Shown in pieces: positions 1 through 64,000 of a DNA stretch of 64,000 bases. The stretch spans positions 2,480,001 to 2,544,000 of the forward strand of contig NZ_LT906434.1 of assembly GCF_900187305.1 (NCBI RefSeq), written 5' to 3'. Source of the stretch: Neisseria zoodegmatis. Its GTDB lineage: Bacteria > Pseudomonadota > Gammaproteobacteria > Burkholderiales > Neisseriaceae. Numbering within the stretch: the stretch's first letter is position 1; each line of letters opens with the position of its first letter. The translations under genes and the position numbers were made by a program. Below the pieces are notes generated by a model. It was given only the letters and a program-made list of their open reading frames with translations, did no database searches and had not been told where the DNA came from.

Positions 1-358
1 CCCTGCTGCGCGTTTCGGCCACGGCTTGATGCTTGACCACGCCACCGGCTTTGTTGCCGGTGAAACTGCCGTGCTCGGCAACAATATTTCCATTTTGCAC
101 GGCGTAACGCTGGGCGGTTCGGGTAAGGAAAGCGGCGACCGCCATCCGAAAGTGGGCGACGGCGTGATGATCGGTGCCAATGCTTCGATTTTGGGTAATA
201 TCCGTATCGGCGAAAATGCCAAAGTCGGCGCGGGCAGCGTGGTGGTAGCCGATGTGCCGCCGCACACCACCGTGGTAGGCGTACCCGCCAAGCAAACGGG
301 CAAGGCAGTCAAGAATCCTGCCGGCGAAATGGATCAAAGTATGGGATTTATGATTTAA
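1..358 (+). CDS. cysE: Serine O-acetyltransferase, C-terminal part (cut by window start)
   Basis: This is the last 118 residues of CysE, which acetylates L-serine to O-acetylserine, the first step of cysteine synthesis in the cytoplasm. The reading frame is open from base 2. It shows the left-handed beta-helix hexapeptide pattern (repeated small/aliphatic steps such as IGANASILGNIRIG) and the conserved active-site stretch FGHGLMLDHATG with its catalytic His and Asp. The tail after the helix is short and ends MGFMI. The N-terminal helical domain lies outside the window. Identification of the fold is firm; the closely related hexapeptide transferases lack the DHATG element. Confidence 0.93.
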   Translation, partial: PAARFGHGLMLDHATGFVAGETAVLGNNISILHGVTLGGSGKESGDRHPKVGDGVMIGANASILGNIRIGENAKVGAGSVVVADVPPHTTVVGVPAKQTGKAVKNPAGEMDQSMGFMI

Positions 359-848
359 CGCACTTTGCTTTGTTGATTCATATTCTATTTCTATCCCCAA
401 AATTTCAAATCAGATAGGCTGAGACCTTTGCAAAACCCTCAGATGTGGATGCAGTTCAAGGCGTAGCAGCGCAGCGAGTGCAGACATATCATATAGATAG
501 GCAAACGAGCGGGCAGCGCACAACGCAGAAATGCGCCGCAGATGGGGGTTTTGCAAAGGTCTCTGGCTGCTGTCGGCAACACAATCCGGCTGAGCCTGTC
601 TTTTTTAAGGCCTTTCCACCTTTCTTCTCCGACATCTTTCGAATTAACACAAATTAACATTTTAACCCTGTATTCTTTACCCAAAGGCCGTCTGAAAAAG
701 GCCGGTACAACAACACACAAACTGAAATCTTGCGAAATATCGGCTGTACACATCACGCGCGGCATCAGCCGTGCTCGGAATGAAATACCCTAACCCGCTG
801 TTTCCAAAAGATTCATCAACCATAAAACCACTCCAAAGGACACCCTCC
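359..848. other. Intergenic region with a MITE and the fumarase leader
   Basis: This 490-base gap separates cysE from the class I fumarase. It contains MITE copy 1 (421-563), an AG-DUS near 689-701, and the upstream region of the fumarase gene. No convincing protein gene is visible. An in-frame upstream extension of the fumarase to 771 is possible but is not supported by family length. Confidence 0.7.
421..563. mobile_element. MITE-like element, copy 1 (143 bp)
   Basis: The element begins GAGACCTTTGCAAAACCC and ends with the exact reverse complement, giving 18-bp perfect terminal inverted repeats. It carries no transposase. The same element recurs at 2472-2613. The flanking pentamers AGGCT and TGGCT match at four of five positions, as expected for an old target-site duplication. 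From memory, the GAGACCTTTGCAAA end resembles termini of IS5-family (IS1106-type) insertion sequences in Neisseria; this was not verified. Confidence 0.75.
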
Positions 849-2372
849 ATGACCGTTATCAAACAAGAAGACTTTATCCAAAGTATTGCCGATGCTTTCC
901 AATTCATCAGCTACTACCACCCCGTCGATTACATTCAAGCCTTATATAAAGCGTGGCAAAAAGAGGAAAACCCTGCCGCTAAAGACGCGATGACGCAGAT
1001 TCTGGTCAACAGCCGCATGTGTGCCGAAGGCCGCCGCCCCATCTGCCAAGATACCGGCATTGCCACCGTGTTTTTAAAAGTGGGCATGAACGTGCAATGG
1101 GACGCGCAAATGAGCGTGCAGGAAATGGTCAACGAAGGCGTGCGCCGCGCCTACACCCACCCCGACAACACTTTACGCGCCTCGGTTTTGGCCGACCCTG
1201 CCGGCAAACGCCAAAACACCAAAGACAACACGCCGGCGGTCATCCATATGGAAGTGGTTGCAGGCGACAAAATCGAAGTAACCTGCGCGGCCAAAGGCGG
1301 CGGTTCGGAAAACAAATCCAAGCTCGCCATGCTGAATCCTTCCGATTCGATTGTCGATTGGGTGCTGAAAACCATCCCCACTATGGGCGCAGGCTGGTGT
1401 CCGCCCGGTATCTTGGGCATCGGCATTGGTGGTACACCCGAAAAGGCCACTTTGCTGGCCAAAGAATCATTGATGAGCCACGTCGATATTCACGAATTGC
1501 AGGAAAAAGCCGCTTCGGGCGCGGAACTTTCCACCACCGAAGCCCTGCGTTTGGAGTTGTATGAAAAAGTGAACGCGCTGGGCATCGGCGCACAAGGCTT
1601 GGGCGGCCTGACTACCGTTCTCGACGTAAAAATCTTGGATTACCCCACCCACGCCGCATCTAAACCCATAGCCATGATTCCAAACTGCGCCGCCACCCGC
1701 CACGTTGAGTTTGAATTGGACGGCTCCGGCCCCGTGAAACTCGACCCGCCTTCATTGGAAGACTGGCCGGACATCACATACAGCCCCGACAACGGCAAGC
1801 GCGTAGACGTAAACAAGCTCACCAAAGAAGAAGTTGCCACTTGGAAAATGGGCGATGTGCTGTTGCTCAACGGCAAAATCTACACCGGCCGCGATGCCGC
1901 CCACAAACGCATGGTCGATATGCTCAACAAAGGCGAAAAACTGCCGGTCGATTTCACCGACAAACTGATTTACTACGTCGGCCCGGTTGACCCCGTGCGC
2001 GACGAAGTAGTCGGCCCCGCCGGCCCCACCACCGCCACCCGCATGGATAAATTCACCCGCCAAATGCTGGAGCAAACCGGCTTACTCGGCATGATCGGCA
2101 AATCCGAACGCGGTGCCGCCGCCTGCGAAGCCATTGCCGACAACAAAGCGGTTTATCTGATGGCGGTAGGCGGTTCGGCCTACTTGGTGGCCAAAGCCAT
2201 TAAAGAAGCCAAAGTGGTGGCCTTTGAAGACTTGGGTATGGAAGCGATTTACGAATTTGAAGTGAAAGACATGCCCGTAACTGTGGCGGTGGACAGCAGC
2301 GGCCAATCCGTGCACGCCATCGCGCCGAAGCAATGGCAGGCGAAAATCGGCATTATTCCGGTTGAAGCCTAA
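849..2372 (+). CDS. Fumarate hydratase, class I (iron-sulfur)
   Basis: The product is a 507-residue cytoplasmic fumarase that interconverts fumarate and malate in the TCA cycle with a 4Fe-4S cluster. The start at 849 (MTVIKQEDF) is chosen over an in-frame codon at 771 because it gives the class I family length. Candidate cluster cysteines lie in RPICQDTG, GAGWCPPG and IPNCAATRH. The N-terminal alpha-type domain is followed by a C-terminal swivelling domain ending in GIIPVEA. A DUS-pair terminator follows directly. The gene lies between two copies of one MITE. A class II enzyme (fumC) is encoded 2 kb downstream on the other strand, so the organism has an iron-dependent and an iron-independent fumarase. 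Symbols vary (fumA or fumB), so none is given. Confidence 0.93.
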   Translation: MTVIKQEDFIQSIADAFQFISYYHPVDYIQALYKAWQKEENPAAKDAMTQILVNSRMCAEGRRPICQDTGIATVFLKVGMNVQWDAQMSVQEMVNEGVRRAYTHPDNTLRASVLADPAGKRQNTKDNTPAVIHMEVVAGDKIEVTCAAKGGGSENKSKLAMLNPSDSIVDWVLKTIPTMGAGWCPPGILGIGIGGTPEKATLLAKESLMSHVDIHELQEKAASGAELSTTEALRLELYEKVNALGIGAQGLGGLTTVLDVKILDYPTHAASKPIAMIPNCAATRHVEFELDGSGPVKLDPPSLEDWPDITYSPDNGKRVDVNKLTKEEVATWKMGDVLLLNGKIYTGRDAAHKRMVDMLNKGEKLPVDFTDKLIYYVGPVDPVRDEVVGPAGPTTATRMDKFTRQMLEQTGLLGMIGKSERGAAACEAIADNKAVYLMAVGGSAYLVAKAIKEAKVVAFEDLGMEAIYEFEVKDMPVTVAVDSSGQSVHAIAPKQWQAKIGIIPVEA

Positions 2373-2394
2373 TCGCAGCCCAACCTAAAAATAC

Positions 2395-2422
2395 AGGCCG
2401 TCTGAAACTTTTCAGACGGCCT
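2395..2422 (+). terminator. DUS-pair terminator after class I fumarase
   Basis: AGGCCGTCTGAA is followed four bases later by its reverse complement and then a T-rich stretch (GTTTTCTT). This is the usual Neisseria arrangement in which two uptake sequences form an intrinsic terminator stem. Confidence 0.85.
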
Positions 2423-2471
2423 GTTTTCTTATTACACGAAGTCTTCAGAAACTTTCCAATTAAAACGGCAT

Positions 2472-2613
2472 GAGACCTTTGCAAAACCCTCAGATGTGGA
2501 TGCAGTTCAAGGCTTAGCAGCACAGCGAGTGCAGACATATCACACGATAGGCAAACGGGCGGGCAGCGCACAACGCAGAAATGCGCCGCAGACGGGGGGT
2601 TTGCAAAGGTCTC
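2472..2613. mobile_element. MITE-like element, copy 2 (142 bp)
   Basis: This is nearly identical to the element at 421-563, with GAGACCTTTGCAAA termini in inverted orientation. It is flanked by a perfect 5-bp direct repeat GGCAT (2467-2471 and 2614-2618), strong evidence that it arrived by transposition. It has no coding capacity and inserted between the fumarase terminator and the next gene. Confidence 0.85.
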
Positions 2614-2656
2614 GGCATACCTAAAAACAGCCGCCCCCTACACAAGGAGTAACACA

Positions 2657-3485
2657 ATGATTATGAAATGGTTTAAACAATTACTGTCCGACACCTCCAC
2701 TCCCGCCCGTTCCGCACCCAAGCTGCCGGAAGACTGGGGTTCTTACCTCTATCAAACCGATGACAATCTGCCCGCCAGCAACCGCCTGAATTTAGCCTTG
2801 CAAGACCTTGCTCCTCTGGCCGGAATGGATCAACGCACTTGGATTACGCTCAAACCCCGCCAGCCCAACGAACACGGCTTAACCGCACCGGAAGAATACC
2901 CCGCCATCTGCAAAATCGAAGACGATATCACCGACGCCTTGGTAGCGCGGGGCGCAGTTATGGTCGGCTCCGTAACCGGCCACGGCCAATTCAGCCTGAT
3001 TTTCTACTCTCCCGACACACAAGACTACGACAAAATTATCGACGGCGTGATGAAGTCATACGGCGGCTACGAATACAGCTACCACAGCGAGGCAGACCCC
3101 GAATGGGAAGCCTACTTGCGCTTTCTCTATCCCGACGCCTACGAATACCAATTCATCGTCAACAGAAAAATCTGAACGCAACTCGAGCAGCAAGGCAACC
3201 TCCACGAAGTCGAGCGCGCCGTTGACCATTGGCTCCACTTCCCCACCGCCGACGATGCAAAAGCGGCTGCTTCCGAGGCTGAAGGTCTCGGCTACACCAT
3301 GCTTGCCCTCGAGCATGTTTCAGACGGCGGCGAATATCCCCACCAACTCAACATCAGCCGTTACAACAACACCCTGCCCAACGAAATTGACGAATATGTG
3401 CACGAGCTGATGGTGTTGGCTGAGAAAAACAACGGCTGCTACGACGGCTGGGGGCTGCGTGCTGGTCACTCAAAAACCGCATTGA
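2657..3485 (+). pseudogene. Broken DUF695 / RraB-like two-domain protein
   Basis: A good ribosome-binding site (AAGGAG, 2643-2648) precedes ATG 2657. The first part (172 residues, to TGA at 3173-3175) resembles DUF695 proteins: the segments ALVARGAVMVGSVTGHG and FYSPDTQDYDKII are typical. After the TGA the same frame continues with a recognisable RraB-type domain (VERAVDHWLHF, then LGYTMLALE, then NGCYDGWG). At the G5 run 3450-3454 the frame is also off by one: removing one G gives the natural ending DGWGCVLVTQKPH with a stop at 3483-3485. Two independent lesions therefore point to a decayed gene. The first 172 residues could still be made. RraB modulates RNase E in gamma-proteobacteria; the role here is unknown. 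Confidence 0.75.
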
Positions 3486-3675
3486 GCCTCGCAGCATTCA
3501 GGCCGTCTGAAAACGGAATGTCCCAAGATAAACACGCTGCGGTTTTCTGTTGCGCCGATATCCCTTAGACTGCACTTATCAAGCCGTCGCGCACCGTTCG
3601 CCGTCCGTATCGTAAACGGGCAAAATTCCGTTTCAGACGGCCTGATGTGACGGAAACACTACACAGGAGAAAATC

Positions 3676-4071
3676 ATGCCGATTACAAAAGGATTCAAAA
3701 CGCTGGTTAACGAAGCCATGAGCCAAATCACCACGCACAGCGTTGAAGAAGCGCGCCGCCGTGCCGAATCGGGAAAAGCCACCTTAATCGACATCCGCGA
3801 CATCCGCGAACTCGAACACAGCGGCAGAGTGCCCAATGCGTTTCATACGCCGCGCGGGATGCTGGAATTTTGGGTTGACCCCGAATCGCCCTACCACAAA
3901 CCGATATTTGCCAACGAAGATACCGAGTTTATTTTATTCTGCGGTGCCGGCTGGCGCAGCGCCTTAGCCACCAAAACCCTGCAAGATATGGGCATGACCA
4001 ACGTTTCCCACATCGACGGTGGTTTTGCGGCGTGGAAAGAACAAAACGCGCCTATCGAGAAAAACGCTTGA
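3676..4071 (+). CDS. Rhodanese-like domain protein
   Basis: This is a 131-residue single-domain rhodanese. The active-site loop reads FCGAGWRSAL, with the catalytic cysteine that carries the persulfide. The typical LIDIRDIRELEHSGRVPNA element precedes it, and HIDGGFAAWK closes the fold. It has no signal peptide, so it is probably cytoplasmic. An AGGAGA ribosome-binding site lies 8 bases before the ATG. It faces fumC and is separated from it by a DUS-pair terminator. The physiological sulfur acceptor cannot be inferred from the neighbours. Confidence 0.88.
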   Translation: MPITKGFKTLVNEAMSQITTHSVEEARRRAESGKATLIDIRDIRELEHSGRVPNAFHTPRGMLEFWVDPESPYHKPIFANEDTEFILFCGAGWRSALATKTLQDMGMTNVSHIDGGFAAWKEQNAPIEKNA

Positions 4072-4095
4072 TTATCAAGATGCTTGAAAAGCCGT

Positions 4096-4125
4096 GAGGC
4101 CGTCTGAAAACATTCAGACGGCCTC
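4096..4125. terminator. DUS-pair terminator between convergent genes
   Basis: GAGGCCGTCTGAA and its exact inverted copy, with a 4-base spacer, lie between the rhodanese gene and fumC. The stem can serve both strands. Confidence 0.8.
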
Positions 4126-4171
4126 AATAGTGAATCGGCTACATTTTGCCGTGTCTCACATGTTTTTACGC

Positions 4172-5560
4172 TTAGCGCGGCGCCACCATATCTTCCGGTT
4201 TCACCAGCTCGTCAAACTCTTCTCCGCTGAGCAAGCCCAGCTCGATTGCCGTTTCACGCAAAGATTTGTCGTTTTTATAAGCCGTTTTCGCCACTTTCGC
4301 CGCATTTTCATAACCGATTTTGCGGTTCAGCGCCGTTACCAACATCAGAGAGTGGTGTAGGAAGTAGTCGATTTTTTCCGGCACAGGCTCGATGCCGACG
4401 GCGCAATGTTCGTTGAAACTGTTGCAGGCATCGCCGAGCAGTCGCACCGATTGCAGCAGGTTGTAACCGATCACGGGCATATACACGTTCAGTTCGAAAT
4501 TGCCCGATGCGCCGGCCATGCCGATGGTTACGTCGTTGCCGAATACTTGGCAGCACACCATAGTCATGGCTTCGGCTTGGGTCGGGTTGACTTTACCCGG
4601 CATAATCGAAGAACCCGGCTCGTTTTCGGGGATTTTGATTTCACCCAAACCGCAGCGCGGGCCGGAAGCCAGCCAGCGGATATCGTTGGCGATTTTGTTC
4701 AGGCTGGCGGCAAGGGTTTTGAGTGCGCCCGAAGCGTACACGCACGCATCGCGGCCGGCGAGTGCTTCAAACTTGTTCGGCGCGGTAACAAACGGCAGGC
4801 CGGAAAGTTCGGCCAGCTTTTCCGCCGCTTTTACCGCATAATCGGGGTGGCTGTTCAACCCCGTGCCCACCGCCGTGCCGCCCAACGGCAGTTCGTACAA
4901 ACCTTCCAAAGCATCGTTCAGACGGCCTAAACCGTGATCCAACTGGCTCACATAGCCCGAAAACTCCTGCCCCAAAGTTAACGGCGTGGCATCCTGCAAG
5001 TGGGTTCTGCCGATTTTCACAATCGGTGCAAACGCTTTGGCTTTTGCATCCAAGATATCGCGCAACGCTTTCACGGCCGGAATCAGCAGTCGGTTGATTT
5101 CAATCGCTGCGGCAACGTGAATCGCGGTCGGGAATGAATCGTTGGTGGATTGGGCGTGGTTCACATGATCGTTGGGGTGCACGGGCTGATATGCAGCCAA
5201 TCCCGTGCCGGCGATTTCATTGGCGCGGTTGGCCAGCACTTCGTTCATGTTCATATTGGACTGCGTACCCGAACCGGTTTGCCACACCACCAAAGGAAAC
5301 TGCCCTGCCAGCTTGCCTGCCAACACATCATCTGCCGCCTTCACAATCAAATCGGCTTGTTTCTGCTGAATGCGGCCGAGTGAGGCATTGGTGTAAGCCG
5401 CCGCCTTTTTCACGAGCGCCATCGCGTTGATTAAAGGCTCCGGCAAAGTTTCGCCGCCTATTTTGAAATTGTCGCGGCTGCGTTGGGTTTGCGCACCCCA
5501 ATAGGCCTCGGCAGGCACTTCCACATTGCCCATCGTGTCGTGTTCGGTACGAGTAGTCAT
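4172..5560 (-). CDS. fumC: Fumarate hydratase, class II
   Basis: The 462-residue product is the oxygen-stable, iron-free fumarase of the fumarase/aspartase superfamily. The superfamily signature [13 protein letters not shown] (catalytic loop with Ser) is present. So are [14 protein letters not shown] near the N-terminus and the substrate-binding [10 protein letters not shown]. Length matches the family. A Fur-box-like sequence lies 70 bases upstream (5630-5644), consistent with expression when iron is scarce and the iron-sulfur fumarase cannot be loaded. From memory, fumC is in the gonococcal Fur regulon. Confidence 0.96.
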
Positions 5561-5629
5561 TACTTTTCTCCTTTGCTGATGTGCTTACTTCGGAAACAAT
5601 AAGCGCATTATCGCACACAAAAAAATAAA

Positions 5630-5644
5630 TGATAATCACAATCA
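5630..5644 (-). promoter_or_regulatory. Fur-box-like operator upstream of fumC
   Basis: The + strand reads TGATAATCACAATCA. Compared with the 7-1-7 Fur consensus TGATAAT-N-ATTATCA it matches 12 of 14 arm positions. It lies 70-84 bases before the fumC start in an AT-rich stretch. Function is inferred from the motif. Confidence 0.5.
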
Positions 5645-5671
5645 ATTTATTCAATGAATCAGATAAAAATC

Positions 5672-5702
5672 AGGCCGTCTGAAAAAAGTTTTCAGACGGC
5701 CT
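5672..5702 (-). terminator. DUS-pair terminator after cysS
   Basis: AGGCCGTCTGAAAA and its inverted copy with a 3-base loop lie just past the cysS stop codon (cysS reads leftward) and before the fumC promoter region. Confidence 0.8.
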
Positions 5703-5746
5703 TTCAGCTTCAATCAGTTAATGATTCAGCAAACTCTGTGTTTCAA

Positions 5747-7159
5747 TCAACCACGTCGCCAAGTCGTACCGCCCGCGCCGTCTTCCAAAATAATGTTTTC
5801 GGCGTTGAGCAAATCGCGGATGCGGTCGGATTCGGCCCAGTTTTTCTCGGCACGCGCTTGTTTGCGCTGTTCGATCAGGCTCTCGATTTCTTCGTTGGAG
5901 AGGCCGTCTGAAACGCTGCCGCCCTGCAAAAATTCCTGCGGATCACGTTGCAGCAAACCGATGATGCCGCCGAGTGCTTTCAGGCAGCCCGCGAGCTCGG
6001 AGCTGTTGGTTTTGTTGACTTCGTTGGCCAATTCAAACAACACGGCTATCGCTTCTACGGTGCCGAAGTCGTCGTTCATAGCGGCGAAGAAACGGCGGGT
6101 GTAGTCGTTGGCGTTTTCGCTGACGGCAAACTCGACAGGCGGCGTGTTTTTCAAAGCGGTGTACAGGCGGGTTAACGCGCCTTTGGCATCGTTCAAATGG
6201 GCATCGGAATAATTCAACGGGCTGCGGTAATGCGCGCGTAAAATAAAGAAACGCACCACTTCGGCATCGTATTTTTCCAACACTTCGCGGATGGTAAAGA
6301 AGTTGCCCAGCGATTTGGACATTTTTTCGTTATCGACGCGGATAAAACCATTGTGCAGCCAATATTTCACATGACTTTCAATCGCTTTGCCGCCCGAACG
6401 GTTGTGGCCGCAACTACCGCCGTGCGCGCCGCAGCTTTGGGCGATTTCGTTTTCATGGTGCGGAAACTGCAAATCCGCACCGCCGCCGTGAATATCAAAG
6501 GTGTCGCCGAACAACTCTTCGCTCATGGCCGAGCATTCGATATGCCAACCCGGCCGGCCTTGCCCCCACGGGCTTTCCCACGCCGGTTCGCCGGGCTTGG
6601 CGGCTTTCCACAAAACGAAGTCCAACGGGTCGCGTTTGAAACCGTCCACTTCCACGCGCTCGCCCGCGCGCAAATCGTCCAGCGACTTGCCGGAAAGCTG
6701 GCCGTATGCGGCAAATTCGCGCACGGCGTAGTAAACGTCGCCGTTATCGGCGGCATAAGCCTTGGCCTTGTCGATCAGGCGTTGGATCATGCCCAACATC
6801 TGTTGCACATGCTCGGTGGCTTTCGGTTCTACATCGGGGCGGATCACGCCCAAAGCCGCCGCATCTTCATTCATGGCTCGGATAAAACGTTCGGTCAGCT
6901 CGCCGATGGTTTCGCCGTTTTCAGCGGCGCGGGCAATAATTTTGTCGTCGATGTCGGTAATATTACGCACATAAGTCAACGGATAGCCCTGCGCGCGCAA
7001 CCAACGGGCAATCATGTCGAACACCACCATCACACGGGCGTGCCCCAGGTGGCAGTAGTCGTAAACGGTCATACCGCAGACGTACATGCGCACGTTTTTC
7101 GGGTTGATAGGAATGAATTCTTCTTTTTGGCGGGTGAGGGTGTTGTAAACGGTTAGCAT
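5747..7159 (-). CDS. cysS: Cysteinyl-tRNA synthetase
   Basis: This 470-residue class I aminoacyl-tRNA synthetase charges tRNA-Cys in the cytoplasm. The HIGH-type motif is HLGHARV and the KMSKS loop is KMSKSLGNF. Zinc ligands are visible as the Cys in YVCGMTVYD, the Cys in WHIECSAMS and the His of the HHENE element. The anticodon-binding region ends in a short basic tail (TTWRRG). It stands alone, with its own DUS terminator downstream and a 540-base gap upstream. Identification is secure. Confidence 0.97.
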
Positions 7160-7353
7160 GATTGTTCTTTATATTGAGTTATGGAGAGACTAATTAAGTG
7201 CTTCTTGCACAAGAAGTGTGATTCTGCCCGATTTTCCCTATTAAGAAAATAGGCTTAAGGTTTAGATGCTATTTTTGAGGATAGCAATATTATGTTGCCA
7301 ATTAGCAAGAGGGAGGATTAGGAAATAAAGTTGTGCGTAAGCGAAAAGAATCA

Positions 7354-7390
7354 TTTCAGACGGCCTATATGCTATTCAGGCCGTCTGAAA
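7354..7390. terminator. Inverted DUS pair in outward order
   Basis: TTTCAGACGGCCT and AGGCCGTCTGAAA flank an 11-base spacer. The pair can form a 13-bp stem but no adjacent gene ends here, so terminator activity is uncertain; it may serve mainly as an uptake site. Confidence 0.5.
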
Positions 7391-7579
7391 ACGGTATTGG
7401 CCATCGCAAAAACTCCCATTGATACCCTTCCCTAATAAATTGTATAGCTCGGGCCATCTTCATCCAAAATATTATTCAGCAGAACAAACTCTGGCCAGCA
7501 ACGCGCTTATTACTATTGATTTTGTTTGAAGCTGAAGTAGATTACACCCTTATAAAGATGGATTAATATAATCAATTAA

Positions 7580-7614
7580 AAAAGCCGTCTGAAATTAATT
7601 TCAAACGGCTTTTT
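7580..7614 (-). terminator. Terminator of the ribosomal protein operon
   Basis: The stem is built from GCCGTCTGAAA and TTTCAAACGGC, with one mismatch against the DUS, and is flanked by A and T runs. On the minus strand the stem is followed by a T tract, as expected for termination after rplQ. Confidence 0.8.
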
Positions 7615-7620
7615 AACTAA

Positions 7621-7644
7621 ACCCATACTCAACAAAGTATGGGT
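7621..7644 (-). terminator. Second small hairpin after rplQ
   Basis: ACCCATACT and AGTATGGGT form a 9-bp perfect stem with a 6-base loop. It lies between the rplQ stop and the main terminator and could protect the 3' end or add to termination. Confidence 0.45.
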
Positions 7645-7673
7645 TAGATAATTCCAATTAAAGCAGAATCAGT

Positions 7674-7713
7674 TTATTAAATTATTCAGCTGATTATTAA
7701 ATTATTCAGCTGA
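7674..7713. repeat. 20-bp tandem duplication at the rplQ 3' end
   Basis: The unit TTATTAAATTATTCAGCTGA occurs twice in direct succession. The right-hand copy includes the rplQ stop codon and last codons. It is a simple local duplication with no protein change. Confidence 0.9.
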
Positions 7714-8076
7714 AACTTCAGCTTTTTCAACCAACTCTACCAAAGCTAACGGAGCATTATCACCTTTGCGGAAGCCATACTTCAAAATGCGCACATAACC
7801 ACCGTTACGATTAGCAAAACGAGGACCCAGATCATCAAACAGCTTAACAACTACATCACGATCGCGAGTACGATTAAAAGCTAAACGGCGATTAGCCAAT
7901 GAAGGTTTTTTTCCTAAAGTAATCAATGGCTCTACCACACGGCGTAATTCTTTAGCCTTAGGTAAAGTCGTTACAATAGTCTCATGGCTCAACAGAGAAT
8001 TTGCCATGTTACGTAACATTGCAGCACGATGGCTGCTAGTACGATTTAATTTACGGTTGCCATTACGATGACGCAT
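7702..8076 (-). CDS. rplQ: 50S ribosomal protein L17
   Basis: This 124-residue protein is the last gene of the alpha part of the ribosomal cluster. It begins [17 protein letters not shown], the standard L17 start, and contains [19 protein letters not shown], the core of the fold. It follows rpoA by 24 bases, the usual order. L17 sits near the peptide exit tunnel. The stop codon lies in a 20-bp tandem duplication. Confidence 0.98.
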
Positions 8077-8100
8077 GTCATAATCCTTTAATATTCAAAC

Positions 8101-9087
8101 TTACGGCTTTTCCAAACCCACCGGCGGCCAAGCTTCTAATTTAGAACCCAAAGTTAAACCCTTGGAAGCTAGTACTTCTTTAATTTCATTTAAAGACTTA
8201 CGACCTAAATTAGGCGTTTTGAGAAGCTCGGTTTCAGTACGCTGAATCAAATCACCAATATAATAAATATCTTCAGCTTTCAGGCAGTTAGCTGAGCGTA
8301 CAGTTAATTCCAAATCATCTACTGGGCGCAGCAATACAGGATCGATCGGAGGAGCTTTTTCTTCTACTTCTTCGACTGGTGTTCCTTGCAAATCTGCAAA
8401 AATAGACATTTGATCAATTAAAATACGTGCCGCACTGCGTACAGCCTCTTCGGGATCAATAGAACCATCGGTTTCAATATCCAAAACCAAACGATCTAAA
8501 TCCGTACGCTGCTCTACGCGTGCGGGCTCAACTTCAAAGCTAACACGACTGATGGGCGAAAAGCTCGCATCCAATTGAATTGCACCAATCTGCTTACTCT
8601 CATCACGTACTGTACGACGACCGGAAACAGATTGATAACCACGTCCCTGCTCAACTTTGATTTCCATTTCAATCTGACCATTATCAGACAAATGACAAAT
8701 CACATGCTCAGGGTTAATGATTTCAACATCATGAGGCAAGTTAATATCATTTGCCAGCACGACTCCAGCACCAGACTTTTTCAGAGACAACTGAACAGAG
8801 TTTCTTCCGTGCAATTTGAATACTACACCTTTCAGGTTCAAAAGGATGTCAACAACATCCTCTTGAACACCGTCCACAGTGGAGTACTCGTGTAACACAC
8901 CCGAAATAACTACTTCAGTAGGTGCAAAACCATTCATGGATGACAGTAAGATACGACGCAAAGCATTACCAAGAGTGTGACCGAAACCACGCTCAAATGG
9001 CTGCATAGATACCTTAGCGCGGGTTGCAGATAAAGTATCAACATCAATTTGACGAGGTTTCAAAAATTCGGAAGTGCTATTTTGCAT
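8101..9087 (-). CDS. rpoA: RNA polymerase alpha subunit
   Basis: The 328-residue alpha subunit nucleates RNA polymerase assembly and contacts activators and UP elements. The N-terminal dimerisation domain includes [18 protein letters not shown], a nearly invariant stretch. An acidic linker near residues 235-245 ([10 protein letters not shown]) joins it to the C-terminal domain with [16 protein letters not shown] and [14 protein letters not shown]. Its place between rpsD (25 bases upstream) and rplQ is canonical. Confidence 0.98.
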
Positions 9088-9112
9088 TTAACTGTCCCTC
9101 ACTGAGCTAGCA

Positions 9113-9733
9113 TTATTTAGAATAGAATTCTACCACCAGCTGTTCATTAATATCGCCAGTCAATTCTGAGCGATCAGGCATATTTTTAAATATGCCTTCC
9201 ATTTTATTCACATCAACCGAAACCCAACTTGGCAAGCCAATTTGAGTGGCTAAGCCCAAAGCTTCTTGGATACGGACTTGCTTTTTGGCTTTTTCACGGA
9301 TGCTGACAACATCACCAGCCTTAACTTGATAAGACGGAATGTTAACAACTTGACCATTCACTACGATTGCTTTGTGAGAAACGAGTTGGCGGGCTTCTGC
9401 GCGAGTAGAGCCAAAACCCATTCTATATACAACATTATCCAAACGAGACTCTAAAAGTTGCAGAAGCAATTCACCTGTAGAACCTTTGCGTCGTGCAGCT
9501 TCCGCAAAATAACGACGGAATTGACGCTCCAATACACCATAGATTCGACGGATTTTTTGCTTTTCACGCAATTGCAAACCGTAATCTGACAAGCGAGGCT
9601 TCTTTGCACCATGCTGACCAGGAGCAGAATCCATTTTACATTTAGATTCTAAAGAACGTCTTGCGCTTTTCAAGAATAAATCTGTGCCTTCTCTGCGCGC
9701 CAATTTACATTTAGGGCCAATATAACGTGCCAT
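9113..9733 (-). CDS. rpsD: 30S ribosomal protein S4
   Basis: The product has 206 residues, begins [19 protein letters not shown] and carries an S4 RNA-binding domain ([21 protein letters not shown]) in its second half. It is an early assembly protein that binds 16S rRNA. In E. coli S4 represses the alpha operon by binding its leader; the leader here (10530-10592) is short and I do not see an obvious match to the E. coli pseudoknot. Confidence 0.98.
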
Positions 9734-9751
9734 ATTTCAATCACTCCAATC

Positions 9752-10147
9752 TTAAATACGACGTTTTTTAGGTGGACGGCAACCGTTATGAGGCAACGGG
9801 GTAACGTCAGTAATACTAGTAATTTTAAAACCAAGAGCGTTGAGCGCACGAACTGAAGATTCACGACCAGGGCCAGGACCTTTAATGCGAACCTCTAAAT
9901 TTTTAACGCCATACTCTTGGGCAACTTTACCAGCGGCCTCTGCTGCTACTTGAGCAGCAAAAGGTGTACTTTTACGTGAACCTTTAAAACCCGCACCGCC
10001 AGAGGTAGCCCAAGATAATGCATTTCCTTGACGGTCAGTAATAGTAATGATGGTATTGTTAAAAGATGCATGTACATGCACAATACCTTCACTTACGGTT
10101 TTACGTATTTTTTTACGTACACGTGAAGCTGTGTTTGCTTTAGCCAT
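9752..10147 (-). CDS. rpsK: 30S ribosomal protein S11
   Basis: This 131-residue protein of the small-subunit platform shows the conserved segments [21 protein letters not shown] and the basic C-terminus [11 protein letters not shown]. It lies 19 bases after rpsM and 18 before rpsD in the normal alpha-operon order. Confidence 0.98.
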
Positions 10148-10166
10148 TAATTAAAATCCTCAAAAA

Positions 10167-10529
10167 TTATTTTTTACCGGCAATTGCTTTACGCGGACCT
10201 TTACGGGTACGGGCATTTGTACGAGTACGCTGCCCACGACAAGGCAAACCACGACGATGTCTGAAGCCACGGTAACAGCCCATGTCCATCAAGCGCTTAA
10301 TACTCATTGTCACTTCACGACGCAAATCGCCTTCAACTTCAAACTTAGAAACTTGCTCACGCAATGCTTCTAATTGCGACTCATCTAAATCTTTTACTTT
10401 GGTGCTAGGTGTAATGTTAGCAGCTTCGCAAATCAATTTAGCACGAGTAGAACCAATACCGTAAATAGCCTGAAGGCCAATTACGATATGGGCATGGTTA
10501 GGGATATTCACCCCTGCAATACGAGCCAT
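10167..10529 (-). CDS. rpsM: 30S ribosomal protein S13
   Basis: The 120-residue S13 sits in the head of the 30S subunit and contacts the P-site tRNA. It begins [10 protein letters not shown] and ends with the characteristic [19 protein letters not shown] tail. It is the first gene after a probable internal promoter (10559-10587), so rpsM-rpsK-rpsD-rpoA-rplQ can be transcribed as a separate alpha unit. Confidence 0.98.
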
Positions 10530-10558
10530 ATCATTTCCTTTAAGGGCAAAATTTTGTC

Positions 10559-10587
10559 ACTATACCACAAAATCATTTTCAAGTAAA
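10559..10587 (-). promoter_or_regulatory. Probable alpha-operon promoter before rpsM
   Basis: Reading leftward, TTTACT and TATAGT are separated by 17 bases, and the -10 is preceded by TGG, forming an extended -10 (TGGTATAGT). It lies in the 63-base gap between rpmJ and rpsM. The same TGGTATAGT occurs before rplC, which supports it being a real promoter element. Confidence 0.6.
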
Positions 10588-10592
10588 AATAC

Positions 10593-10706
10593 TCAACCTT
10601 GACGTTGCTTGTGACGGGGATCAGTACAAATTACACGCACTACACGATTACGACGAATAATTTTGCAGTTACGGCAAATTTTCTTTACAGAAGGTTGTAC
10701 ACGCAT
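10593..10706 (-). CDS. rpmJ: 50S ribosomal protein L36
   Basis: This is a 37-residue gene, short and easily missed. Translation gives [20 protein letters not shown], then a strongly basic tail ending DPRHKQRQG. The zinc-binding pattern of the C+ form is complete: Cys-X2-Cys (ICRNC), then Cys and His in VICTDPRH. It lies 14 bases after infA and 63 before rpsM, the usual secY-infA-rpmJ-rpsM order. Confidence 0.96.
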
Positions 10707-10720
10707 TTTATTTCCTTTCT

Positions 10721-10939
10721 TTATCTAGCTCGAAACACTATACGTGCACGAGTCAAATCATATGGAGTAAGCTCAACAGTAACTTTATCACCAGGAGAAA
10801 TACGAATATAGTGCATTCGCATTTTTCCAGAGATATGCCCTAGAACAACATGATCGTTCTCAAGCTTTACTTTAAAAGTTGCATTAGGCAAAGTTTCCAA
10901 TATCTCACCTTGCATTTGTATAGTGTCTTCTTTAGCCAT
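10721..10939 (-). CDS. infA: Translation initiation factor IF-1
   Basis: The product is a 72-residue single OB-fold (S1-type) protein beginning [19 protein letters not shown], with the conserved [16 protein letters not shown] core. IF-1 binds the 30S A site during initiation. Its position between secY and rpmJ is common in beta-proteobacteria, unlike E. coli where infA lies elsewhere. Confidence 0.98.
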
Positions 10940-10950
10940 ATTTCTTTTAT

Positions 10951-12264
10951 TTAGTGACGTGATAGTGATTTTATATCAGTTTTTTGAATCAGATGTTCGT
11001 ATTGATGAGTCATTCTATACGAAGCAATCTGGGTATTAAAATCCATTGTAACAACAACCAAAATCAACAATGAAGTTCCACCTAAATAAAAAGGTACGTT
11101 TAAAGCTGTTGTTAAAAACTCAGGAATTAAACAAATAATAGTAATATACAAGGCACCAAAAAAAGTTAAACGCAATACAACTTTCTCCAGATATCTTGAA
11201 GTTTGCTCGCCCGGCCTAATACCAGGCACAAAAGCACCGCTCTTTTTTAAATTCTCAGCCATCTCTTTTGGACTAAATACCAAAGCCGTATAAAAATAGC
11301 AAAAGAATATTATAGTGCTTGCAAACAAAACAATATAAATAGGCTGACCATGTTGTAACAAGGTAGCTAACTTACTTAACCAACCACCTGAGTCTGCTGA
11401 GCCGAACCAACCCACTAAAGTTGCAGGGAACAATATAATACTCGAAGCAAAAATAGGAGGAATCACTCCAGCCATATTTAATTTAAAAGGCATGTGAGTA
11501 CTCTGCCCTTGTACAATCCTATTCCCAAACTGGCGTTTAGCATAATGAATTGGTATTTTTCGCTGTGCACTTTCAAAATACACGACAGCATAAATTAATA
11601 TTAGTGAACCAAGCACAATAGAAATTGCCATTAGTACACTCATTGATCCCTGGTTAGTCAAGGTCAGTAACTGTGCGATAGCAGATGGAATACCAGATAC
11701 AATACCAGCAGTAATAATTAGAGAAATCCCATTACCTATACCTCGCTCAGACATCTGCTCCCCTAACCACATCAAGAACATAGTTCCAGTTACCAAGCAA
11801 ATAACAGTTGAAACATAAAACTCAAATTGGGAAGTAACTACAACATTTTGCTGATAAACAAAAGTGGCCACGCCAAAACTTTGAAGCAATGCTAAAATTA
11901 CCGTACCATAACGAGTGTATTTAGTAATGATTTTTCTTCCTGACTCACCTTCCTTTTTAAGAGCCTTCAACGAAGGAAAGATTTCAGACGCCAATTGAAC
12001 AATAATTGACGCAGAAATATAAGGCATAATCCCAATAGCAAAAATACTAAAGCGCTCCAGCGAACCTCCTGAGAACATATTTAACATACCCAAGATGCCG
12101 CTGCTTGCGCTTTCGTATAGCTTAGCTAAAGCAACTGCATCAACACCTGGTACGGGTATATGAGCACCAATACGAAATACAATTAATGCTCCAAGCAAAA
12201 ATAATAATCGCTGCTTAAGATCACCGTACTTTTTCAGTACTAATGAAGATAGTTGATTAGCCAC
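10951..12264 (-). CDS. secY: Protein translocase subunit SecY
   Basis: This 437-residue inner-membrane channel protein is the core of the Sec translocon. About ten hydrophobic segments can be followed. Typical stretches include [13 protein letters not shown] at the first helix, [14 protein letters not shown], and the cytoplasmic loop with [18 protein letters not shown]. It lies between rplO and infA as in most bacteria, with 11-13 base spacers, and is probably cotranscribed with the spc genes. Confidence 0.98.
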
Positions 12265-12277
12265 TTAAATCCAAGCC

Positions 12278-12715
12278 TTATTCTTCAATTTTTCCACCAG
12301 CAGCTTCAATCGCTGCTTTCGCACCTGCCGTAACCTTAACACCTTTTAAAACAATTGCTTTTTGAATCTCACCAGAAGCAATCACTTTAACATTTTGGGC
12401 GCGTGAATCAACCAAGCCAGCCTGTTTTAAAGTTAGCAAATCAATTACATCAACTGCAATCAATGACAACTCATTCAAACTAACTTCTGCATTTTTTGCA
12501 GTTGATAAAGATTTAAAACCACGCTTAGGCAGGCGGCGTTGCAATGGCATTTGTCCACCTTCAAAACCTACTTTATGGAACCCACCCGAACGGCTTTTTT
12601 GGCCCTTGTGACCACGCCCGCCAGTTTTGCCTAAACCACTACCAATACCACGACCCACACGTCGTTTAGAATGAGTTGAGCCTTCAGCAGGTTGAATAGT
12701 ATTTAAAAACATCAT
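12278..12715 (-). CDS. rplO: 50S ribosomal protein L15
   Basis: The 145-residue L15 shows the glycine- and arginine-rich N-terminus [20 protein letters not shown] and the [12 protein letters not shown] motif. Two Met codons stand in tandem, so the start may be 12715 or 12712. The first ATG shares one base with the rpmD stop (TAATG), indicating translational coupling. Confidence 0.97.
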
Positions 12716-12900
12716 TAAGACTCCACTTTTAATAGATAGCTGATCTTATTAATCATGCCACGATTTTCAGGAGTGTCCAAAACCTCAACGGTATGTTCAC
12801 GATGACGTAAGCCTAACCCACGCGCACAAGCTCGATGAGACTGGATAGTACCAATTAAACTTTTTGCCAAAGTTACTTTAATTTTCTTTTGCTCAGTCAT
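12715..12900 (-). CDS. rpmD: 50S ribosomal protein L30
   Basis: This is a 61-residue protein starting [18 protein letters not shown]. An in-frame extension to 12927 is rejected because L30 is about 60 residues in all relatives. The ATG overlaps the rpsE stop by 8 bases, and its own stop overlaps the rplO start, so rpsE-rpmD-rplO appear translationally coupled. Confidence 0.96.
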
Positions 12901-13414
12901 TACTATTGGCTCCCAAAATATCTTCAACAGTCAAACCACGTTTAGCAGCAATATCAGCAGGAGTGTATAATTTTGATAAACCGTCTAAAGTAGCACGTAC
13001 AATATTGTAAGGGTTTGTAGAACCGTGTACTTTTGCAGAAATGTTATGAATACCCATTGCGTCAAATACTAAGCGCATCGGACCACCAGCTTTAACACCG
13101 CTACCCTCTTTAGCAGGCTGCATAAATACACGAGTAGCACCGTGCTTTCCGATTACTTCATGATGAATTGTGCCATTTTTCAATGGTATCTTAATCATTG
13201 AACGACGAGCTTGATCCATCGCTTTTTGCACAGCCACAGGAACTTCTTTTGATTTTCCCTTGCCCATACCAATACGGCCATCTCCATCACCAACCACAGT
13301 TAAAGCTGAAAAAGCCATGATGCGGCCACCTTTAACTACTTTTGTTACACGATTTACAGCTACCATTTTTTCAATTAAGCCGTCGCCGCGCTCTTCAATT
13401 TCATGTTTTGCCAT
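12893..13414 (-). CDS. rpsE: 30S ribosomal protein S5
   Basis: The product has 173 residues, with the N-terminal double-stranded RNA-binding domain ([20 protein letters not shown]) and a C-terminal S5 domain ([18 protein letters not shown]). S5 guards decoding fidelity and takes part in helicase activity at mRNA entry. It lies between rplR and rpmD as usual. Confidence 0.98.
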
Positions 13415-13431
13415 TTGAAATCTCCAATCTT

Positions 13432-13785
13432 TTAAAAGCTTAAGCCATTTTCACGTGCAGCTTCAGCCAAAGCCTTCACGCGGCCATGATATTGAAAACC
13501 AGAACGATCAAAAGCAACTTTATCAACACCAACAGCTTTAGCTTTTTCAGCAATTCGCTTACCTACAATTGCAGCTGCTTCAATATTACCGCCTGATTTC
13601 AGGTCATTGCGCACTTCTGCCTCTAAAGTTGAAGCTTGAGCCAAAACTTTATCACCTTCAGCACTAATAACTTGTGCATAAATATGGCTGTTTGAACGGA
13701 ATACGCACAATCTAACCATTTTTAAATCTGCGATACGAGCACGTGTTTTACGAGCACGACGCAGTCGGGTTACATGTTTATTCAT
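13432..13785 (-). CDS. rplR: 50S ribosomal protein L18
   Basis: This 117-residue 5S-rRNA-binding protein starts [18 protein letters not shown]. It contains [16 protein letters not shown] and ends with the typical [23 protein letters not shown]. Spacing to rplF and rpsE is 14-17 bases. Confidence 0.98.
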
Positions 13786-13799
13786 TAGGAAAACCTCAA

Positions 13800-14333
13800 T
13801 TATTTTTTCTTGGCTTCTTTCATTACTACTGCTTCCCCAACATAGCGAACACCTTTACCTTTATAAGGTTCAGGCGAGCGATATGCACGAATTTCCGCAG
13901 CAACTTGGCCAACAACTTGTTTATCCGCACCTGTCAAAATAATCTCTGTTTGACTCGGCGTTTGCACTGAAACACCTTCAGGCATTTCATGAACAACAGG
14001 ATGAGAAAAACCTAAAGAAAGATTTAATACCTTGCCTTGAGCTTGAGCGCGATAACCTACACCAATAAGCTGTAATTTTTTCTCAAAGCCTTCAGAAACA
14101 CCTTTAACCATATTATTAACTAAAGCGCGAACGGTACCAGACATGGCATTCGCCTGCTTACTGTCGTTCTTTGCAGCAAAAGTCAATTGACCATCGGTCA
14201 ATTCAATTGCAACATCAGCAGACAAAGGCAAGGATAACTCACCGTTTTTACCCTTAATTATAATGGAATCTGTTCCAAATTTCACTTCAACCCCAGCAGG
14301 AACAGTCACTGGATTTTTAGCTACGCGTGACAT
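13800..14333 (-). CDS. rplF: 50S ribosomal protein L6
   Basis: The 177-residue L6 has two similar alpha/beta domains. It begins [18 protein letters not shown] and carries the family signature [17 protein letters not shown] near the C-terminus, followed by a lysine-rich end. It lies between rpsH and rplR. Confidence 0.98.
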
Positions 14334-14349
14334 CTTAAAAATCTCCTAC

Positions 14350-14742
14350 TTAGGCAACAATACACAACAACTCACCACCAACACCTTCGGAGCGAGCTTT
14401 ACGATCTGTCATTACACCCTTAGAAGTGCTTACAATAGCAACACCCAAGCCATTCATTACGCTAGGTATTTCATTTGAGGCTTTATAAATACGCAAACCA
14501 GGACGTGATACACGCTTAATCTGCTCAATAACAGGGCGGCCTGCATAATATTTTAATTGAATTTCCAAAACAGGTTTCAAGTCATTTGAAACTGTAAAAT
14601 CTTCAATATACCCTTCTTCTTTTAATACTTTAGCAATGGCGCATTTCAATTTAGAAGAAGGCATAGAAACGGCAACTTTGTTTGCACGCTGTGCATTTCG
14701 GATACGAGTCAACATATCGGAAATAGGATCATGCATACTCAT
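14350..14742 (-). CDS. rpsH: 30S ribosomal protein S8
   Basis: This 130-residue protein begins [19 protein letters not shown] and ends in the signature [21 protein letters not shown]8 organises the central domain of 16S rRNA. In E. coli it represses the spc operon at the start of rplE; I did not identify an equivalent site here. Confidence 0.98.
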
Positions 14743-14756
14743 AGTTATTACTCCTA

Positions 14757-15062
14757 TTACCAGCTAGCTTTAACAACACCCGGAATCTCGCCACGCATAG
14801 CAATTTCACGGATTTTAATACGACCCAAACCGAACTTACGGAAGGTCCCACGAGGACGACCTGTAAGAGCACAGCGACGACGCTGACGCACAGGCGCAGC
14901 ATTACGAGGAATTGCTTGAAGTTTCAAACGAGCCTCAAAGCGCTCTTTATCCGAAGCATTTGAATCATTAATAATAGCAAAAATAACCTCACGCTTAGCG
15001 GCATATTTTTTCGCCAGAGCAACGCGTTTTAATTCGCGATTGATAAGTGCTTTTTTAGCCAT
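14757..15062 (-). CDS. rpsN: 30S ribosomal protein S14 (zinc-independent form)
   Basis: At 101 residues this is the long, zinc-free form of S14: it begins [17 protein letters not shown] and lacks the CXXC pairs of the short form. The conserved [20 protein letters not shown] is present. It is 3 bases from rplE and 14 from rpsH, in standard spc order. Confidence 0.97.
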
Positions 15063-15065
15063 GAA

Positions 15066-15605
15066 TTATCCTTTAAACGGAAACTTAAACAATGATAACA
15101 AAGCTTTTGCTTCCTCATCAGTCTTAGCGGTTGTTGTGATAGTAATATTCAAACCACGCAAAGCATCAATTTTGTCATATTCAATTTCCGGGAAAATGAT
15201 TTGCTCACGCACGCCCATATTGTAGTTACCGCTACCATCAAAAGATTTACCACTAACGCCCCGAAAATCACGCACACGAGGCAAAGCAATAGTAACCAAA
15301 CGATCCAAAAATTCAAACATTTGATCACGACGCAAAGTAACTTTACAACCCACTGGATAGTTATCACGAATCTTAAAACCAGCAATTGACTTACGGGCAA
15401 CAGTAACTACCGGCTTTTGACCAGCAATTTTTTCCAAATCAGCAACAGCATGTTCCATCACTTTTTTATCAGCAACAGCTTCGCCAACACCCATATTCAA
15501 CGTAATTTTCTCAATACGAGGCACTTCCATAATTGATTTATAACCAAATTGCTTCATCAATTCCGGAACCACAGTACTGTTATAAAACTCTCTCAAACGA
15601 GCCAT
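15066..15605 (-). CDS. rplE: 50S ribosomal protein L5
   Basis: This 179-residue 5S-rRNA-binding protein starts [17 protein letters not shown]. It contains [17 protein letters not shown], the family signature, and [17 protein letters not shown], which contacts the P-site tRNA loop. It lies between rplX and rpsN. Confidence 0.98.
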
Positions 15606-15614
15606 GTTATCTCC

Positions 15615-15938
15615 TTATGCCCCAATGATAGAGCCATTAGACTTGAAGAAGCGGACACGCTTTACCCTGCCATCGCTCTCAACCAATTTGACGCCAACAC
15701 GATCAGCTTTATTTGTTTCAGGATTGAAAACAGCAACATTAGAAATAGCCAAAGGCATATTTTTCACAACGATGCCACCCTCAATACCACGCATAGGATT
15801 CGGCTTTTGATGACGCTTAACAACGTTAACACCTTCAACAACAACCTTATCACCCAAAACCTTTACAACCTGACCTTGCTTGCCTTTATCTTTACCAGCA
15901 ATCACAATTACTTGGTCACCTTTAATAATTTTATTCAT
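15615..15938 (-). CDS. rplX: 50S ribosomal protein L24
   Basis: The 107-residue L24 has a KOW motif at its N-terminus ([21 protein letters not shown]) and the characteristic [16 protein letters not shown]. It is an assembly initiator for the large subunit. It follows rplN by 12 bases. Confidence 0.98.
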
Positions 15939-15950
15939 CGCCGTTATTCC

Positions 15951-16319
15951 TTATAATACCTCAGGTGCCAATGAAACAATTTTCATAAATCGCTCCGTAC
16001 GCAGCTCACGAGTAACCGGACCAAAAATACGGGTACCTAAAGGCTCAAGCTTATTATTCAACAAAACGGCCGCATTATTATCAAATTTAATCAGTGCACC
16101 ATCAGGACGACGTACGCCTTTTGCAGTACGAACCACAACAGCATTAAATACATCACCCTTTTTCACACGACCACGCGGAGCCGCATCCTTAACTGCAACT
16201 TTAATAATGTCGCCAACCGAAGCATAACGACGTTTAGATCCGCCTAAAACCTTGATACACATTACACGACGCGCACCAGAGTTATCAGCCACATCTAAAA
16301 TGGTCTGCATTTGAATCAT
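15951..16319 (-). CDS. rplN: 50S ribosomal protein L14
   Basis: This 122-residue protein is one of the most conserved in the cluster: [20 protein letters not shown] at the start, then [18 protein letters not shown]. Upstream lies an unusual 229-base spacer instead of the short gap normally seen after rpsQ (see 16320-16548). Confidence 0.98.
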
Positions 16320-16548
16320 TTTATTACCTTTTAAAAAACCAACTTAATCTACCTCTTTCAGCCAGTCCACACAATATTAGATTTTGTGCCTACTAAACTG
16401 AAACCTACATAGGTTCTAGTAAACCAGTCTTGGATCCCGAAGGGAAGAAGCTCTCAAAGAGAAGCTGAAAGATAAGAAACGAAGTTTACATGCAAATTTC
16501 CATCAATGCAAGACTTCGTTTCTTTTTTAAGCATTACTGTATTAAATT
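16320..16548 (-). other. Structured 229-base spacer between rpsQ and rplN
   Basis: No gene is visible. In the leftward transcript the spacer would hold several potential hairpins. The largest has a 12-bp stem (AAGAAACGAAGT at 16474-16485 with ACTTCGTTTCTT at 16513-16524). Smaller ones include CTCTTTGAGAG and CCCTTCGGG. All other junctions in this cluster are short or overlapping. It may hold a promoter, a processing site or a protein-binding leader for the spc genes, or be an inserted repeat. Confidence 0.5.
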
Positions 16549-16812
16549 TTAAACAGAGCGTGCTTTTTCCACCAACTCTTTAACAACCCAAGATTTAGTT
16601 TTTGACAGAGGACGAGTTTCTTCAATCACAACCACATCTCCAATGCCATATTGATTTTGCTCGTCATGAGCATGAATTTTGGTCGAGCGGCGGATAATTT
16701 TACCATACAAGGGGTGCTTTACTTTACGCTCCACCAAAACGGTTACTGTCTTATCCATTTTGTCACTAACCACTTTGCCTTGCAAAGTACGAACATTTTT
16801 TGATTCGCTCAT
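16549..16812 (-). CDS. rpsQ: 30S ribosomal protein S17
   Basis: The 87-residue OB-fold protein shows the S17 signature [18 protein letters not shown] and the segment [18 protein letters not shown]. Its start overlaps the rpmC stop by one base, so the two are probably translationally coupled. Confidence 0.98.
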
Positions 16813-17003
16813 TACTTAGCACCTTTTTCAGTTAAAATGGTTTTAATACGGGCAATTTCGCGACGTACTCGTTTTAATTCACTCGGTTTACCTAATTGAC
16901 CAGTAGCATTTTGCATACGCAGGCCAAACTGGGTTTTTAGCAAATCAAGCAAATCTGCGTTTAATTGCTCAACCGATTTGTCTTTTAATTCATTCGCTTT
17001 CAT
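16812..17003 (-). CDS. rpmC: 50S ribosomal protein L29
   Basis: This 63-residue helical protein near the tunnel exit begins [20 protein letters not shown] and has the signature [16 protein letters not shown]. It overlaps by a single base both rplP upstream and rpsQ downstream. Confidence 0.98.
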
Positions 17004-17419
17004 TATTGACCTACCTGTCTTACTACGAATACTGTCGGAATCGGCAGTTTAGCAGAAGCAAGCTCAAACGCTTCACGAGCCAAGGCCTCTGGAACTCCAT
17101 CCATTTCATACAACATTTTACCCGGTTGGATTTCGGCAACGTAATACTCAGGAGAACCTTTACCGCCACCCATACGAACTTCTGCAGGTTTAGATGTAAT
17201 CGGTTTATCAGGAAACACTCGAATCCAAATTCGACCACCGCGCTTAATGTGACGGGTCATTGTACGACGGGCAGCCTCAATTTGGCGCGCAGTCAGACGA
17301 CCACGACCAACCGCTTTTAAGCCAAACTCACCAAAGCTTACTTTGTTTCCTCGAGTAGCAATACCGGTGTTACGGCCTTTATGCTGTTTTCGATATTTAA
17401 GTCTAGTTGGCTGCAGCAT
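17003..17419 (-). CDS. rplP: 50S ribosomal protein L16
   Basis: The 138-residue L16 starts [17 protein letters not shown] and contains the signature [20 protein letters not shown]. Its first 17 bases overlap the end of rpsC. L16 helps position aminoacyl-tRNA in the large subunit. Confidence 0.98.
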
Positions 17420-18104
17420 GACGGCCTCCTACCTTTCTTTGTCTTTTTTCTTGCTCAGGTTTAGCTTGAGAAACTTTTTCGTTACCTTCGCCTGTATAAA
17501 CCCAAACTTTCAAACCCAACACACCATAGGTTGTATGAGCTTCACTGGTAGCATAATCAACATTTGCACGTAAAGTATGCAAAGGCACACGGCCTTCACG
17601 ATACCATTCGCTACGAGCAATATCGGCACCATTCAGACGGCCAGAGGTCATAATTTTGATACCTTTAGCTCCAACACGCATGGCATTTTGCATTGCACGC
17701 TTCATAGCACGGCGAAATTGAACACGCTTTTCAAGCTGTTGTGCAATACCATCAGCAATAATTTGAGCATCCAATTCAGGTTTACGAATTTCTTCAATAT
17801 TTACATGAACCGGCACACCCATCAATTTTTGCAAATCGCGTTTCAGAACTTCGATATCTTCGCCCTTTCTGCCGATCACAACACCAGGACGAGCTGAGTG
17901 AATGGTAATGCGGGCAGATTTTGCAGGACGCTCAATCACTACACGACCTACTGAGGCATTCGCCAAACGCTTACGTAAATACTCACGAACATCAATATCT
18001 TGCTTCAAAACAGTAGGGAAATCGCTACTTTTAGCAAACCATTTTGAAGACCAGTCTTTAGTTACCGCCAAGCGAAAGCCGGTAGGATTAATCTTTTGTC
18101 CCAT
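17403..18104 (-). CDS. rpsC: 30S ribosomal protein S3
   Basis: The 233-residue S3 has an N-terminal KH domain ([20 protein letters not shown]) and the C-terminal S3 domain ([20 protein letters not shown]). It sits at the mRNA entry channel. It lies between rplV and rplP. Confidence 0.98.
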
Positions 18105-18113
18105 AGCTTTTCC

Positions 18114-18443
18114 TTAATTACCTACTGTCACATTAATGTGACAAGTTTGTTTTTCAATGCGGTTACCACGACCTTTGGCACGAGCTTGAAAACGTTTCAA
18201 ACTCGGACCTTTGTCAACAAAAATGGTTACCACTTTTAACTTGTCAATATCAGCACCTTCGTTATGCTCTGCATTTGCAATTGCAGATTCCAGCACTTTC
18301 TTAACAAGCTCAGCGCCTTTTTTAGGGCTAAATGCCAAGATATTTAAAGCTTGGGCAACGTCTTTACCACGAATTAAATCTGCGACCAAACGAGCCTTTT
18401 GTGCAGAGATACGGGCATTTTTATGTTGTGCACTTACTCTCAT
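18114..18443 (-). CDS. rplV: 50S ribosomal protein L22
   Basis: This 109-residue protein lines the exit tunnel. It begins [20 protein letters not shown] and the tunnel hairpin region reads [20 protein letters not shown]. It follows rpsS by 8 bases. Confidence 0.98.
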
Positions 18444-18451
18444 GATTCACC

Positions 18452-18730
18452 TTATTTCTTTTTAGCCTTTTTATCAGCCAAATGGCCTTTAAAGGTACGG
18501 GTCAATGAGAACTCACCCAATTTATGACCAACCATATTATCACTGATAAACACAGGGACATGAGTACGTCCGTTATGCACAGCGATGGTTAAACCGATAA
18601 AATCAGGCAAAATAGTAGAACGACGCGACCAGGTTTTGATCGGGCGCTTGTCATTGCTTGCACGAGCCGCATCTACTTTTTTCAGCAAATGCAGGTCTAC
18701 ATATGGACCTTTTTTCAATGAACGAGCCAT
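18452..18730 (-). CDS. rpsS: 30S ribosomal protein S19
   Basis: The 92-residue S19 begins [20 protein letters not shown] and has the signature [20 protein letters not shown]. It lies 5 bases from rplB. Confidence 0.98.
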
Positions 18731-18735
18731 ATTAA

Positions 18736-19569
18736 TTAACCTTTATTTGAGTAACGGCGGCGAACAATCATATTGTCCGTGCGTTTATTGTTACGAGTAC
18801 GGTAGCCTTTAGAAGGTGTACCCCATGGGCTAACAGGTTCGCGAGCTTCACCAGTACGTCCTTCACCACCACCATGCGGGTGATCTACAGGGTTCATTAC
18901 AACACCTCGAACAGTCGGACGAATGCCGCGCCAGCGGTTTGCACCAGCTTTACCGATTTTCTTCAGGCTTTGCTCTTCATTGCCAACTTCACCAATGGTA
19001 GCACGACAATCTACATGAATCTTGCGAACTTCACCTGAACGCAAACGTACTTGAGCATAGATTCCTTCTTTAGCCAACAGTACGGCAGATGCACCGGCAG
19101 AACGTGCAATTTGTGCACCTTTACCAGGCTTCATCTCAATACAGTGAATTGTGGTACCAACGGGAATATTACGAATAGGAAGAGTATTACCTACTTTAAT
19201 CGCAGATTCAGCGCCAGAAACCAATACCGCACCTGCTTTAATACCACGCGGAGCAATAATGTAACGACGCTCACCATCCGCATAGCATAACAATGCAATA
19301 TGCGCAGTACGGTTTGGATCGTATTCGATTCGCTCTACTTTGGCAGGGATGCCGTCTTTATTACGTTTGAAGTCTACGATACGATAATGGTGTTTATGCC
19401 CACCGCCTTTGTGACGAGTAGTAATATGACCATTATTATTGCGACCAGCAGTAGAGTTTTTCTTTTCCAGCAGTGCAGCGTATGGAGCACCTTTATGCAA
19501 ACCTTCAGTGGTTACACGAACCATGCCGCGGCGACCAGCAGAGGTTGGCTTCATTTTTACAATAGCCAT
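18736..19569 (-). CDS. rplB: 50S ribosomal protein L2
   Basis: The 277-residue L2 is essential for subunit association and peptidyl transferase organisation. It contains [20 protein letters not shown] and the C-terminal signature [13 protein letters not shown], including the conserved His near the catalytic centre. Confidence 0.98.
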
Positions 19570-19574
19570 GTCAC

Positions 19575-19895
19575 TTATTCCTTATCTGCAGCTGCAGCAG
19601 CGGCTTCCAAATCTAATTCTTGCCCGGCAGCCAAGCTTACATAAGCTTTTTTAACATCACTGCGGCGACCGATGGTACGACCGAAGCGTTTGGTTTTACC
19701 TTTAGTGGTAACAGTAGTCACAGAAGCAACTTCTACACCAAACAAAAACTCCACAGCGGCCTTAATTTCCTGTTTAGTTGCATTAGGCAATACTTTGAAA
19801 GTCATCTGATTGCGTTTTTCTGCCAACAGGTTACTTTTCTCAGAAACAACAGGAGCCAAAATCACTTGTGTTAAACGTTGTTGATTCATACCCAT
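19575..19895 (-). CDS. rplW: 50S ribosomal protein L23
   Basis: This 106-residue protein provides the exit-tunnel docking site for trigger factor and SRP. It reads [20 protein letters not shown] early on, then the [20 protein letters not shown] core. Its start lies 10 bases inside the end of rplD. Confidence 0.97.
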
Positions 19896-20506
19896 TGCTC
19901 CTCTAACTGCGCTACTGCTTCTTTAGTGATGACTACTTTTTTGTAACGCAGCAAGCTATACGGATCAATTTGCTGAGCTTCCAAAACCAGCACATTAGGC
20001 AGGTTGCGCGACGCCAAATAAACATTTTCATCCAACTGCTTAGTTACAAACAAAACTTGCTCCAGACCCAAGCTTTTCACTTGCTCAACAAATTCTTTGG
20101 TCTTAGGCGTTTGTGCGTTAAGCGTCTCAATAACAAACAAACGTTCGTCACGAACCAACTGAGACAAAATGGTTGCCATGCCGGCACGGTACATTTTGCG
20201 GTTTACTTTTTGAGTAAAGTTCTCATCCGGTTTGTTAGGGAACGCGCGGCCACCTTTTCTCCACAGCGGAGAAGAAGTCATACCTGAACGGGCACGGCCT
20301 GTACCTTTTTGACGCCATGGTTTTTTGGTTGAGTGGTTAACTTCTGCACGTGTTTTTTGAGCACGGTTGCCTGAACGGGCATTAGCCAAAAATGCAGTAA
20401 CCAACTGATGAACCAAAGATTCATTGTATTCACGAGCAAACAATGCATCAGAAGCAGCCAAGCTGCCCGACACTTGCCCTTTAGCATCAATTACTTTTAA
20501 TTCCAT
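19886..20506 (-). CDS. rplD: 50S ribosomal protein L4
   Basis: The 206-residue L4 has the tunnel-loop sequence [20 protein letters not shown]. In gamma-proteobacteria L4 also represses the S10 operon through its leader. The rplC leader here contains two hairpins (21178-21231), but no direct evidence links them to L4. It overlaps rplC by one base and rplW by 10. Confidence 0.98.
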
Positions 20507-21150
20507 TACGCACCTACTTTCACGCTAGGACGCACCACAACATCACTGTTTACCGCACCGGGAACAGCACCCTTAACCAGCAGCAGCTGACGCTCAACAT
20601 CTACACGCACTACTTCCAAGTTTTGAACAGTAGATTTGGTGTTACCATATTGACCGGCCATGCGTTTACCAGGGAATACGCGACCGGGATCTTGAGCCAT
20701 ACCGATAGAACCGGGAACGCGGTGTGAACGCGAGTTACCATGAGAAGTACGTTGCGCACCAAAATTGTGGCGTTTGATCGTACCAGAGAAACCTTTACCT
20801 TTTGAGGTACCGGTTACATCTACCAGCTGACCAGCTTCAAACATATCAACAGCGATTTGATCGCCGGCTTTCAGCTCGCCCAGCTTTTCTTCAGTTAAAG
20901 CAAATTCAATCAAACCGCAACCTGCCTCAACACCTGCTTTTGCAAAGTGACCGGCTTCGGCTTTATTGATGCGATTTGCTTTTTTCTGACCAAAGGTAAC
21001 CTGTACTGCTGTATAGCCGTCGGTATCTTTGGATTTCACTTGAGTGACGCGGTTAGCAGACATATCCAACACGGTTACTGGAACGGAAGCACCCTGTTCG
21101 TTAAACACGCGAGTCATACCTACTTTGCGCCCAACCAGACCTAAAGTCAT
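20506..21150 (-). CDS. rplC: 50S ribosomal protein L3
   Basis: The 214-residue L3 begins [20 protein letters not shown] and contains the signature [20 protein letters not shown]. It is the first gene of the cluster in this window: rpsJ, normally directly upstream, is absent, and the next gene runs the other way. A promoter and a hairpin leader lie upstream. Confidence 0.98.
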
Positions 21151-21177
21151 GATTATTTTCCTTTTTTAAATTAAAGG

Positions 21178-21231
21178 GGCCAATTACGATTGATTGGCCT
21201 TGCACAAAATACAAACTTGGCAAATGCCAAG
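21178..21231 (-). promoter_or_regulatory. rplC leader hairpins
   Basis: Two stems lie in the rplC 5' leader. CTTGGCA/TGCCAAG (21216-21231) falls near the expected transcription start. GGCCAAT/ATTGGCC (21178-21199) ends about 28 bases before the ATG and is followed by CCCTTTAATTTAAAAAAGG. They could form an attenuator or a ribosomal-protein-binding leader; this is inference. Confidence 0.45.
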
Positions 21232-21237
21232 CTCTGT

Positions 21238-21268
21238 ACTATACCATAGTTTTTTCAAAAAAACTCAA
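21238..21268 (-). promoter_or_regulatory. Probable promoter of the rplC operon
   Basis: Reading leftward, TTGAGT and TATAGT are 19 bases apart, with TGG before the -10 making an extended -10 (TGGTATAGT) identical to that before rpsM. Confidence 0.55.
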
Positions 21269-21609
21269 GAAAATCTTTATTTAAGTGCAACTACTTAAGC
21301 TGCCAAAAAGGAAACAATATATTTACATATCAACCGAACTTATCCACCTGTTTTTTCTCTTACCACTATGGCATCTCTACTGCATGATAATGATGAACAC
21401 AGACCTAAAGCGTTTGCATTAACGATCAGCTTCATGAAATTTATAGATACTATACTCTCTCTAAACTTTCATTATGGCTTTTCAGACGGCCTCAAACCTT
21501 CTGACGGAGGATATGCATCCTTCTAATATTAATATTACTATTCAAAATTGCCTTCAAATTAATATTTACATCCTCATATTAACGCTTCAATGACAAAAGG
21601 ATTCAAACA

Positions 21610-22995
21610 ATGGAAAACTGGACCCAAACTTTAGGCACGGGCGAGTTGCTCGGCATTGCGGCAGGGGCGATTCTGCTGATTTTGATACTGATCATCAAAT
21701 TCCGCGTGCACGCCCTGTTGACACTGATGATCGTCAGCCTGCTTACCGCGATTGCCACCGGCCTGCCGATGGGCAGTATCGTAGGCGACGTATTGGTAAA
21801 AAGTTTCGGCGGCACGCTCGGCAATGTGGCCTTGCTGGTGGGTTTGGGCGCGATGCTCGGCCGTTTGGTGGAAACGTCGGGCGGGGCGCAATCGCTGGCC
21901 GATGCGTTGGTGCGGGCGTTCGGCGAGAAACGCGCGCCTTTCGCCTTAGGCGTGGCTTCGCTGATTTTCGGTTTTCCGATTTTCTTTGATGCCGGTTTGG
22001 TGGTGATGCTGCCGATTGTGTTTGCCACCGCCCGCCGCATGAAAGCACCGATTCTGCCCTACGGCTTGGCTTCCATCGGCGCGTTTTCGGTGATGCACGT
22101 GTTTCTGCCGCCGCATCCGGGTCCGATTGCCGCATCCGAATTTTACGGTGCCAGCATCGGCCACGTGCTGCTGCTCGGTTTGCCGCTGGCCTTCATCACT
22201 TGGTATTTCAGCGGTTATCTACTGGGTCAGTTTCTCGGCCGCCGCATTCATGTACCGGTGCCGGACTTGCTCAGCGGCGGCAAACAGGATGGCGACGAAC
22301 CCAAAGCGCCCGCCCGAGCCGGCACGGTTATCGGCATTATGCTGATTCCGATGTTGCTGATTTTCCTCAATACCGGTTTAGCCACGCTGATTGCCCAAAA
22401 AATGGTCGACGGCAACGCCGAATGGGTGAAAACCCTACGTATGATCGGCTCGACACCGGTTGCGCTGCTGATTTCGGTATTGGTTGCGATGTTTGTGCTG
22501 GGGCGTAAGCGCGGCGAAAAAGCGACGGCACTCGAAAAAACCATCGACGGCGCACTCGGCTCGGTTTGCTCGGTGATTCTGATCACCGGTGCGGGCGGTA
22601 TGTTCGGCGGCGTGCTGCGTGCTTCCGGCATCGGTCAGGCTTTGGCCGACAGCATGGGGCAACTGGGTATTCCCGTATTGCTGGGCTGCTTCTTGGTGGC
22701 CTTGGCTCTGCGTATCGCGCAAGGTTCGGCAACCGTGGCTTTAACCACCGCCGCCGCGCTGATGGCTCCCGCTGTTGCTGCCGCCGGCTTCAGCGACTGG
22801 CAGCTTGCCGCAATCGTATTGGCGACTGCCGCCGGTTCGGTGGGCGTGAGCCACTTCAACGATTCCGGCTTCTGGCTGGTGGGCCGCCTGCTGGATATGG
22901 ATGTTCCCACTACGCTGAAAACGTGGACGGTCAATCAAACCCTGATTGCCATTATCGGCTTTGCTTTGTCGGCTTTGGCATTCAGCGTGTTGTAA
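21610..22995 (+). CDS. Gluconate:proton symporter, GntP family
   Basis: This 461-residue, very hydrophobic inner-membrane protein has about 12 membrane segments. Family features include VGLGAMLGRLVETSGGAQ, FGFPIFFDAGLVVMLPI, LPPHPGPIAASEFYGAS and the C-terminal HFNDSGFWLVGR. All are typical of gluconate permeases of the GntP/GntT type. Gluconokinase follows 18 bases downstream, which fixes the substrate as gluconate with good confidence. A GGATTCAAACAATG context gives a modest ribosome-binding site. Confidence 0.93.
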   Translation: MENWTQTLGTGELLGIAAGAILLILILIIKFRVHALLTLMIVSLLTAIATGLPMGSIVGDVLVKSFGGTLGNVALLVGLGAMLGRLVETSGGAQSLADALVRAFGEKRAPFALGVASLIFGFPIFFDAGLVVMLPIVFATARRMKAPILPYGLASIGAFSVMHVFLPPHPGPIAASEFYGASIGHVLLLGLPLAFITWYFSGYLLGQFLGRRIHVPVPDLLSGGKQDGDEPKAPARAGTVIGIMLIPMLLIFLNTGLATLIAQKMVDGNAEWVKTLRMIGSTPVALLISVLVAMFVLGRKRGEKATALEKTIDGALGSVCSVILITGAGGMFGGVLRASGIGQALADSMGQLGIPVLLGCFLVALALRIAQGSATVALTTAAALMAPAVAAAGFSDWQLAAIVLATAAGSVGVSHFNDSGFWLVGRLLDMDVPTTLKTWTVNQTLIAIIGFALSALAFSVL

Positions 22996-23013
22996 TAATA
23001 AAGGAGTGTCGAG

Positions 23014-23538
23014 ATGAGCAAACCTACCGTGCATTTTGTGGTGATGGGCGTAAGCGGCTGCGGCAAAACCACCGCTGCGGTTGCCCTGCAACAACATTAT
23101 CGATGCCCTTATGCCGAAGGCGACGATTTCCATTCGCAAGCCAACCGCGACAAAATGGGTTCGGGCATTCCGCTAACCGATGAAGACCGTTACCCGTGGT
23201 TGCGCAGCCTGCGCGATTGGATGAGCAGCCAAGCGCAAAGCGGCGAAGCAGTAAGCGTAGTCACATGCTCGGCGTTAAAGCGTGAATACCGCGACATCCT
23301 GCGTGAAGCCGAAGGTAAAGTGGTGTTTATTCATCTGGCTCCGCCCCACGATGTCAACTTGGAACGCATGATGGCGCGTAAAGGCCATTATATGAAAGCA
23401 GATATGCTGGCCTCTCAGCTTGAAATTTTGGAAGATCTGCAAGCCGATGAAGAAGGTGTGCGTATTGACAGCGTCGGCAGCGCGGAAGATGTTCAGGCCG
23501 AAATCATCAGCTGGATAAAAGCGCAAAATTTTGTATAA
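23014..23538 (+). CDS. gntK: Gluconokinase
   Basis: The 174-residue cytoplasmic kinase converts gluconate to 6-phosphogluconate, feeding the Entner-Doudoroff and pentose phosphate routes. The Walker A motif GVSGCGKTT is at residues 12-20. The gluconate-binding region EGDDFHSQANRDKMGSGIPL and the CSALKREYRD segment are typical of the thermoresistant GntK family. It forms an operon with the permease and ends at a strong terminator. No gntR-type regulator is nearby. Confidence 0.95.
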   Translation: MSKPTVHFVVMGVSGCGKTTAAVALQQHYRCPYAEGDDFHSQANRDKMGSGIPLTDEDRYPWLRSLRDWMSSQAQSGEAVSVVTCSALKREYRDILREAEGKVVFIHLAPPHDVNLERMMARKGHYMKADMLASQLEILEDLQADEEGVRIDSVGSAEDVQAEIISWIKAQNFV

Positions 23539-23560
23539 CTTCTTTCCAACCCGGAACAGA

Positions 23561-23603
23561 AAGCCGGAGGCCGTCTGAATATTTTTCAGACGGCCTCCGG
23601 CTT
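23561..23603. terminator. Strong bidirectional DUS terminator
   Basis: An 18-bp perfect stem, AAGCCGGAGGCCGTCTGA with its reverse complement, has a 7-base loop and lies between the convergent gntK and site-2 protease genes. It contains two DUS cores. Confidence 0.9.
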
Positions 23604-23619
23604 TCTTACACACTACGGC

Positions 23620-24270
23620 TTACATAAACACACCAACAGCCGAAGTAACCAATACGATAATTCCGCCCACAAAAGGCATCATGATTTTACCCAGCAGCCC
23701 TGTCATCAACAGAATCAAAATAATCCATGTACCGTAAGGTTCGATTTTATGAAACTGCATCGAAGCTCGGGCAGGCAGGAAGCTGTCGACAAAGCGTCCG
23801 CCATCCAGCGGCAGAATCGGAATCATATTCAGCACAAACAGAACGGCATTGATCATCACGCCGTATTTGGCCATTTCGCCTAAAGGATACTGAAACGACT
23901 CAGGCACATGCGGTGCCAACACCATCGCCAGCCCCCAGCCGAAAGCCATCACCAAATTAGACAGCGGCCCGGCAATCGCCACCATCCGCAAACCCATGCG
24001 CATGTTGCGGAAATTACGCGGCACAATGGGAACCGGCTTGGCCCAACCGAATAAAAACGGGGTAAACATAAACATCAGCAAAGGCACCACGATTGTGCCG
24101 ACAGGGTCGATATGCGCCACCGGATTGAGTGTGAGCCTGCCCAGCTGCTCCGCCGTTCGGTCTCCCCAGTAGCGTGCAGCATAAGCATGTGCGGCTTCGT
24201 GCACGGTAATTGCCAGCAGCACCGGCAACAAGGCGAGTAAAAAGATACTTAAATCGAAATTTTGAAACAT
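23620..24270 (-). CDS. Site-2 protease family (M50) membrane metalloprotease
   Basis: The 216-residue protein has about five membrane helices. The zinc motif HEAAH is at residues 24-28, and the third-ligand motif reads PILPLDGGR. It is the short M50 type without PDZ domain, unlike RseP. Such proteins cleave membrane-spanning substrates; the substrate here is unknown. A GGAAAA site precedes the ATG. A run of seven C (24310-24316) lies about 40 bases upstream of the start. Confidence 0.9.
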   Translation of the reverse strand: MFQNFDLSIFLLALLPVLLAITVHEAAHAYAARYWGDRTAEQLGRLTLNPVAHIDPVGTIVVPLLMFMFTPFLFGWAKPVPIVPRNFRNMRMGLRMVAIAGPLSNLVMAFGWGLAMVLAPHVPESFQYPLGEMAKYGVMINAVLFVLNMIPILPLDGGRFVDSFLPARASMQFHKIEPYGTWIILILLMTGLLGKIMMPFVGGIIVLVTSAVGVFM

Positions 24271-24344
24271 AATTTTTAATTTTCCTTTTTGTGTGTGATG
24301 CCGTCTGAACCCCCCCAGCCTTACACCTTTGCCGAATCTTATTT

Positions 24345-24965
24345 TCAGACGGCCCGAACGGTTACTGCCGGCGGTTGGCCACCTTCTGCCAGCAACACCT
24401 GTGAATTGTTGAGCGGATAAAGCGGCAGATGCGCATACTTCTCTCTAATGGCTTGCGTGGCTTCTGCAAAAGGCTCTTCGCCGTCATGAGGCACGATGCA
24501 GACATCCAACACGCCCAACCCATGCCGAGTATCGTATTCCGCCCTGCTGACTTCATCCATTTCATGCACATAAGACAGATTTTCGGCCACAATCATGCTG
24601 CCCGCCGATTCGCCGATATACGGTTTGCCGGAAGCGATTTCCTCCGCCAATACCTTATCCGCCTGCTTTTGCCGCAATTGTGCCAGCAAATAAAAAGTGT
24701 TTCCGCCACTCACATAAATATAGTCGCTACGGTGAAGTTTGCGGGCAATTTCTTCGGCACTCAACGCCACCACATCAACCATATCGATTTCCACACCCCA
24801 CGAATGCCAAATGCGGCGTGCCTCTTCAACATAAAAATCTACGGCTTCCACATCCGCCGCAGTAGCGATAAAACCCACACTTCTACCCTGCATCGGCTCG
24901 CCGAGAAACGGCGGCAACAACGATGCGGTTTGTGCAAAATAAGCAGTTAAAAACAGTTTCATCAT
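24345..24965 (-). CDS. Peptidase E-like (S51) protein
   Basis: The 206-residue cytoplasmic protein has the nucleophile elbow GESAGSM (Ser at residue 120) and the upstream YIYVSGGNTFYLL of the S51 peptidase / class I amidotransferase-like fold. PepE of enterobacteria removes N-terminal Asp from dipeptides. This protein belongs to a divergent branch, so the substrate is not certain. Its last three codons and stop (RAV-stop) are formed by a DUS sequence, showing that the uptake sequence has become part of the gene end. Confidence 0.83.
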   Translation of the reverse strand: MMKLFLTAYFAQTASLLPPFLGEPMQGRSVGFIATAADVEAVDFYVEEARRIWHSWGVEIDMVDVVALSAEEIARKLHRSDYIYVSGGNTFYLLAQLRQKQADKVLAEEIASGKPYIGESAGSMIVAENLSYVHEMDEVSRAEYDTRHGLGVLDVCIVPHDGEEPFAEATQAIREKYAHLPLYPLNNSQVLLAEGGQPPAVTVRAV

Positions 24966-25093
24966 GCCCCTCTCAATATGCTTTCAGGCTGGCAGGCAAT
25001 GCCATTTATTTTCAGACGGCCTTATCGTTGTCAAAGCAAGACTTCCGGCATTTCGACCCAAGCCACCGTTACAACAGCGCATTCAACAGGCTC

Positions 25094-25714
25094 TTACAAA
25101 CCAAACAAAGCCTTATCGCCTTTGCCTTCCCGAATCAGCTCCACACCATCGGTCATGTCGATTACCGTAGTCGGATCGGTGCCGCACCAACCGCCGTCGA
25201 TCACCAAATCTACCGTGTGCTCCAAACGGTCGCGGATTTCATACGGGTCGGTTAGCGGTTCGTCGTCTTCCGGCAACATCAGGGTACAACTTAATAACGG
25301 CTCGCCCAATTCGGCTAGCAACGCCAAAGCGATTTTGTTGTCGGGCACACGAAGACCGATGGTTTTACGCTTGGGGTGCAGCGTGCGGTTAGGCACTTCT
25401 TTGGTGGCCTGCAAAATAAAGGTATAACTGCCCGGCGTGGCCGCTTTCAACTGGCGGAACTGGCTGTTATCAACTTTGGCATAAGTGCCCAGTTCGCTTA
25501 AGTCGGCACACATCAAAGTAAGGTGGTGTTTCTGATCGATTTTACGGATATTCAACACCCGCTCCATTGCTTCTTTATCACCCAAATGGCAACCCAGCGC
25601 ATAACAGGAATCGGTAGGATAAGCGATAACGCCGCCTTTTCTAATAATTTCCACCGCCTGTTTAATCAAACGCTCTTGCGGATTATCGGGGTGGATCGCG
25701 AAAAATTGTGCCAT
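25094..25714 (-). CDS. YrdC/Sua5-domain protein (YciO type)
   Basis: The 206-residue protein has the YrdC fold: GGVIAYPTDSCYALGCHL early on, then KIDQKHHLTLMCADLSELG with the KXR/SXN-like nucleotide and threonine-binding surface, and LRVPDN. YrdC/TsaC makes threonylcarbamoyl-AMP for tRNA t6A. The length and the KHHLTLMC wording suggest the YciO branch, whose activity is less certain. No t6A partner gene is adjacent. Confidence 0.85.
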   Translation of the reverse strand: MAQFFAIHPDNPQERLIKQAVEIIRKGGVIAYPTDSCYALGCHLGDKEAMERVLNIRKIDQKHHLTLMCADLSELGTYAKVDNSQFRQLKAATPGSYTFILQATKEVPNRTLHPKRKTIGLRVPDNKIALALLAELGEPLLSCTLMLPEDDEPLTDPYEIRDRLEHTVDLVIDGGWCGTDPTTVIDMTDGVELIREGKGDKALFGL

Positions 25715-25776
25715 ATTGCGTTCCTTGCTTATTTATCGGTATCAAATGTTTTAGAAACAGAATTATATAATGAATA

Positions 25777-25804
25777 AGGCCGTCTGAACCTATTCAGACG
25801 GCCT
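25777..25804 (-). terminator. DUS-pair terminator after acp
   Basis: AGGCCGTCTGAA and its inverted copy, spaced by 4 bases, lie 21 bases past the leftward acp stop. Confidence 0.85.
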
Positions 25805-25824
25805 CCCTAATCCATCAACCGGTA

Positions 25825-26199
25825 TTAACGGCGGCGCGGTTTACAGCTCTTGAAAAGGATGTCCTGACCGGGCGAAGTAATCATAATCGAATTGCGGCGG
25901 TGGTTGGAACGATCCAAATAGCCGGTGCTCAACTTGAAGTTGTTTTCATCGCCGAACACAGTATCAACATTGTCTGAAGCATTCAGGTTAATCGGCATAT
26001 AGCGGGTTTTGCCGTTCATGTAGGCAGAAGCGTAAACAGGCAGATTTTGCTTGTTGAAACCGTAAGTTACTTTTACTTTTTTACCTTGTTGGCAAGTATA
26101 GCTCACAGAAGATTTGCGTACGGCCTGACCGGCATCCGCATGGGCAACACCGGCAACCAATGTAGCCGCTACCAATAACGCAGTAGATAAGATTTTCAT
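25825..26199 (-). CDS. acp: Adhesin complex protein / MliC-like lysozyme inhibitor
   Basis: The 124-residue secreted protein starts at 26199, where MKILSTALLVAATLVAGVAHA is a clear signal peptide; an in-frame upstream Met would bury it. The mature part has two cysteines (YTCQQGKKVKVTYGFNKQ and LFKSCKP) and reads like the meningococcal adhesin complex protein ACP, a surface-exposed inhibitor of c-type lysozyme. The expected location is outer membrane or periplasm. It is monocistronic with its own DUS terminator. The match is from memory of the ACP sequence. Confidence 0.88.
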   Translation of the reverse strand: MKILSTALLVAATLVAGVAHADAGQAVRKSSVSYTCQQGKKVKVTYGFNKQNLPVYASAYMNGKTRYMPINLNASDNVDTVFGDENNFKLSTGYLDRSNHRRNSIMITSPGQDILFKSCKPRRR

Positions 26200-26493
26200 A
26201 TGCTTTTCTTTCATCAAAATTAAGATATTCGGCATACTCTGCATATTCCCGGCAACGGGGCAGCGAATGCATGCGGCGGATTATAGGTTTGTTCGGTTTT
26301 ATGAAAAGACAGCCAAATGTAATTTTGAGTAAGACAAAATCAACCCATTGATATATATATAAATTTATTTAAATATTTGCACGAATAATAAGCCGTTTTT
26401 TGCTGTTGCACACCGGCATCATCACCACATTTCCGCACCATTTTCACACCGTTTCCGGCCGGGCGCCCTTGCATCAACAGCAACTCTTACCGC

Positions 26494-27333
26494 TTATTGA
26501 ACCGCCCTAAACTCTTCCCATACCGGCCGGCAGATATCCGGCAGTTCGGGGCATGCGCCCAATATCCCGCCGCTGTAATCGTTTAAACGGTGAAAATCGC
26601 TGCCTGCACTTGCCAACAAGCCGTAGCGTTGCGCCAGCAAAGCATAATTCAAACGGTCGTTTTTATCGCAATTGCCGCTATGCACTTCAATGCCCTGCCC
26701 GCCCAAAGCCTTAAACTCTTCAAAAAGATTGCGCTTGGCCGTTGCCGAAAAACCATAGCGCATCGGATGGGCAATCACCGCCATACCGCCCGCCTCGTTA
26801 ATGGCCGCCACACATTCCTCCAACGCAGCCCATTCGTGCGGCACCGAAGCAGGTTTGCCGTCGCCCAAATATTTGGTAAACGCCTGCTGCTTGTTGCGCA
26901 CATGGCCTTCGTTAATCAGAAATTCCGCAACATGGGTGCGGCTGACCATTTCAGGGTTCGCCGCCAAAGCCAACGCCCCTTCATACGCACCGCTTATGCC
27001 CTTCTTTTCAAGCTTTGCAGCAATCGCTTCCAAGCGTTTCAGACGGCCTGTGCGCACTTTGGCCAACAGATTTTGCAACACCTCGTTGTGTTCATCGAAA
27101 TCCAGCCCGACGATATGTATCGTACGCTTGCGCCACGTTACCGAAACCTCCACCCCATTGATAAAACGCATGCCGAGCTTTTCCGCTTCGGCACGCGCTT
27201 CCGCCAGCCCGCCGGTATGGTCGTGGTCGGTTAGCGACAGCATCGTGCAGCCGTTGGCATGCGCCAAACGCGCAACTTCGGCGGGGCTTAACAGGCCGTC
27301 TGAAATATTAGAATGGCAATGGAGGTCTATCAT
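26494..27333 (-). CDS. PHP-domain phosphoesterase (RNase AM / YciV-like)
   Basis: The 279-residue cytoplasmic protein shows the PHP metal sites: MIDLHCHSNISDG at the N-terminus, LSLTDHDHTGGL, GVEVSVTW, VIAHPMRYGF and GSDFHRLND. Close relatives are 5'-3' exoribonucleases or 3',5'-nucleotide bisphosphate phosphatases. The segment ISDGLL near the start is encoded by a DUS on the coding strand, and a second DUS lies inside the gene near 27040. Confidence 0.9.
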   Translation of the reverse strand: MIDLHCHSNISDGLLSPAEVARLAHANGCTMLSLTDHDHTGGLAEARAEAEKLGMRFINGVEVSVTWRKRTIHIVGLDFDEHNEVLQNLLAKVRTGRLKRLEAIAAKLEKKGISGAYEGALALAANPEMVSRTHVAEFLINEGHVRNKQQAFTKYLGDGKPASVPHEWAALEECVAAINEAGGMAVIAHPMRYGFSATAKRNLFEEFKALGGQGIEVHSGNCDKNDRLNYALLAQRYGLLASAGSDFHRLNDYSGGILGACPELPDICRPVWEEFRAVQ

Positions 27334-27390
27334 TGTGTGAATAAAGCAAGGTGAACATTGCCGCGCATCTTAGCATAGATGTTTGGGTAA

Positions 27391-27888
27391 TCAATTTTCG
27401 CGATATAGCGTATCCAAATGCCATTGCAGCGGATTATTAGCGATGTATTCCGCAATACGGAAATAATCAGCCTCATTGCGGATTACATGATCATGAAAAC
27501 CACGCTGCCAAAGCTTGCCTTCAAACGCAGGCCACCCGCTTTCTTTTACTCCTCGTATATAACGGTTGGTACTGACTATTTTCAACCATTGCACAACGTT
27601 AGACAAATTCACTCTGCCGCAGCGGTTTACCCAAATAAAATGAACATGGTTAGGCATCACCACATACCGATCTAAATACCCGCCTTCAAAATGTCCGTTC
27701 AATTCACACAAAACATCCTGCACCATTTCGCCCGCACTGTTCAGCAGCATCACACCATTTTCCACCCTGCCGAAAACATTATGGCGGCCATGAATGCACA
27801 GCGTTACAAAATAGCCGCCTACCGCAGCATAATCATAATCAGGCAAGCGCATTCTGCGTCTGGTAGGCAAAAGCTCTGCCATTTGCAA
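27391..27888 (-). CDS. REP-associated tyrosine transposase (RAYT)
   Basis: The 165-residue protein has the single-strand transposase HUH motif in MPNHVHFIW, the N-terminal YFVTLCIHGRHNVFG typical of RAYTs, and a Tyr-bearing helix (NEADYFRIAEYIANNPLQW) as candidate nucleophile. RAYTs are domesticated relatives of IS200/IS605 transposases linked to dispersed REP palindromes. A REP-like palindrome lies 113 bases upstream (28001-28041), with a related copy near 38.1 kb. There are no IS ends around it. Confidence 0.88.
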   Translation of the reverse strand: MQMAELLPTRRRMRLPDYDYAAVGGYFVTLCIHGRHNVFGRVENGVMLLNSAGEMVQDVLCELNGHFEGGYLDRYVVMPNHVHFIWVNRCGRVNLSNVVQWLKIVSTNRYIRGVKESGWPAFEGKLWQRGFHDHVIRNEADYFRIAEYIANNPLQWHLDTLYREN

Positions 27889-28000
27889 ATCCCCTTTTGA
27901 TTGATGAAATGTTTAAAAAATTGATAAACACGCCAGCCCTTACTGAAGCATCAATATACGCCCCATCCCTGAAGATTCCCGATTGCCCTCACATATTTCC

Positions 28001-28041
28001 GTGAACCGCACACGGGCGGATATGTAATCCGCTCCTACGGG
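28001..28041. repeat. REP-like palindromic repeat next to the RAYT
   Basis: On the minus strand it reads CCCGTAGGAGCGGATTACAT, then ATCCGCCCGTGTGCGGTTCAC. GCGGAT and ATCCGC form a stem around a short loop. A diverged copy in opposite orientation is at 38084-38120, indicating a dispersed family. Confidence 0.65.
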
Positions 28042-28058
28042 ATTGCTATTGCAAAGCC

Positions 28059-28089
28059 AAAGGCCGTCTGAAATGTTCAGACGGCCTTT
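28059..28089 (-). terminator. DUS-pair terminator after katA
   Basis: AAAGGCCGTCTGAA and its inverted copy with a 3-base loop lie 44 bases beyond the leftward katA stop. Confidence 0.85.
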
Positions 28090-28132
28090 CCAATCAACCT
28101 TAATTCAATAAGGTTTCAAACTGTGCAACGGC

Positions 28133-29662
28133 TTATCCTTTGTAGTCGCTGAAGTCCAACAAACCGGGTTGGCCCATAGCGGGGTCGGTTTTGTAGGCAG
28201 CCATCGCGTCGGCCACAGTCATGCCCAGTGCTTTGGCAACGCCTTCGCCGTAAGCCGGGTCGCAAGCGTAGCAGTTGCGGATGTGGCGGTATTTGATGAA
28301 GTCCAGCGCATCGCCCATACCCGCGGCAGTGTTTTTGAACAGGGTTTCTTTTTGTTCGCAGCTCATCAGGTTGAACAGCGCGCGCGGTTGGCTGAAGTAG
28401 TCTGCGTCGTCTTCGCGGTAGTTCCAATGTGCCGCATCACCGTTGATTTTCAAAGGCGGTTCGGCGTATTGGGCTTGCTCTTGCCATTGGCCGAAGCTGT
28501 TCGGCTCGTAGTGCAGGGTGCTGCCGTAGTTGCCGTCAACGCGGCCGTAACCGTCGCGGGCGTTGCTGTGTACGGGGCAGCGCGGTGCGTTCACCGGAAT
28601 TTGATGGTGGTTCACACCCAAGCGGTAACGCTGTGCGTCGGCATAGTTAAACAAGCGGGCTTGCAACATGCGGTCGGGAGATACGCTGATACCGGGAACC
28701 AGATTGCTCGGTGCAAAGGCAGATTGCTCAACATCGGCAAAGAAGTTTTCAGGGTTGCGGTTCAGTTCGAACTCACCTACTTCGATCAGCGGGTAATCGC
28801 CTTTGGGCCATACTTTGGTCAAGTCAAACGGATGGTAAGGCACTTTTTCTGCGTCGGCTTCAGGCATCACTTGGATATACATGGTCCATTTCGGGAAATC
28901 GCCTTTCTCGATAGACTCATACAGGTCGCGCTGATGGCTTTCGCGGTCATTGGCAATGATTGCGGCAGCTTCTTCGTTAGTCAGGTTTTTAATGCCTTGT
29001 TGGGTACGGAAATGGAATTTCACCCAGAAACGCTCGTTTTGTGCATTAATGAAGCTGTAAGTATGGCTGCCGAAACCGTGCATGTGACGGTAAGAAGCAG
29101 GAATACCGCGGTCGCTCATCACAACGGTTACTTGGTGGAAGGCTTCGGGCAGAAGAGTCCAGAAGTCCCAGTTGTTGGTGGCGGAACGCATATTGGTGCG
29201 CGGGTCGCGTTTTACCGCTTTGTTCAAATCGGGGAATTTACGCGGGTCACGCATGAAGAATACGGGCGTGTTGTTACCCACCATATCCCAGTTGCCTTCT
29301 TCAGTGTAGAACTTCAAGGCGAAACCGCGGATGTCGCGCTCGGCATCGGCCGCACCGCGCTCACCGGCTACTGTGGTAAAGCGGGCGAACATTTCGGTTT
29401 TTTTGCCTACTTGGCTGAAAATTTTGGCTTTGGTGTATTGAGTGATGTCGTGGGTAACGGTGAACGTACCGAAAGCACCGGAACCTTTAGCATGCATACG
29501 ACGCTCGGGAATCACTTCGCGCACGAAGTTCGCCAGTTTTTCGTTCAGCCACAAATCTTGAGCCAACAAGGGGCCGCGCGGGCCGGCGGTGAGGCTGTTT
29601 TGGTTGTCGACAACGGGCGCGCCGTTGTTCATGGTTAAATGGGTTACGGGACATTTGGACAT
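28133..29662 (-). CDS. katA: Catalase (monofunctional, haem)
   Basis: The 509-residue enzyme decomposes hydrogen peroxide. The distal-side His57 lies in [13 protein letters not shown], the distal Asn130 in [12 protein letters not shown], and the proximal haem-ligand Tyr in [14 protein letters not shown]. It is a small-subunit catalase, close in length to gonococcal KatA, and has no signal peptide, so it is cytoplasmic. A small palindrome with ATAG/CTAT arms (29790-29805) lies in the upstream region and could be an OxyR-type site, although its inner spacing is one base short of the OxyR half-site. Confidence 0.97.
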
Positions 29663-29789
29663 GGTTTGTGCTCCTTAAGTAATGTCGGTAGTGATTGAAA
29701 AATGATGTGCGTGTGTTTGTTAGCGTAAAACAGCAAATTTAGGATCAGGCTCATAGTGCGGCAACCTGCTCTTCACGTTTGCTTTAATC

Positions 29790-29805
29790 TATAGAGCGCA
29801 CTATA
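29790..29805. promoter_or_regulatory. Palindrome in the katA / S4-protein divergent region
   Basis: TATAG and CTATA flank AGCGCA. It lies about 130 bases before the katA start in an otherwise AT-rich stretch. It resembles an OxyR half-site (ATAG-N7-CTAT) but with N6. Role uncertain. Confidence 0.35.
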
Positions 29806-29956
29806 CATTAAGATTTTCACTATTAAAACTATGATTCCGATTTATTTTAGTTATTTTATATTGGAAAATAAATTTCAATAGCTTATTTTTAAATGATTTA
29901 GAACATCTTGTTTTAGCGTAAAATACGCACTCTGTTCCCACCATAACACAAAAACC

Positions 29957-30190
29957 ATGCAAGCAACTGTTTATTTGGAAGATAACGAATACATCACCTT
30001 GTGCGACCTCTTGAAACTCGCCGGCCTTACCGACAGCGGCGGGCAGGCGAAAATGGCTATTACTGCGGGAGAAGTATTGCGCAACGGCGCCACCGAAACC
30101 CGCAAAACGGCCAAAATACGCGGCGGCGACATCATCGAATTCAACGGCGCCATTCTCGAAGTGGTAGACGGCTATGACCCAGAAGCTTAA
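29957..30190 (+). CDS. Small S4-domain RNA-binding protein (YbcJ-like)
   Basis: The 77-residue protein is essentially one S4 domain: ITLCDLLKLAGLTDSGGQAKMAI, then the turn and basic patch GEVLRNGATETRKTAKIRGG and GDIIEFNGAILEV. The E. coli relative YbcJ binds RNA, of unknown purpose. It overlaps the next gene by 17 bases, so the two are probably coupled. The start is supported by the 29957 ATG giving exactly the family length. Confidence 0.87.
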   Translation: MQATVYLEDNEYITLCDLLKLAGLTDSGGQAKMAITAGEVLRNGATETRKTAKIRGGDIIEFNGAILEVVDGYDPEA

Positions 30191-30365
30191 ACCGGAAGAC
30201 CTGCTCCCCGAGCCGGTACGCCCCGAATCATGGGAATGCTGCGGCAGCGATTGCGGCGACGCCTGCATCCAAACCATTTATTGGAATGAAAAAGCCAAGT
30301 ACGACGAACAGCAGAAAATCTGGCGCGAGCAGCAAGCCGCCGAAGAAAACGACCCACAAGAATAA
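30174..30365 (+). CDS. Oxidoreductase-like cysteine-rich small protein
   Basis: This 63-residue protein carries the pattern PESWECCGSDCGDACIQTIY, which resembles the short oxidoreductase-like N-terminal domain (CC-X2-C type, found alone in many proteobacteria). The four to five cysteines suggest metal or Fe-S binding; no function is established to my knowledge. It overlaps the S4-domain gene upstream by 17 bases. Confidence 0.7.
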   Translation: MTQKLKPEDLLPEPVRPESWECCGSDCGDACIQTIYWNEKAKYDEQQKIWREQQAAEENDPQE

Positions 30366-30409
30366 AGTTTTATCCTGCAAAACCCGGGTTCCTACTTTGG
30401 AAGGTCATC

Positions 30410-31129
30410 ATGAATCGGTTATTGAAGAGCATCCCTGTTTTATGTTTGGCACTATCGGCTGCGGCGAAAGCTGACGTATGTTTCCTTTCATCCGCCATTA
30501 CTTATCCTTATTTTGTTGATTTAAAAGAAGATAAAAATTATTCCCGGCGTTTAACGAAAAATGATGTGAGCACGGGAGAAAGCCGTAAAAAGTATCAAGT
30601 CGAATATGCCGATAAAGTCTATTTCTTCGGCAGGTATATTTCAGGAAAAGAGGCCGCTGCGGGCAGCCGCGTTTACGACGGCGATTATCTCTATCTTGAT
30701 TTACCGAAAGGCGCCCGTTCGGTATACGGCAAAAAACTGATTATCGCCCAAAGCGATGTAACATCCGATCAAGCTGCGCGGGAGCATTTCCAACGCGACA
30801 TCATACCGCTCGAAGGCAGAGCCTCAACCATACAGGGCAAATTGGTTTACGAAAGCCCGAACATACACCGAAAGTTTTTACATAACTGCACGCGCGAACC
30901 CAATGCGGAAATCCGCCGCAAACGCTGGTTTATCAAGCCGGTGCATCAGCCTTTTTATACCGTTTTACCGAAAAGCGGCAGAGGCGGGGTTTATAAACGG
31001 CTGATGTTGCTCGACAGCCCTCATTGGAAAAAAGGGCAAACGGTAACGCTCACAGGCAAAGCGGCAGCACACGAAATAGAAAACGACTATTTTTACATCA
31101 ACGAAATTTTATTTACGCCGGAGCGTTAG
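30410..31129 (+). CDS. Exported protein of unknown function
   Basis: The 239-residue product begins with a short signal peptide (MNRLLKSIPVLCLALSAAAKA, about 21 residues, cleavage before DVCFLSS). A ribosome-binding site GGAAGG precedes the ATG. The mature part is basic and beta-rich, has two cysteines and ends with GQTVTLTGKAAAHEIENDYF. I do not recognise a family. It probably resides in the periplasm. It stands alone before a DUS-pair element. Confidence 0.7.
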   Translation: MNRLLKSIPVLCLALSAAAKADVCFLSSAITYPYFVDLKEDKNYSRRLTKNDVSTGESRKKYQVEYADKVYFFGRYISGKEAAAGSRVYDGDYLYLDLPKGARSVYGKKLIIAQSDVTSDQAAREHFQRDIIPLEGRASTIQGKLVYESPNIHRKFLHNCTREPNAEIRRKRWFIKPVHQPFYTVLPKSGRGGVYKRLMLLDSPHWKKGQTVTLTGKAAAHEIENDYFYINEILFTPER

Positions 31130-31225
31130 CCGGCAAGCTTTCATGCTCACCAATATTCAACAATCGGTTTGACAGCATGATGTTTGTGCACAATTCAAAC
31201 AAAAGCCGACACTATCCAACACTTT

Positions 31226-31280
31226 AAGGCCGTCTGAAAAACTTTTAGCGAAACCCGCAAGCCCGTTTTCAGACGGCCTT
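31226..31280 (+). terminator. DUS-pair element with long conserved loop, copy 1
   Basis: AAGGCCGTCTGAAAA and GTTTTCAGACGGCCTT enclose a loop that is related, as reverse complement, to the loop of the element at 35693-35748. It lies downstream of the exported-protein gene and can act as a terminator. Confidence 0.75.
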
Positions 31281-31403
31281 ACTACTGCATCTTCATTGAA
31301 ATATTACCGATTGTAGGTAAATCAACCCAACCTATCCCAAAGGCTGAAACTGTAAAAAATAATTCAGGTACAATGCGCCTTTTCTTTATCACACTGAAAC
31401 ATT

Positions 31404-32180
31404 ATGTTGAAAATCATCTCCGCCAATGTGAACGGCATCCGTTCCGCTTATAAAAAGGGCTTCCACGAATACATCGCCGCGTCGGGCGCCGACATCGTTT
31501 GCGTGCAGGAATTGAAAGCGCAAGAGCCGGATTTGTCGGACGATATGAAAAATCCGCACGGTATGTATGGCGTATGGCATTGCGCCGAAAAACGCGGTTA
31601 CAGCGGCGTGGCGATATACAGCAAGCAACGCCCGGACAATGTGCAAATCGGCATGGGCATTGAAGAATTCGACAGCGAGGGCCGTTTCGTGCGCGCCGAT
31701 TTCGGCAAATTGAGCGTGATTTCGCTTTATCTGCCCAGCGGCACCAGCGCGCCGGAACGGCAGGAATTGAAATACCGCTTTTTGGATGCGTTTTATCCCA
31801 TGTTGGCCGAGATGAAAGCGGAAGGCCGCGATATCGTGGTGTGCGGCGATTGGAACATCGCCCATCAAAACATCGACTTGAAAAACTGGAAAGGCAATCA
31901 GAAAAATTCGGGCTTTCTGCCGGAAGAACGCGCATGGATAGGCAAAGTGATTGCCGACTTGGGCTGGGTGGATATGTGGCGCACACTGTATCCCGAAGTG
32001 CCCGGCTACACTTGGTGGAGCAACCGCGGGCAGGCGTATGCGAAGGATGTGGGGTGGCGTATCGACTACCACATGGTCACGCCCGAGCTGGCGGCCAAAG
32101 CGGTGGAAGCGCATGTGTATAAAGAAGAAAAATTTTCCGATCATGCGCCTTTGGTTGTCGCATACGATTATTCGGTCTAA
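31404..32180 (+). CDS. xthA: Exonuclease III / AP endonuclease (NApe type)
   Basis: The 258-residue enzyme repairs abasic sites in DNA. It begins MLKIISANVNGIRSAYKKGF, has the metal ligand Glu in CVQELKAQE, the catalytic Asp/Asn in VCGDWNIAHQNID, and the terminal SDHAPLVV with the catalytic His. The wording matches meningococcal NApe closely as I remember it. Cytoplasmic and monocistronic. Confidence 0.96.
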   Translation: MLKIISANVNGIRSAYKKGFHEYIAASGADIVCVQELKAQEPDLSDDMKNPHGMYGVWHCAEKRGYSGVAIYSKQRPDNVQIGMGIEEFDSEGRFVRADFGKLSVISLYLPSGTSAPERQELKYRFLDAFYPMLAEMKAEGRDIVVCGDWNIAHQNIDLKNWKGNQKNSGFLPEERAWIGKVIADLGWVDMWRTLYPEVPGYTWWSNRGQAYAKDVGWRIDYHMVTPELAAKAVEAHVYKEEKFSDHAPLVVAYDYSV

Positions 32181-32263
32181 CAAAAACTTCTCCGGGCAAT
32201 GATTCGCGATAAGCCTTGAGGCCGTCTGAAAACATCATTGCCCGCACGGATACGGAAAACATC

Positions 32264-32944
32264 ATGAAAGCATTTCTCGCCAAACATGCTGCTTGGCTTA
32301 CCGACCAAGCCTTGTGCCTGTTTGTATCGTTTATGACCGGCGTGCGCCCTAAAGCGCCCCGCAGCCTGTCGTTTACGCCCGCTAAAAAAGTGTATTACGC
32401 CAACCACGGCAGCCACGGAGATTTTGTGCTGGTGTGGATTTCGCTGCCACGCTTATGGCGGATGTGCGTGCGCCCCGTGGCGGGTGCCGATTACTGGCTG
32501 AGCAATAAAATCAAACGTTTTATCATCAATAATGTTTTCAATGCACTCTTGATCGACCGCGATGGCAGCGACCCGCAGCAAGTGGTCGCGCAAATGAGCG
32601 AGGCGCTGCAAAACGGCGATTCTTTGATTATTTTCCCCGAAGGCACACGCAATGTGGATGACGACTTGGTGCTGCTGCCGTTTAAAAGCGGCATCTATCA
32701 TCTCGCCTGCGCCAATCCTGATGTGAGCTTTATTCCGATGTGGATCAACAACATCAACCATGTGCTGCCCAAAGGCAAAATCCTGCCCGTACCTCTATTG
32801 TGCGACGTCAACATAGGCGAGGAAATCCGCTTGGCGGGCAACGAAAGCAAAGAAGCGTTTCTACTGCGCGCACGCCATGCCCTGCTTGCATTGGCGCCGT
32901 CTGAAAAACAGCAAAAAGCCGCCCGACAGGAGGATATCGTATGA
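32264..32944 (+). CDS. 1-acylglycerol-3-phosphate O-acyltransferase family (PlsC-like)
   Basis: The 226-residue protein starts at 32264 (MKAFLAKHAAWL); an in-frame upstream codon at 32216 would translate a DUS and is rejected. The HX4D catalytic motif is NHGSHGD (His48, Asp53) and the glycerol-3-phosphate-binding motif is FPEGTRN. Its stop overlaps the cdsA start by 4 bases, so acyl transfer to lysophosphatidate and CDP-diacylglycerol formation are coupled genetically. Confidence 0.87.
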   Translation: MKAFLAKHAAWLTDQALCLFVSFMTGVRPKAPRSLSFTPAKKVYYANHGSHGDFVLVWISLPRLWRMCVRPVAGADYWLSNKIKRFIINNVFNALLIDRDGSDPQQVVAQMSEALQNGDSLIIFPEGTRNVDDDLVLLPFKSGIYHLACANPDVSFIPMWINNINHVLPKGKILPVPLLCDVNIGEEIRLAGNESKEAFLLRARHALLALAPSEKQQKAARQEDIV

Positions 32945-33912
32945 ACCTCTTCGCAACCCAGCCCCACGCTTCGGCCATACCTTTGCAGGCGGGCTATATT
33001 TTTATCGGGGTGTTTGCCGTATTGCTGGCGGCGAGTTTTGTCGGACAATGGCTCAAGCGCAAAAAAGGCCGCAACAATCCGACGATTTCCAACCTCAACG
33101 CCCGCGTGTACGCTTGGTGGGTGATGACTTTGGTGCTGTTGTTGGCTTTTTGGTTCGGCAAAGTCGGCACCGTGATTCTGTTTCTGCTGATTTCGTTTGC
33201 CGCCCTGCGCGAGTTTCTCACGCTGGTTTACCAGCGCAGCAGCGATTACAACGTGATGGTGGCATGCTTCTATTTACTGCTGCCCATCCAATATTATTTT
33301 GTGCTGACCGAATGGTACGGCATGTTTTCGATTTTCATCCCGGTGTACGGCTTTCTGCTGCTGCCGATTATTGCCAGCTTGAGCGGCCGAACCGAGCACT
33401 TTTTAGAGCGGACGGCCAAAACGCAATGGGCAGCGATGGTGTCGATATTCTGTTTATCGCATGTTCCCGCCTTGCTAAACCTGCATTTGGACGGCTTTCC
33501 CCACGGTCAAAACGTACTCTTGCTGATCTTTATGATCGCCGTGGTGCAATCAAGCGACGTGCTGCAATATGTATGGGGCAAAACTTTGGGCAAACGCAAA
33601 ATCATGCCCACACTTTCCCCGTCTAAAACCGTGGCCGGCACGGTAGGCGGCATTGCGTCGGCCACCCTGATTGCCGTGCTGCTCTCGCCGATTACGCCGT
33701 TTTCTCCCTTTCAAGCCGGGCTGATCGGGCTGGTGTTGTGCCTGATGGGCTTTTTCGGCGGACTGGTGATGTCAGCCATCAAACGCGATTACGGCGTGAA
33801 AGACTGGGGCAACATGATTCAAGGGCACGGCGGCATGCTCGACCGCGTCGATTCGATTTGCTTCGCCGCACCGGTGTTTTTCCATATCGTTCGCTATTTT
33901 TGGCACGGCTGA
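32941..33912 (+). CDS. cdsA: Phosphatidate cytidylyltransferase
   Basis: The 323-residue inner-membrane enzyme makes CDP-diacylglycerol for phospholipid synthesis. It has about eight membrane helices. The C-terminal CdsA signature is present: SPSKTVAGTVGG, then SAIKRDYGVKDWGNMIQGHG and GMLDRVDSICFAAPVF, with the acidic and basic residues of the active site. It overlaps the acyltransferase gene by ATGA. A DUS terminator follows. Confidence 0.94.
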   Translation: MNLFATQPHASAIPLQAGYIFIGVFAVLLAASFVGQWLKRKKGRNNPTISNLNARVYAWWVMTLVLLLAFWFGKVGTVILFLLISFAALREFLTLVYQRSSDYNVMVACFYLLLPIQYYFVLTEWYGMFSIFIPVYGFLLLPIIASLSGRTEHFLERTAKTQWAAMVSIFCLSHVPALLNLHLDGFPHGQNVLLLIFMIAVVQSSDVLQYVWGKTLGKRKIMPTLSPSKTVAGTVGGIASATLIAVLLSPITPFSPFQAGLIGLVLCLMGFFGGLVMSAIKRDYGVKDWGNMIQGHGGMLDRVDSICFAAPVFFHIVRYFWHG

Positions 33913-33933
33913 AACCGCTGCCGCAGCTGCTTG

Positions 33934-33961
33934 AGGCCGTCTGAAACCTTTCAGACGGCCT
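33934..33961 (+). terminator. DUS-pair terminator after cdsA
   Basis: AGGCCGTCTGAAA and its inverted copy, closely spaced, lie 22 bases after the cdsA stop. Confidence 0.85.
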
Positions 33962-34049
33962 TTCATCTGATTTCGGTTTCATCACAAAATAATTTCCGTT
34001 ATATTCGGGGCTTTACTGGTTACACCTTCCACAACAAGAGGAGAAAAAC

Positions 34050-35678
34050 ATGCCTGCCGTTCCCTTCCGCTTTTCCGCTTTGGCACTTGCCGCCTTTTTG
34101 CTCGCCGCCTGCGGAAACCAAGAAAGCAGCGCACCGCAAACTGCCGCTCCCGCTGCAGAAAACACCGTGACACGTAATAATGTAACCGAACCGCAGTCGC
34201 TCGACCCGCATCAAATTACCGGCGTGCCCGAAATCAACATCGTGCGCGACCTGCTGGAAGGCTTGGTAGAAACCGATGAAAAAGGCGCAGTCACCCCCGC
34301 TGCCGCCGAATCGTGGAGCAGCAGCGACAACAAAGTATGGATTTTCAAGCTCCGCCCCGATGCCAAATGGAGCAACGGCGACCCCGTAACCGCCGAAGAT
34401 TTCGTGTACAGCTGGCAGCGTTTGGTTGACCCCAAAACCGCCTCACAATACGCCTCTTACCTGCAAGCCGCCAAAGTAGCCAATATCGACGACATCCTCG
34501 CCGGTAAAAAATCCCCCGACACCTTAGGCGTAAAAGCCCTCGACCCGCATACTCTGGAAGTCACCCTCACCGCCGCCGTGCCCTACTTCCCGCAAATGCT
34601 CTACCACGTCGCCACCAAACCGGTGCACCGCGCCACCGTGGAAAAACACAGCATCAAATGGACTCAGCCCGAACACTTCGTCGGCAACGGCGCCTATGTA
34701 ATGAAAAAATGGGTGGTTAACGAGCGCATCGAATTAGAAAAAAACCCCCAATACCGCGATGCCGCCAACGTCAAAATCAACAAAGTCGTTTTCCTGCCCA
34801 TCGGCTCGCAAACCGATGACGTTGCCCGCTACGAAGCCGGAGAAGTTGATATCACCGACGCCCTGCCGCCCGAAATGTACAGCAAGCTGCAAGAAAAATA
34901 CCCCAACGAACTCAAACGCAGCCCCTATCTGTGTACCTACTATTTTGAAATCAACAACCAAAAAGCCCCGTTTAACGACGTGCGCGTCCGCAAAGCATTG
35001 TCATTGGCCTTAGACCGCGACACCATCGCCGCCAAAGTACTGGGCCGCGGCGAAGAACCCGCCTACAACCTGACCCGCGTCGGCACCGCAGGCTTCACCT
35101 CGCACCAGCCCGAATGGACCAAACTCGACTACCCCGCCCGCGTGGAAGAAGCCAAAAAACTGCTGACCGAAGCCGGATACAGCGCAGCCAAACCGCTGAC
35201 CTTCACCTTCCTCTACAACACCTCCGAGCAACATAAAAAAATCGCCGTAGCCGCCGCTGCCATGTGGCAGGAAGCACTGGGCAATGTGAAAGTGAACCTC
35301 GAAAACCAAGAATGGAAAACCTATCTCGACAGCCGCCGCAACGGCAACTACCAAATCGCCCGCGCATCATGGTGCGGCGATTACAACGAGCCTTCCACAT
35401 TCTTGAACACCCTGCAATCGGCCAACAGCAGCAACCGCGCCTTCTATAAAAACGCCGACTACGACGCCTTGCTTGCAAAAACCCTCAACGCCGGCATCAA
35501 CGACCAAAAGCGCACCCGCCTCTACACGCAAGCTGAAGCGCAAATCGATAAAGACACCGCCGTGATTCCCGTTTACGGCTACGTCAACTCACGTTTGGTA
35601 AAAGAGCGCATCGGCGGCTATTCAAGCGAAGACGTGTTGAACGAACTGCCCAGCAAGCGTTTGTTTATCAAGAAATAA
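34050..35678 (+). CDS. Peptide ABC transporter substrate-binding lipoprotein (OppA family)
   Basis: The 542-residue protein has a lipoprotein signal ending LLAACGNQ (lipobox LAAC) and the family-5 solute-binding domain: EPQSLDPHQITGVPE, then WSNGDPVTAEDFVYSWQRL, AVPYFPQMLYHV, and PFNDVRVRKALSLALDRD. It would deliver oligopeptides to a membrane permease. No permease or ATPase gene is adjacent, so it is an orphan binding protein, as is common in Neisseria. RBS GAGGAG precedes the ATG. Confidence 0.93.
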   Translation: MPAVPFRFSALALAAFLLAACGNQESSAPQTAAPAAENTVTRNNVTEPQSLDPHQITGVPEINIVRDLLEGLVETDEKGAVTPAAAESWSSSDNKVWIFKLRPDAKWSNGDPVTAEDFVYSWQRLVDPKTASQYASYLQAAKVANIDDILAGKKSPDTLGVKALDPHTLEVTLTAAVPYFPQMLYHVATKPVHRATVEKHSIKWTQPEHFVGNGAYVMKKWVVNERIELEKNPQYRDAANVKINKVVFLPIGSQTDDVARYEAGEVDITDALPPEMYSKLQEKYPNELKRSPYLCTYYFEINNQKAPFNDVRVRKALSLALDRDTIAAKVLGRGEEPAYNLTRVGTAGFTSHQPEWTKLDYPARVEEAKKLLTEAGYSAAKPLTFTFLYNTSEQHKKIAVAAAAMWQEALGNVKVNLENQEWKTYLDSRRNGNYQIARASWCGDYNEPSTFLNTLQSANSSNRAFYKNADYDALLAKTLNAGINDQKRTRLYTQAEAQIDKDTAVIPVYGYVNSRLVKERIGGYSSEDVLNELPSKRLFIKK

Positions 35679-36052
35679 GCTGGTTGATATACAAAGGCCG
35701 TCTGAAAACGAGCTAGCGAGTTTCGCTAAAAGTTTTCAGACGGCCTTTGGAGTTGTTAAAGCCCAAGATACGCTGCTCCAAACATAAAAGTCATCACATT
35801 TACTTAACCGAGGCCGTCTGAAACCTTTCCGGCTATATCCGGCACACACTCTTCCCTTTCAGTGCTTTGATATCTTTGCATATCTTTCACATCCATGTAC
35901 CGACCCTTACTTACTTTCCTCCTAAGATACTGCAAAGAACTAAAAATATCCTGAATAAGCAACAAATTACGCCTATTACACCCAATCCACACACATAAAG
36001 CCCGCACCTGTATTTTCAAACAATCGACACATACATAAGGAGCGCAAGCCAT
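35679..36052. other. Intergenic region before the AcoR-like gene
   Basis: Contains the DUS-pair element at 35693-35748, a single AG-DUS (35811-35822) and an AT-rich stretch leading to a good ribosome-binding site (AAGGAGCG). No gene and no clear -24/-12 promoter were seen. Confidence 0.6.
35693..35748 (+). terminator. DUS-pair element with long conserved loop, copy 2
   Basis: AAAGGCCGTCTGAAAAC and GTTTTCAGACGGCCTTT enclose AGCTAGCGAGTTTCGCTAAA, which is the reverse complement of a sequence very similar to the loop at 31226-31280. It terminates the OppA-like gene. Confidence 0.75.
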
Positions 36053-37984
36053 ATGTTGGCCAAACAAACCCGACACATCCGCGATGTGCTGGCACTTGTC
36101 TATGGCGACGGATTGTCCCATCCCCATATCGACCCGGGCATCGCCGCCTCATGGCAACGCTGCGTGCACCGGCACGGCCTTGATCCCGAACAACTGTGCG
36201 AAGCCATCATCCTGCCCCATCATGATTTAGTCGAACATCTGGATGCCATGGACAACCTGACGGCTGTTGCCCGCCACGGGATGCAGGTGTTGTGGCAGCA
36301 AATCCGCGACATGGGTTATGTGGTTTTGCTGGCAGACGAACACGGTGTGGTGGTGGAGGCCTTCGGATTCGACCGGCAAAAAACCGAGCTTACCCGCGCA
36401 GGGTTGCATTTGGGTGCACTTTGGCGCGAACACACCAACGGCACCAGTGCGGTCGGCATGGTATTGGCCACGGGCGACGCCTCAATTGTCCACCGTGCCG
36501 ACCATTTCGACGCCACCCATATCGGCCTCACCTGCACTGCCGCGCCCGTGTTTGACTCACACAACCGCCTGCGTGCCGTATTGGATGTGTCTGCACTGAC
36601 ACCGCCTTCTGCCAAACAAAGCCAACAATGGGTTTTGCAGCTGGTGCGCCATTTCGCCGGTCTGGTGGAAACTGCCGCCCTGTTGCAGGCGCACCGCCGC
36701 CATTGGATTGTACGGCTCGGTCACGCTGCCGAATTTCTGAATGTTTCGCCTGAATTTCTGATTGCCGTTGATGACGACGGAAAAATCAGCGGTGCCAACC
36801 ATGCCTTCCACGAATGGGCGGCAGCGCATTTGGATATTCCTGCCGGACAGCTTATCGACCGGCTGTTCGATTTACTCTCCGACACCTGCCTGACTGGCGT
36901 TTACTCCGCTTCAGGCGGCCATACCTCCTTGATGCTTGGCAACAACCGCCTGTTTGCCGCAGCCTCCGCACCAACCTGCCGTCCTGTTCCCGCTTCTCCG
37001 CGCGAGCCGGAACTGCCCGCCGCACTCGCAGCCCTGTACGGCCCGCAAAGCCGTTACCGCCGAAGTTTGCAGCGTATTGCCGCTTTGTCAGACACGCCCG
37101 TGCCGATACTGATTAACGGCGAAACCGGTTCGGGCAAAGAATTTCTCGCCCGCGCCATCCACCGCTCAAGCAGCCGCGCCGACAAGCCTTTTATCGCGGT
37201 CAACTGCGCAGCGATTCCTGAAAACTTGATTGAAAGCGAGCTTTACGGGTACGCACCGCACAGTTTTTCAGGCGCCGACCGCAAAGGCAAAATCGGTTTG
37301 ATTCAGGCGGCCGACGGCGGCACACTGTTTCTCGACGAAATCGGCGACATGCCGCTTTACCTGCAATCGCGCCTGTTGCGCGTGTTGTCCGAACGGGAAG
37401 TGATGCCGGTGGGCAGCGTGCGTGCCGTCAAAGTGGATATCCGCGTGATTTCGGCAACCCATGCCGATTTGCAGGAGCGGATTGCCTGCGGCAAATTCCG
37501 CGAAGATTTGTATTACCGCCTCAACAGCACCCACGTGCAGCTGCCGCGCTTACGCGAACGCGATGATTTCGATTACATCATGCGCATGATTTTGGAACGT
37601 GCCGCCGAAAAAACCGACCGACCGCCCAAAGCGCTGTCTGCCCGTGCGCTCGACACCCTCCGCGCCTACGACTGGCCCGGCAACCTGCGCCAACTGGCCG
37701 GCGTACTCGAAGTAGCCTTACTCACTTCGCCCGGCACGCGCATCGAATACGACGACCTGCCCGACTACATCAAAACCGCTGCCCGCCCTTTTTTTCACGA
37801 ACCTTCAAACCCCGCCGTCGCTGCGGAAGACACACCGATGGGAAAATCGGTTTTGACCTGCGCTAAAAGCCTGCAAGCTGGGCTGCTGGCACATCAAGGC
37901 AATGTCTCCGCTTTGGCCAAACACATCGGTGTCAGCCGCATGACGGTGTACCGCTACTTGAAAAAATACGGCTTGGATCGCTGA
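36053..37984 (+). CDS. AcoR-like enhancer-binding transcription regulator with altered GAFTGA loop
   Basis: The 643-residue protein follows the AcoR plan: an N-terminal activator region, a GAF domain (about residues 85-185, FVVLLADEHGVVVEAFG-like), a PAS-like part (220-260), an AAA+ domain with Walker A GETGSGKE near residue 356 and Walker B TLFLDEIGDMP, and a C-terminal Fis-type helix-turn-helix (NVSALAKHIGVSRMTVYRYL). The sigma-54 contact loop, normally GAFTGA, reads HSFSGA (403-408). It may therefore work poorly with sigma-54 or act differently. Its target genes are not obvious: neighbours are an OppA-like lipoprotein and a DAHP-synthase-like gene. Confidence 0.88.
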   Translation: MLAKQTRHIRDVLALVYGDGLSHPHIDPGIAASWQRCVHRHGLDPEQLCEAIILPHHDLVEHLDAMDNLTAVARHGMQVLWQQIRDMGYVVLLADEHGVVVEAFGFDRQKTELTRAGLHLGALWREHTNGTSAVGMVLATGDASIVHRADHFDATHIGLTCTAAPVFDSHNRLRAVLDVSALTPPSAKQSQQWVLQLVRHFAGLVETAALLQAHRRHWIVRLGHAAEFLNVSPEFLIAVDDDGKISGANHAFHEWAAAHLDIPAGQLIDRLFDLLSDTCLTGVYSASGGHTSLMLGNNRLFAAASAPTCRPVPASPREPELPAALAALYGPQSRYRRSLQRIAALSDTPVPILINGETGSGKEFLARAIHRSSSRADKPFIAVNCAAIPENLIESELYGYAPHSFSGADRKGKIGLIQAADGGTLFLDEIGDMPLYLQSRLLRVLSEREVMPVGSVRAVKVDIRVISATHADLQERIACGKFREDLYYRLNSTHVQLPRLRERDDFDYIMRMILERAAEKTDRPPKALSARALDTLRAYDWPGNLRQLAGVLEVALLTSPGTRIEYDDLPDYIKTAARPFFHEPSNPAVAAEDTPMGKSVLTCAKSLQAGLLAHQGNVSALAKHIGVSRMTVYRYLKKYGLDR

Positions 37985-38083
37985 TGGTTGTTAGCGCGTA
38001 AGACTTGATAAAGGCCATCTGAAAAAACGACTGCAATACTGCATATATATTGGCGATGCCGTCTGAAAAAATATCCGCATCTT

Positions 38084-38120
38084 CGTAGGGATGACACATA
38101 TCCACCCGCGCGCCGTTCAC
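38084..38120. repeat. REP-like repeat, diverged copy
   Basis: CGTAGGGATGACACATATCC, then ACCCGCGCGCCGTTCAC, aligns with the repeat at 28001-28041 read on the minus strand (CGTAGG..CATATCC.CCCG.G.GC.GTTCAC). It lies in the gap after the AcoR-like gene. Confidence 0.6.
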
Positions 38121-38148
38121 ACGAATCCGCGGAAGAAATACCCCAACC

Positions 38149-39027
38149 TTACAAGCTGTTTACGATGCCGTCGGCACCTGCCGCTTCGACGAGTTTGTAC
38201 AGAATGTCTTGCGGCATATCGCCATGCCAGAGGCGGGTGATGTTGGCGATAACGGGCAGATGGGTTACGCGGTGCACGCGCACGATGGCGTCGACGTCTA
38301 AACGGTACGGGTGCTCCGGCTCGAAACTGAGTGTGCCGGCTTCGCCGAGAATGAGATGGTGGTTGCCGCGAAGGGCGATGTGCTCGGCGGCAACCAACCA
38401 TTCATCGGCACGGTGGTGTTTGTCTTTACATAAAACGACGGGCGTATTCAGACGGCCTACTTCGTCTTGAAGGGCGCGGTTGCTCATGAGTTCGCCGCCA
38501 AGATAAAGCACGTCGGCTTCGGCTTCTAAAGCGGGGGCGAGCTGGCGGACGTCGCGGATGCGTACAATTACGGGTTTGCCGGCGGCGTGGTATTTGGCCA
38601 CCTCGGCCTGCATGGTGCGGATCTGCTCTTGTTCGTTGTGGAATGAATGATCGCTATAAGGGCGCGATGGTAAGTAGAAGGGGTCGGCAAATATCATGTC
38701 GGCTGAATCGGAGCGTTCGCCAATTGCTGTGATGTTGAGCATTTTGCCGCTGCCGATTGATACGCCGCGCACGGTAATAACGGTATTGTTGGGGCTGGTT
38801 TCGCGGCTGATGATTTTCCATTCGTTCAACACTCTGATGGCGCGCTCAACGCCGTTTAGACGTTCCAATTCATTGGGGTGGAACACGCGCTCGTCGCCGA
38901 CTGCGCCGATAATGGTGCGCTCTTCTCCGCGCGAAACGTGTTCTTGCAAACCTCTGCTGCGGATAAATTCGATCACGCGCTCAACTGCTTCCGGCGCTGC
39001 CTGTTTCTGCATAACAATAATCATCAT
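38149..39027 (-). CDS. DAHP synthase-like protein with altered active site
   Basis: The 292-residue protein has the ferredoxin-like N-terminal domain of class I-beta 3-deoxy-7-phosphoheptulonate synthases (MQKQAAPEAVERVIEF, then HVSRGEERTIIGAVGDER), then a barrel of the same order (LPSRPYSDHSF, WLVAAEHIALRGNHHLILGE, THLPVIANITRLWHGD). Key motifs differ from active enzymes: the GPCSVE loop is IGERSD, the KPRTSPYSF loop lacks its Lys-Pro-Arg, and DPSH is replaced by NITR. The Glu of LGEAG and an Asp in YRLDVDA remain. It may be inactive or have another substrate. No other shikimate gene is adjacent. Confidence 0.7.
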   Translation of the reverse strand: MMIIVMQKQAAPEAVERVIEFIRSRGLQEHVSRGEERTIIGAVGDERVFHPNELERLNGVERAIRVLNEWKIISRETSPNNTVITVRGVSIGSGKMLNITAIGERSDSADMIFADPFYLPSRPYSDHSFHNEQEQIRTMQAEVAKYHAAGKPVIVRIRDVRQLAPALEAEADVLYLGGELMSNRALQDEVGRLNTPVVLCKDKHHRADEWLVAAEHIALRGNHHLILGEAGTLSFEPEHPYRLDVDAIVRVHRVTHLPVIANITRLWHGDMPQDILYKLVEAAGADGIVNSL

Positions 39028-39248
39028 TCGCTCCGTGATTGCCGGCGGGGAAATTCAAAGTGTGGCCGTCTATACTATATACAGCGTGCTGTCGATTTGA
39101 AACCCAATCGGCGCAAGGCGGTAAACCTGTTTGGTCTCAACAATAATGCGTGGCCGAATGGTAGCAATATTCAATGATATGCGCTACCGACTGATGTTTC
39201 AGACGGCCTCTATGCTATACTGCAAATGTTTCTTTTTATTCTTTTATC

Positions 39249-41402
39249 ATGGTTAGTCTGTTCCGTTCCGGCAAATTCTGGCTGCGTTTCGCCTTCTACG
39301 GCCTGATTGCTTTCGTTTCTGCTTTACTGATCGCTCAATCTCTGCTGCATTATTTGTTCAGCAGTCAGCGCATTCAGGCTTTTGCAGACGAGGCCGTGCG
39401 CGGAAGCGGTCGCACGGTGCGTTTCAGCGGCGATATCAACCGCTCATGGCTGCCCCGCCCTACCGTCACGTTGCACAATGTGATGATTAGCAAGCCAAAC
39501 AGCACGGCTTCGGCTCTGCATGCGAAAGAAATGCGCATCGGTTTGGCATGGAGCAATCTGTGGAGCGATATGCCGACTATTGAAAAATGGGTAATTAAAG
39601 AAGCCGATGCTGAAGCAACCCGCCAGCCCGACGGTGCGTGGAATATTGGGGATTTATGGAAAACATCCGGCCGTCCGGTGCAAATCAACAGAGTTATCAT
39701 TGAAAACAGCCGTCTGAATATAGGTACGCCCGAAGCGCATTACCATACGGAAAGTCTTAACCTAAACCTCAGCGGCGAATCGGAAGCGGTGCGTGAATTT
39801 GCTTTGAGCGGAACAACACGTCTCAACAACCAATCTACTTTCAAATGGAACAGCACAGGCCGTCTGAATATGAATAACGGACAAGAGTGGCTGCTCCCTG
39901 CCCTGCATGTGGATGCCACGGTGCCGTTCAAAAAAGAAACCGCTTCGATTTCCGCCGATGCCGACGTAACTTGGCAACCGCAAAACGACACTTTACAAGC
40001 GCGCAATTTACGCCTTCGCGCCGACAGTTCTTTCCACAAATTACATCTCACCGCACAAAGCCCTGCTCTGTTGTGGAAAAAGAAACACATCAGCCTGAGC
40101 GACATCCGCGCGGTGTTTACTGCCGGCTCTTCAGAAGAAAGCAGCTGGGACGGTTCTTTGTCGCTCTCCCGCGTCAGCCTGCGCCCGAGCGTTGCCACCA
40201 TCAGCGAGTTTGAATTCAACGGCAGCCACAAAAACCTCGGCAGACAAACTACATTCAATATCGCCGGACCGCTGACCTGGCAAAAAGATACGCTGCTCGA
40301 GTCTGAAAAATTCGTTCTAAGCACACATCAAGACAGCTTAAAAGCTGCGCCACGCTCACGGCTGATCAGCCAAATGGAAGGCCGTTTTGCATTATCCGGC
40401 AACAAAGATTGGACGCTGTCGTTAAAAGGTTTGTTTGACCGACAAAATGCCGAAGTTTCCGCCCAATATACCGCAGCGCACAAAGATAATCCCGCCAAAC
40501 TCAACACCACAGTGGGCATACAGAAGCTGTCCCTGCATCCCTATTGGAGCGATTTCCAAGCCAAAAGTGGCAATCTTTTTCCAGCCTTTCTGACCCAATC
40601 TGCCCAAACCCAAGTTCATGCCGACATCAACATCGGCAGCCTAAACATGCCCGGCCTGCAGATGGACGATTTACACACCAGCCTCTATGCCGACAACCAA
40701 CGCATTACGCTCACCAACTTCCGCGCCGGCTTATACGGAGGCCAAACCGAAGGCGGCATCAGTATCGCCAACACCAATCCGCCTTCGTATCACTTGCAAC
40801 AAAATGCCCGCGGCGTACAAATCCGCCCGCTCATGCAAGACTTGCTTGGTTACCACCGTATCGGCGGTATTGGCGACGCCGTAATCGACCTAACGGCCAA
40901 AGGCAACGACAGAGCCGGCCTGACCAAAACGCTCAACGGTTCTTTGCAGCTCAACGTTACCCAAGGCGCATGGCTGGGCTTGGATATTTCTAATGTACTG
41001 CAAAGTTTGGGCAACAATACGGCCATCAACAGCAAACAGCGCGATGTGCAAACCCCTTTCCGCTCTTTTTCGCTCACCAGCGAAATACGTGACGGCATCG
41101 GCACTCACGAAAATGCCGAGTTGAAATCGGATATTTTCGACATCACCAGCAGCGGTCAAACAGACCTCAATGCCCAAACCATGTCTGAAAACATGTTGAT
41201 CCGCAATATAAAAAACATCCATGCCAAGCCCATCCCCATCAAAATCACCGGCCCGGCAGCCAACCCCTCCGTTACTCTTGACTACAACAAACTGACTTCG
41301 GGTTTGGAAACACCGCAGGAAAAACAACGGGCGCTGGCAGAAACATTGAAGGAACAATGGCAATGGTTGAATGCACCGCCTAAAGCAGCATCAACTCCTT
41401 GA
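39249..41402 (+). CDS. AsmA-family envelope protein
   Basis: The 717-residue protein has one N-terminal membrane anchor (about residues 10-35) and a long periplasmic beta-rich body. The AsmA N-terminal pattern is clear: GRTVRFSGDINRSWLPRPTV, then LGLAWSNLW-like and QPDGAWNIGDLW. The C-terminal part has the AsmA_2-type GIGDAVIDLTAKGNDRAGLTKTLNGSLQL. Family members form bridges that move phospholipids between the two membranes or affect outer-membrane assembly. It stands alone. Confidence 0.9.
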   Translation: MVSLFRSGKFWLRFAFYGLIAFVSALLIAQSLLHYLFSSQRIQAFADEAVRGSGRTVRFSGDINRSWLPRPTVTLHNVMISKPNSTASALHAKEMRIGLAWSNLWSDMPTIEKWVIKEADAEATRQPDGAWNIGDLWKTSGRPVQINRVIIENSRLNIGTPEAHYHTESLNLNLSGESEAVREFALSGTTRLNNQSTFKWNSTGRLNMNNGQEWLLPALHVDATVPFKKETASISADADVTWQPQNDTLQARNLRLRADSSFHKLHLTAQSPALLWKKKHISLSDIRAVFTAGSSEESSWDGSLSLSRVSLRPSVATISEFEFNGSHKNLGRQTTFNIAGPLTWQKDTLLESEKFVLSTHQDSLKAAPRSRLISQMEGRFALSGNKDWTLSLKGLFDRQNAEVSAQYTAAHKDNPAKLNTTVGIQKLSLHPYWSDFQAKSGNLFPAFLTQSAQTQVHADINIGSLNMPGLQMDDLHTSLYADNQRITLTNFRAGLYGGQTEGGISIANTNPPSYHLQQNARGVQIRPLMQDLLGYHRIGGIGDAVIDLTAKGNDRAGLTKTLNGSLQLNVTQGAWLGLDISNVLQSLGNNTAINSKQRDVQTPFRSFSLTSEIRDGIGTHENAELKSDIFDITSSGQTDLNAQTMSENMLIRNIKNIHAKPIPIKITGPAANPSVTLDYNKLTSGLETPQEKQRALAETLKEQWQWLNAPPKAASTP

Positions 41403-41802
41403 GAATATTACTTAGGCTGAATTTCAGACGGCCTGATATCAAATAATAATTCGGCTGTGCATCTTTTACATATTTTATAAATCTCAACAATTGCCCCAAC
41501 TGCCCCATCCTGTCATCTAAAATCTCTCCAGACCTTGGCGATTTGCTCGTTATTAATTGCTTAATTGATTACTCATGCCGGTCAAACACTACGTTATTCC
41601 GCACCCCATAGCTTAAATAAAACATATTTACATCACGCTCAAATAAAATAACTATAGTTCTACTCTAATTTTTACTTATATTAGAGTATAATGCCTAAAT
41701 CTTAAAAATCTCAGCTGTTTTAAGATTTAAAAAAAACTTCCAAAACAGCCGCTTACCAATACTCCCAATACAAGCGTCCCTCTCTATAAAGGAAAACTCA
41801 AT
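41403..41802. other. Intergenic region before the nitronate monooxygenase gene
   Basis: 400 bases, AT-rich in the right half. A single DUS follows the AsmA gene (near 41425). A 9-bp-arm palindrome overlapping a TATAAT box lies at 41661-41691. No gene seen. Confidence 0.6.
41661..41691 (+). promoter_or_regulatory. Palindromic operator candidate over a -10 box
   Basis: TACTCTAAT and ATTAGAGTA, separated by 10 bases, form a perfect inverted repeat. Its right arm runs into TATAAT (41686-41691), so a bound repressor would block the promoter of the nitronate monooxygenase gene. No -35 with normal spacing was found. No regulator gene is adjacent. Confidence 0.45.
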
Positions 41803-42969
41803 ATGCAACACAGCTTCGACCCCTTGTTTATCCGTGGCAAATCTTTGATTCCGATTGTGCAGGGAGGCATGGGCGTAGGTGTCTCCGCATCCAAATTATC
41901 CAGTGCAGTCGCCCGCGAAAACGGCGTCGGTACCATCGCCAGCGTGGACTTGCGCCATCTGCATGAAGACTTGTTAGCCGAATCCAAAATCAACCCCACC
42001 GAAGAAAAATACTGCAAACTCAACCACATCGCGCTCGACAGGGAAATCCGCAAAGCAAAAGCAGATGCCGAGGGCAAAGGTATTATTGCGGTTAACGTGA
42101 TGAAAGCCGTTAAAGACCATCAAGCATTGGTGCGTCAGGCTTGCGAATCGGGTGCGGATGCGATTGTCATGGGAGCCGGCTTGCCGCTTGACCTTCCCGA
42201 AATGACTGAGGGATACCATAAAGACGTGGCATTGCTGCCTATTCTTTCCGAATCACGCGGCATCAATATCGTCCTTAAACGCTGGATGAAAAAAGGCATT
42301 CTTCCCGATGCGATTGTGATCGAACACCCTGCTCACGCTGCCGGGCATTTAGGTGCAATGACCGTAGACGGCCTAAATGACGAAAAATTCGAGTTTAAGC
42401 GCGTTATCGAAGAAACCTGCGAAGTTTTTAAAAAACTCGGGCTGGAAAGTGAAAAAATTCCTTTGATATTGGCTGGCGGTATGGCGAACTTTGACAAAAT
42501 CTGTACCGCACTAAAATCGTGGGGCGCTTCCGCCGTACAAATCGGTACTGCATTCGCCGTTACCCAAGAAGGCGACGCACATTTGAATTTCAAGAAAACG
42601 CTGGCCGGCGCGCCTGTTGAGCAAGTCGTTGAATTTATGTCAGTAGCCGGCTTACCCGCCCGCGGTGTACGTACTAAATTTCTAGAAAGCTACATCAAAC
42701 GCGAAGCAAAACTGCAAGCCAATGCCAAAGCAGACCCACGCCGCTGCACTCAAGGTCTTAATTGTCTCTCCGTGTGCGGCCTGCGCGACGGCTTGGAAAA
42801 AGTAGGCCAATTCTGCATCGACATCCAACTGGCCGCAGCATGGCGCGGGGAAGTGGATAAAGGGCTGTTTTTCCGCGGTAAAGACCCCCTACCCTTCGGC
42901 AATGCCATTAAGAGTGTACGGGAAACCATTCAATATCTTTTGCAAGGTTCTCTCCCTGAGAAAGCATAA
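41803..42969 (+). CDS. Nitronate monooxygenase (2-nitropropane dioxygenase family)
   Basis: The 388-residue FMN enzyme oxidises nitronates such as propionate-3-nitronate, probably as detoxification. Visible are the N-terminal PIVQGGMGVGVSASKLSSAV, the central EHPAHAAGHLGA with the candidate catalytic His, and the phosphate-binding GGMANFDKICTALKSWGASAVQIGTAF. A C-terminal cluster of cysteines (RRCTQGLNCLSVCGLRDG) typifies the longer branch of the family. A GAAAACTCAATATG context gives a weak ribosome-binding site. A strong hairpin follows the stop. Confidence 0.92.
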   Translation: MQHSFDPLFIRGKSLIPIVQGGMGVGVSASKLSSAVARENGVGTIASVDLRHLHEDLLAESKINPTEEKYCKLNHIALDREIRKAKADAEGKGIIAVNVMKAVKDHQALVRQACESGADAIVMGAGLPLDLPEMTEGYHKDVALLPILSESRGINIVLKRWMKKGILPDAIVIEHPAHAAGHLGAMTVDGLNDEKFEFKRVIEETCEVFKKLGLESEKIPLILAGGMANFDKICTALKSWGASAVQIGTAFAVTQEGDAHLNFKKTLAGAPVEQVVEFMSVAGLPARGVRTKFLESYIKREAKLQANAKADPRRCTQGLNCLSVCGLRDGLEKVGQFCIDIQLAAAWRGEVDKGLFFRGKDPLPFGNAIKSVRETIQYLLQGSLPEKA

Positions 42970-42980
42970 AAAAACATACA

Positions 42981-43022
42981 AAAATAACCGTCGTGGTTTA
43001 CACAAACCACGACGTTATTTTT
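42981..43022 (+). terminator. Intrinsic terminator without DUS
   Basis: GTCGTGGTTT and AAACCACGAC pair around a short loop, the stem is extended by AATAAC/GTTATT and it is followed by a T run. This is one of the few terminators here not built from DUS. Confidence 0.85.
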
Positions 43023-43063
43023 ATAACGGCTGAAGCCGTCTGAAAATGAATCACTGCCGATAT

Positions 43064-43714
43064 TTAAATGCGGCTATTGTAATATTGGTATGCTTCATCC
43101 ATATTATCAAACTGATGCAGTCTTCCGGCCTCCAACACCATGGCATTATCGCAATATTGTTTCATCGCACTCGGGCTGTGCGACACCAAAATTATCGAAC
43201 GGTCTTTACGCTTTTCAAACAACTCATAGCGGCATTTCTCAGAAAAACGCGAATCGCCTACCGCAATCACTTCATCAATCAGATAACAGTCAAACTCCAC
43301 CGCAAGCGATAATGCAAAAGCCAGTCGCGCCTTCATACCTGAAGAATAACGTTTTACCGGTTCATACAGATATTGCCCCAGCTCGGAAAATTCTTCCGTA
43401 AATGCCTTCACATAATCGATATCGACGTTATAAATCCGACAGATGAAACGCAAATTATCCATACCGGTGAGACTACCTTGAAACGCCCCACTAAACGCCA
43501 ACGGCCAAGAGATGCTCATCGTGCGTTTAATCTCACCTTCAGTAGGCGGTTCCACACCACTGATCAGGCGTATCAACGTAGATTTACCTGCTCCGTTTCT
43601 ACCTAAAATACCGATTTTTTCACCTTTTTCCAGTTTGAAATCGATATCTTCAAGCACCATACGCCAACCTTGACGGGTTTGATATTTCTTATACACATGC
43701 TCAACGGAAATCAT
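43064..43714 (-). CDS. ctrD: Capsule polysaccharide export ATPase
   Basis: The 216-residue protein is the nucleotide-binding subunit (KpsT type) of the capsule ABC exporter. The Walker A motif is [11 protein letters not shown], the ABC signature is [15 protein letters not shown], and the Walker B is CYLIDEV followed by IAVGD. The N-terminus [17 protein letters not shown] is family-typical. It overlaps ctrC by 4 bases and closes the ctrABCD operon. Confidence 0.96.
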
Positions 43715-44508
43715 TGCGGTTCTACCCCCTTGCTAAACTTAGCCACCATTGCCAATCCGATAAATAACATGACCAAGTTGCATAATAATAAATACCATGG
43801 GTTTTCCAATGTGGTAACCGTATTGCCAAAATATCCCTGTCTGAACATCTCCGTGCCGTGCACCATAGGAATCCACAATATGTATTCTTGCGCTCGATGC
43901 GGCAATGTAGAGACAAAAAAGAAAGCCCCTGACAAAGGCAACATGACGAAACTTAAAGTACTCCACAGCTTGCCAAATACATCAAACTTGAACGCAATCG
44001 AGCAAATAATTAAGCCTAAACCAAATGCAAACATAGCCATCAGCAACCAAGCAATCAGCATATAAAAAATATCGGCCGGCATCTCTACCCATTTTATTGC
44101 AATGAAAACAGCCATAATCACAACTTGCGCGATGGTAGCTCCGGCAATTTCCAATAATACACGGGCCAAAATCGTATCAAGCACCCTTACATTTCTATGA
44201 TAAAGCAAGCTGGCATTCGCCGAAATCGCGCCCACCGCACGGTTGGAAGCATTACGCCACATCATAGCCATCGGGTAGCCAGTCAACATGAAAGCAACTA
44301 TATTTAGAGACGAAAATTGATCAGCCCTTACAAACTTCCAAAACATCACAATGATAAAGGTAAATAACAACGGTTCTACAAACAGCCACAAAAAACCAAT
44401 GTTATTGCGCCCGTAACGGGTAATGATTTCGCGCATCAAAAGCGCAACAACCACCCGTTTTTGAATCGCTAAAGACTCCCGAAAAGTAGTTTCGTGCAAC
44501 GCTTTCAT
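43711..44508 (-). CDS. ctrC: Capsule polysaccharide export inner-membrane permease
   Basis: The 265-residue, six-helix KpsM-type permease moves the lipid-linked capsule chain across the inner membrane. It reads [20 protein letters not shown] near the N-terminus, the ABC-2 signature, and ends in a hydrophobic helix. It overlaps ctrB by one base and ctrD by four, so the export genes are translationally coupled. Confidence 0.95.
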
Positions 44509-45743
44509 CAGTTTTTATGCTCTCTTACACTAGCAATCAACAAACTTAAAATACCATACAACATTAAACCAATAAAAAATGTTGCAACAATGTTGTATAA
44601 GCGTTGAGGTTTTAATGCCATATCCGGACGACTTGGCTTAGACACAACTTCAAGATAGAGCTGCTTGCGCTCCGCCTCGGCTTTAGCATTTTCCAAAGCA
44701 GCAATTGCTGCAGCCAATTGCTTCTCCGCCAACTCATTTTCCAAAAATAAACGCTGATATGCCGCAGCTTGTGCAGTGATAGAATTACTTGAGCCACCTG
44801 AAATCATCTGCATTTGCTGTTTGATTTCTCTTTGCAGGCTTTTTTCACGTGCTTTCAAACCGGGAATCTGGGGATTTTCCGGAGTAACCGCTTTTACTTG
44901 GTCTAATTGCGTTTGAATAACGATTAACTCATCCTGCAGTTTCGACACCAAATTCATCTGTGCTTCAGATTGGGCTTTTAAGTCAAAAATACCGTTTTTA
45001 GTGCGATACACAGCCATTTCTTCAGCCGCGTTTTTAACACGCTCCTCCGCCACAGCAACGTTTTGCTGAGCTTGCTCAATAGTATCTTTACGTGCACGGG
45101 CATTCAGCTTATTAATTAACTCCTCTCCCCTGCTGAGCAAAGCTGCATTGATTTGCTGTGACTCTTTGGCGTCAAACGACTCCACCGCCAATGTAGAAAT
45201 GCCGGATACAGGATCAAAAGCAATGTTGATTTTTTCTTTGTAATATTGATAGAAAGCCTCAGCTGAATCTCGGAAACCAAAACCATTGAAGCGGCTGAAT
45301 ACATCACCTTTCTCTTCATAATAGGCGCGAATAGGAATGGTTTTGCTCAATTCTCCTAAAGCTGTGCGCGAACCCATATACTCACGAACAGTATAAGTAT
45401 CGTCTTGCGAGCGGGTAAATCCTGCACTCTGTAATAAAGCACCCAAACCACCGGTCGAAGCTTGATTATGAGGGGAACGCACCACAAAACTAGATTCAGA
45501 CGTATATTGATCTGCAGCCCATCCTGAAAAATAAATCAATGAGCATACTGTGGGAATAATAATCGCAGCCCAAGCCAATGGTCCGGGCTTAGCTATTCCA
45601 ATTTGCTTTTTCTTGTGTTTCCTATTTATATCATGCTGAGGATTATTTTTACTTTCCTGTTTTAATTCAGCTTTTTCCTGAACACTTTCTGTATCTGTAT
45701 TTTTTTCAGACATCTTTAATTTGTACTTTCTATTCGCTATCAA
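44508..45743 (-). CDS. ctrB: Capsule export inner-membrane polysaccharide co-polymerase-like protein
   Basis: The 411-residue KpsE/CtrB protein bridges the inner-membrane exporter and the outer-membrane CtrA channel. It has membrane helices near residues 55-75 (PLAWAAIIIPTVCSLIYFSG) and at the C-terminus, with a long periplasmic region rich in coiled coil (about 210-370) between them. The cytoplasmic N-terminus is highly charged (Lys, Glu). It overlaps ctrA by 4 bases. Confidence 0.95.
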   Translation of the reverse strand: MIANRKYKLKMSEKNTDTESVQEKAELKQESKNNPQHDINRKHKKKQIGIAKPGPLAWAAIIIPTVCSLIYFSGWAADQYTSESSFVVRSPHNQASTGGLGALLQSAGFTRSQDDTYTVREYMGSRTALGELSKTIPIRAYYEEKGDVFSRFNGFGFRDSAEAFYQYYKEKINIAFDPVSGISTLAVESFDAKESQQINAALLSRGEELINKLNARARKDTIEQAQQNVAVAEERVKNAAEEMAVYRTKNGIFDLKAQSEAQMNLVSKLQDELIVIQTQLDQVKAVTPENPQIPGLKAREKSLQREIKQQMQMISGGSSNSITAQAAAYQRLFLENELAEKQLAAAIAALENAKAEAERKQLYLEVVSKPSRPDMALKPQRLYNIVATFFIGLMLYGILSLLIASVREHKN

Positions 45744-46909
45744 TTAGCTATATTGTTAATACTGTTTACACCACTTACCACTGGAGAAAACACAAACTGC
45801 AAGAACTTCTGCATTTCAGCCAGCGGAGCATTGGCCACATACACAATGTCTTTATCCTTCATAGGAAATTTCTGTAACCAAAACAACGAATTTGCATCCA
45901 GAAGATTCATTCTGTAAACAGTTGGCACTTCCATTGAAATATCATAGCCTTTGGCCAACCACTTTTCTTTCTCTTCTTGAGGCAGCAACTCTAAAGGCTG
46001 ATATCGAAACACAAAAATACCCTTAGGATTGGCACGCCGATCCAACAAACCGCCGGAAGCGCCAATCGCCTCGCCTAAATTCATACCCTTGGCCGAAAAG
46101 GAGATTTGCTGGTTTTTACCAAGTGCCCCCAATGCAGTGAAACTGAGAGGCTTCGAAAGCAAAGTGATCACATCACCCGGCTGCAAAACAACATTTTGCG
46201 CCGGTTGGGCCGTAATCGTTTCCAAAGCAACCGTACGAACCATGTTTCCACGGGTCATCTGTACCGATATATCTTGTACCCCACTATCCGTTCCGCCAAT
46301 AGCAGCTACCGCATCTAAAACACGCTCGCGATGGCCGGTTAAAGGCATTCTGATACTGCGCCCGGCTCGAATTACCGTAGCATTGCTGGAGTTATTTTGC
46401 ACAACCCTCACCATGGCCTGCGGCTGGTTCGCCATTTTTTTCAGACGGCCTACAATCTCTTTTTGTATCCGCACCGGAGTTTTTCCACTAACCGGCACAT
46501 TCCCTAAAAAGGGCACCGAAACCATGCCCTGAGTATCCACAATCTGCGGAGGCAAGCTGACTGTTTGAGCAGAACCCGAACCCACTGAATTCAAAGCCCC
46601 ACCAAAAAGTACAGCCGGAGCCGCTTCCCACAGAGTGATTTCGAGCACGTCTCCTGCTCCCACTGCATCGGCAAAACGTGCATTGCCCACACCAAAATCA
46701 AGAAATGACTGCTGTTGTGCCAATGAGTAAAAAGAGGACAGTACACTCTCATCAATATCGACTACAGCAACATCAGGCACAGTTACCTGCACCTGATGAT
46801 TTTTTAAATTTATAACCTCAATTTGATTCGGCCCTGATGTTGGCAAATTACCACAACCATTCAAAGCTACTGATATAAAAATAACGCCCACGGCCTTATA
46901 TATAACCAT
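45740..46909 (-). CDS. ctrA: Capsule export outer-membrane lipoprotein
   Basis: The 389-residue Wza-like protein forms the outer-membrane channel for capsule export. It has a lipoprotein signal (ALNGC, Cys19), a polysaccharide-export domain (GDVLEITLWEAAPA) and SLBB-like domains (VQNNSSNATVIRAGRSIRMP). A DUS lies inside the gene near 46440. It is the first gene of ctrABCD and is read away from wecB. Confidence 0.95.
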   Translation of the reverse strand: MVIYKAVGVIFISVALNGCGNLPTSGPNQIEVINLKNHQVQVTVPDVAVVDIDESVLSSFYSLAQQQSFLDFGVGNARFADAVGAGDVLEITLWEAAPAVLFGGALNSVGSGSAQTVSLPPQIVDTQGMVSVPFLGNVPVSGKTPVRIQKEIVGRLKKMANQPQAMVRVVQNNSSNATVIRAGRSIRMPLTGHRERVLDAVAAIGGTDSGVQDISVQMTRGNMVRTVALETITAQPAQNVVLQPGDVITLLSKPLSFTALGALGKNQQISFSAKGMNLGEAIGASGGLLDRRANPKGIFVFRYQPLELLPQEEKEKWLAKGYDISMEVPTVYRMNLLDANSLFWLQKFPMKDKDIVYVANAPLAEMQKFLQFVFSPVVSGVNSINNIAN

Positions 46910-47164
46910 TACCCGATTCCCATCTCAAGAATTAATTAAAAATAATTTAATTAATTCAATATATTATAAAATAAAAATGCATTTTTTAATTATGCAATAC
47001 AAATATAAAATTTATTTAATTCCATGATGTTTACAACCAATCTGTAAGAATAGGATAAATTTTACAATATTTCTTTAACAAAATAATAACAAATTACACT
47101 ATAATTCAAGACTTAGTCAAATAAGACAAAGTCTTACTCATTATTCTAACGGAAAATATTCATT
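46910..47164. promoter_or_regulatory. Divergent capsule control region
   Basis: This 255-base, strikingly AT-rich region separates the export and synthesis operons. It has a TATAAT box for ctrA (46963-46968, minus strand). Between this and the ctrA start is an 11-bp-arm perfect palindrome of only A and T (46930-46956). For wecB there is TTAACA (47075-47080), a 19-base gap and TATAAT (47100-47105), followed by a leader stem AAGACTT/AAGTCTT (47108-47135). The meningococcal TATACTTA repeats of the capsule RNA thermosensor were not found. Confidence 0.6.
46930..46956. repeat. All-AT perfect palindrome in the ctrA leader
   Basis: AATTAATTAAA, 5 bases, TTTAATTAATT. It lies 21-47 bases before the ctrA start, downstream of its likely -10, so it would be an AU-only hairpin in the mRNA and also a symmetric protein site in the DNA. 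Confidence 0.85.
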
Positions 47165-48412
47165 ATGGAAGAAAAACTATCAGTTGGTAACATCTCTTCA
47201 ATCCCCTCTAACTTACCCACTTTCAAATTGCCATATTCGCATAACAATAATGAGAATAAGGTAGTCTCAAAAATGCCGAGACTATTGGTTGTTTTTGGGA
47301 CAAGACCTGAGGCTATTAAAATGGCTCCGTTAGTTGATGGCTTAAAAAAAAGAAAAATCGATTTTCGAGTGTGCGTAACTGGACAACATCGCCAAATGCT
47401 TGATCAAGTCTTGGATTTATTTGAGATCACTCCTCACTATGATTTAGACATTATGAACAGTAAACAAACTTTGTCTACTGTGACATCAGCCATTCTTCAG
47501 AAAATACAACCTGTTATCGAAGATTACAAACCAACTGTTATTTGCGTTCATGGTGACACAGCCACAACATTGGCAACATCTTTAGCCGCTTACTACAACC
47601 AAATCGATATTGCCCACATTGAAGCCGGATTAAGAACCAGCAATATCTATTCACCCTGGCCGGAAGAAGGCAATCGTAAAATTACCGCCGCGGTAGCTAA
47701 ATATCACTTTGCACCTACTGAAAGCACAAAAAACAACCTGCTTCAAGAAGGAGTGTCTGCCCAAAACATTTATGTAACGGGCAACACCGTTATCGACGCT
47801 TTATTTTTAGCTTGCCAAAAAATCGAAAGCAAAAAAGAACTTCTAGAAAAATACGAGAATGAATTTTCTTATTTAAAAAATAAGAAAATCGTATTGATTA
47901 CGGGACACCGCCGAGAAAACTTCGGAAACGGCTTTGAAAATATTTGCCAAGCGATATCAGAATTAGCCGCTCAAAATCCTAACGTAGAGTTCGTATATCC
48001 TGTCCATCTCAACCCAAGTGTACGCGAACCCGTAAACCGTTTACTGGCAGGCAAATCCAATATCCATTTGATCGAACCTTTAGATTATCTGAGCTTCGTT
48101 TACTTAATGAAAATGTCTTACGTCATCCTAACCGATTCAGGTGGCATTCAGGAAGAAGCCCCTTCTCTAGGCAAACCTGTGCTGGTGATGCGAGACACAA
48201 CAGAGCGCCCTGAAGCAGTAGAAGCAGGAACAGTAAAACTGGTAGGCACTTCTCAACAAACCATTATTGAACAAGTAAATTTGTTACTTAACAACCAACG
48301 TGAGTATGAAAAAATGGCGGGAGCACACAACCCATACGGAGATGGCACAGCCGTAGACAGGATTCTCGCTATCTTTACCAACGAACAAATAAACCAACAA
48401 CTTGCCATTTAG
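47165..48412 (+). CDS. wecB: UDP-N-acetylglucosamine 2-epimerase (non-hydrolysing)
   Basis: The 415-residue cytoplasmic enzyme converts UDP-GlcNAc to UDP-ManNAc, the first committed step for the capsule precursor. It shows VFGTRPEAIKMAPLV, HIEAGLRTSNIYSPWPEEGNR, TGHRREN and LTDSGGIQEEAPSLGKP. Compared with usual WecB proteins (start at MPRLLVVFGTRP, base 47273) it has a 36-residue N-terminal extension. The upstream ATG has a GGAAAA site while the internal one has none, so the extension is kept. It heads the synthesis operon. Confidence 0.95.
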   Translation: MEEKLSVGNISSIPSNLPTFKLPYSHNNNENKVVSKMPRLLVVFGTRPEAIKMAPLVDGLKKRKIDFRVCVTGQHRQMLDQVLDLFEITPHYDLDIMNSKQTLSTVTSAILQKIQPVIEDYKPTVICVHGDTATTLATSLAAYYNQIDIAHIEAGLRTSNIYSPWPEEGNRKITAAVAKYHFAPTESTKNNLLQEGVSAQNIYVTGNTVIDALFLACQKIESKKELLEKYENEFSYLKNKKIVLITGHRRENFGNGFENICQAISELAAQNPNVEFVYPVHLNPSVREPVNRLLAGKSNIHLIEPLDYLSFVYLMKMSYVILTDSGGIQEEAPSLGKPVLVMRDTTERPEAVEAGTVKLVGTSQQTIIEQVNLLLNNQREYEKMAGAHNPYGDGTAVDRILAIFTNEQINQQLAI

Positions 48413-48466
48413 TAAACCGGCTTCTACAAAAGCCTATACCTTGAAATTTTCAAAGAGGAAAACGTC

Positions 48467-49735
48467 ATGTCAAAATTTGAGACCATTTCAGTAATCGGAT
48501 TAGGATATATCGGCCTTCCCACCGCTGCAGCTTTTGCGCAACAAGGGGTTAATGTAATCGGCGTAGATGTTAACCAACGCGCTGTAGACACAATTAATCA
48601 AGGCAAAATTCATATTGTAGAGCCGGATTTAGATATTGCCGTACACGAGTGCGTAACAAAAGGAACATTAAAAGCAACAATGGTTCCGGAACCTGCAGAT
48701 GCTTTTTTAATCGCCGTTCCAACTCCATTTAAAGGCTCAAATTACGAACCCGACCTCAGCTATATTGAAGCAGCCAGCAAAGCCATTGCTCCGGTACTGA
48801 AAAAAGGCGATCTCGTTATTCTCGAATCAACGTCCCCAGTGGGAGCAACAGAGCAAATGTCCGAATGGCTGGCAGAAGCCCGTCCTGATTTAAGCTTCCC
48901 TCAACAAGCCGGAGAAAACTCAGATATCCGCGTCGCTCATTGCCCCGAAAGAGTGCTACCAGGCCAAGTAATGCGAGAACTCATCGAAAATGACCGTATC
49001 ATTGGCGGCATTACACCCAAATGCTCTGAACAGGCCGTTTCCTTATATAAAATTTTTGTCAAAGGCGATTGCATCATTACCAATGCCCGCACTGCAGAGA
49101 TGTGCAAGCTCACCGAAAATTCTTTCAGAGACGTTAACATTGCTTTTGCCAATGAGCTTTCTATTATTTGCGATAAGCTAGACATCAATGTATGGGAATT
49201 GATTAACCTTGCCAACCGACATCCCCGTGTCAATATTTTACAACCGGGATGTGGCGTAGGCGGACACTGTATTGCCGTTGATCCATGGTTTATTGTCAAT
49301 AAAACACCTGATTTAGCTAAATTGATTCACATGGCTCGCTTAGTGAATGATGGAAAACCCGAATGGGTCATCAATAAAGTAAACGATGCCGTGATTGAAG
49401 CCTTGCAAAAAAATCCTAATAAAACCCTAGGGGACATTAAAATTGCCTGCTTAGGTCTAGCATTTAAGCCTGATATTGATGACTTGCGTGAAAGCCCTGC
49501 GTTAAAAATCACCGAACAACTTGCAGAAAAATATCCAAATCAAATTACAGCTGTTGAACCAAACATTGAAGCGTTGCCAGAACAATTAGCCACTATAAAT
49601 ATTAAACTTTCATCTTTACAACAAGCTTTAGAAGCTGCAGATGTGTTGGTAGTGCTGGTTGATCATAAAGAGTTTAAAGAAATCCAGGCGGTCTCAATAA
49701 ATGCGGTTTTAGTGGATACCAAAGGTATTTGGTAA
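48467..49735 (+). CDS. wecC: UDP-N-acetyl-D-mannosaminuronic acid dehydrogenase
   Basis: The 422-residue NAD enzyme oxidises UDP-ManNAc to UDP-ManNAcA. The Rossmann motif is GLGYIGLPTAAAFA, the catalytic Cys is in GCGVGGHCIAVDPWF, and LRESPALKI marks the C-terminal domain. With wecB it predicts that the capsule contains N-acetylmannosaminuronic acid or a sugar made from it. RBS GAGGAAAACG precedes the ATG. Confidence 0.95.
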   Translation: MSKFETISVIGLGYIGLPTAAAFAQQGVNVIGVDVNQRAVDTINQGKIHIVEPDLDIAVHECVTKGTLKATMVPEPADAFLIAVPTPFKGSNYEPDLSYIEAASKAIAPVLKKGDLVILESTSPVGATEQMSEWLAEARPDLSFPQQAGENSDIRVAHCPERVLPGQVMRELIENDRIIGGITPKCSEQAVSLYKIFVKGDCIITNARTAEMCKLTENSFRDVNIAFANELSIICDKLDINVWELINLANRHPRVNILQPGCGVGGHCIAVDPWFIVNKTPDLAKLIHMARLVNDGKPEWVINKVNDAVIEALQKNPNKTLGDIKIACLGLAFKPDIDDLRESPALKITEQLAEKYPNQITAVEPNIEALPEQLATINIKLSSLQQALEAADVLVVLVDHKEFKEIQAVSINAVLVDTKGIW

Positions 49736-49824
49736 TCTCCCTTACTTCTTAGCATGCAAAAGCGATGTTCTATACTTAAGAATATTGCTTTAAGTCATAT
49801 TAAATTTAGATTTAAAACAAAGAT

Positions 49825-52737
49825 ATGAATATATTGATTTTTGGTAGCTGTGTAACAAGAGATGCTTTTACCTTTGATAAGGCGGATGCATTTAAACTCG
49901 TTCGATATTTTGCACGCAGCTCGTTGGCAACCGCATTTAACTCTGTCAAAGTTGAAGATAGTTACACAGAACAATTGAAATCACCATTTCAACGAAAAAT
50001 TGTACATGCTGATTTTTGCAAAGAGTTTACCAATGAGCTTGTCGATAAACAATATGATTATCTGATTTTAGATTTTATAGACGACAGATATGATTTATTT
50101 AAATTTTCCGATGGTGGTAAGGTTTTATTGACTGCTGAATTAAAACAAACCGACTTTCTTAAAAGAAACCAAGACAAAGGCCGAATTGTTTCCGGTTGGT
50201 CAGAAGAATGGTTTCAAGAATGGCAAAAGGGCTGCTTGCAATTTATTAAAAAAGCTCAAGAACACAACTTATTGCCAAAAATCTTACTCAACAAAGTATA
50301 TTGGACCCCCCAACTTACCAACGGGGAAATATTTTATGACGAAACGAAAGTGATACAAGCGAACAACTTCCTTGAGCGACAGTATGGCTTTATTGAGAAG
50401 TTTTTAAACCACAATAATACCTTAAATTATACCTCTGATGTACTTTATGCGAATAAAGGACACATGTGGGGACTAAGTCCATTTCATTATATAGACGAGC
50501 TTTACCTGCTTATGCTAGATCAACTGAAAGATGACTCATTGCGCGCAGAAATCCGCAATGAGCGTATTTCAGCATCAAGCGGAGTAGAAGTTGTAGCGAA
50601 TACATTAACCAATCAACCTCTTTCAAATATGAAACAAAGTTTTTCAAACGAGCTTCATACCATTAAAGAGCAGTTATCCTACATCCGTAAAAATTCCCGC
50701 CAGCAATTGCAGCTAACTCAACAATTGCAGGATAAAAGCACTCAATATGAGCAAACCATTCATGAACTGACTAAAAATCTGGAAAAGGTAAAAGCAGAGT
50801 TGAATGCAGCAAACCAAAAAATTCAACAAACCAAACAACAGTTAGAAAATACGCTTTCGTTTAAGCTAGGTTACACCTTAATTCATTCAACCAAATCATT
50901 TGGCAATTTTATCTCCTTACCAGGTGATTTAATTAAGTTAATGAGCTATGCCAAATCCAAAAAAGAAAATAAAAACTTACCTTCCATAAAAAAAGCTGTT
51001 AAATCAAACTCTTTCCCTAAAGTTGACAGTCAATTTAAAAAGCAGTACGGCATTAGGTTTATTTCAATTTTGGATGAAATATCTCATACCTCGTTTGAAA
51101 GTGAATTTCAGCTTTTCCAATTGAACAAAACCACCTTTGAAGCACAAATCAAAGGCTCTTCATCTTCGGGCTTTTTAATTGAAAGCTGCTGGAAAGGCAA
51201 TTTTGGTGCTTGGGAATACGCCTTTACTTCTCCCAACTTGCAACACCAAAACGCCCAAAATTTATTGAAAGCCTTAGATATCGCAAAAGAACGTAACTTC
51301 CCAATAGTCTTTTGGAATAAAGAAGATCCAATGCACTACGAGAAGTTTTTACCCATTGCATCAAAATGTGATGTGATATTCACAACCGACAGCAATAAGG
51401 TCAAAGATTATCAACGCGATGTACCGAATGCCAAAGTGGATACTCTGCTTTTTGCTGCCAATATCAACATCTGCAACCCTGCCAACCGTTTCCGTAAAGA
51501 GCATGAAAATATCTGCTTTGCCGGATCTTATTACGGTGTAGGCCATGACGATCGCAAAAAACAAATGGATGCCTTATTGCCTACTATTATCAAATTTCAA
51601 GGAGCCATTTACGACCGAATGTCTCAAACCGGCAACGAACGTTATGCCTATCCTCGTAAATACCGTAAATTTATACGTCCGGCTGTTCCATTCAGAGAAA
51701 TTGTAGATATTTACAAACAGTTTAAAATCTTTTTGAATGTAAATACCATCACTGATTCTCCAACAATGATGTCCCGTCGTGTTTATGAATTGCTGGCATG
51801 CGGCACCCCAGTGATTTCCACACCATCTATGGCTATTGATGAGCAGTTTAAAGGCATTGTCCAAGTAGCCAAAAATGCCAAAGAAGCTAATAAAATTGCC
51901 AAAAGATTGCTGGAAAATGAATGGGAATGGCTAAGGATTTCACATCTTGGCTATCGCGAAATTATGCTCAAGCATACTTATGAGCACCGTGCTGTTCAAA
52001 TTGCCAATTCATTGGGAAAAAATATTCAGCAGGAGAAACCTTTAGCCAGTATTGTAGTCGCATCAAACCGCCCTCACTTTATCGACAGGATTGTTCAAAA
52101 CCTTAGCCAACAGGTTTATCCCAATGTAGAAGTTATTGTGATTGCTCAGAAATATACTGATGAGCAATTAGCTGAATTGGAACGTAAACTGAATAATAGC
52201 GGAAAAACATTTAAATCCATTCAGATAGTGCGTAACGACTCGGAAGATACATTGGGCAAACGCCTTAATCAGGGAATTTCACTATCAAAAGGCGAATATA
52301 TTGCCAAGTTTGACGATGATGACTTTTACTTCCCCAGTTACCTACAAGATATGCTCATACCTTTTAAATTTGGCGACTATGGTATTGTGGGTAAAAAAGA
52401 AATCTTTATTTATCTAGAGGGTCAAAACAAAACCTTTGTCCGTTACAAAGGACAACGCCATATGGAAACCGATTTTCTAACAGGTGCAACCCTAGTATTT
52501 TCAAGAAAAGCCCTAGCACAGCTTTCTTTCGGTGATTTAAATCGGGGAGAAGACTCAAATATTCTCGAGCAAGCCAAAAAATTAAAAATTAAAACATATG
52601 TTGCAGACCCGTTTAACTTTGTTGTTTATCGCTCCAAAGAGCTGTCTAACCATACTTGGCAGGTAGAAGATAAATTTTTCACTGATAAGGGTGTATTTAT
52701 AGGAGAAGGTTTGGCTGAGGATACAGTTAAACTATAG
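49825..52737 (+). CDS. Multidomain capsule glycosyltransferase (DUF6270-like, coiled coil, GT, GT2)
   Basis: The 970-residue protein has four parts. Residues 1-235 resemble DUF6270 (start MNILIFGSCVTRDAF), an SGNH-like domain of unknown role. About 270-345 is Gln- and Lys-rich coiled coil. About 390-735 is a CgeB-like glycosyltransferase with FWNKEDPMHYEKF, NVNTITDSPTMMSRRVYELL and CGTPVISTPSMAID. About 745-970 is a GT2 domain with IVVASNRPHFIDRI and the metal motif KFDDDDFYFP. Two transferase modules in one chain suggest a polymerase adding two alternating sugars, such as ManNAcA and a partner. The gene is AT-rich, unlike the flanking housekeeping genes. Confidence 0.8.
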   Translation: MNILIFGSCVTRDAFTFDKADAFKLVRYFARSSLATAFNSVKVEDSYTEQLKSPFQRKIVHADFCKEFTNELVDKQYDYLILDFIDDRYDLFKFSDGGKVLLTAELKQTDFLKRNQDKGRIVSGWSEEWFQEWQKGCLQFIKKAQEHNLLPKILLNKVYWTPQLTNGEIFYDETKVIQANNFLERQYGFIEKFLNHNNTLNYTSDVLYANKGHMWGLSPFHYIDELYLLMLDQLKDDSLRAEIRNERISASSGVEVVANTLTNQPLSNMKQSFSNELHTIKEQLSYIRKNSRQQLQLTQQLQDKSTQYEQTIHELTKNLEKVKAELNAANQKIQQTKQQLENTLSFKLGYTLIHSTKSFGNFISLPGDLIKLMSYAKSKKENKNLPSIKKAVKSNSFPKVDSQFKKQYGIRFISILDEISHTSFESEFQLFQLNKTTFEAQIKGSSSSGFLIESCWKGNFGAWEYAFTSPNLQHQNAQNLLKALDIAKERNFPIVFWNKEDPMHYEKFLPIASKCDVIFTTDSNKVKDYQRDVPNAKVDTLLFAANINICNPANRFRKEHENICFAGSYYGVGHDDRKKQMDALLPTIIKFQGAIYDRMSQTGNERYAYPRKYRKFIRPAVPFREIVDIYKQFKIFLNVNTITDSPTMMSRRVYELLACGTPVISTPSMAIDEQFKGIVQVAKNAKEANKIAKRLLENEWEWLRISHLGYREIMLKHTYEHRAVQIANSLGKNIQQEKPLASIVVASNRPHFIDRIVQNLSQQVYPNVEVIVIAQKYTDEQLAELERKLNNSGKTFKSIQIVRNDSEDTLGKRLNQGISLSKGEYIAKFDDDDFYFPSYLQDMLIPFKFGDYGIVGKKEIFIYLEGQNKTFVRYKGQRHMETDFLTGATLVFSRKALAQLSFGDLNRGEDSNILEQAKKLKIKTYVADPFNFVVYRSKELSNHTWQVEDKFFTDKGVFIGEGLAEDTVKL

Positions 52738-52801
52738 TGACATATATATTCCATGAAATATACATAAATTTATTATTTTATTACTGTGCGACTTAATTAA
52801 T

Positions 52802-54790
52802 ATGACACAATCAAACCCTTACGAGCCATCTATACATAATTTTCTTTATATTCAACGACCTATTGTCGAAGAAAATACTGTATTTTTTGAATGGAACCTT
52901 GATTACGATGAGCAAAAATCAGTAAACAATATATATATTGATTATTGCGATTTGGATATTTCATTGGTTCCATTGCAAGTCCACTATAATACAATTATCG
53001 GATTACTTTTAAACAAGTTAAGAAGCTCTGCTATTCCCACTATCGTAGTAACCCAAGATACCATACTAGAAGATATTGCTAAATTTTGGGTGTCTTACCA
53101 CAACCTGAAAAATGTTTATTTTTCCAATACTGAAAATGCTTTTTTAAGCAAATATCATATTTCTTCTTCGGAAGGTTCTGTCGGTATCTTATATGGCGGA
53201 GGGAAAGATTCTTATTGTGCTCTTGATATTTTGAGTAAAAATACCAAAATCAAACAAGTCAATTTAATCTCATTCGTTATCCCTGATACACATGTAAATA
53301 TTCAGCAGTTGGAAGAACGCAGGGATAATTTGATTCTTAGCCCCATATCCAATCAATACAATATTAATGTTTTTAAAATAAAAACCAATGCCCGTGCTGT
53401 TATTAAAGGCTACCATTTAGAATTGTATTTTGCACCTCTTGGCGTATTGGCTTGGTTAAATTTATTTGAATACATTACGTTTAGCTATGAATACTGTCAT
53501 TACTTTGTTCCTTTGAGCAAAGGTATGGGATTCGGTTTTGAACGCTCTCAGGTAGCCCACATTCAGAATATCAGCAACTTCTATTCATACCTGTTTTCAC
53601 ACCAGCCAGTAACCATCTTTAATGCCAACCAGCATCTATCCGAGCTTTCCGGTTTTGGCTATTTGTCAAAAAATAATGCCGATTTTTATAAAACGCTCGT
53701 AATGTGTGAGTCTACTGTTGATGTCAACCAAAAATGGTGCTGCTCCTGTACCAAATGTGCAGAATTTGTTTTATTTTCGGAGTTTTATAATTTAGGACAA
53801 TCCGATATTGATATAAATTGGTTTTTCAGTGAATCTTCATGGATAAACAAAGTCATTGACGAATTAAAACAATCGGAGAAAAAAGGTCCTTTCTTCAAAG
53901 GATTAACTTTTACACTTCATTTTGATTCATTCAAATTTGTGATTACCAAATTGAAAGACAGAGGCTTTGCTTTCCAAAACCGCAAAGCACAAAACAACTT
54001 TGATTTATTGGTTGAGCATTATTACGATAGGAGTATTCGCTCTGAAGATTGCTTTTATACCGACATATTAAATCAGGTTTATCCACCAAGCCTAAAGCAA
54101 GAAACATTTGCCCTGCTTAAGGCTGTATTGCCTGATTCGTTGGCTCCCAACAAAAAATCTTCAGGAATGGGCACACTTAGCTTTAACGCTGATTTACAGC
54201 CGGAAATTTACCAAGGCAACGTTAAAATTTCATCGGCTGATTTTTATACCGCATTAACGAATAAAAACCGGTTTCCCAAGCTCAATAACGACCCGTTGAA
54301 TGCTTATATACAAAATTATAAAGTTAAAACTTTAGGTACTTTAGCTAAAGCCAATTTATCCGTTGACGTTCATGCTTCTTACTGCGATGTGTGGATTGAT
54401 AAAAACCCTCCAATGAAAGACGAAGGATATGAAATATCATTAACAATACCGGTAGCCAAATCATTTAATTACTGTAGATTCAGGATAGAAATACCCCATC
54501 TAAGTGCCGAATTGGATAGCAGGTTTTCTTTTTCTGTAACTGTAAACGGTAAAACCAAGCCGGTTTCTTTGGCTGAACATAGAAATGTAATTTGCCAATT
54601 TGCGATAGAGAATGCCGGCAAAACAAACGGCTTTATTTCCATTCAGTTTTCAGTACAGGCAGTGCGGAATTTAGAGCCGTGGAGATGGGGTGCTGCGAGC
54701 AGGATAATATTGAGTGATATAAAGTTATATGAAACCCAAATATTATTAGATTATGAACATGATAAATTTATTTGTAACTTAAACTCATAA
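52802..54790 (+). CDS. Capsule-locus protein with PP-loop ATPase-like N-terminal half
   Basis: The 662-residue protein is not of a family I can name. Its N-terminal half has VGILYGGGKDSYCALDIL near residues 127-144, matching the SGGXDS PP-loop of ATP pyrophosphatases, followed by alternating strands and helices. Near residue 315 it has the cysteine cluster KWCCSCTKCAEFVLF. This combination resembles MurL (ATP-dependent glutamate epimerase) and other AMP-forming PP-loop enzymes. The C-terminal half from about 480 is beta-rich, perhaps carbohydrate-binding (YEISLTIPVAKSFNYCRF). It lies between two transferase genes, 4 bases before the next, so a role in modifying capsule sugars is inferred. Confidence 0.65.
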   Translation: MTQSNPYEPSIHNFLYIQRPIVEENTVFFEWNLDYDEQKSVNNIYIDYCDLDISLVPLQVHYNTIIGLLLNKLRSSAIPTIVVTQDTILEDIAKFWVSYHNLKNVYFSNTENAFLSKYHISSSEGSVGILYGGGKDSYCALDILSKNTKIKQVNLISFVIPDTHVNIQQLEERRDNLILSPISNQYNINVFKIKTNARAVIKGYHLELYFAPLGVLAWLNLFEYITFSYEYCHYFVPLSKGMGFGFERSQVAHIQNISNFYSYLFSHQPVTIFNANQHLSELSGFGYLSKNNADFYKTLVMCESTVDVNQKWCCSCTKCAEFVLFSEFYNLGQSDIDINWFFSESSWINKVIDELKQSEKKGPFFKGLTFTLHFDSFKFVITKLKDRGFAFQNRKAQNNFDLLVEHYYDRSIRSEDCFYTDILNQVYPPSLKQETFALLKAVLPDSLAPNKKSSGMGTLSFNADLQPEIYQGNVKISSADFYTALTNKNRFPKLNNDPLNAYIQNYKVKTLGTLAKANLSVDVHASYCDVWIDKNPPMKDEGYEISLTIPVAKSFNYCRFRIEIPHLSAELDSRFSFSVTVNGKTKPVSLAEHRNVICQFAIENAGKTNGFISIQFSVQAVRNLEPWRWGAASRIILSDIKLYETQILLDYEHDKFICNLNS

Positions 54791-54794
54791 ATTA

Positions 54795-55775
54795 ATGAAA
54801 ATATATTTAATTAGTGATGGATTAACTCAAAAATCCTTATCACTAGAACAAACTGAAATCAGCTTTAATTGGTTTTATCTTAACCATCTCAAACAATCGT
54901 TTTTATTGGTTGAATCCGCTTGGCTCGGCTATAAAAATCGGTGGAAATACAAAATCGCATCATATCCTGACGATCCCAACCGTACTAACAAAAAGTTAGT
55001 GCAGTTAGTTCAGACGGCCAAAGACAAGGGGATCCCAACTGTTTTTTGGAATAAAGAAGACTCGATTCATTTTGACCGCTTTATTGATTCTGCCAAACAT
55101 TTCGACCATATTTTTACCGTAGATCAAAATTGCGTAGAACGATATAGAGCAGTTGTGCCATCAGAAACTACGGTTGATGTAGCCATGTTCCCTGTTCAAC
55201 CTCGAATCCATAATTATCAAGGGTTTAATTTTAAGTATATGACCGCCAATTTTATTGGCAGCTACAGCAAACATATCCATAATAAGCGCAGGGAGCGGCA
55301 AGAATTATTGTTTAGAGCAGCTGCCAAAGCAGGTCTGCCAGTAACGATTTTTGATCGAAATTCTGATAGAAAATCAGATAATTACCGCTACCCAGAAGAA
55401 GAATTCAGTTTAACGGTACGCCCTGCCGTAGATTATATGCAAACTGCCGATATCTACAGGCAATTTGCCGTATCGCTTAATGTGAATACGATTGAAGATT
55501 CTCCAACTATGTTTTCCCGTCGTGTGGTAGAAGTGTTGGCTTGTGGTGGTATTTTAGTTTCGACACCAAGTTTGGCGATGGATAGGTTATTTAAAGATTA
55601 CTGCCATATTGTTCACTCTGAAGATGAGGCAGTAGCTTTATTTGAGCGTTTAAAACATGGCCCGTCCAAACAAGATTTAGAAATGGCTAAGGCTGGTGCA
55701 GATTTTGTGTTGAATCATTTTACATGGCAAAAATTTTTGGAAAAAATCGAAGCAGTGATTGCTTCTAAAAAATAA
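54795..55775 (+). CDS. CgeB-like glycosyltransferase, paralogue of the middle domain of the 970-aa protein
   Basis: The 326-residue protein matches the third part of the 970-residue protein along its length: FWNKEDSIHFDRF, then HIFTVDQNC, RPAVDYMQTADIYRQF, NVNTIEDSPTMFSRRVVEVL and CGGILVSTPSLAMD. This is the nucleotide-sugar-binding pattern of a GT-B transferase. It begins 4 bases after the PP-loop gene. It may add a first or side-chain sugar. A near-complete DUS lies in the coding sequence around 55010. Confidence 0.8.
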   Translation: MKIYLISDGLTQKSLSLEQTEISFNWFYLNHLKQSFLLVESAWLGYKNRWKYKIASYPDDPNRTNKKLVQLVQTAKDKGIPTVFWNKEDSIHFDRFIDSAKHFDHIFTVDQNCVERYRAVVPSETTVDVAMFPVQPRIHNYQGFNFKYMTANFIGSYSKHIHNKRRERQELLFRAAAKAGLPVTIFDRNSDRKSDNYRYPEEEFSLTVRPAVDYMQTADIYRQFAVSLNVNTIEDSPTMFSRRVVEVLACGGILVSTPSLAMDRLFKDYCHIVHSEDEAVALFERLKHGPSKQDLEMAKAGADFVLNHFTWQKFLEKIEAVIASKK

Positions 55776-55776
55776 T

Positions 55777-57810
55777 ATGATGCTCTCCAGCTTAGGTTTA
55801 TATCTACAACATAAGCATTTGCGTGCTTTTTTGCCCTCTAATATTCGATGCAATAATTATTTTGTGTTGTGGGGAAAAAAACATCCCAAACGCAAGTTTG
55901 TTGCTCAACATTTATTTAAACTGCCCACTGTTTATTTAGAAGACGGCTTTCTACGCTCAATCGGCCTAGGCGTAACAGGCTGCCCGCCGCTTGCTTTGGT
56001 TGTTGACGATTTAGGTATTTACTACGACACCACCCGCACGTCGCGTTTGGAGCAGTTGGTTTTGGCTGCGGACAGCATGCCGTCTGAAATCATTGAAGAT
56101 GCTAGAAAAGCAATCGGCCTTATCGTTGCAAACAAACTTTCCAAATACAACCATGCACCAATCTTTTCAGACGGCCTCTCTGTCCAAAGGCCGTCTGAAA
56201 AAGAAGTTGTGTTGGTTATCGACCAAACTTTCGGCGATATGGCGGTGCAATACGGAGGCGCGGATACAGATACTTTTAAGCGCATGTTTCAGACGGCCTT
56301 ATCTGAAAATCCCGATGCGGAAATCTGGGTTAAAACCCATCCTGATGTATTGAGCGGTAAAAAACGCGGCTACCTTACCGATCTCTCCACCCATGCGGAA
56401 AATGTACGTTTGGTAGCAGAAAACATCAATCCGATTTCCCTTTTGGAGCAAGCAGACAAAGTTTATTGCGTTACTTCTCAAATGGGATTTGAAGCCCTGC
56501 TGCTGGGCAAGCCCGTAGTAACTTTCGGGCTACCGTGGTATGCAGGCTGGGGCGTTTCTGACGACCGCCATTCCGGTGTAGCCGGTTTAACCGCACAAAA
56601 ACGTCGCGCCCCCCGCTCGCTGTTGCAGCTTTTCGCTGCCGCCTATCTGCAATACAGCCGCTACATCAACCCGAACACAGGTAAAACAGGAACGATATTC
56701 GATGTTATCGACCATCTTTCCTCTGCCCGCCGCTTAAATGAAAAGCTGCGCGGCAATCTTTACTGCGTCGGCATGTCTTTGTGGAAACAGGCAGTGATCA
56801 AGCCGTTTTTCAACGTACCCTCTTGCCGCCTGCACTTCGTTTCGTCCTTCAAAAAACTGGAAAAATCTGTATTGCCACCTGATGCACGGCTTTTGGTTTG
56901 GGGAAACGGCAGTCAGGAATCGGCTGATTTTGTGCAAAAACACAATCTGTCCGTACTGCGAATGGAAGACGGTTTCATACGTTCGGTGGGATTAGGCTCC
57001 AATCTGGTGCCGCCGCTCTCGCTCGTTATCGACGATCAAGGCATTTACTTCAACGCAGAACAGCCTTCCCGCTTGGAACACATTTTGCAGAGCCGCGAAT
57101 TTACCGCACAGGATTTTCAGACGGCCTCTTATTTGCAGCAAGCACTTACCGAAGCGGAAATCAGCAAATACAACGTCGGCAACGGCACGCTCGATATTCC
57201 GGAGACCGACCGTAAAGTACTGCTGGTGCCCGGTCAGGTAGAAGACGATGCTTCCATCCGCCACGGTTCGCCTGAAATCCGCACTAATTTGGGTTTATTG
57301 AAAAAAGTGCGCGAGCTGAATCCCGATGCCTACATCATCTACAAACCCCACCCTGATGTTGTGAGCGGCAACCGCGTCGGCGCAATTCCGCCGGAAGAAA
57401 CATCACGCTATGCCGACCAAACCGTTACCGAGTGCGACATCCTCACTTGCCTGAAGCATGCGGATGAAGTGCATACCATGACTTCACTGTCCGGATTTGA
57501 AGCTTTATTGCGCGGTAAAACCGTACATTGCTACGGCCTGCCGTTTTATGCCGGCTGGGGATTGACTCAAGATTATCTGCACCTGCCGCGCCGCACTCGA
57601 AAATTAGCGTTATGGGAACTGGTAGCTGGCACCTTGATTCATTACGCCTGCTATGTCCACCCTGAATCAAAGCACCCAACAAACGCCATCACAGCCATTG
57701 ATATTCTGTGTGAACAAAAAGCAAAATTACAACACACCGATTTATTTTCCAAACACTTTATTGGCAAGCAATGGGGGAAATTCAAACAAATTTGTTTACT
57801 ACTAAAATAG
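55777..57810 (+). CDS. lipA: Capsule lipid-anchor Kdo transferase (KpsC type)
   Basis: The 677-residue cytoplasmic protein has two related halves, as in KpsC/LipA, which add alternating beta-Kdo residues to lyso-phosphatidylglycerol to start the capsule anchor. The repeated motif is visible: YLEDGFLRSIGLG and MEDGFIRSVGLG, KTHPDVLSG and KPHPDVVSG, GLPWYAGWG and GLPFYAGWG. ATG 55777 is preferred to a TTG at 55759 that overlaps the upstream gene. At least four DUS copies lie within the coding sequence (56166-56205, 56290, 57116), encoding segments such as SDGL and RPSEKE. Confidence 0.95.
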   Translation: MMLSSLGLYLQHKHLRAFLPSNIRCNNYFVLWGKKHPKRKFVAQHLFKLPTVYLEDGFLRSIGLGVTGCPPLALVVDDLGIYYDTTRTSRLEQLVLAADSMPSEIIEDARKAIGLIVANKLSKYNHAPIFSDGLSVQRPSEKEVVLVIDQTFGDMAVQYGGADTDTFKRMFQTALSENPDAEIWVKTHPDVLSGKKRGYLTDLSTHAENVRLVAENINPISLLEQADKVYCVTSQMGFEALLLGKPVVTFGLPWYAGWGVSDDRHSGVAGLTAQKRRAPRSLLQLFAAAYLQYSRYINPNTGKTGTIFDVIDHLSSARRLNEKLRGNLYCVGMSLWKQAVIKPFFNVPSCRLHFVSSFKKLEKSVLPPDARLLVWGNGSQESADFVQKHNLSVLRMEDGFIRSVGLGSNLVPPLSLVIDDQGIYFNAEQPSRLEHILQSREFTAQDFQTASYLQQALTEAEISKYNVGNGTLDIPETDRKVLLVPGQVEDDASIRHGSPEIRTNLGLLKKVRELNPDAYIIYKPHPDVVSGNRVGAIPPEETSRYADQTVTECDILTCLKHADEVHTMTSLSGFEALLRGKTVHCYGLPFYAGWGLTQDYLHLPRRTRKLALWELVAGTLIHYACYVHPESKHPTNAITAIDILCEQKAKLQHTDLFSKHFIGKQWGKFKQICLLLK

Positions 57811-57861
57811 AACAAGTGTTATAGTTATAACTATTTTATAAAAAATAATTGAATTATTATC

Positions 57862-59274
57862 ATGGGAATCGTGCACACCAAAAGCAATTTGGAAAATTTG
57901 ATTTTCCAAAATCAACGCATCCTGCTATTGCAAGGCCCTATCGGGTCTTTCTTTAAAAGTTTCGGCGATTGGCTGCGTTTGAACCATCAAAAAACCGTGT
58001 TTAAGCTTAATTTTAACTACGGAGATGAAGTTTATTACCCTCTAAGCACCGGCGATACTTTCGCCTACCGAGATACTTATCAAGCTTTCCCTGATTTTTT
58101 AACCCAATTCATCACCGAAAATGAAATCGACGCCATCGTGTGCTTTGGCGATACCCGTCCTTATCATATCGTCGCTAAACAAGTGGTCGAAAAGCTTGGA
58201 TTAAGCTTTTGGGCATTTGAAGAAGGGTATTTCCGCCCCGCTTACGTTACTTTAGAACAAGATGGCGTTAATGCTTTTTCGCCCATTCCACGTGAAGCTT
58301 CTTTTTTCACGGAACAATTCTCTACCCTCAAACAACAAAACTATCAAGATCCTCCTGCAATCAAAGGTGGTTTTGTGCCTATGGCCAAATGTGCCATCCG
58401 TTACTATTGGGCAAAGAACAGCAAACACAAACGATATCCCCACTACATCCACCACCGTTGCAGCAGTATCCCGAATTATATCCGTTCGTGGGCGATTTCC
58501 GGCGTAAAACGTGCGGCCTATATGTTTAAAGACCGCAAATTCAGTCAAGAAATTCAAAGCGGCAAGTACGGCAAATTTTATATTCTGCCGCTGCAAGTAT
58601 TTAACGACAGCCAAGTTCGCATACACAGCGACTTTTCTTCGGTTCAAAATTTTTTACTGCATGTATTGGCTTCCTTCGCCACGCATGCACCTGACGGCAT
58701 CAACCTGATTGTCAAACACCATCCTATGGACAGAGGGTTTACTGATTACCGAAAAACCATTAATCGGTTTATCCGCCAACATCCCAAGCTAAAAGGCCGC
58801 GTTTTTTATGTGCATGATGCCCCGCTGCCCGTATTTTTGCGCCACGGCATCGGCATGGTCACGCTGAACAGCACTAGTGGTCTTTCAGCGCTAATCCACG
58901 ATATGCCGGTGAAAGTGCTCGGACGTGCAAACTACGATATTTCAGGCATCACATTTCAAGGAAGCCTGGCTGAATTTTGGAAAAAGCCGACACCGCCCGC
59001 CCCTGACCTGTTTCACGCCTATCGGATGTACCACATCAACACTACGCAGATTAACGGCAGTTTTTACAGCACGGTTAATTTTCCTAAAATCTCCAACAGC
59101 GCCCCGCAGAATCATGCCTGTATCGAGAAAACCATGTTGTCCAGCCCTATGCAGACACATTGTCGATTGGAGTCTTTAACCTACGCCCCTATTCATAAAG
59201 CCTCTACCCACCATTCGGAAGCCAAAAGTCTACACAGCGTTTCCATCCGCAATATTCACAACGGGCCTAAATAA
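57862..59274 (+). CDS. lipB: Capsule lipid-anchor Kdo transferase (KpsS type)
   Basis: The 470-residue KpsS/LipB adds the first Kdo of the capsule anchor. It reads LLLQGPIGSFFKSFGDWLR, then AFEEGYFRPAYVTLE, LIVKHHPMDRGFTDYRK and TLNSTSGLSALIHDMPVKVLG, all family motifs. It has a C-terminal tail of about 60 residues, polar and His-rich, that I do not recognise. It ends the capsule operon at a DUS terminator. Confidence 0.94.
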   Translation: MGIVHTKSNLENLIFQNQRILLLQGPIGSFFKSFGDWLRLNHQKTVFKLNFNYGDEVYYPLSTGDTFAYRDTYQAFPDFLTQFITENEIDAIVCFGDTRPYHIVAKQVVEKLGLSFWAFEEGYFRPAYVTLEQDGVNAFSPIPREASFFTEQFSTLKQQNYQDPPAIKGGFVPMAKCAIRYYWAKNSKHKRYPHYIHHRCSSIPNYIRSWAISGVKRAAYMFKDRKFSQEIQSGKYGKFYILPLQVFNDSQVRIHSDFSSVQNFLLHVLASFATHAPDGINLIVKHHPMDRGFTDYRKTINRFIRQHPKLKGRVFYVHDAPLPVFLRHGIGMVTLNSTSGLSALIHDMPVKVLGRANYDISGITFQGSLAEFWKKPTPPAPDLFHAYRMYHINTTQINGSFYSTVNFPKISNSAPQNHACIEKTMLSSPMQTHCRLESLTYAPIHKASTHHSEAKSLHSVSIRNIHNGPK

Positions 59275-59296
59275 CTTATATTCCATCAAGACCCAT

Positions 59297-59333
59297 TGAG
59301 GCCGTCTGAAAGCCAAGTTTTCAGACGGCCTCA
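59297..59333 (+). terminator. DUS-pair terminator of the capsule operon
   Basis: TGAGGCCGTCTGAAA and its exact inverted copy with a 7-base loop lie 23 bases after the lipB stop. Confidence 0.88.
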
Positions 59334-59376
59334 ATTAGCCTAAAATAGCAGCGGTTTATTTTAGAAAGCTTTCAAC

Positions 59377-60381
59377 ATGCAATACCGCATTCCTCAAGAA
59401 AACCAAACTTCTCCCGACAATCCCCCGCCCCAAAACAACGCCGAAGGAAATTGGGAACGCAATGTGATGCGCGATGCCTTGCTGGCCTCTTACCAAGAGC
59501 AGCGGCGTACCCGTTTTTGGCGCAATATTTGGCGTGCCGTTTGGACATTAATCTTTTTATCCATCGCCGTGCATTCATGCAGCGATTCAGACAGTACCGC
59601 TCAATTCACCGCCAAATCCGGCGAACACACCGCTCTGATCACGCTCAACGGTGCTATCGGTGTCGATTATGAAGAAGATCAAGTCGGCATGCTGCGCGAC
59701 AGTCTCGAAGCGGCTTACAGCAACCCCAATGTAAAAGGCATCATCATCAGTGCCAACAGCCCCGGCGGCTCCCCTGTGGTATCCAATATTGCCTTCAACG
59801 AAATCCGTCGCTTGAAGTCAGAGCACAAAGACATTCCGCTGTATGTGGTGGCCGGAGACGTATGCGCCTCAGGCTGCTATTACATCGCCTCGGCAGCCGA
59901 TAAAATTTATGCCGACCCCACCAGCGTAGTCGGCAGCATCGGCGTGATCGGCGGCGGATTCGACCTCACCGGCTTAATGGACAAACTGGGTGTTAAACGC
60001 CGTCTGAAAACCGCCGGCAGCAACAAAGGCATGGGCGACCCCTTCACACCGGAAACGCCTGAACAAGCCAAAATTTGGGAGAACATGCTGGCCGACATCC
60101 ATCAGGAATTCATCAAAGCCGTCAAACTCGGTCGAGGCAGCCGCTTGAAAGACAAAGAAAACCCCGATGTATTCAGCGGCAGAATCTACACCGGCAACGA
60201 AGCCAAGAAAATCGGCCTGATTGACGACCACGGCAGCGTTTACAGCGTATCACGCGATGTGATCAAAGCCCCGATGTTGATCGACTACACTCAGGAAGAC
60301 AATTTCAGAAAACTGCTCAGCCGCAGCCTGCGTTCGGAAACCTCCGCCTTTTTGGAATCCATTGGCAACCGCATTTGGTAA
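59377..60381 (+). CDS. sppA: Signal peptide peptidase SppA-like (S49)
   Basis: The 334-residue inner-membrane serine protease degrades cleaved signal peptides. It has one N-terminal membrane helix (about residues 48-65). The catalytic Ser is in VCASGCYYIASAADKIYA and the general-base Lys is probably that in GSNKGMGDPF. It is the short form with one protease domain. Monocistronic, with a strong DUS terminator. Confidence 0.93.
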   Translation: MQYRIPQENQTSPDNPPPQNNAEGNWERNVMRDALLASYQEQRRTRFWRNIWRAVWTLIFLSIAVHSCSDSDSTAQFTAKSGEHTALITLNGAIGVDYEEDQVGMLRDSLEAAYSNPNVKGIIISANSPGGSPVVSNIAFNEIRRLKSEHKDIPLYVVAGDVCASGCYYIASAADKIYADPTSVVGSIGVIGGGFDLTGLMDKLGVKRRLKTAGSNKGMGDPFTPETPEQAKIWENMLADIHQEFIKAVKLGRGSRLKDKENPDVFSGRIYTGNEAKKIGLIDDHGSVYSVSRDVIKAPMLIDYTQEDNFRKLLSRSLRSETSAFLESIGNRIW

Positions 60382-60390
60382 GAGCATACA

Positions 60391-60424
60391 AAAGAGGCCG
60401 TCTGAATTTTCAGACGGCCTCTTT
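60391..60424. terminator. DUS-pair terminator between sppA and the M48 gene
   Basis: AAAGAGGCCGTCTGAA and its perfect inverted copy with a 2-base spacer lie between two convergent genes, with T and A runs outside. Confidence 0.9.
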
Positions 60425-60461
60425 TACATATCAACAAACAGCCAATTAGACTTTACTACCA

Positions 60462-61277
60462 TTAGCGGCGGCGTTTGTTGCGCTCGTAAATAGGCATCAC
60501 TTCCGGCAACATTTTGCGGATAGCTTCCATACGGTCTTTATTGGAAGGATGGGTAGAAGCCAACGTCGCCAATGCGCCATGGTTGTGACCACCTTCTTTT
60601 TCCATTTTTTCCCATACGGTAATAGCCGCTTGCGGATTGTATCCTGCCTCGGCCATCAAACGCACACCGCCGGCATCAGCCTCTCGCTCTTGGCTGCGCG
60701 AGAAAGGCATGTTCACGCCATATTCGCTCAACAAAGCGGAAGACAGATTCACCGTATCGCTGCTCACACCGGTTTTGGCTGCCAATACCGAGCCGCCTAC
60801 GCCAACCGCAATATTGGTCAACACTTGCTGGCCGATCGCTTTTTTGCTGTGTTCCAATAAAGCATGCGTCATCTCGTGGCCGACTACCGCAGCGATTTCG
60901 TCGTCGTTCAATTTCAAACGCTCAACCAAACCGGTGTACATGGCCATTTTACCGCCCGGCATCGCCCAAGCATTCAATTCGTTGGAACGGATCACGCTCA
61001 TTTCCCATTTAAACGGTACGCCGGTTTGGTTGGCTTTTTCCGCATGCGGTTTCAAGCGGTTAAACACGGCCTGAACGCGGCGCGCGGTTTTGGAAGACGT
61101 ATCCAATGCCTTTTGGCTGCGCGCCTCATTCATTACCTGCGCATAGTTTTTAGCCGCACCTTCATTCAAGGTTGCACTGTCGTAACCGGCAAAATCCGCC
61201 ACCGAAGTACAACCCGAAACCGCCAAAACCGCCGCACACAATAAAGCGCTGCCTCGTAATGCAAATTTTGATTTCAT
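60462..61277 (-). CDS. M48-family metalloprotease lipoprotein
   Basis: The 271-residue protein has a lipoprotein signal (VSGC, Cys23). The zinc site HEMTH is at residues 134-138, with the third ligand Glu in SQEREADAGG. This is the LoiP/YcaL type of periplasmic M48 protease, linked to outer-membrane protein quality control. The C-terminus ends in Lys-Arg repeats. It is read toward sppA and ends at the shared terminator. Confidence 0.92.
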   Translation of the reverse strand: MKSKFALRGSALLCAAVLAVSGCTSVADFAGYDSATLNEGAAKNYAQVMNEARSQKALDTSSKTARRVQAVFNRLKPHAEKANQTGVPFKWEMSVIRSNELNAWAMPGGKMAMYTGLVERLKLNDDEIAAVVGHEMTHALLEHSKKAIGQQVLTNIAVGVGGSVLAAKTGVSSDTVNLSSALLSEYGVNMPFSRSQEREADAGGVRLMAEAGYNPQAAITVWEKMEKEGGHNHGALATLASTHPSNKDRMEAIRKMLPEVMPIYERNKRRR

Positions 61278-61332
61278 ATCTACTCCTAAAAGTGTTGTGT
61301 TTATGTCGACTTAAAACTTATTTCAAACTTAT

Positions 61333-61374
61333 TTTCAGACGGCCTTCCTGCCAAATCAGAAAGGCCGTCTGAAA
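61333..61374 (-). terminator. DUS-pair hairpin after the SIMPL-domain gene
   Basis: TTTCAGACGGCCTT and AAGGCCGTCTGAAA are separated by 14 bases, 14 bases beyond the leftward stop of the SIMPL gene. Confidence 0.75.
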
Positions 61375-61387
61375 TCTTTCAACCGCG

Positions 61388-62086
61388 TTACATTTGAATC
61401 GTACCGCGCACCGTGATGCTGATTTCTTCGGTTCCCGGTGTGGTCTGCTCAGGAACATGCGCCGCTTCGGCATCCATCGCTTTCGCGCGCATCATGGCAG
61501 GTGCGGCGCCGACCGAACGGTTGCCGATTTGCCCGAAATCCAAACGTACGATTTTGTAATTGCGGAACCCCATGTTTTTGGTCAGCGACGCGGCACGGTC
61601 TCTAAAACGCTTCAACGCAGCCTTGCTCACTTCATCTACCGTATCTTCGCGGCTCTGCTTGGATACGCGGAACGTCAGGCTCTCTAAATTGGCTTCGCCG
61701 CGCGTGTCTGCAACCAGCTTGTTGACGGCTTCGAAGTTTTTACTTTCCACCTGCAACACAGCCTGCTCTTCCCAGCCGGTTTGGGTTCGCTTGCCTTTAT
61801 CGGAAAACTCGTAGCGGGGAAAAGCGCTGCGATGCAGTAATTCGGTTTTAAACTCGTTTGATGTTGCCTTGCGGGTAACGTGATTGAGCTTTTTAATAAA
61901 GTTCGCACTCACTTCTTCTTGGTTTTTACCTTCTTCATGCACACGCAGGCGGGCGGTTGCAGTGTCGCGCAACACTTCGATACTGGCGCTTTCGGAAAAT
62001 TCGACAACATTGTAATGGAGCGTTTCCGCAGAAACGGGCAATACGGCTGCCGATAAAGCGGTAAACAGTGCGATAGGCTTCAACAT
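61388..62086 (-). CDS. SIMPL-domain (DUF541) periplasmic protein
   Basis: The 232-residue protein starts at 62086, where MLKPIALFTALSAAVLPVSA forms a signal peptide; longer in-frame upstream sequence is AT-rich and is not kept. The mature part has SIMPL features: ATARLRVHEEGKNQEEVSANF, LTFRVSKQSREDTVDEVSKAALKRFRDRAASL and a C-terminal IRGTIQM-like strand. The family is also called oxidative-stress defence protein; molecular role unknown. Confidence 0.87.
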   Translation of the reverse strand: MLKPIALFTALSAAVLPVSAETLHYNVVEFSESASIEVLRDTATARLRVHEEGKNQEEVSANFIKKLNHVTRKATSNEFKTELLHRSAFPRYEFSDKGKRTQTGWEEQAVLQVESKNFEAVNKLVADTRGEANLESLTFRVSKQSREDTVDEVSKAALKRFRDRAASLTKNMGFRNYKIVRLDFGQIGNRSVGAAPAMMRAKAMDAEAAHVPEQTTPGTEEISITVRGTIQM

Positions 62087-62654
62087 TTTGTATTCCCTAT
62101 TTAATACATGTTTCAAACATTGTCGGTCTAATTTAGCATAATTTATAGATGTTTTTTGATAAGATATGTGAAGCACATAATATCTAAACTCGCATATTTT
62201 AAAAGTTTTATTAATTTTCTTTAATCCATTCAGCAGCTTTTGCGCTTCTTCACAACAAACCTGCATTCATGCACAAAGCATTTTTTACATAAGATTTCAA
62301 TTCCGCCCCAAAGCCGATACCGATAACACCTAAATTTCAACCGCCTATCTGATGCAAGTGGGTTCATGCAAAGAAAATTTCCGTGCATCTTCCCTATTTT
62401 CGGCACATTTGTTAAATTGTTACCTAAATAATCTTGTCGATATTTTCGTAACCGGCAGCAAAGAAAACTCAAGCTTTCCAAACAAATCGGTACAGTAAAA
62501 TTTGGCACATTTCCGTTTAAGTTCAGGCTGCCGTCTTTCAATTCGGCATGATGTTGTCCATCTCATTTGGAGGCCGTCTGAAAAAACGGTTGTGCGCCTC
62601 AACCTCATTTTATTCAGAGCCTTAGCCGACAACAGCCCACAGGAGAAAATCTTC
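62087..62654. other. Gene-free divergent region
   Basis: 568 bases between the SIMPL gene and the antiporter gene. It is AT-rich near 62100-62440, has a single DUS at about 62572, and no gene, tRNA or strong hairpin was recognised. Confidence 0.6.
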
Positions 62655-64000
62655 ATGAAAGAACCTTTATTAACCATCCGGCCGCGCGAAGCCCTACCCG
62701 TCTCCGCCCTGGTTGTCGCGACCATGGGCATTACCATGATTGGCTTTGAATGGGTGCCGCATCTGTCTGTGATTTTGGTATTGTGCGGACTGTTGGTCAT
62801 GGGCAAATTGAAAGGGCTGTCGTTTAAAGACATGCAGGAAGGCATGGCTTCGGGCGTGATGTCGGGCATTGGCGCTATTTATCTGTTTTTCTTCATCGGC
62901 TTACTGGTATCGGCCATGATGATGTCCGGCTCCATCCCTACCTTGATGTATTACGGCTTTGACCTGATTTCACCCGACATCTTTTATCTTTCCGTATTTG
63001 TGCTGACTTCGATTGTCGGCATCTCCATCGGCAGCAGCTTAACCACTTGCGCCACGCTGGGCGTCGCCTTTATCGGCATGGGCAGTGCATTCGGTGCCAA
63101 TCCCGCCATCGTGGCCGGCGCAGTAGTATCGGGAGCATTTTTCGGCGATAAAATGTCGCCGCTTTCCGACACCACCAGCATCGCCGCTTCTATTGTCGGC
63201 ATCGACTTATTCGAACACATCCGCAACATGATGTTCACCACCGTACCCGCATGGATTCTCACCGCCGCTATTTTGTGGATGCTCTCCGGCGACATCGCCC
63301 AAGCGGACTTATCCGGTGTACAAAACTTCCGTACCCAACTTGAAAACACCGGGCTGATTCACGCCTATACCCTGCTGCCCTTCGCCGTTTTACTCGCCTT
63401 GGTACTGAAAAAAGTTAACGCCATTTACGCCATCATCACCACCATCATCGTCTCACTCATCATTACCTACATACACAGCAGCCCGAGCATCGGCGAGCTT
63501 GGCGGCTATTTCTTCGGCGGCTACAAACCGGCTGAAGGCTTGGATTTGGGCGAAGTGGGCAAACTCGTTTCCCGCGGCGGCATCAACAGCATGTTTTTCA
63601 CCCAAACCATCGTGATTCTCGCCCTCAGCCTCGGCGGCCTGCTCAACACCCTAGGCATCTTGCCTGCCTTGTTGTCCGGCATCAGCCACTTACTCGTCAA
63701 TGCCGGCCGCGCCACTTTCTCCGTTGCCGCCACTTCTTTGAGCGTGAACGTCTTAATCGGCGAACAATACCTCAGCCTGCTGCTGGCCGGAAACACATTC
63801 AAACCCGTTTACGAACGCCTCGGCCTGCACCCGCGCAACATCGCACGCACGGTTGAAGATGCCGGCACAGTGATCAACCCGCTCGTGCCGTGGAGCGTGT
63901 GCGGCGTATTTATCAGCAACGTCTTAGGCGTGCCTGTGCTTGATTACCTGCCTTACGCCTTTTTCTGCTACCTGTGTTTGCTCCTCACGCTGATGTTCGG
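62655..64000 (+). CDS. nhaC: Sodium:proton antiporter, NhaC family (cut by window end)
   Basis: The first 448 residues of an inner-membrane antiporter are present and the frame is open to the window end. It starts MKEPLLTIRPREALPVSALV after an AGGAGAAAA site. About ten membrane segments are visible. The NhaC/ion-transporter signature is seen in GVSGAFFGDKMSPLSDTTSIA-like wording (SGAFFGDKMSPLSDTT) and in GEQYLSLLLAGNTFKPVYE and EDAGTVINPLVPWSVCGV. Some family members exchange malate/lactate or other ions, so the substrate is likely but not proven. Confidence 0.9.
   Translation, partial: MKEPLLTIRPREALPVSALVVATMGITMIGFEWVPHLSVILVLCGLLVMGKLKGLSFKDMQEGMASGVMSGIGAIYLFFFIGLLVSAMMMSGSIPTLMYYGFDLISPDIFYLSVFVLTSIVGISIGSSLTTCATLGVAFIGMGSAFGANPAIVAGAVVSGAFFGDKMSPLSDTTSIAASIVGIDLFEHIRNMMFTTVPAWILTAAILWMLSGDIAQADLSGVQNFRTQLENTGLIHAYTLLPFAVLLALVLKKVNAIYAIITTIIVSLIITYIHSSPSIGELGGYFFGGYKPAEGLDLGEVGKLVSRGGINSMFFTQTIVILALSLGGLLNTLGILPALLSGISHLLVNAGRATFSVAATSLSVNVLIGEQYLSLLLAGNTFKPVYERLGLHPRNIARTVEDAGTVINPLVPWSVCGVFISNVLGVPVLDYLPYAFFCYLCLLLTLMF

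Follow-up and report, generated by a model that had tools for sequence, protein, structure and literature searches.

Modifications of capsules are usually ascribed to acetyl-, pyruvyl- and glycosyltransferases. What, then, does a gene with the marks of a PP-loop ATP pyrophosphatase do in the middle of the capsule locus of Neisseria zoodegmatis? We analysed a window of 64,000 nucleotides (contig NZ_LT906434.1, positions 2,480,001 to 2,544,000), in which wecB, wecC, the polymerase gene, the PP-loop-like gene, a csiE-like glycosyltransferase gene and lipA/lipB follow one another, with ctrDCBA divergent upstream. The answer that we consider probable on balance is that the product is a cytoplasmic PP-loop ATP pyrophosphatase, remotely MurL-like, which tailors a ManNAcA-containing, ABC-exported capsule by adenylating the C6 carboxylate of ManNAcA. 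The features of the locus are given below; the names ctr, wec and lip are our own assignments by homology.

43064..46909, minus strand: ctrD, ctrC, ctrB and ctrA, capsule export genes (names assigned by us; locus L005 has them in the same order next to the homologue)
47165..48412, plus strand: wecB/csiA-like UDP-GlcNAc 2-epimerase (homology; csiA homologue according to the available part of PMC6202450)
48467..49735, plus strand: wecC/csiB-like UDP-ManNAc dehydrogenase, which makes UDP-ManNAcA (homology; csiB homologue according to the same part of PMC6202450)
49825..52737, plus strand: presumed capsule polymerase, 970 aa, with DUF6270 (residues 5-222), Glyco_trans_1_2 (residues 603-727) and Glycos_transf_2 (residues 743-856) (Pfam)
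52802..54790, plus strand: PP-loop-like capsule region A protein, 662 aa, ATG start (open reading frame list and translation)
53195..53212, plus strand: GGGKDS, residues 132-137, presumed ATP-pyrophosphate-binding loop (motif and invariance)
53705..53758, plus strand: C302...W312-C313-C-S-C316-T-K318-C319, presumed zinc-binding cluster (motif and invariance)
54152..54787, plus strand: poorly conserved C-terminal region, residues 451-662 (identity comparison of family members)
54795..55775, plus strand: csiE-like glycosyltransferase, Glyco_trans_1_2 (Pfam and blastp)
55759..59274, plus strand: lipA and lipB (Capsule_synth; KpsC/KpsS-like; Pfam/NCBIfam)

The gene has the placement of Neisseria capsule region A, between the ctr and lip genes and together with wecB/wecC and glycosyltransferases. 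The csiE-like glycosyltransferase is 38% identical to the first glycosyltransferase domain of the polymerase. The window contains 59 copies of GCCGTCTGAA, which we take to be the Neisseria uptake sequence, against 0.11 expected.

Region A of N. zoodegmatis NCTC 12230 has been catalogued before. In the available part of Clemence et al. (2018, PMC6202450) it comprises NEIS2736, NEIS2737, NEIS2949, NEIS2971 and NEIS2742, in that order, and Table 1 gives NEIS2971 as 'Hypothetical', with 48% identity and a G+C content of 34.7%. The gene order in the window is the same, and the G+C contents of the PP-loop-like gene (34.7%), wecC (42.3%) and the csiE-like gene (37.8%) equal the values in that table (PMC6202450, same part). 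For wecB and the polymerase the values are 0.6 points off the table, perhaps due to the choice of start. Because gene order and G+C values agree, the PP-loop-like gene is almost certainly NEIS2971. The initial annotation had placed the gene between capsule glycosyltransferase genes and downstream of wecB-wecC, where it does lie, and had known of no capsule enzyme described with such an architecture. The second statement needs amending: the 2018 paper already lists the gene, as hypothetical, among those of capsule region A, with no function given in its available part, and we found none in the literature covered, which is mostly open-access. What is new here is the proposed function; the gene itself is not.

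Two motifs mark the protein. GGGKDS satisfies the PP-loop ATP pyrophosphatase pattern [S/G]GG-x-D-S, with Gly in place of the usual first Ser, as also in MurL. The second motif is WCCSCTKC at residues 312-319, the cysteines including 302, 313, 314, 316 and 319. In 20,000 residue shuffles of the 662-aa protein, [GS]GGKDS never arose, CxxCxxC arose 74 times and the two never arose together. From these residues we infer a PP-loop fold, a bound zinc and the use of ATP. AlphaFold2 run without homologues gave a mean pLDDT of 31.5 for the whole protein and 28.8 for residues 119-349.

We found four members of the family in all: the protein in the window and those of genomes G134 (locus L005), G1040 (L066) and G435 (L003/L011). 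By genome set, the counts of members were: relatives, 2 of 149; class, 3 of 369 (including one that is noise); phylum, 1 of 398; order, 2 of 359; G435 order, 1 of 19; and G134 family, 2 of 121. These sets overlap, and all but the last two include the window's own genome. A match in G428 (L004, 88 columns) was rejected as noise, as it contains five stop codons. Back-translated patterns matched 14 and 125 stretches in genome contigs and 93 and 17 in viral contigs, none of which was confirmed as a homologue, and tblastn found no homologue in plasmids or phages. When plasmids were searched by blastn with stretch 49825-55775, the one match was a 120-base glycosyltransferase stretch in the polymerase. 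Blastn of E. coli genomes returned no homologue at the DNA level, a comparison that would overlook relatives with 50% protein identity.

Among the three capsule members, identity is 55-59% over residues 1-450 and 27-31% in the remainder. The fourth member, from G435, shows 24-26% identity over the N-terminal part and has no C-terminal region. The residues that do not vary among the four include GGGKDS, E171 and R173-D175 (ExRRD), H205, S228 and E230 (SxE), H233-Y234, M301-S304, W312-C313-x2-C316-x-K318-C319, F341-F342, E344-S345 and W347. Both motifs noticed in the initial annotation, the loop and a cysteine cluster of the MurL/QueC type (C302, W312, C313, C316, K318 and C319), are thus present and invariant in 4/4 members. 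The C-terminal half that it set apart is far less conserved and missing from the fourth member; its description of that half as beta-rich matches only a no-confidence model. The gene is real, conserved and rarely found, a presumed capsule modifier with the marks of a PP-loop protein.

Conservation extends to the operon. Locus L005 matches the window locus gene for gene (ctrDCBA, wecB, wecC, polymerase, PP-loop-like gene, csiE-like gene, lipA, lipB). L066 has the same order from wecB through wecC, polymerase, PP-loop-like gene and csiE-like gene to lipA, with a lipB-like gene across wecB. Five capsule-specific genes are therefore found together in identical order in three genera. The DUF6270 domain is carried by the polymerase in the window (Pfam) and in L005 (full-length blastp match). 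In L066 it is found at the C-terminus of the PP-loop protein, which has 902 aa with a DUF6270-like domain at residues 667-898 that is 33% identical to residues 1-234 of the window polymerase; the L066 polymerase is 80-81% identical to that of the window from about residue 300 on, and lacks DUF6270. The two L066 genes between which this shift is seen are:

L066:10293-13001, minus strand
L066:13004-15346, minus strand

As DUF6270 has been attached once to each, these arrangements suggest that polymerase and PP-loop-like protein may work together. DUF6270 starts with GSC-x-[ST]RD and ends with H-[KM]-W-G-x-x-P-[FY]-H-Y, which to us look SGNH-hydrolase-like. A DUF6270-like protein with another tail also stands free in sister loci (L033:1801-2949).

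The same domain shuffling, and the long, poorly conserved extra C-terminal region, would suit a degenerate PP-loop protein with a scaffolding role for the polymerase. We regard this as highly improbable: GGGKDS, ExRRD, SxE and the cysteine cluster are invariant in 4/4 members, and conservation is much higher in the N-terminal domain than in the remainder.

The fourth member has a different setting, with genes for LicD, a cytidylyltransferase, an ATP-grasp protein, a glycosyltransferase and a heparinase II/III protein as neighbours. A wecC homologue (63%) lies about 13 kb off and a wecB homologue (56%) about 15 kb off; the other wecC match in G435 is only 30%. All four members are thus near a wecB-wecC pair that includes the best wecC match, in the same operon in three and at about 13 kb in the fourth. 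Since three of the four represent one operon type, the wecBC link perhaps rests on two independent events. Because its locus has LicD, cytidylyltransferase, ATP-grasp and heparinase genes, the substrate of the fourth member could be another acid. It should also be considered that the window protein itself acts on a different capsule component, or on a non-capsule metabolite, by activating a carboxylate or some other group there, its place in the operon reflecting a horizontally moved cassette. The low G+C content of the gene (34.7% against 46.7% for the window) fits an acquired cassette, and the fourth member's LicD, ATP-grasp and cytidylyltransferase neighbours also point that way. However, the five capsule-specific genes are kept in order in three genera and the changing position of DUF6270 links the protein with the polymerase, so we consider such a substrate unlikely and retain ManNAcA.

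Sister loci bear on whether the gene makes the chain or modifies it. Of 83 Neisseriaceae genomes, 10 have a csiE-like gene, one of them being that of the window, and the other nine csiE loci gave no match to the PP-loop-like protein at E 1e-3 among open reading frames of at least 120 aa. Near the position of the PP-loop gene they carry, for example, hydrolase-like, DUF6270-like (blastp), putative rhamnosyltransferase, polysaccharide deacetylase, pyruvyltransferase and heparinase genes. The PP-loop-like gene is absent from G060 (L038), where the polymerase nevertheless shows 58% identity over 645 aa. Because the gene is missing from nine csiE loci and a close polymerase occurs without it, these data suggest an accessory modifier and not a chain maker. 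In one sister locus for a ManNAcA capsule, the stretch of the PP-loop gene is occupied by a 774-aa protein with SGGKDS (L033:2956-5280, minus strand). Its Pfam Asn_synthase score is 17.5, below the gathering score of 21, and its best NCBIfam match, asparagine synthase at 1.2e-7, is also below cut-off. As read, this protein starts MAIF; as there is no Cys at position 2, the glutaminase nucleophile seems to be missing.

We next consider kinship within PP-loop proteins. For the PP-loop-like protein, Pfam returned no family up to E 1, and PHROGs a single match at 0.072. NCBIfam returned only TtcA (0.09) and CysD (0.19), far below their cut-offs and both aligned across GGGKDS; we take both to be PP-loop families. 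PDB sequences gave no match up to E 10, either for this protein or for a MurL-type protein. The loop pattern is therefore present where a match to a curated family profile is not. An AsnB-type amidotransferase, with glutaminase and Asn_synthase domains, was rejected, as no Pfam domain matched up to E 1.

The initial annotation had paired the protein with MurL. By the curated model it is no MurL: NF041275 (cut-off 700 bits) gave no match to the window protein up to E 1 and none in genome G000 at E 0.001. The sole NCBIfam lead came from the fourth member, which matched MurL_Xanthmoales at 15.9 bits (E 0.0034) over its CGNCYKC stretch. A profile of 26 aligned MurL-type proteins (L008, L009 and 24 of the further matches) was then compared by hhalign. 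The N-terminal domain of all four members matched it at E 1.5e-4 (probability 52%, 351 columns, 21% identical), the three capsule members only at E 9.3e-4 (probability 22.5%, 173 columns), the window protein alone at E 0.0029 (171 columns) and the fourth member alone at E 5.9e-10 (62 columns). Controls gave 0.5 (reversed), 0.034-0.65 (ten column-shuffled MurL alignments) and 0.075-0.67 (ten other operon proteins). In a joint alignment of the four members with three MurL-type rows, 26 columns are invariant, including GGGKDS, one His, SxE, one Cys and WCxxCxKC; C302, W312, C313, C316, K318 and C319 are invariant in the MurL-type rows as well. What survives of the pairing is thus a remote profile similarity with shared invariant residues, and the profile search against PP-loop families that had been recommended yielded this weak MurL link in place of a significant Pfam or NCBIfam match.

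These shared residues come in the same order in both proteins, with the single Cys before WCxxCxKC, and are colinear over the 351 columns. The differences are larger. The fourth member is only 18-19% identical to the three MurL-type rows, and the capsule protein is extended at its C-terminus by about 200 aa. NHQWSKG and HKPFECVGE, each column of which is conserved in at least 90% of the 26 MurL-type proteins, are absent from it. In L008 and L009 the MurL genes adjoin MurD-like genes (by eye), whereas the PP-loop-like gene has capsule neighbours and no MurD2. With these differences and a result below the NF041275 cut-off, we rejected an identification as MurL.

The link to MurL also appears unspecific, because the Asn-synthase-like protein of L033 matches the family at similar strength (E 6.5e-4, over 38 columns only; MurL against the same protein, 0.21). 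A joint profile search of 350 genomes of the class gave matches in 15. Long matches besides those in G000 and G435 were found in seven genomes, six of them MurL-type (G157, G160, G312, G420, G310 and G308) and the seventh G421; weak matches of 56-116 columns were found in six genomes, including G257. The G257 protein (L075:1156-2286), an uncharacterised 376-aa PP-loop protein with TGGVDS and CGVCEKC (CGxCxxC) and no polysaccharide genes beside it (by eye), matched at E 9.6e-9 over 84 columns around the loop, more strongly than MurL. QueC likewise has a PP-loop followed by a Cys and CGxCxxC (weak colinear match to ten QueC proteins, E 0.015 over 176 columns); it differs in having SGGxDS and not GGGKDS, only about half the length of the capsule protein's N-terminal domain and very low similarity, and TIGR00364 (QueC) did not match the window protein up to E 1. 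Asparagine-synthase-like uronate amidotransferases of the WbpS type are a precedent for PP-loop carboxylate activation beside polysaccharide. A glutaminase domain was not found in the PP-loop-like protein, in contrast to that type, and the Asn-synthase-like SGGKDS protein belongs to sister locus L033. Sequence comparison would therefore place the capsule protein with PP-loop proteins carrying a QueC/MurL-type cysteine cluster, MurL not clearly being its nearest kin because L075 matches better around the loop. One MurL-like protein seen on the way (L074:13-1380), beside a MurD-like gene, has GGGIGS in place of GGGKDS and is possibly an altered or inactive MurL.

In the preferred reading, ManNAcA is adenylated, as the capsule-specific region supplies this one obvious acid. 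The protein, held together by a putative Cys4 zinc site, would bind ATP at GGGKDS and move AMP onto the C6 carboxylate of N-acetylmannosaminuronic acid during cytoplasmic capsule synthesis, more probably on the growing chain or in the polymerase complex than on free UDP-ManNAcA. ABC-exported capsules are made whole in the cytoplasm, which helps the case for the chain. Substrate, second step and action on the chain rather than on UDP-ManNAcA are what we infer from this setting. In the second step an amide would be formed with ammonia or a small amine, slightly likelier than C5-epimerisation; as a claim in its own right, amide formation is tentative. PP-loop enzymes mostly put their acyl-adenylates to this use (NAD synthetase, Asn synthetase, QueC, diphthamide synthetase). 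The H. influenzae type d capsule has amide-linked amino acids. Amidation is weakened because the capsule-specific region showed neither a glutaminase domain nor a gene for making an amine. In V. cholerae VPS, GulNAcA carries glycine, an amidated aminouronic acid (PMC3901696, available part). The Asn-synthase-like protein of sister locus L033 also fits amidation.

The other branch of the same reading is an ATP-driven C5-epimerase: C6 of D-ManNAcA would be adenylated, the C5-H acidified, C5 inverted and the adenylate hydrolysed to leave L-GulNAcA. We think this possible but doubtful. The missing NHQWSKG and HKPFECVGE count against it, and most PP-loop enzymes form C-N or C-S bonds. The C5-epimerases of alginate and heparan are not known to use ATP, and a protein turning in-chain ManNAcA into L-GulNAcA would be the first C5-epimerase of a polysaccharide uronic acid to run one way and be driven by ATP, a claim that we hold just as doubtful, if not a shade more so. 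In favour of inversion, MurL, the nearest characterised relative found, uses ATP, gives AMP and inverts the carbon beside a carboxylate, a like course of steps being proposed for it at the alpha-carbon of Glu, although in the available parts of these papers the acyl-adenylate is hypothesised by the authors and not proven (PMC8788868, PMC5808125). Inversion at C5 of ManNAcA has also been proposed for V. cholerae VPS, with no enzyme named in the part available (PMC3901696). The capsule of meningococcal serogroup I is built of alternating GulNAcA and ManNAcA (PMC3647402, in part). In species with loci of the present kind, similarity to that serogroup is 71-74% for the first gene (csiA), 83-89% for the second (csiB) and 76-86% for the last (csiE), the first gene of N. 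canis being an exception (PMC6202450, in part). However, serogroup I is listed with csiA-E only and without a PP-loop-like gene, and the difference between the I and K capsules may reflect purification methods, both according to the part of PMC3647402 available.

If the protein activates a uronate, ABC-exported capsules could remove or reshape negative charge with ATP in the cytoplasm. It would then be a candidate for amide formation on, or C5 inversion of, ManNAcA, for which the parts of the literature examined name no enzyme. If it is an in-chain C5-epimerase, MurL-type chemistry would operate outside peptidoglycan.

The sister loci offered two further observations. A tail domain of about 100 aa with G-[LFWY]-[FY]-[KN]-Y recurs at the C-terminus of otherwise unrelated capsule modifiers (hydrolase-like, DUF6270-like, putative rhamnosyltransferase and GT2). 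The proteins that carry it are:

L031:2818-3915
L031:3925-5112
L033:1801-2949
L033:5298-7664
L034:11758-12948
L035:1746-2921

Among seven tails compared by hhalign, 7 of 21 pairs fell below E 1e-3 (best 4.8e-15), and the recurring tail may be a shared polymer- or partner-binding domain. The C-terminal region of the PP-loop protein was tried as a further copy and rejected (profile E 0.14; single tails at best 0.0098). Finally, heparinase II/III-like proteins lie inside or beside two wecB-wecC polysaccharide loci (L039:10339-11928 and L011:11589-13358), and it is possible that both are uronate lyases.
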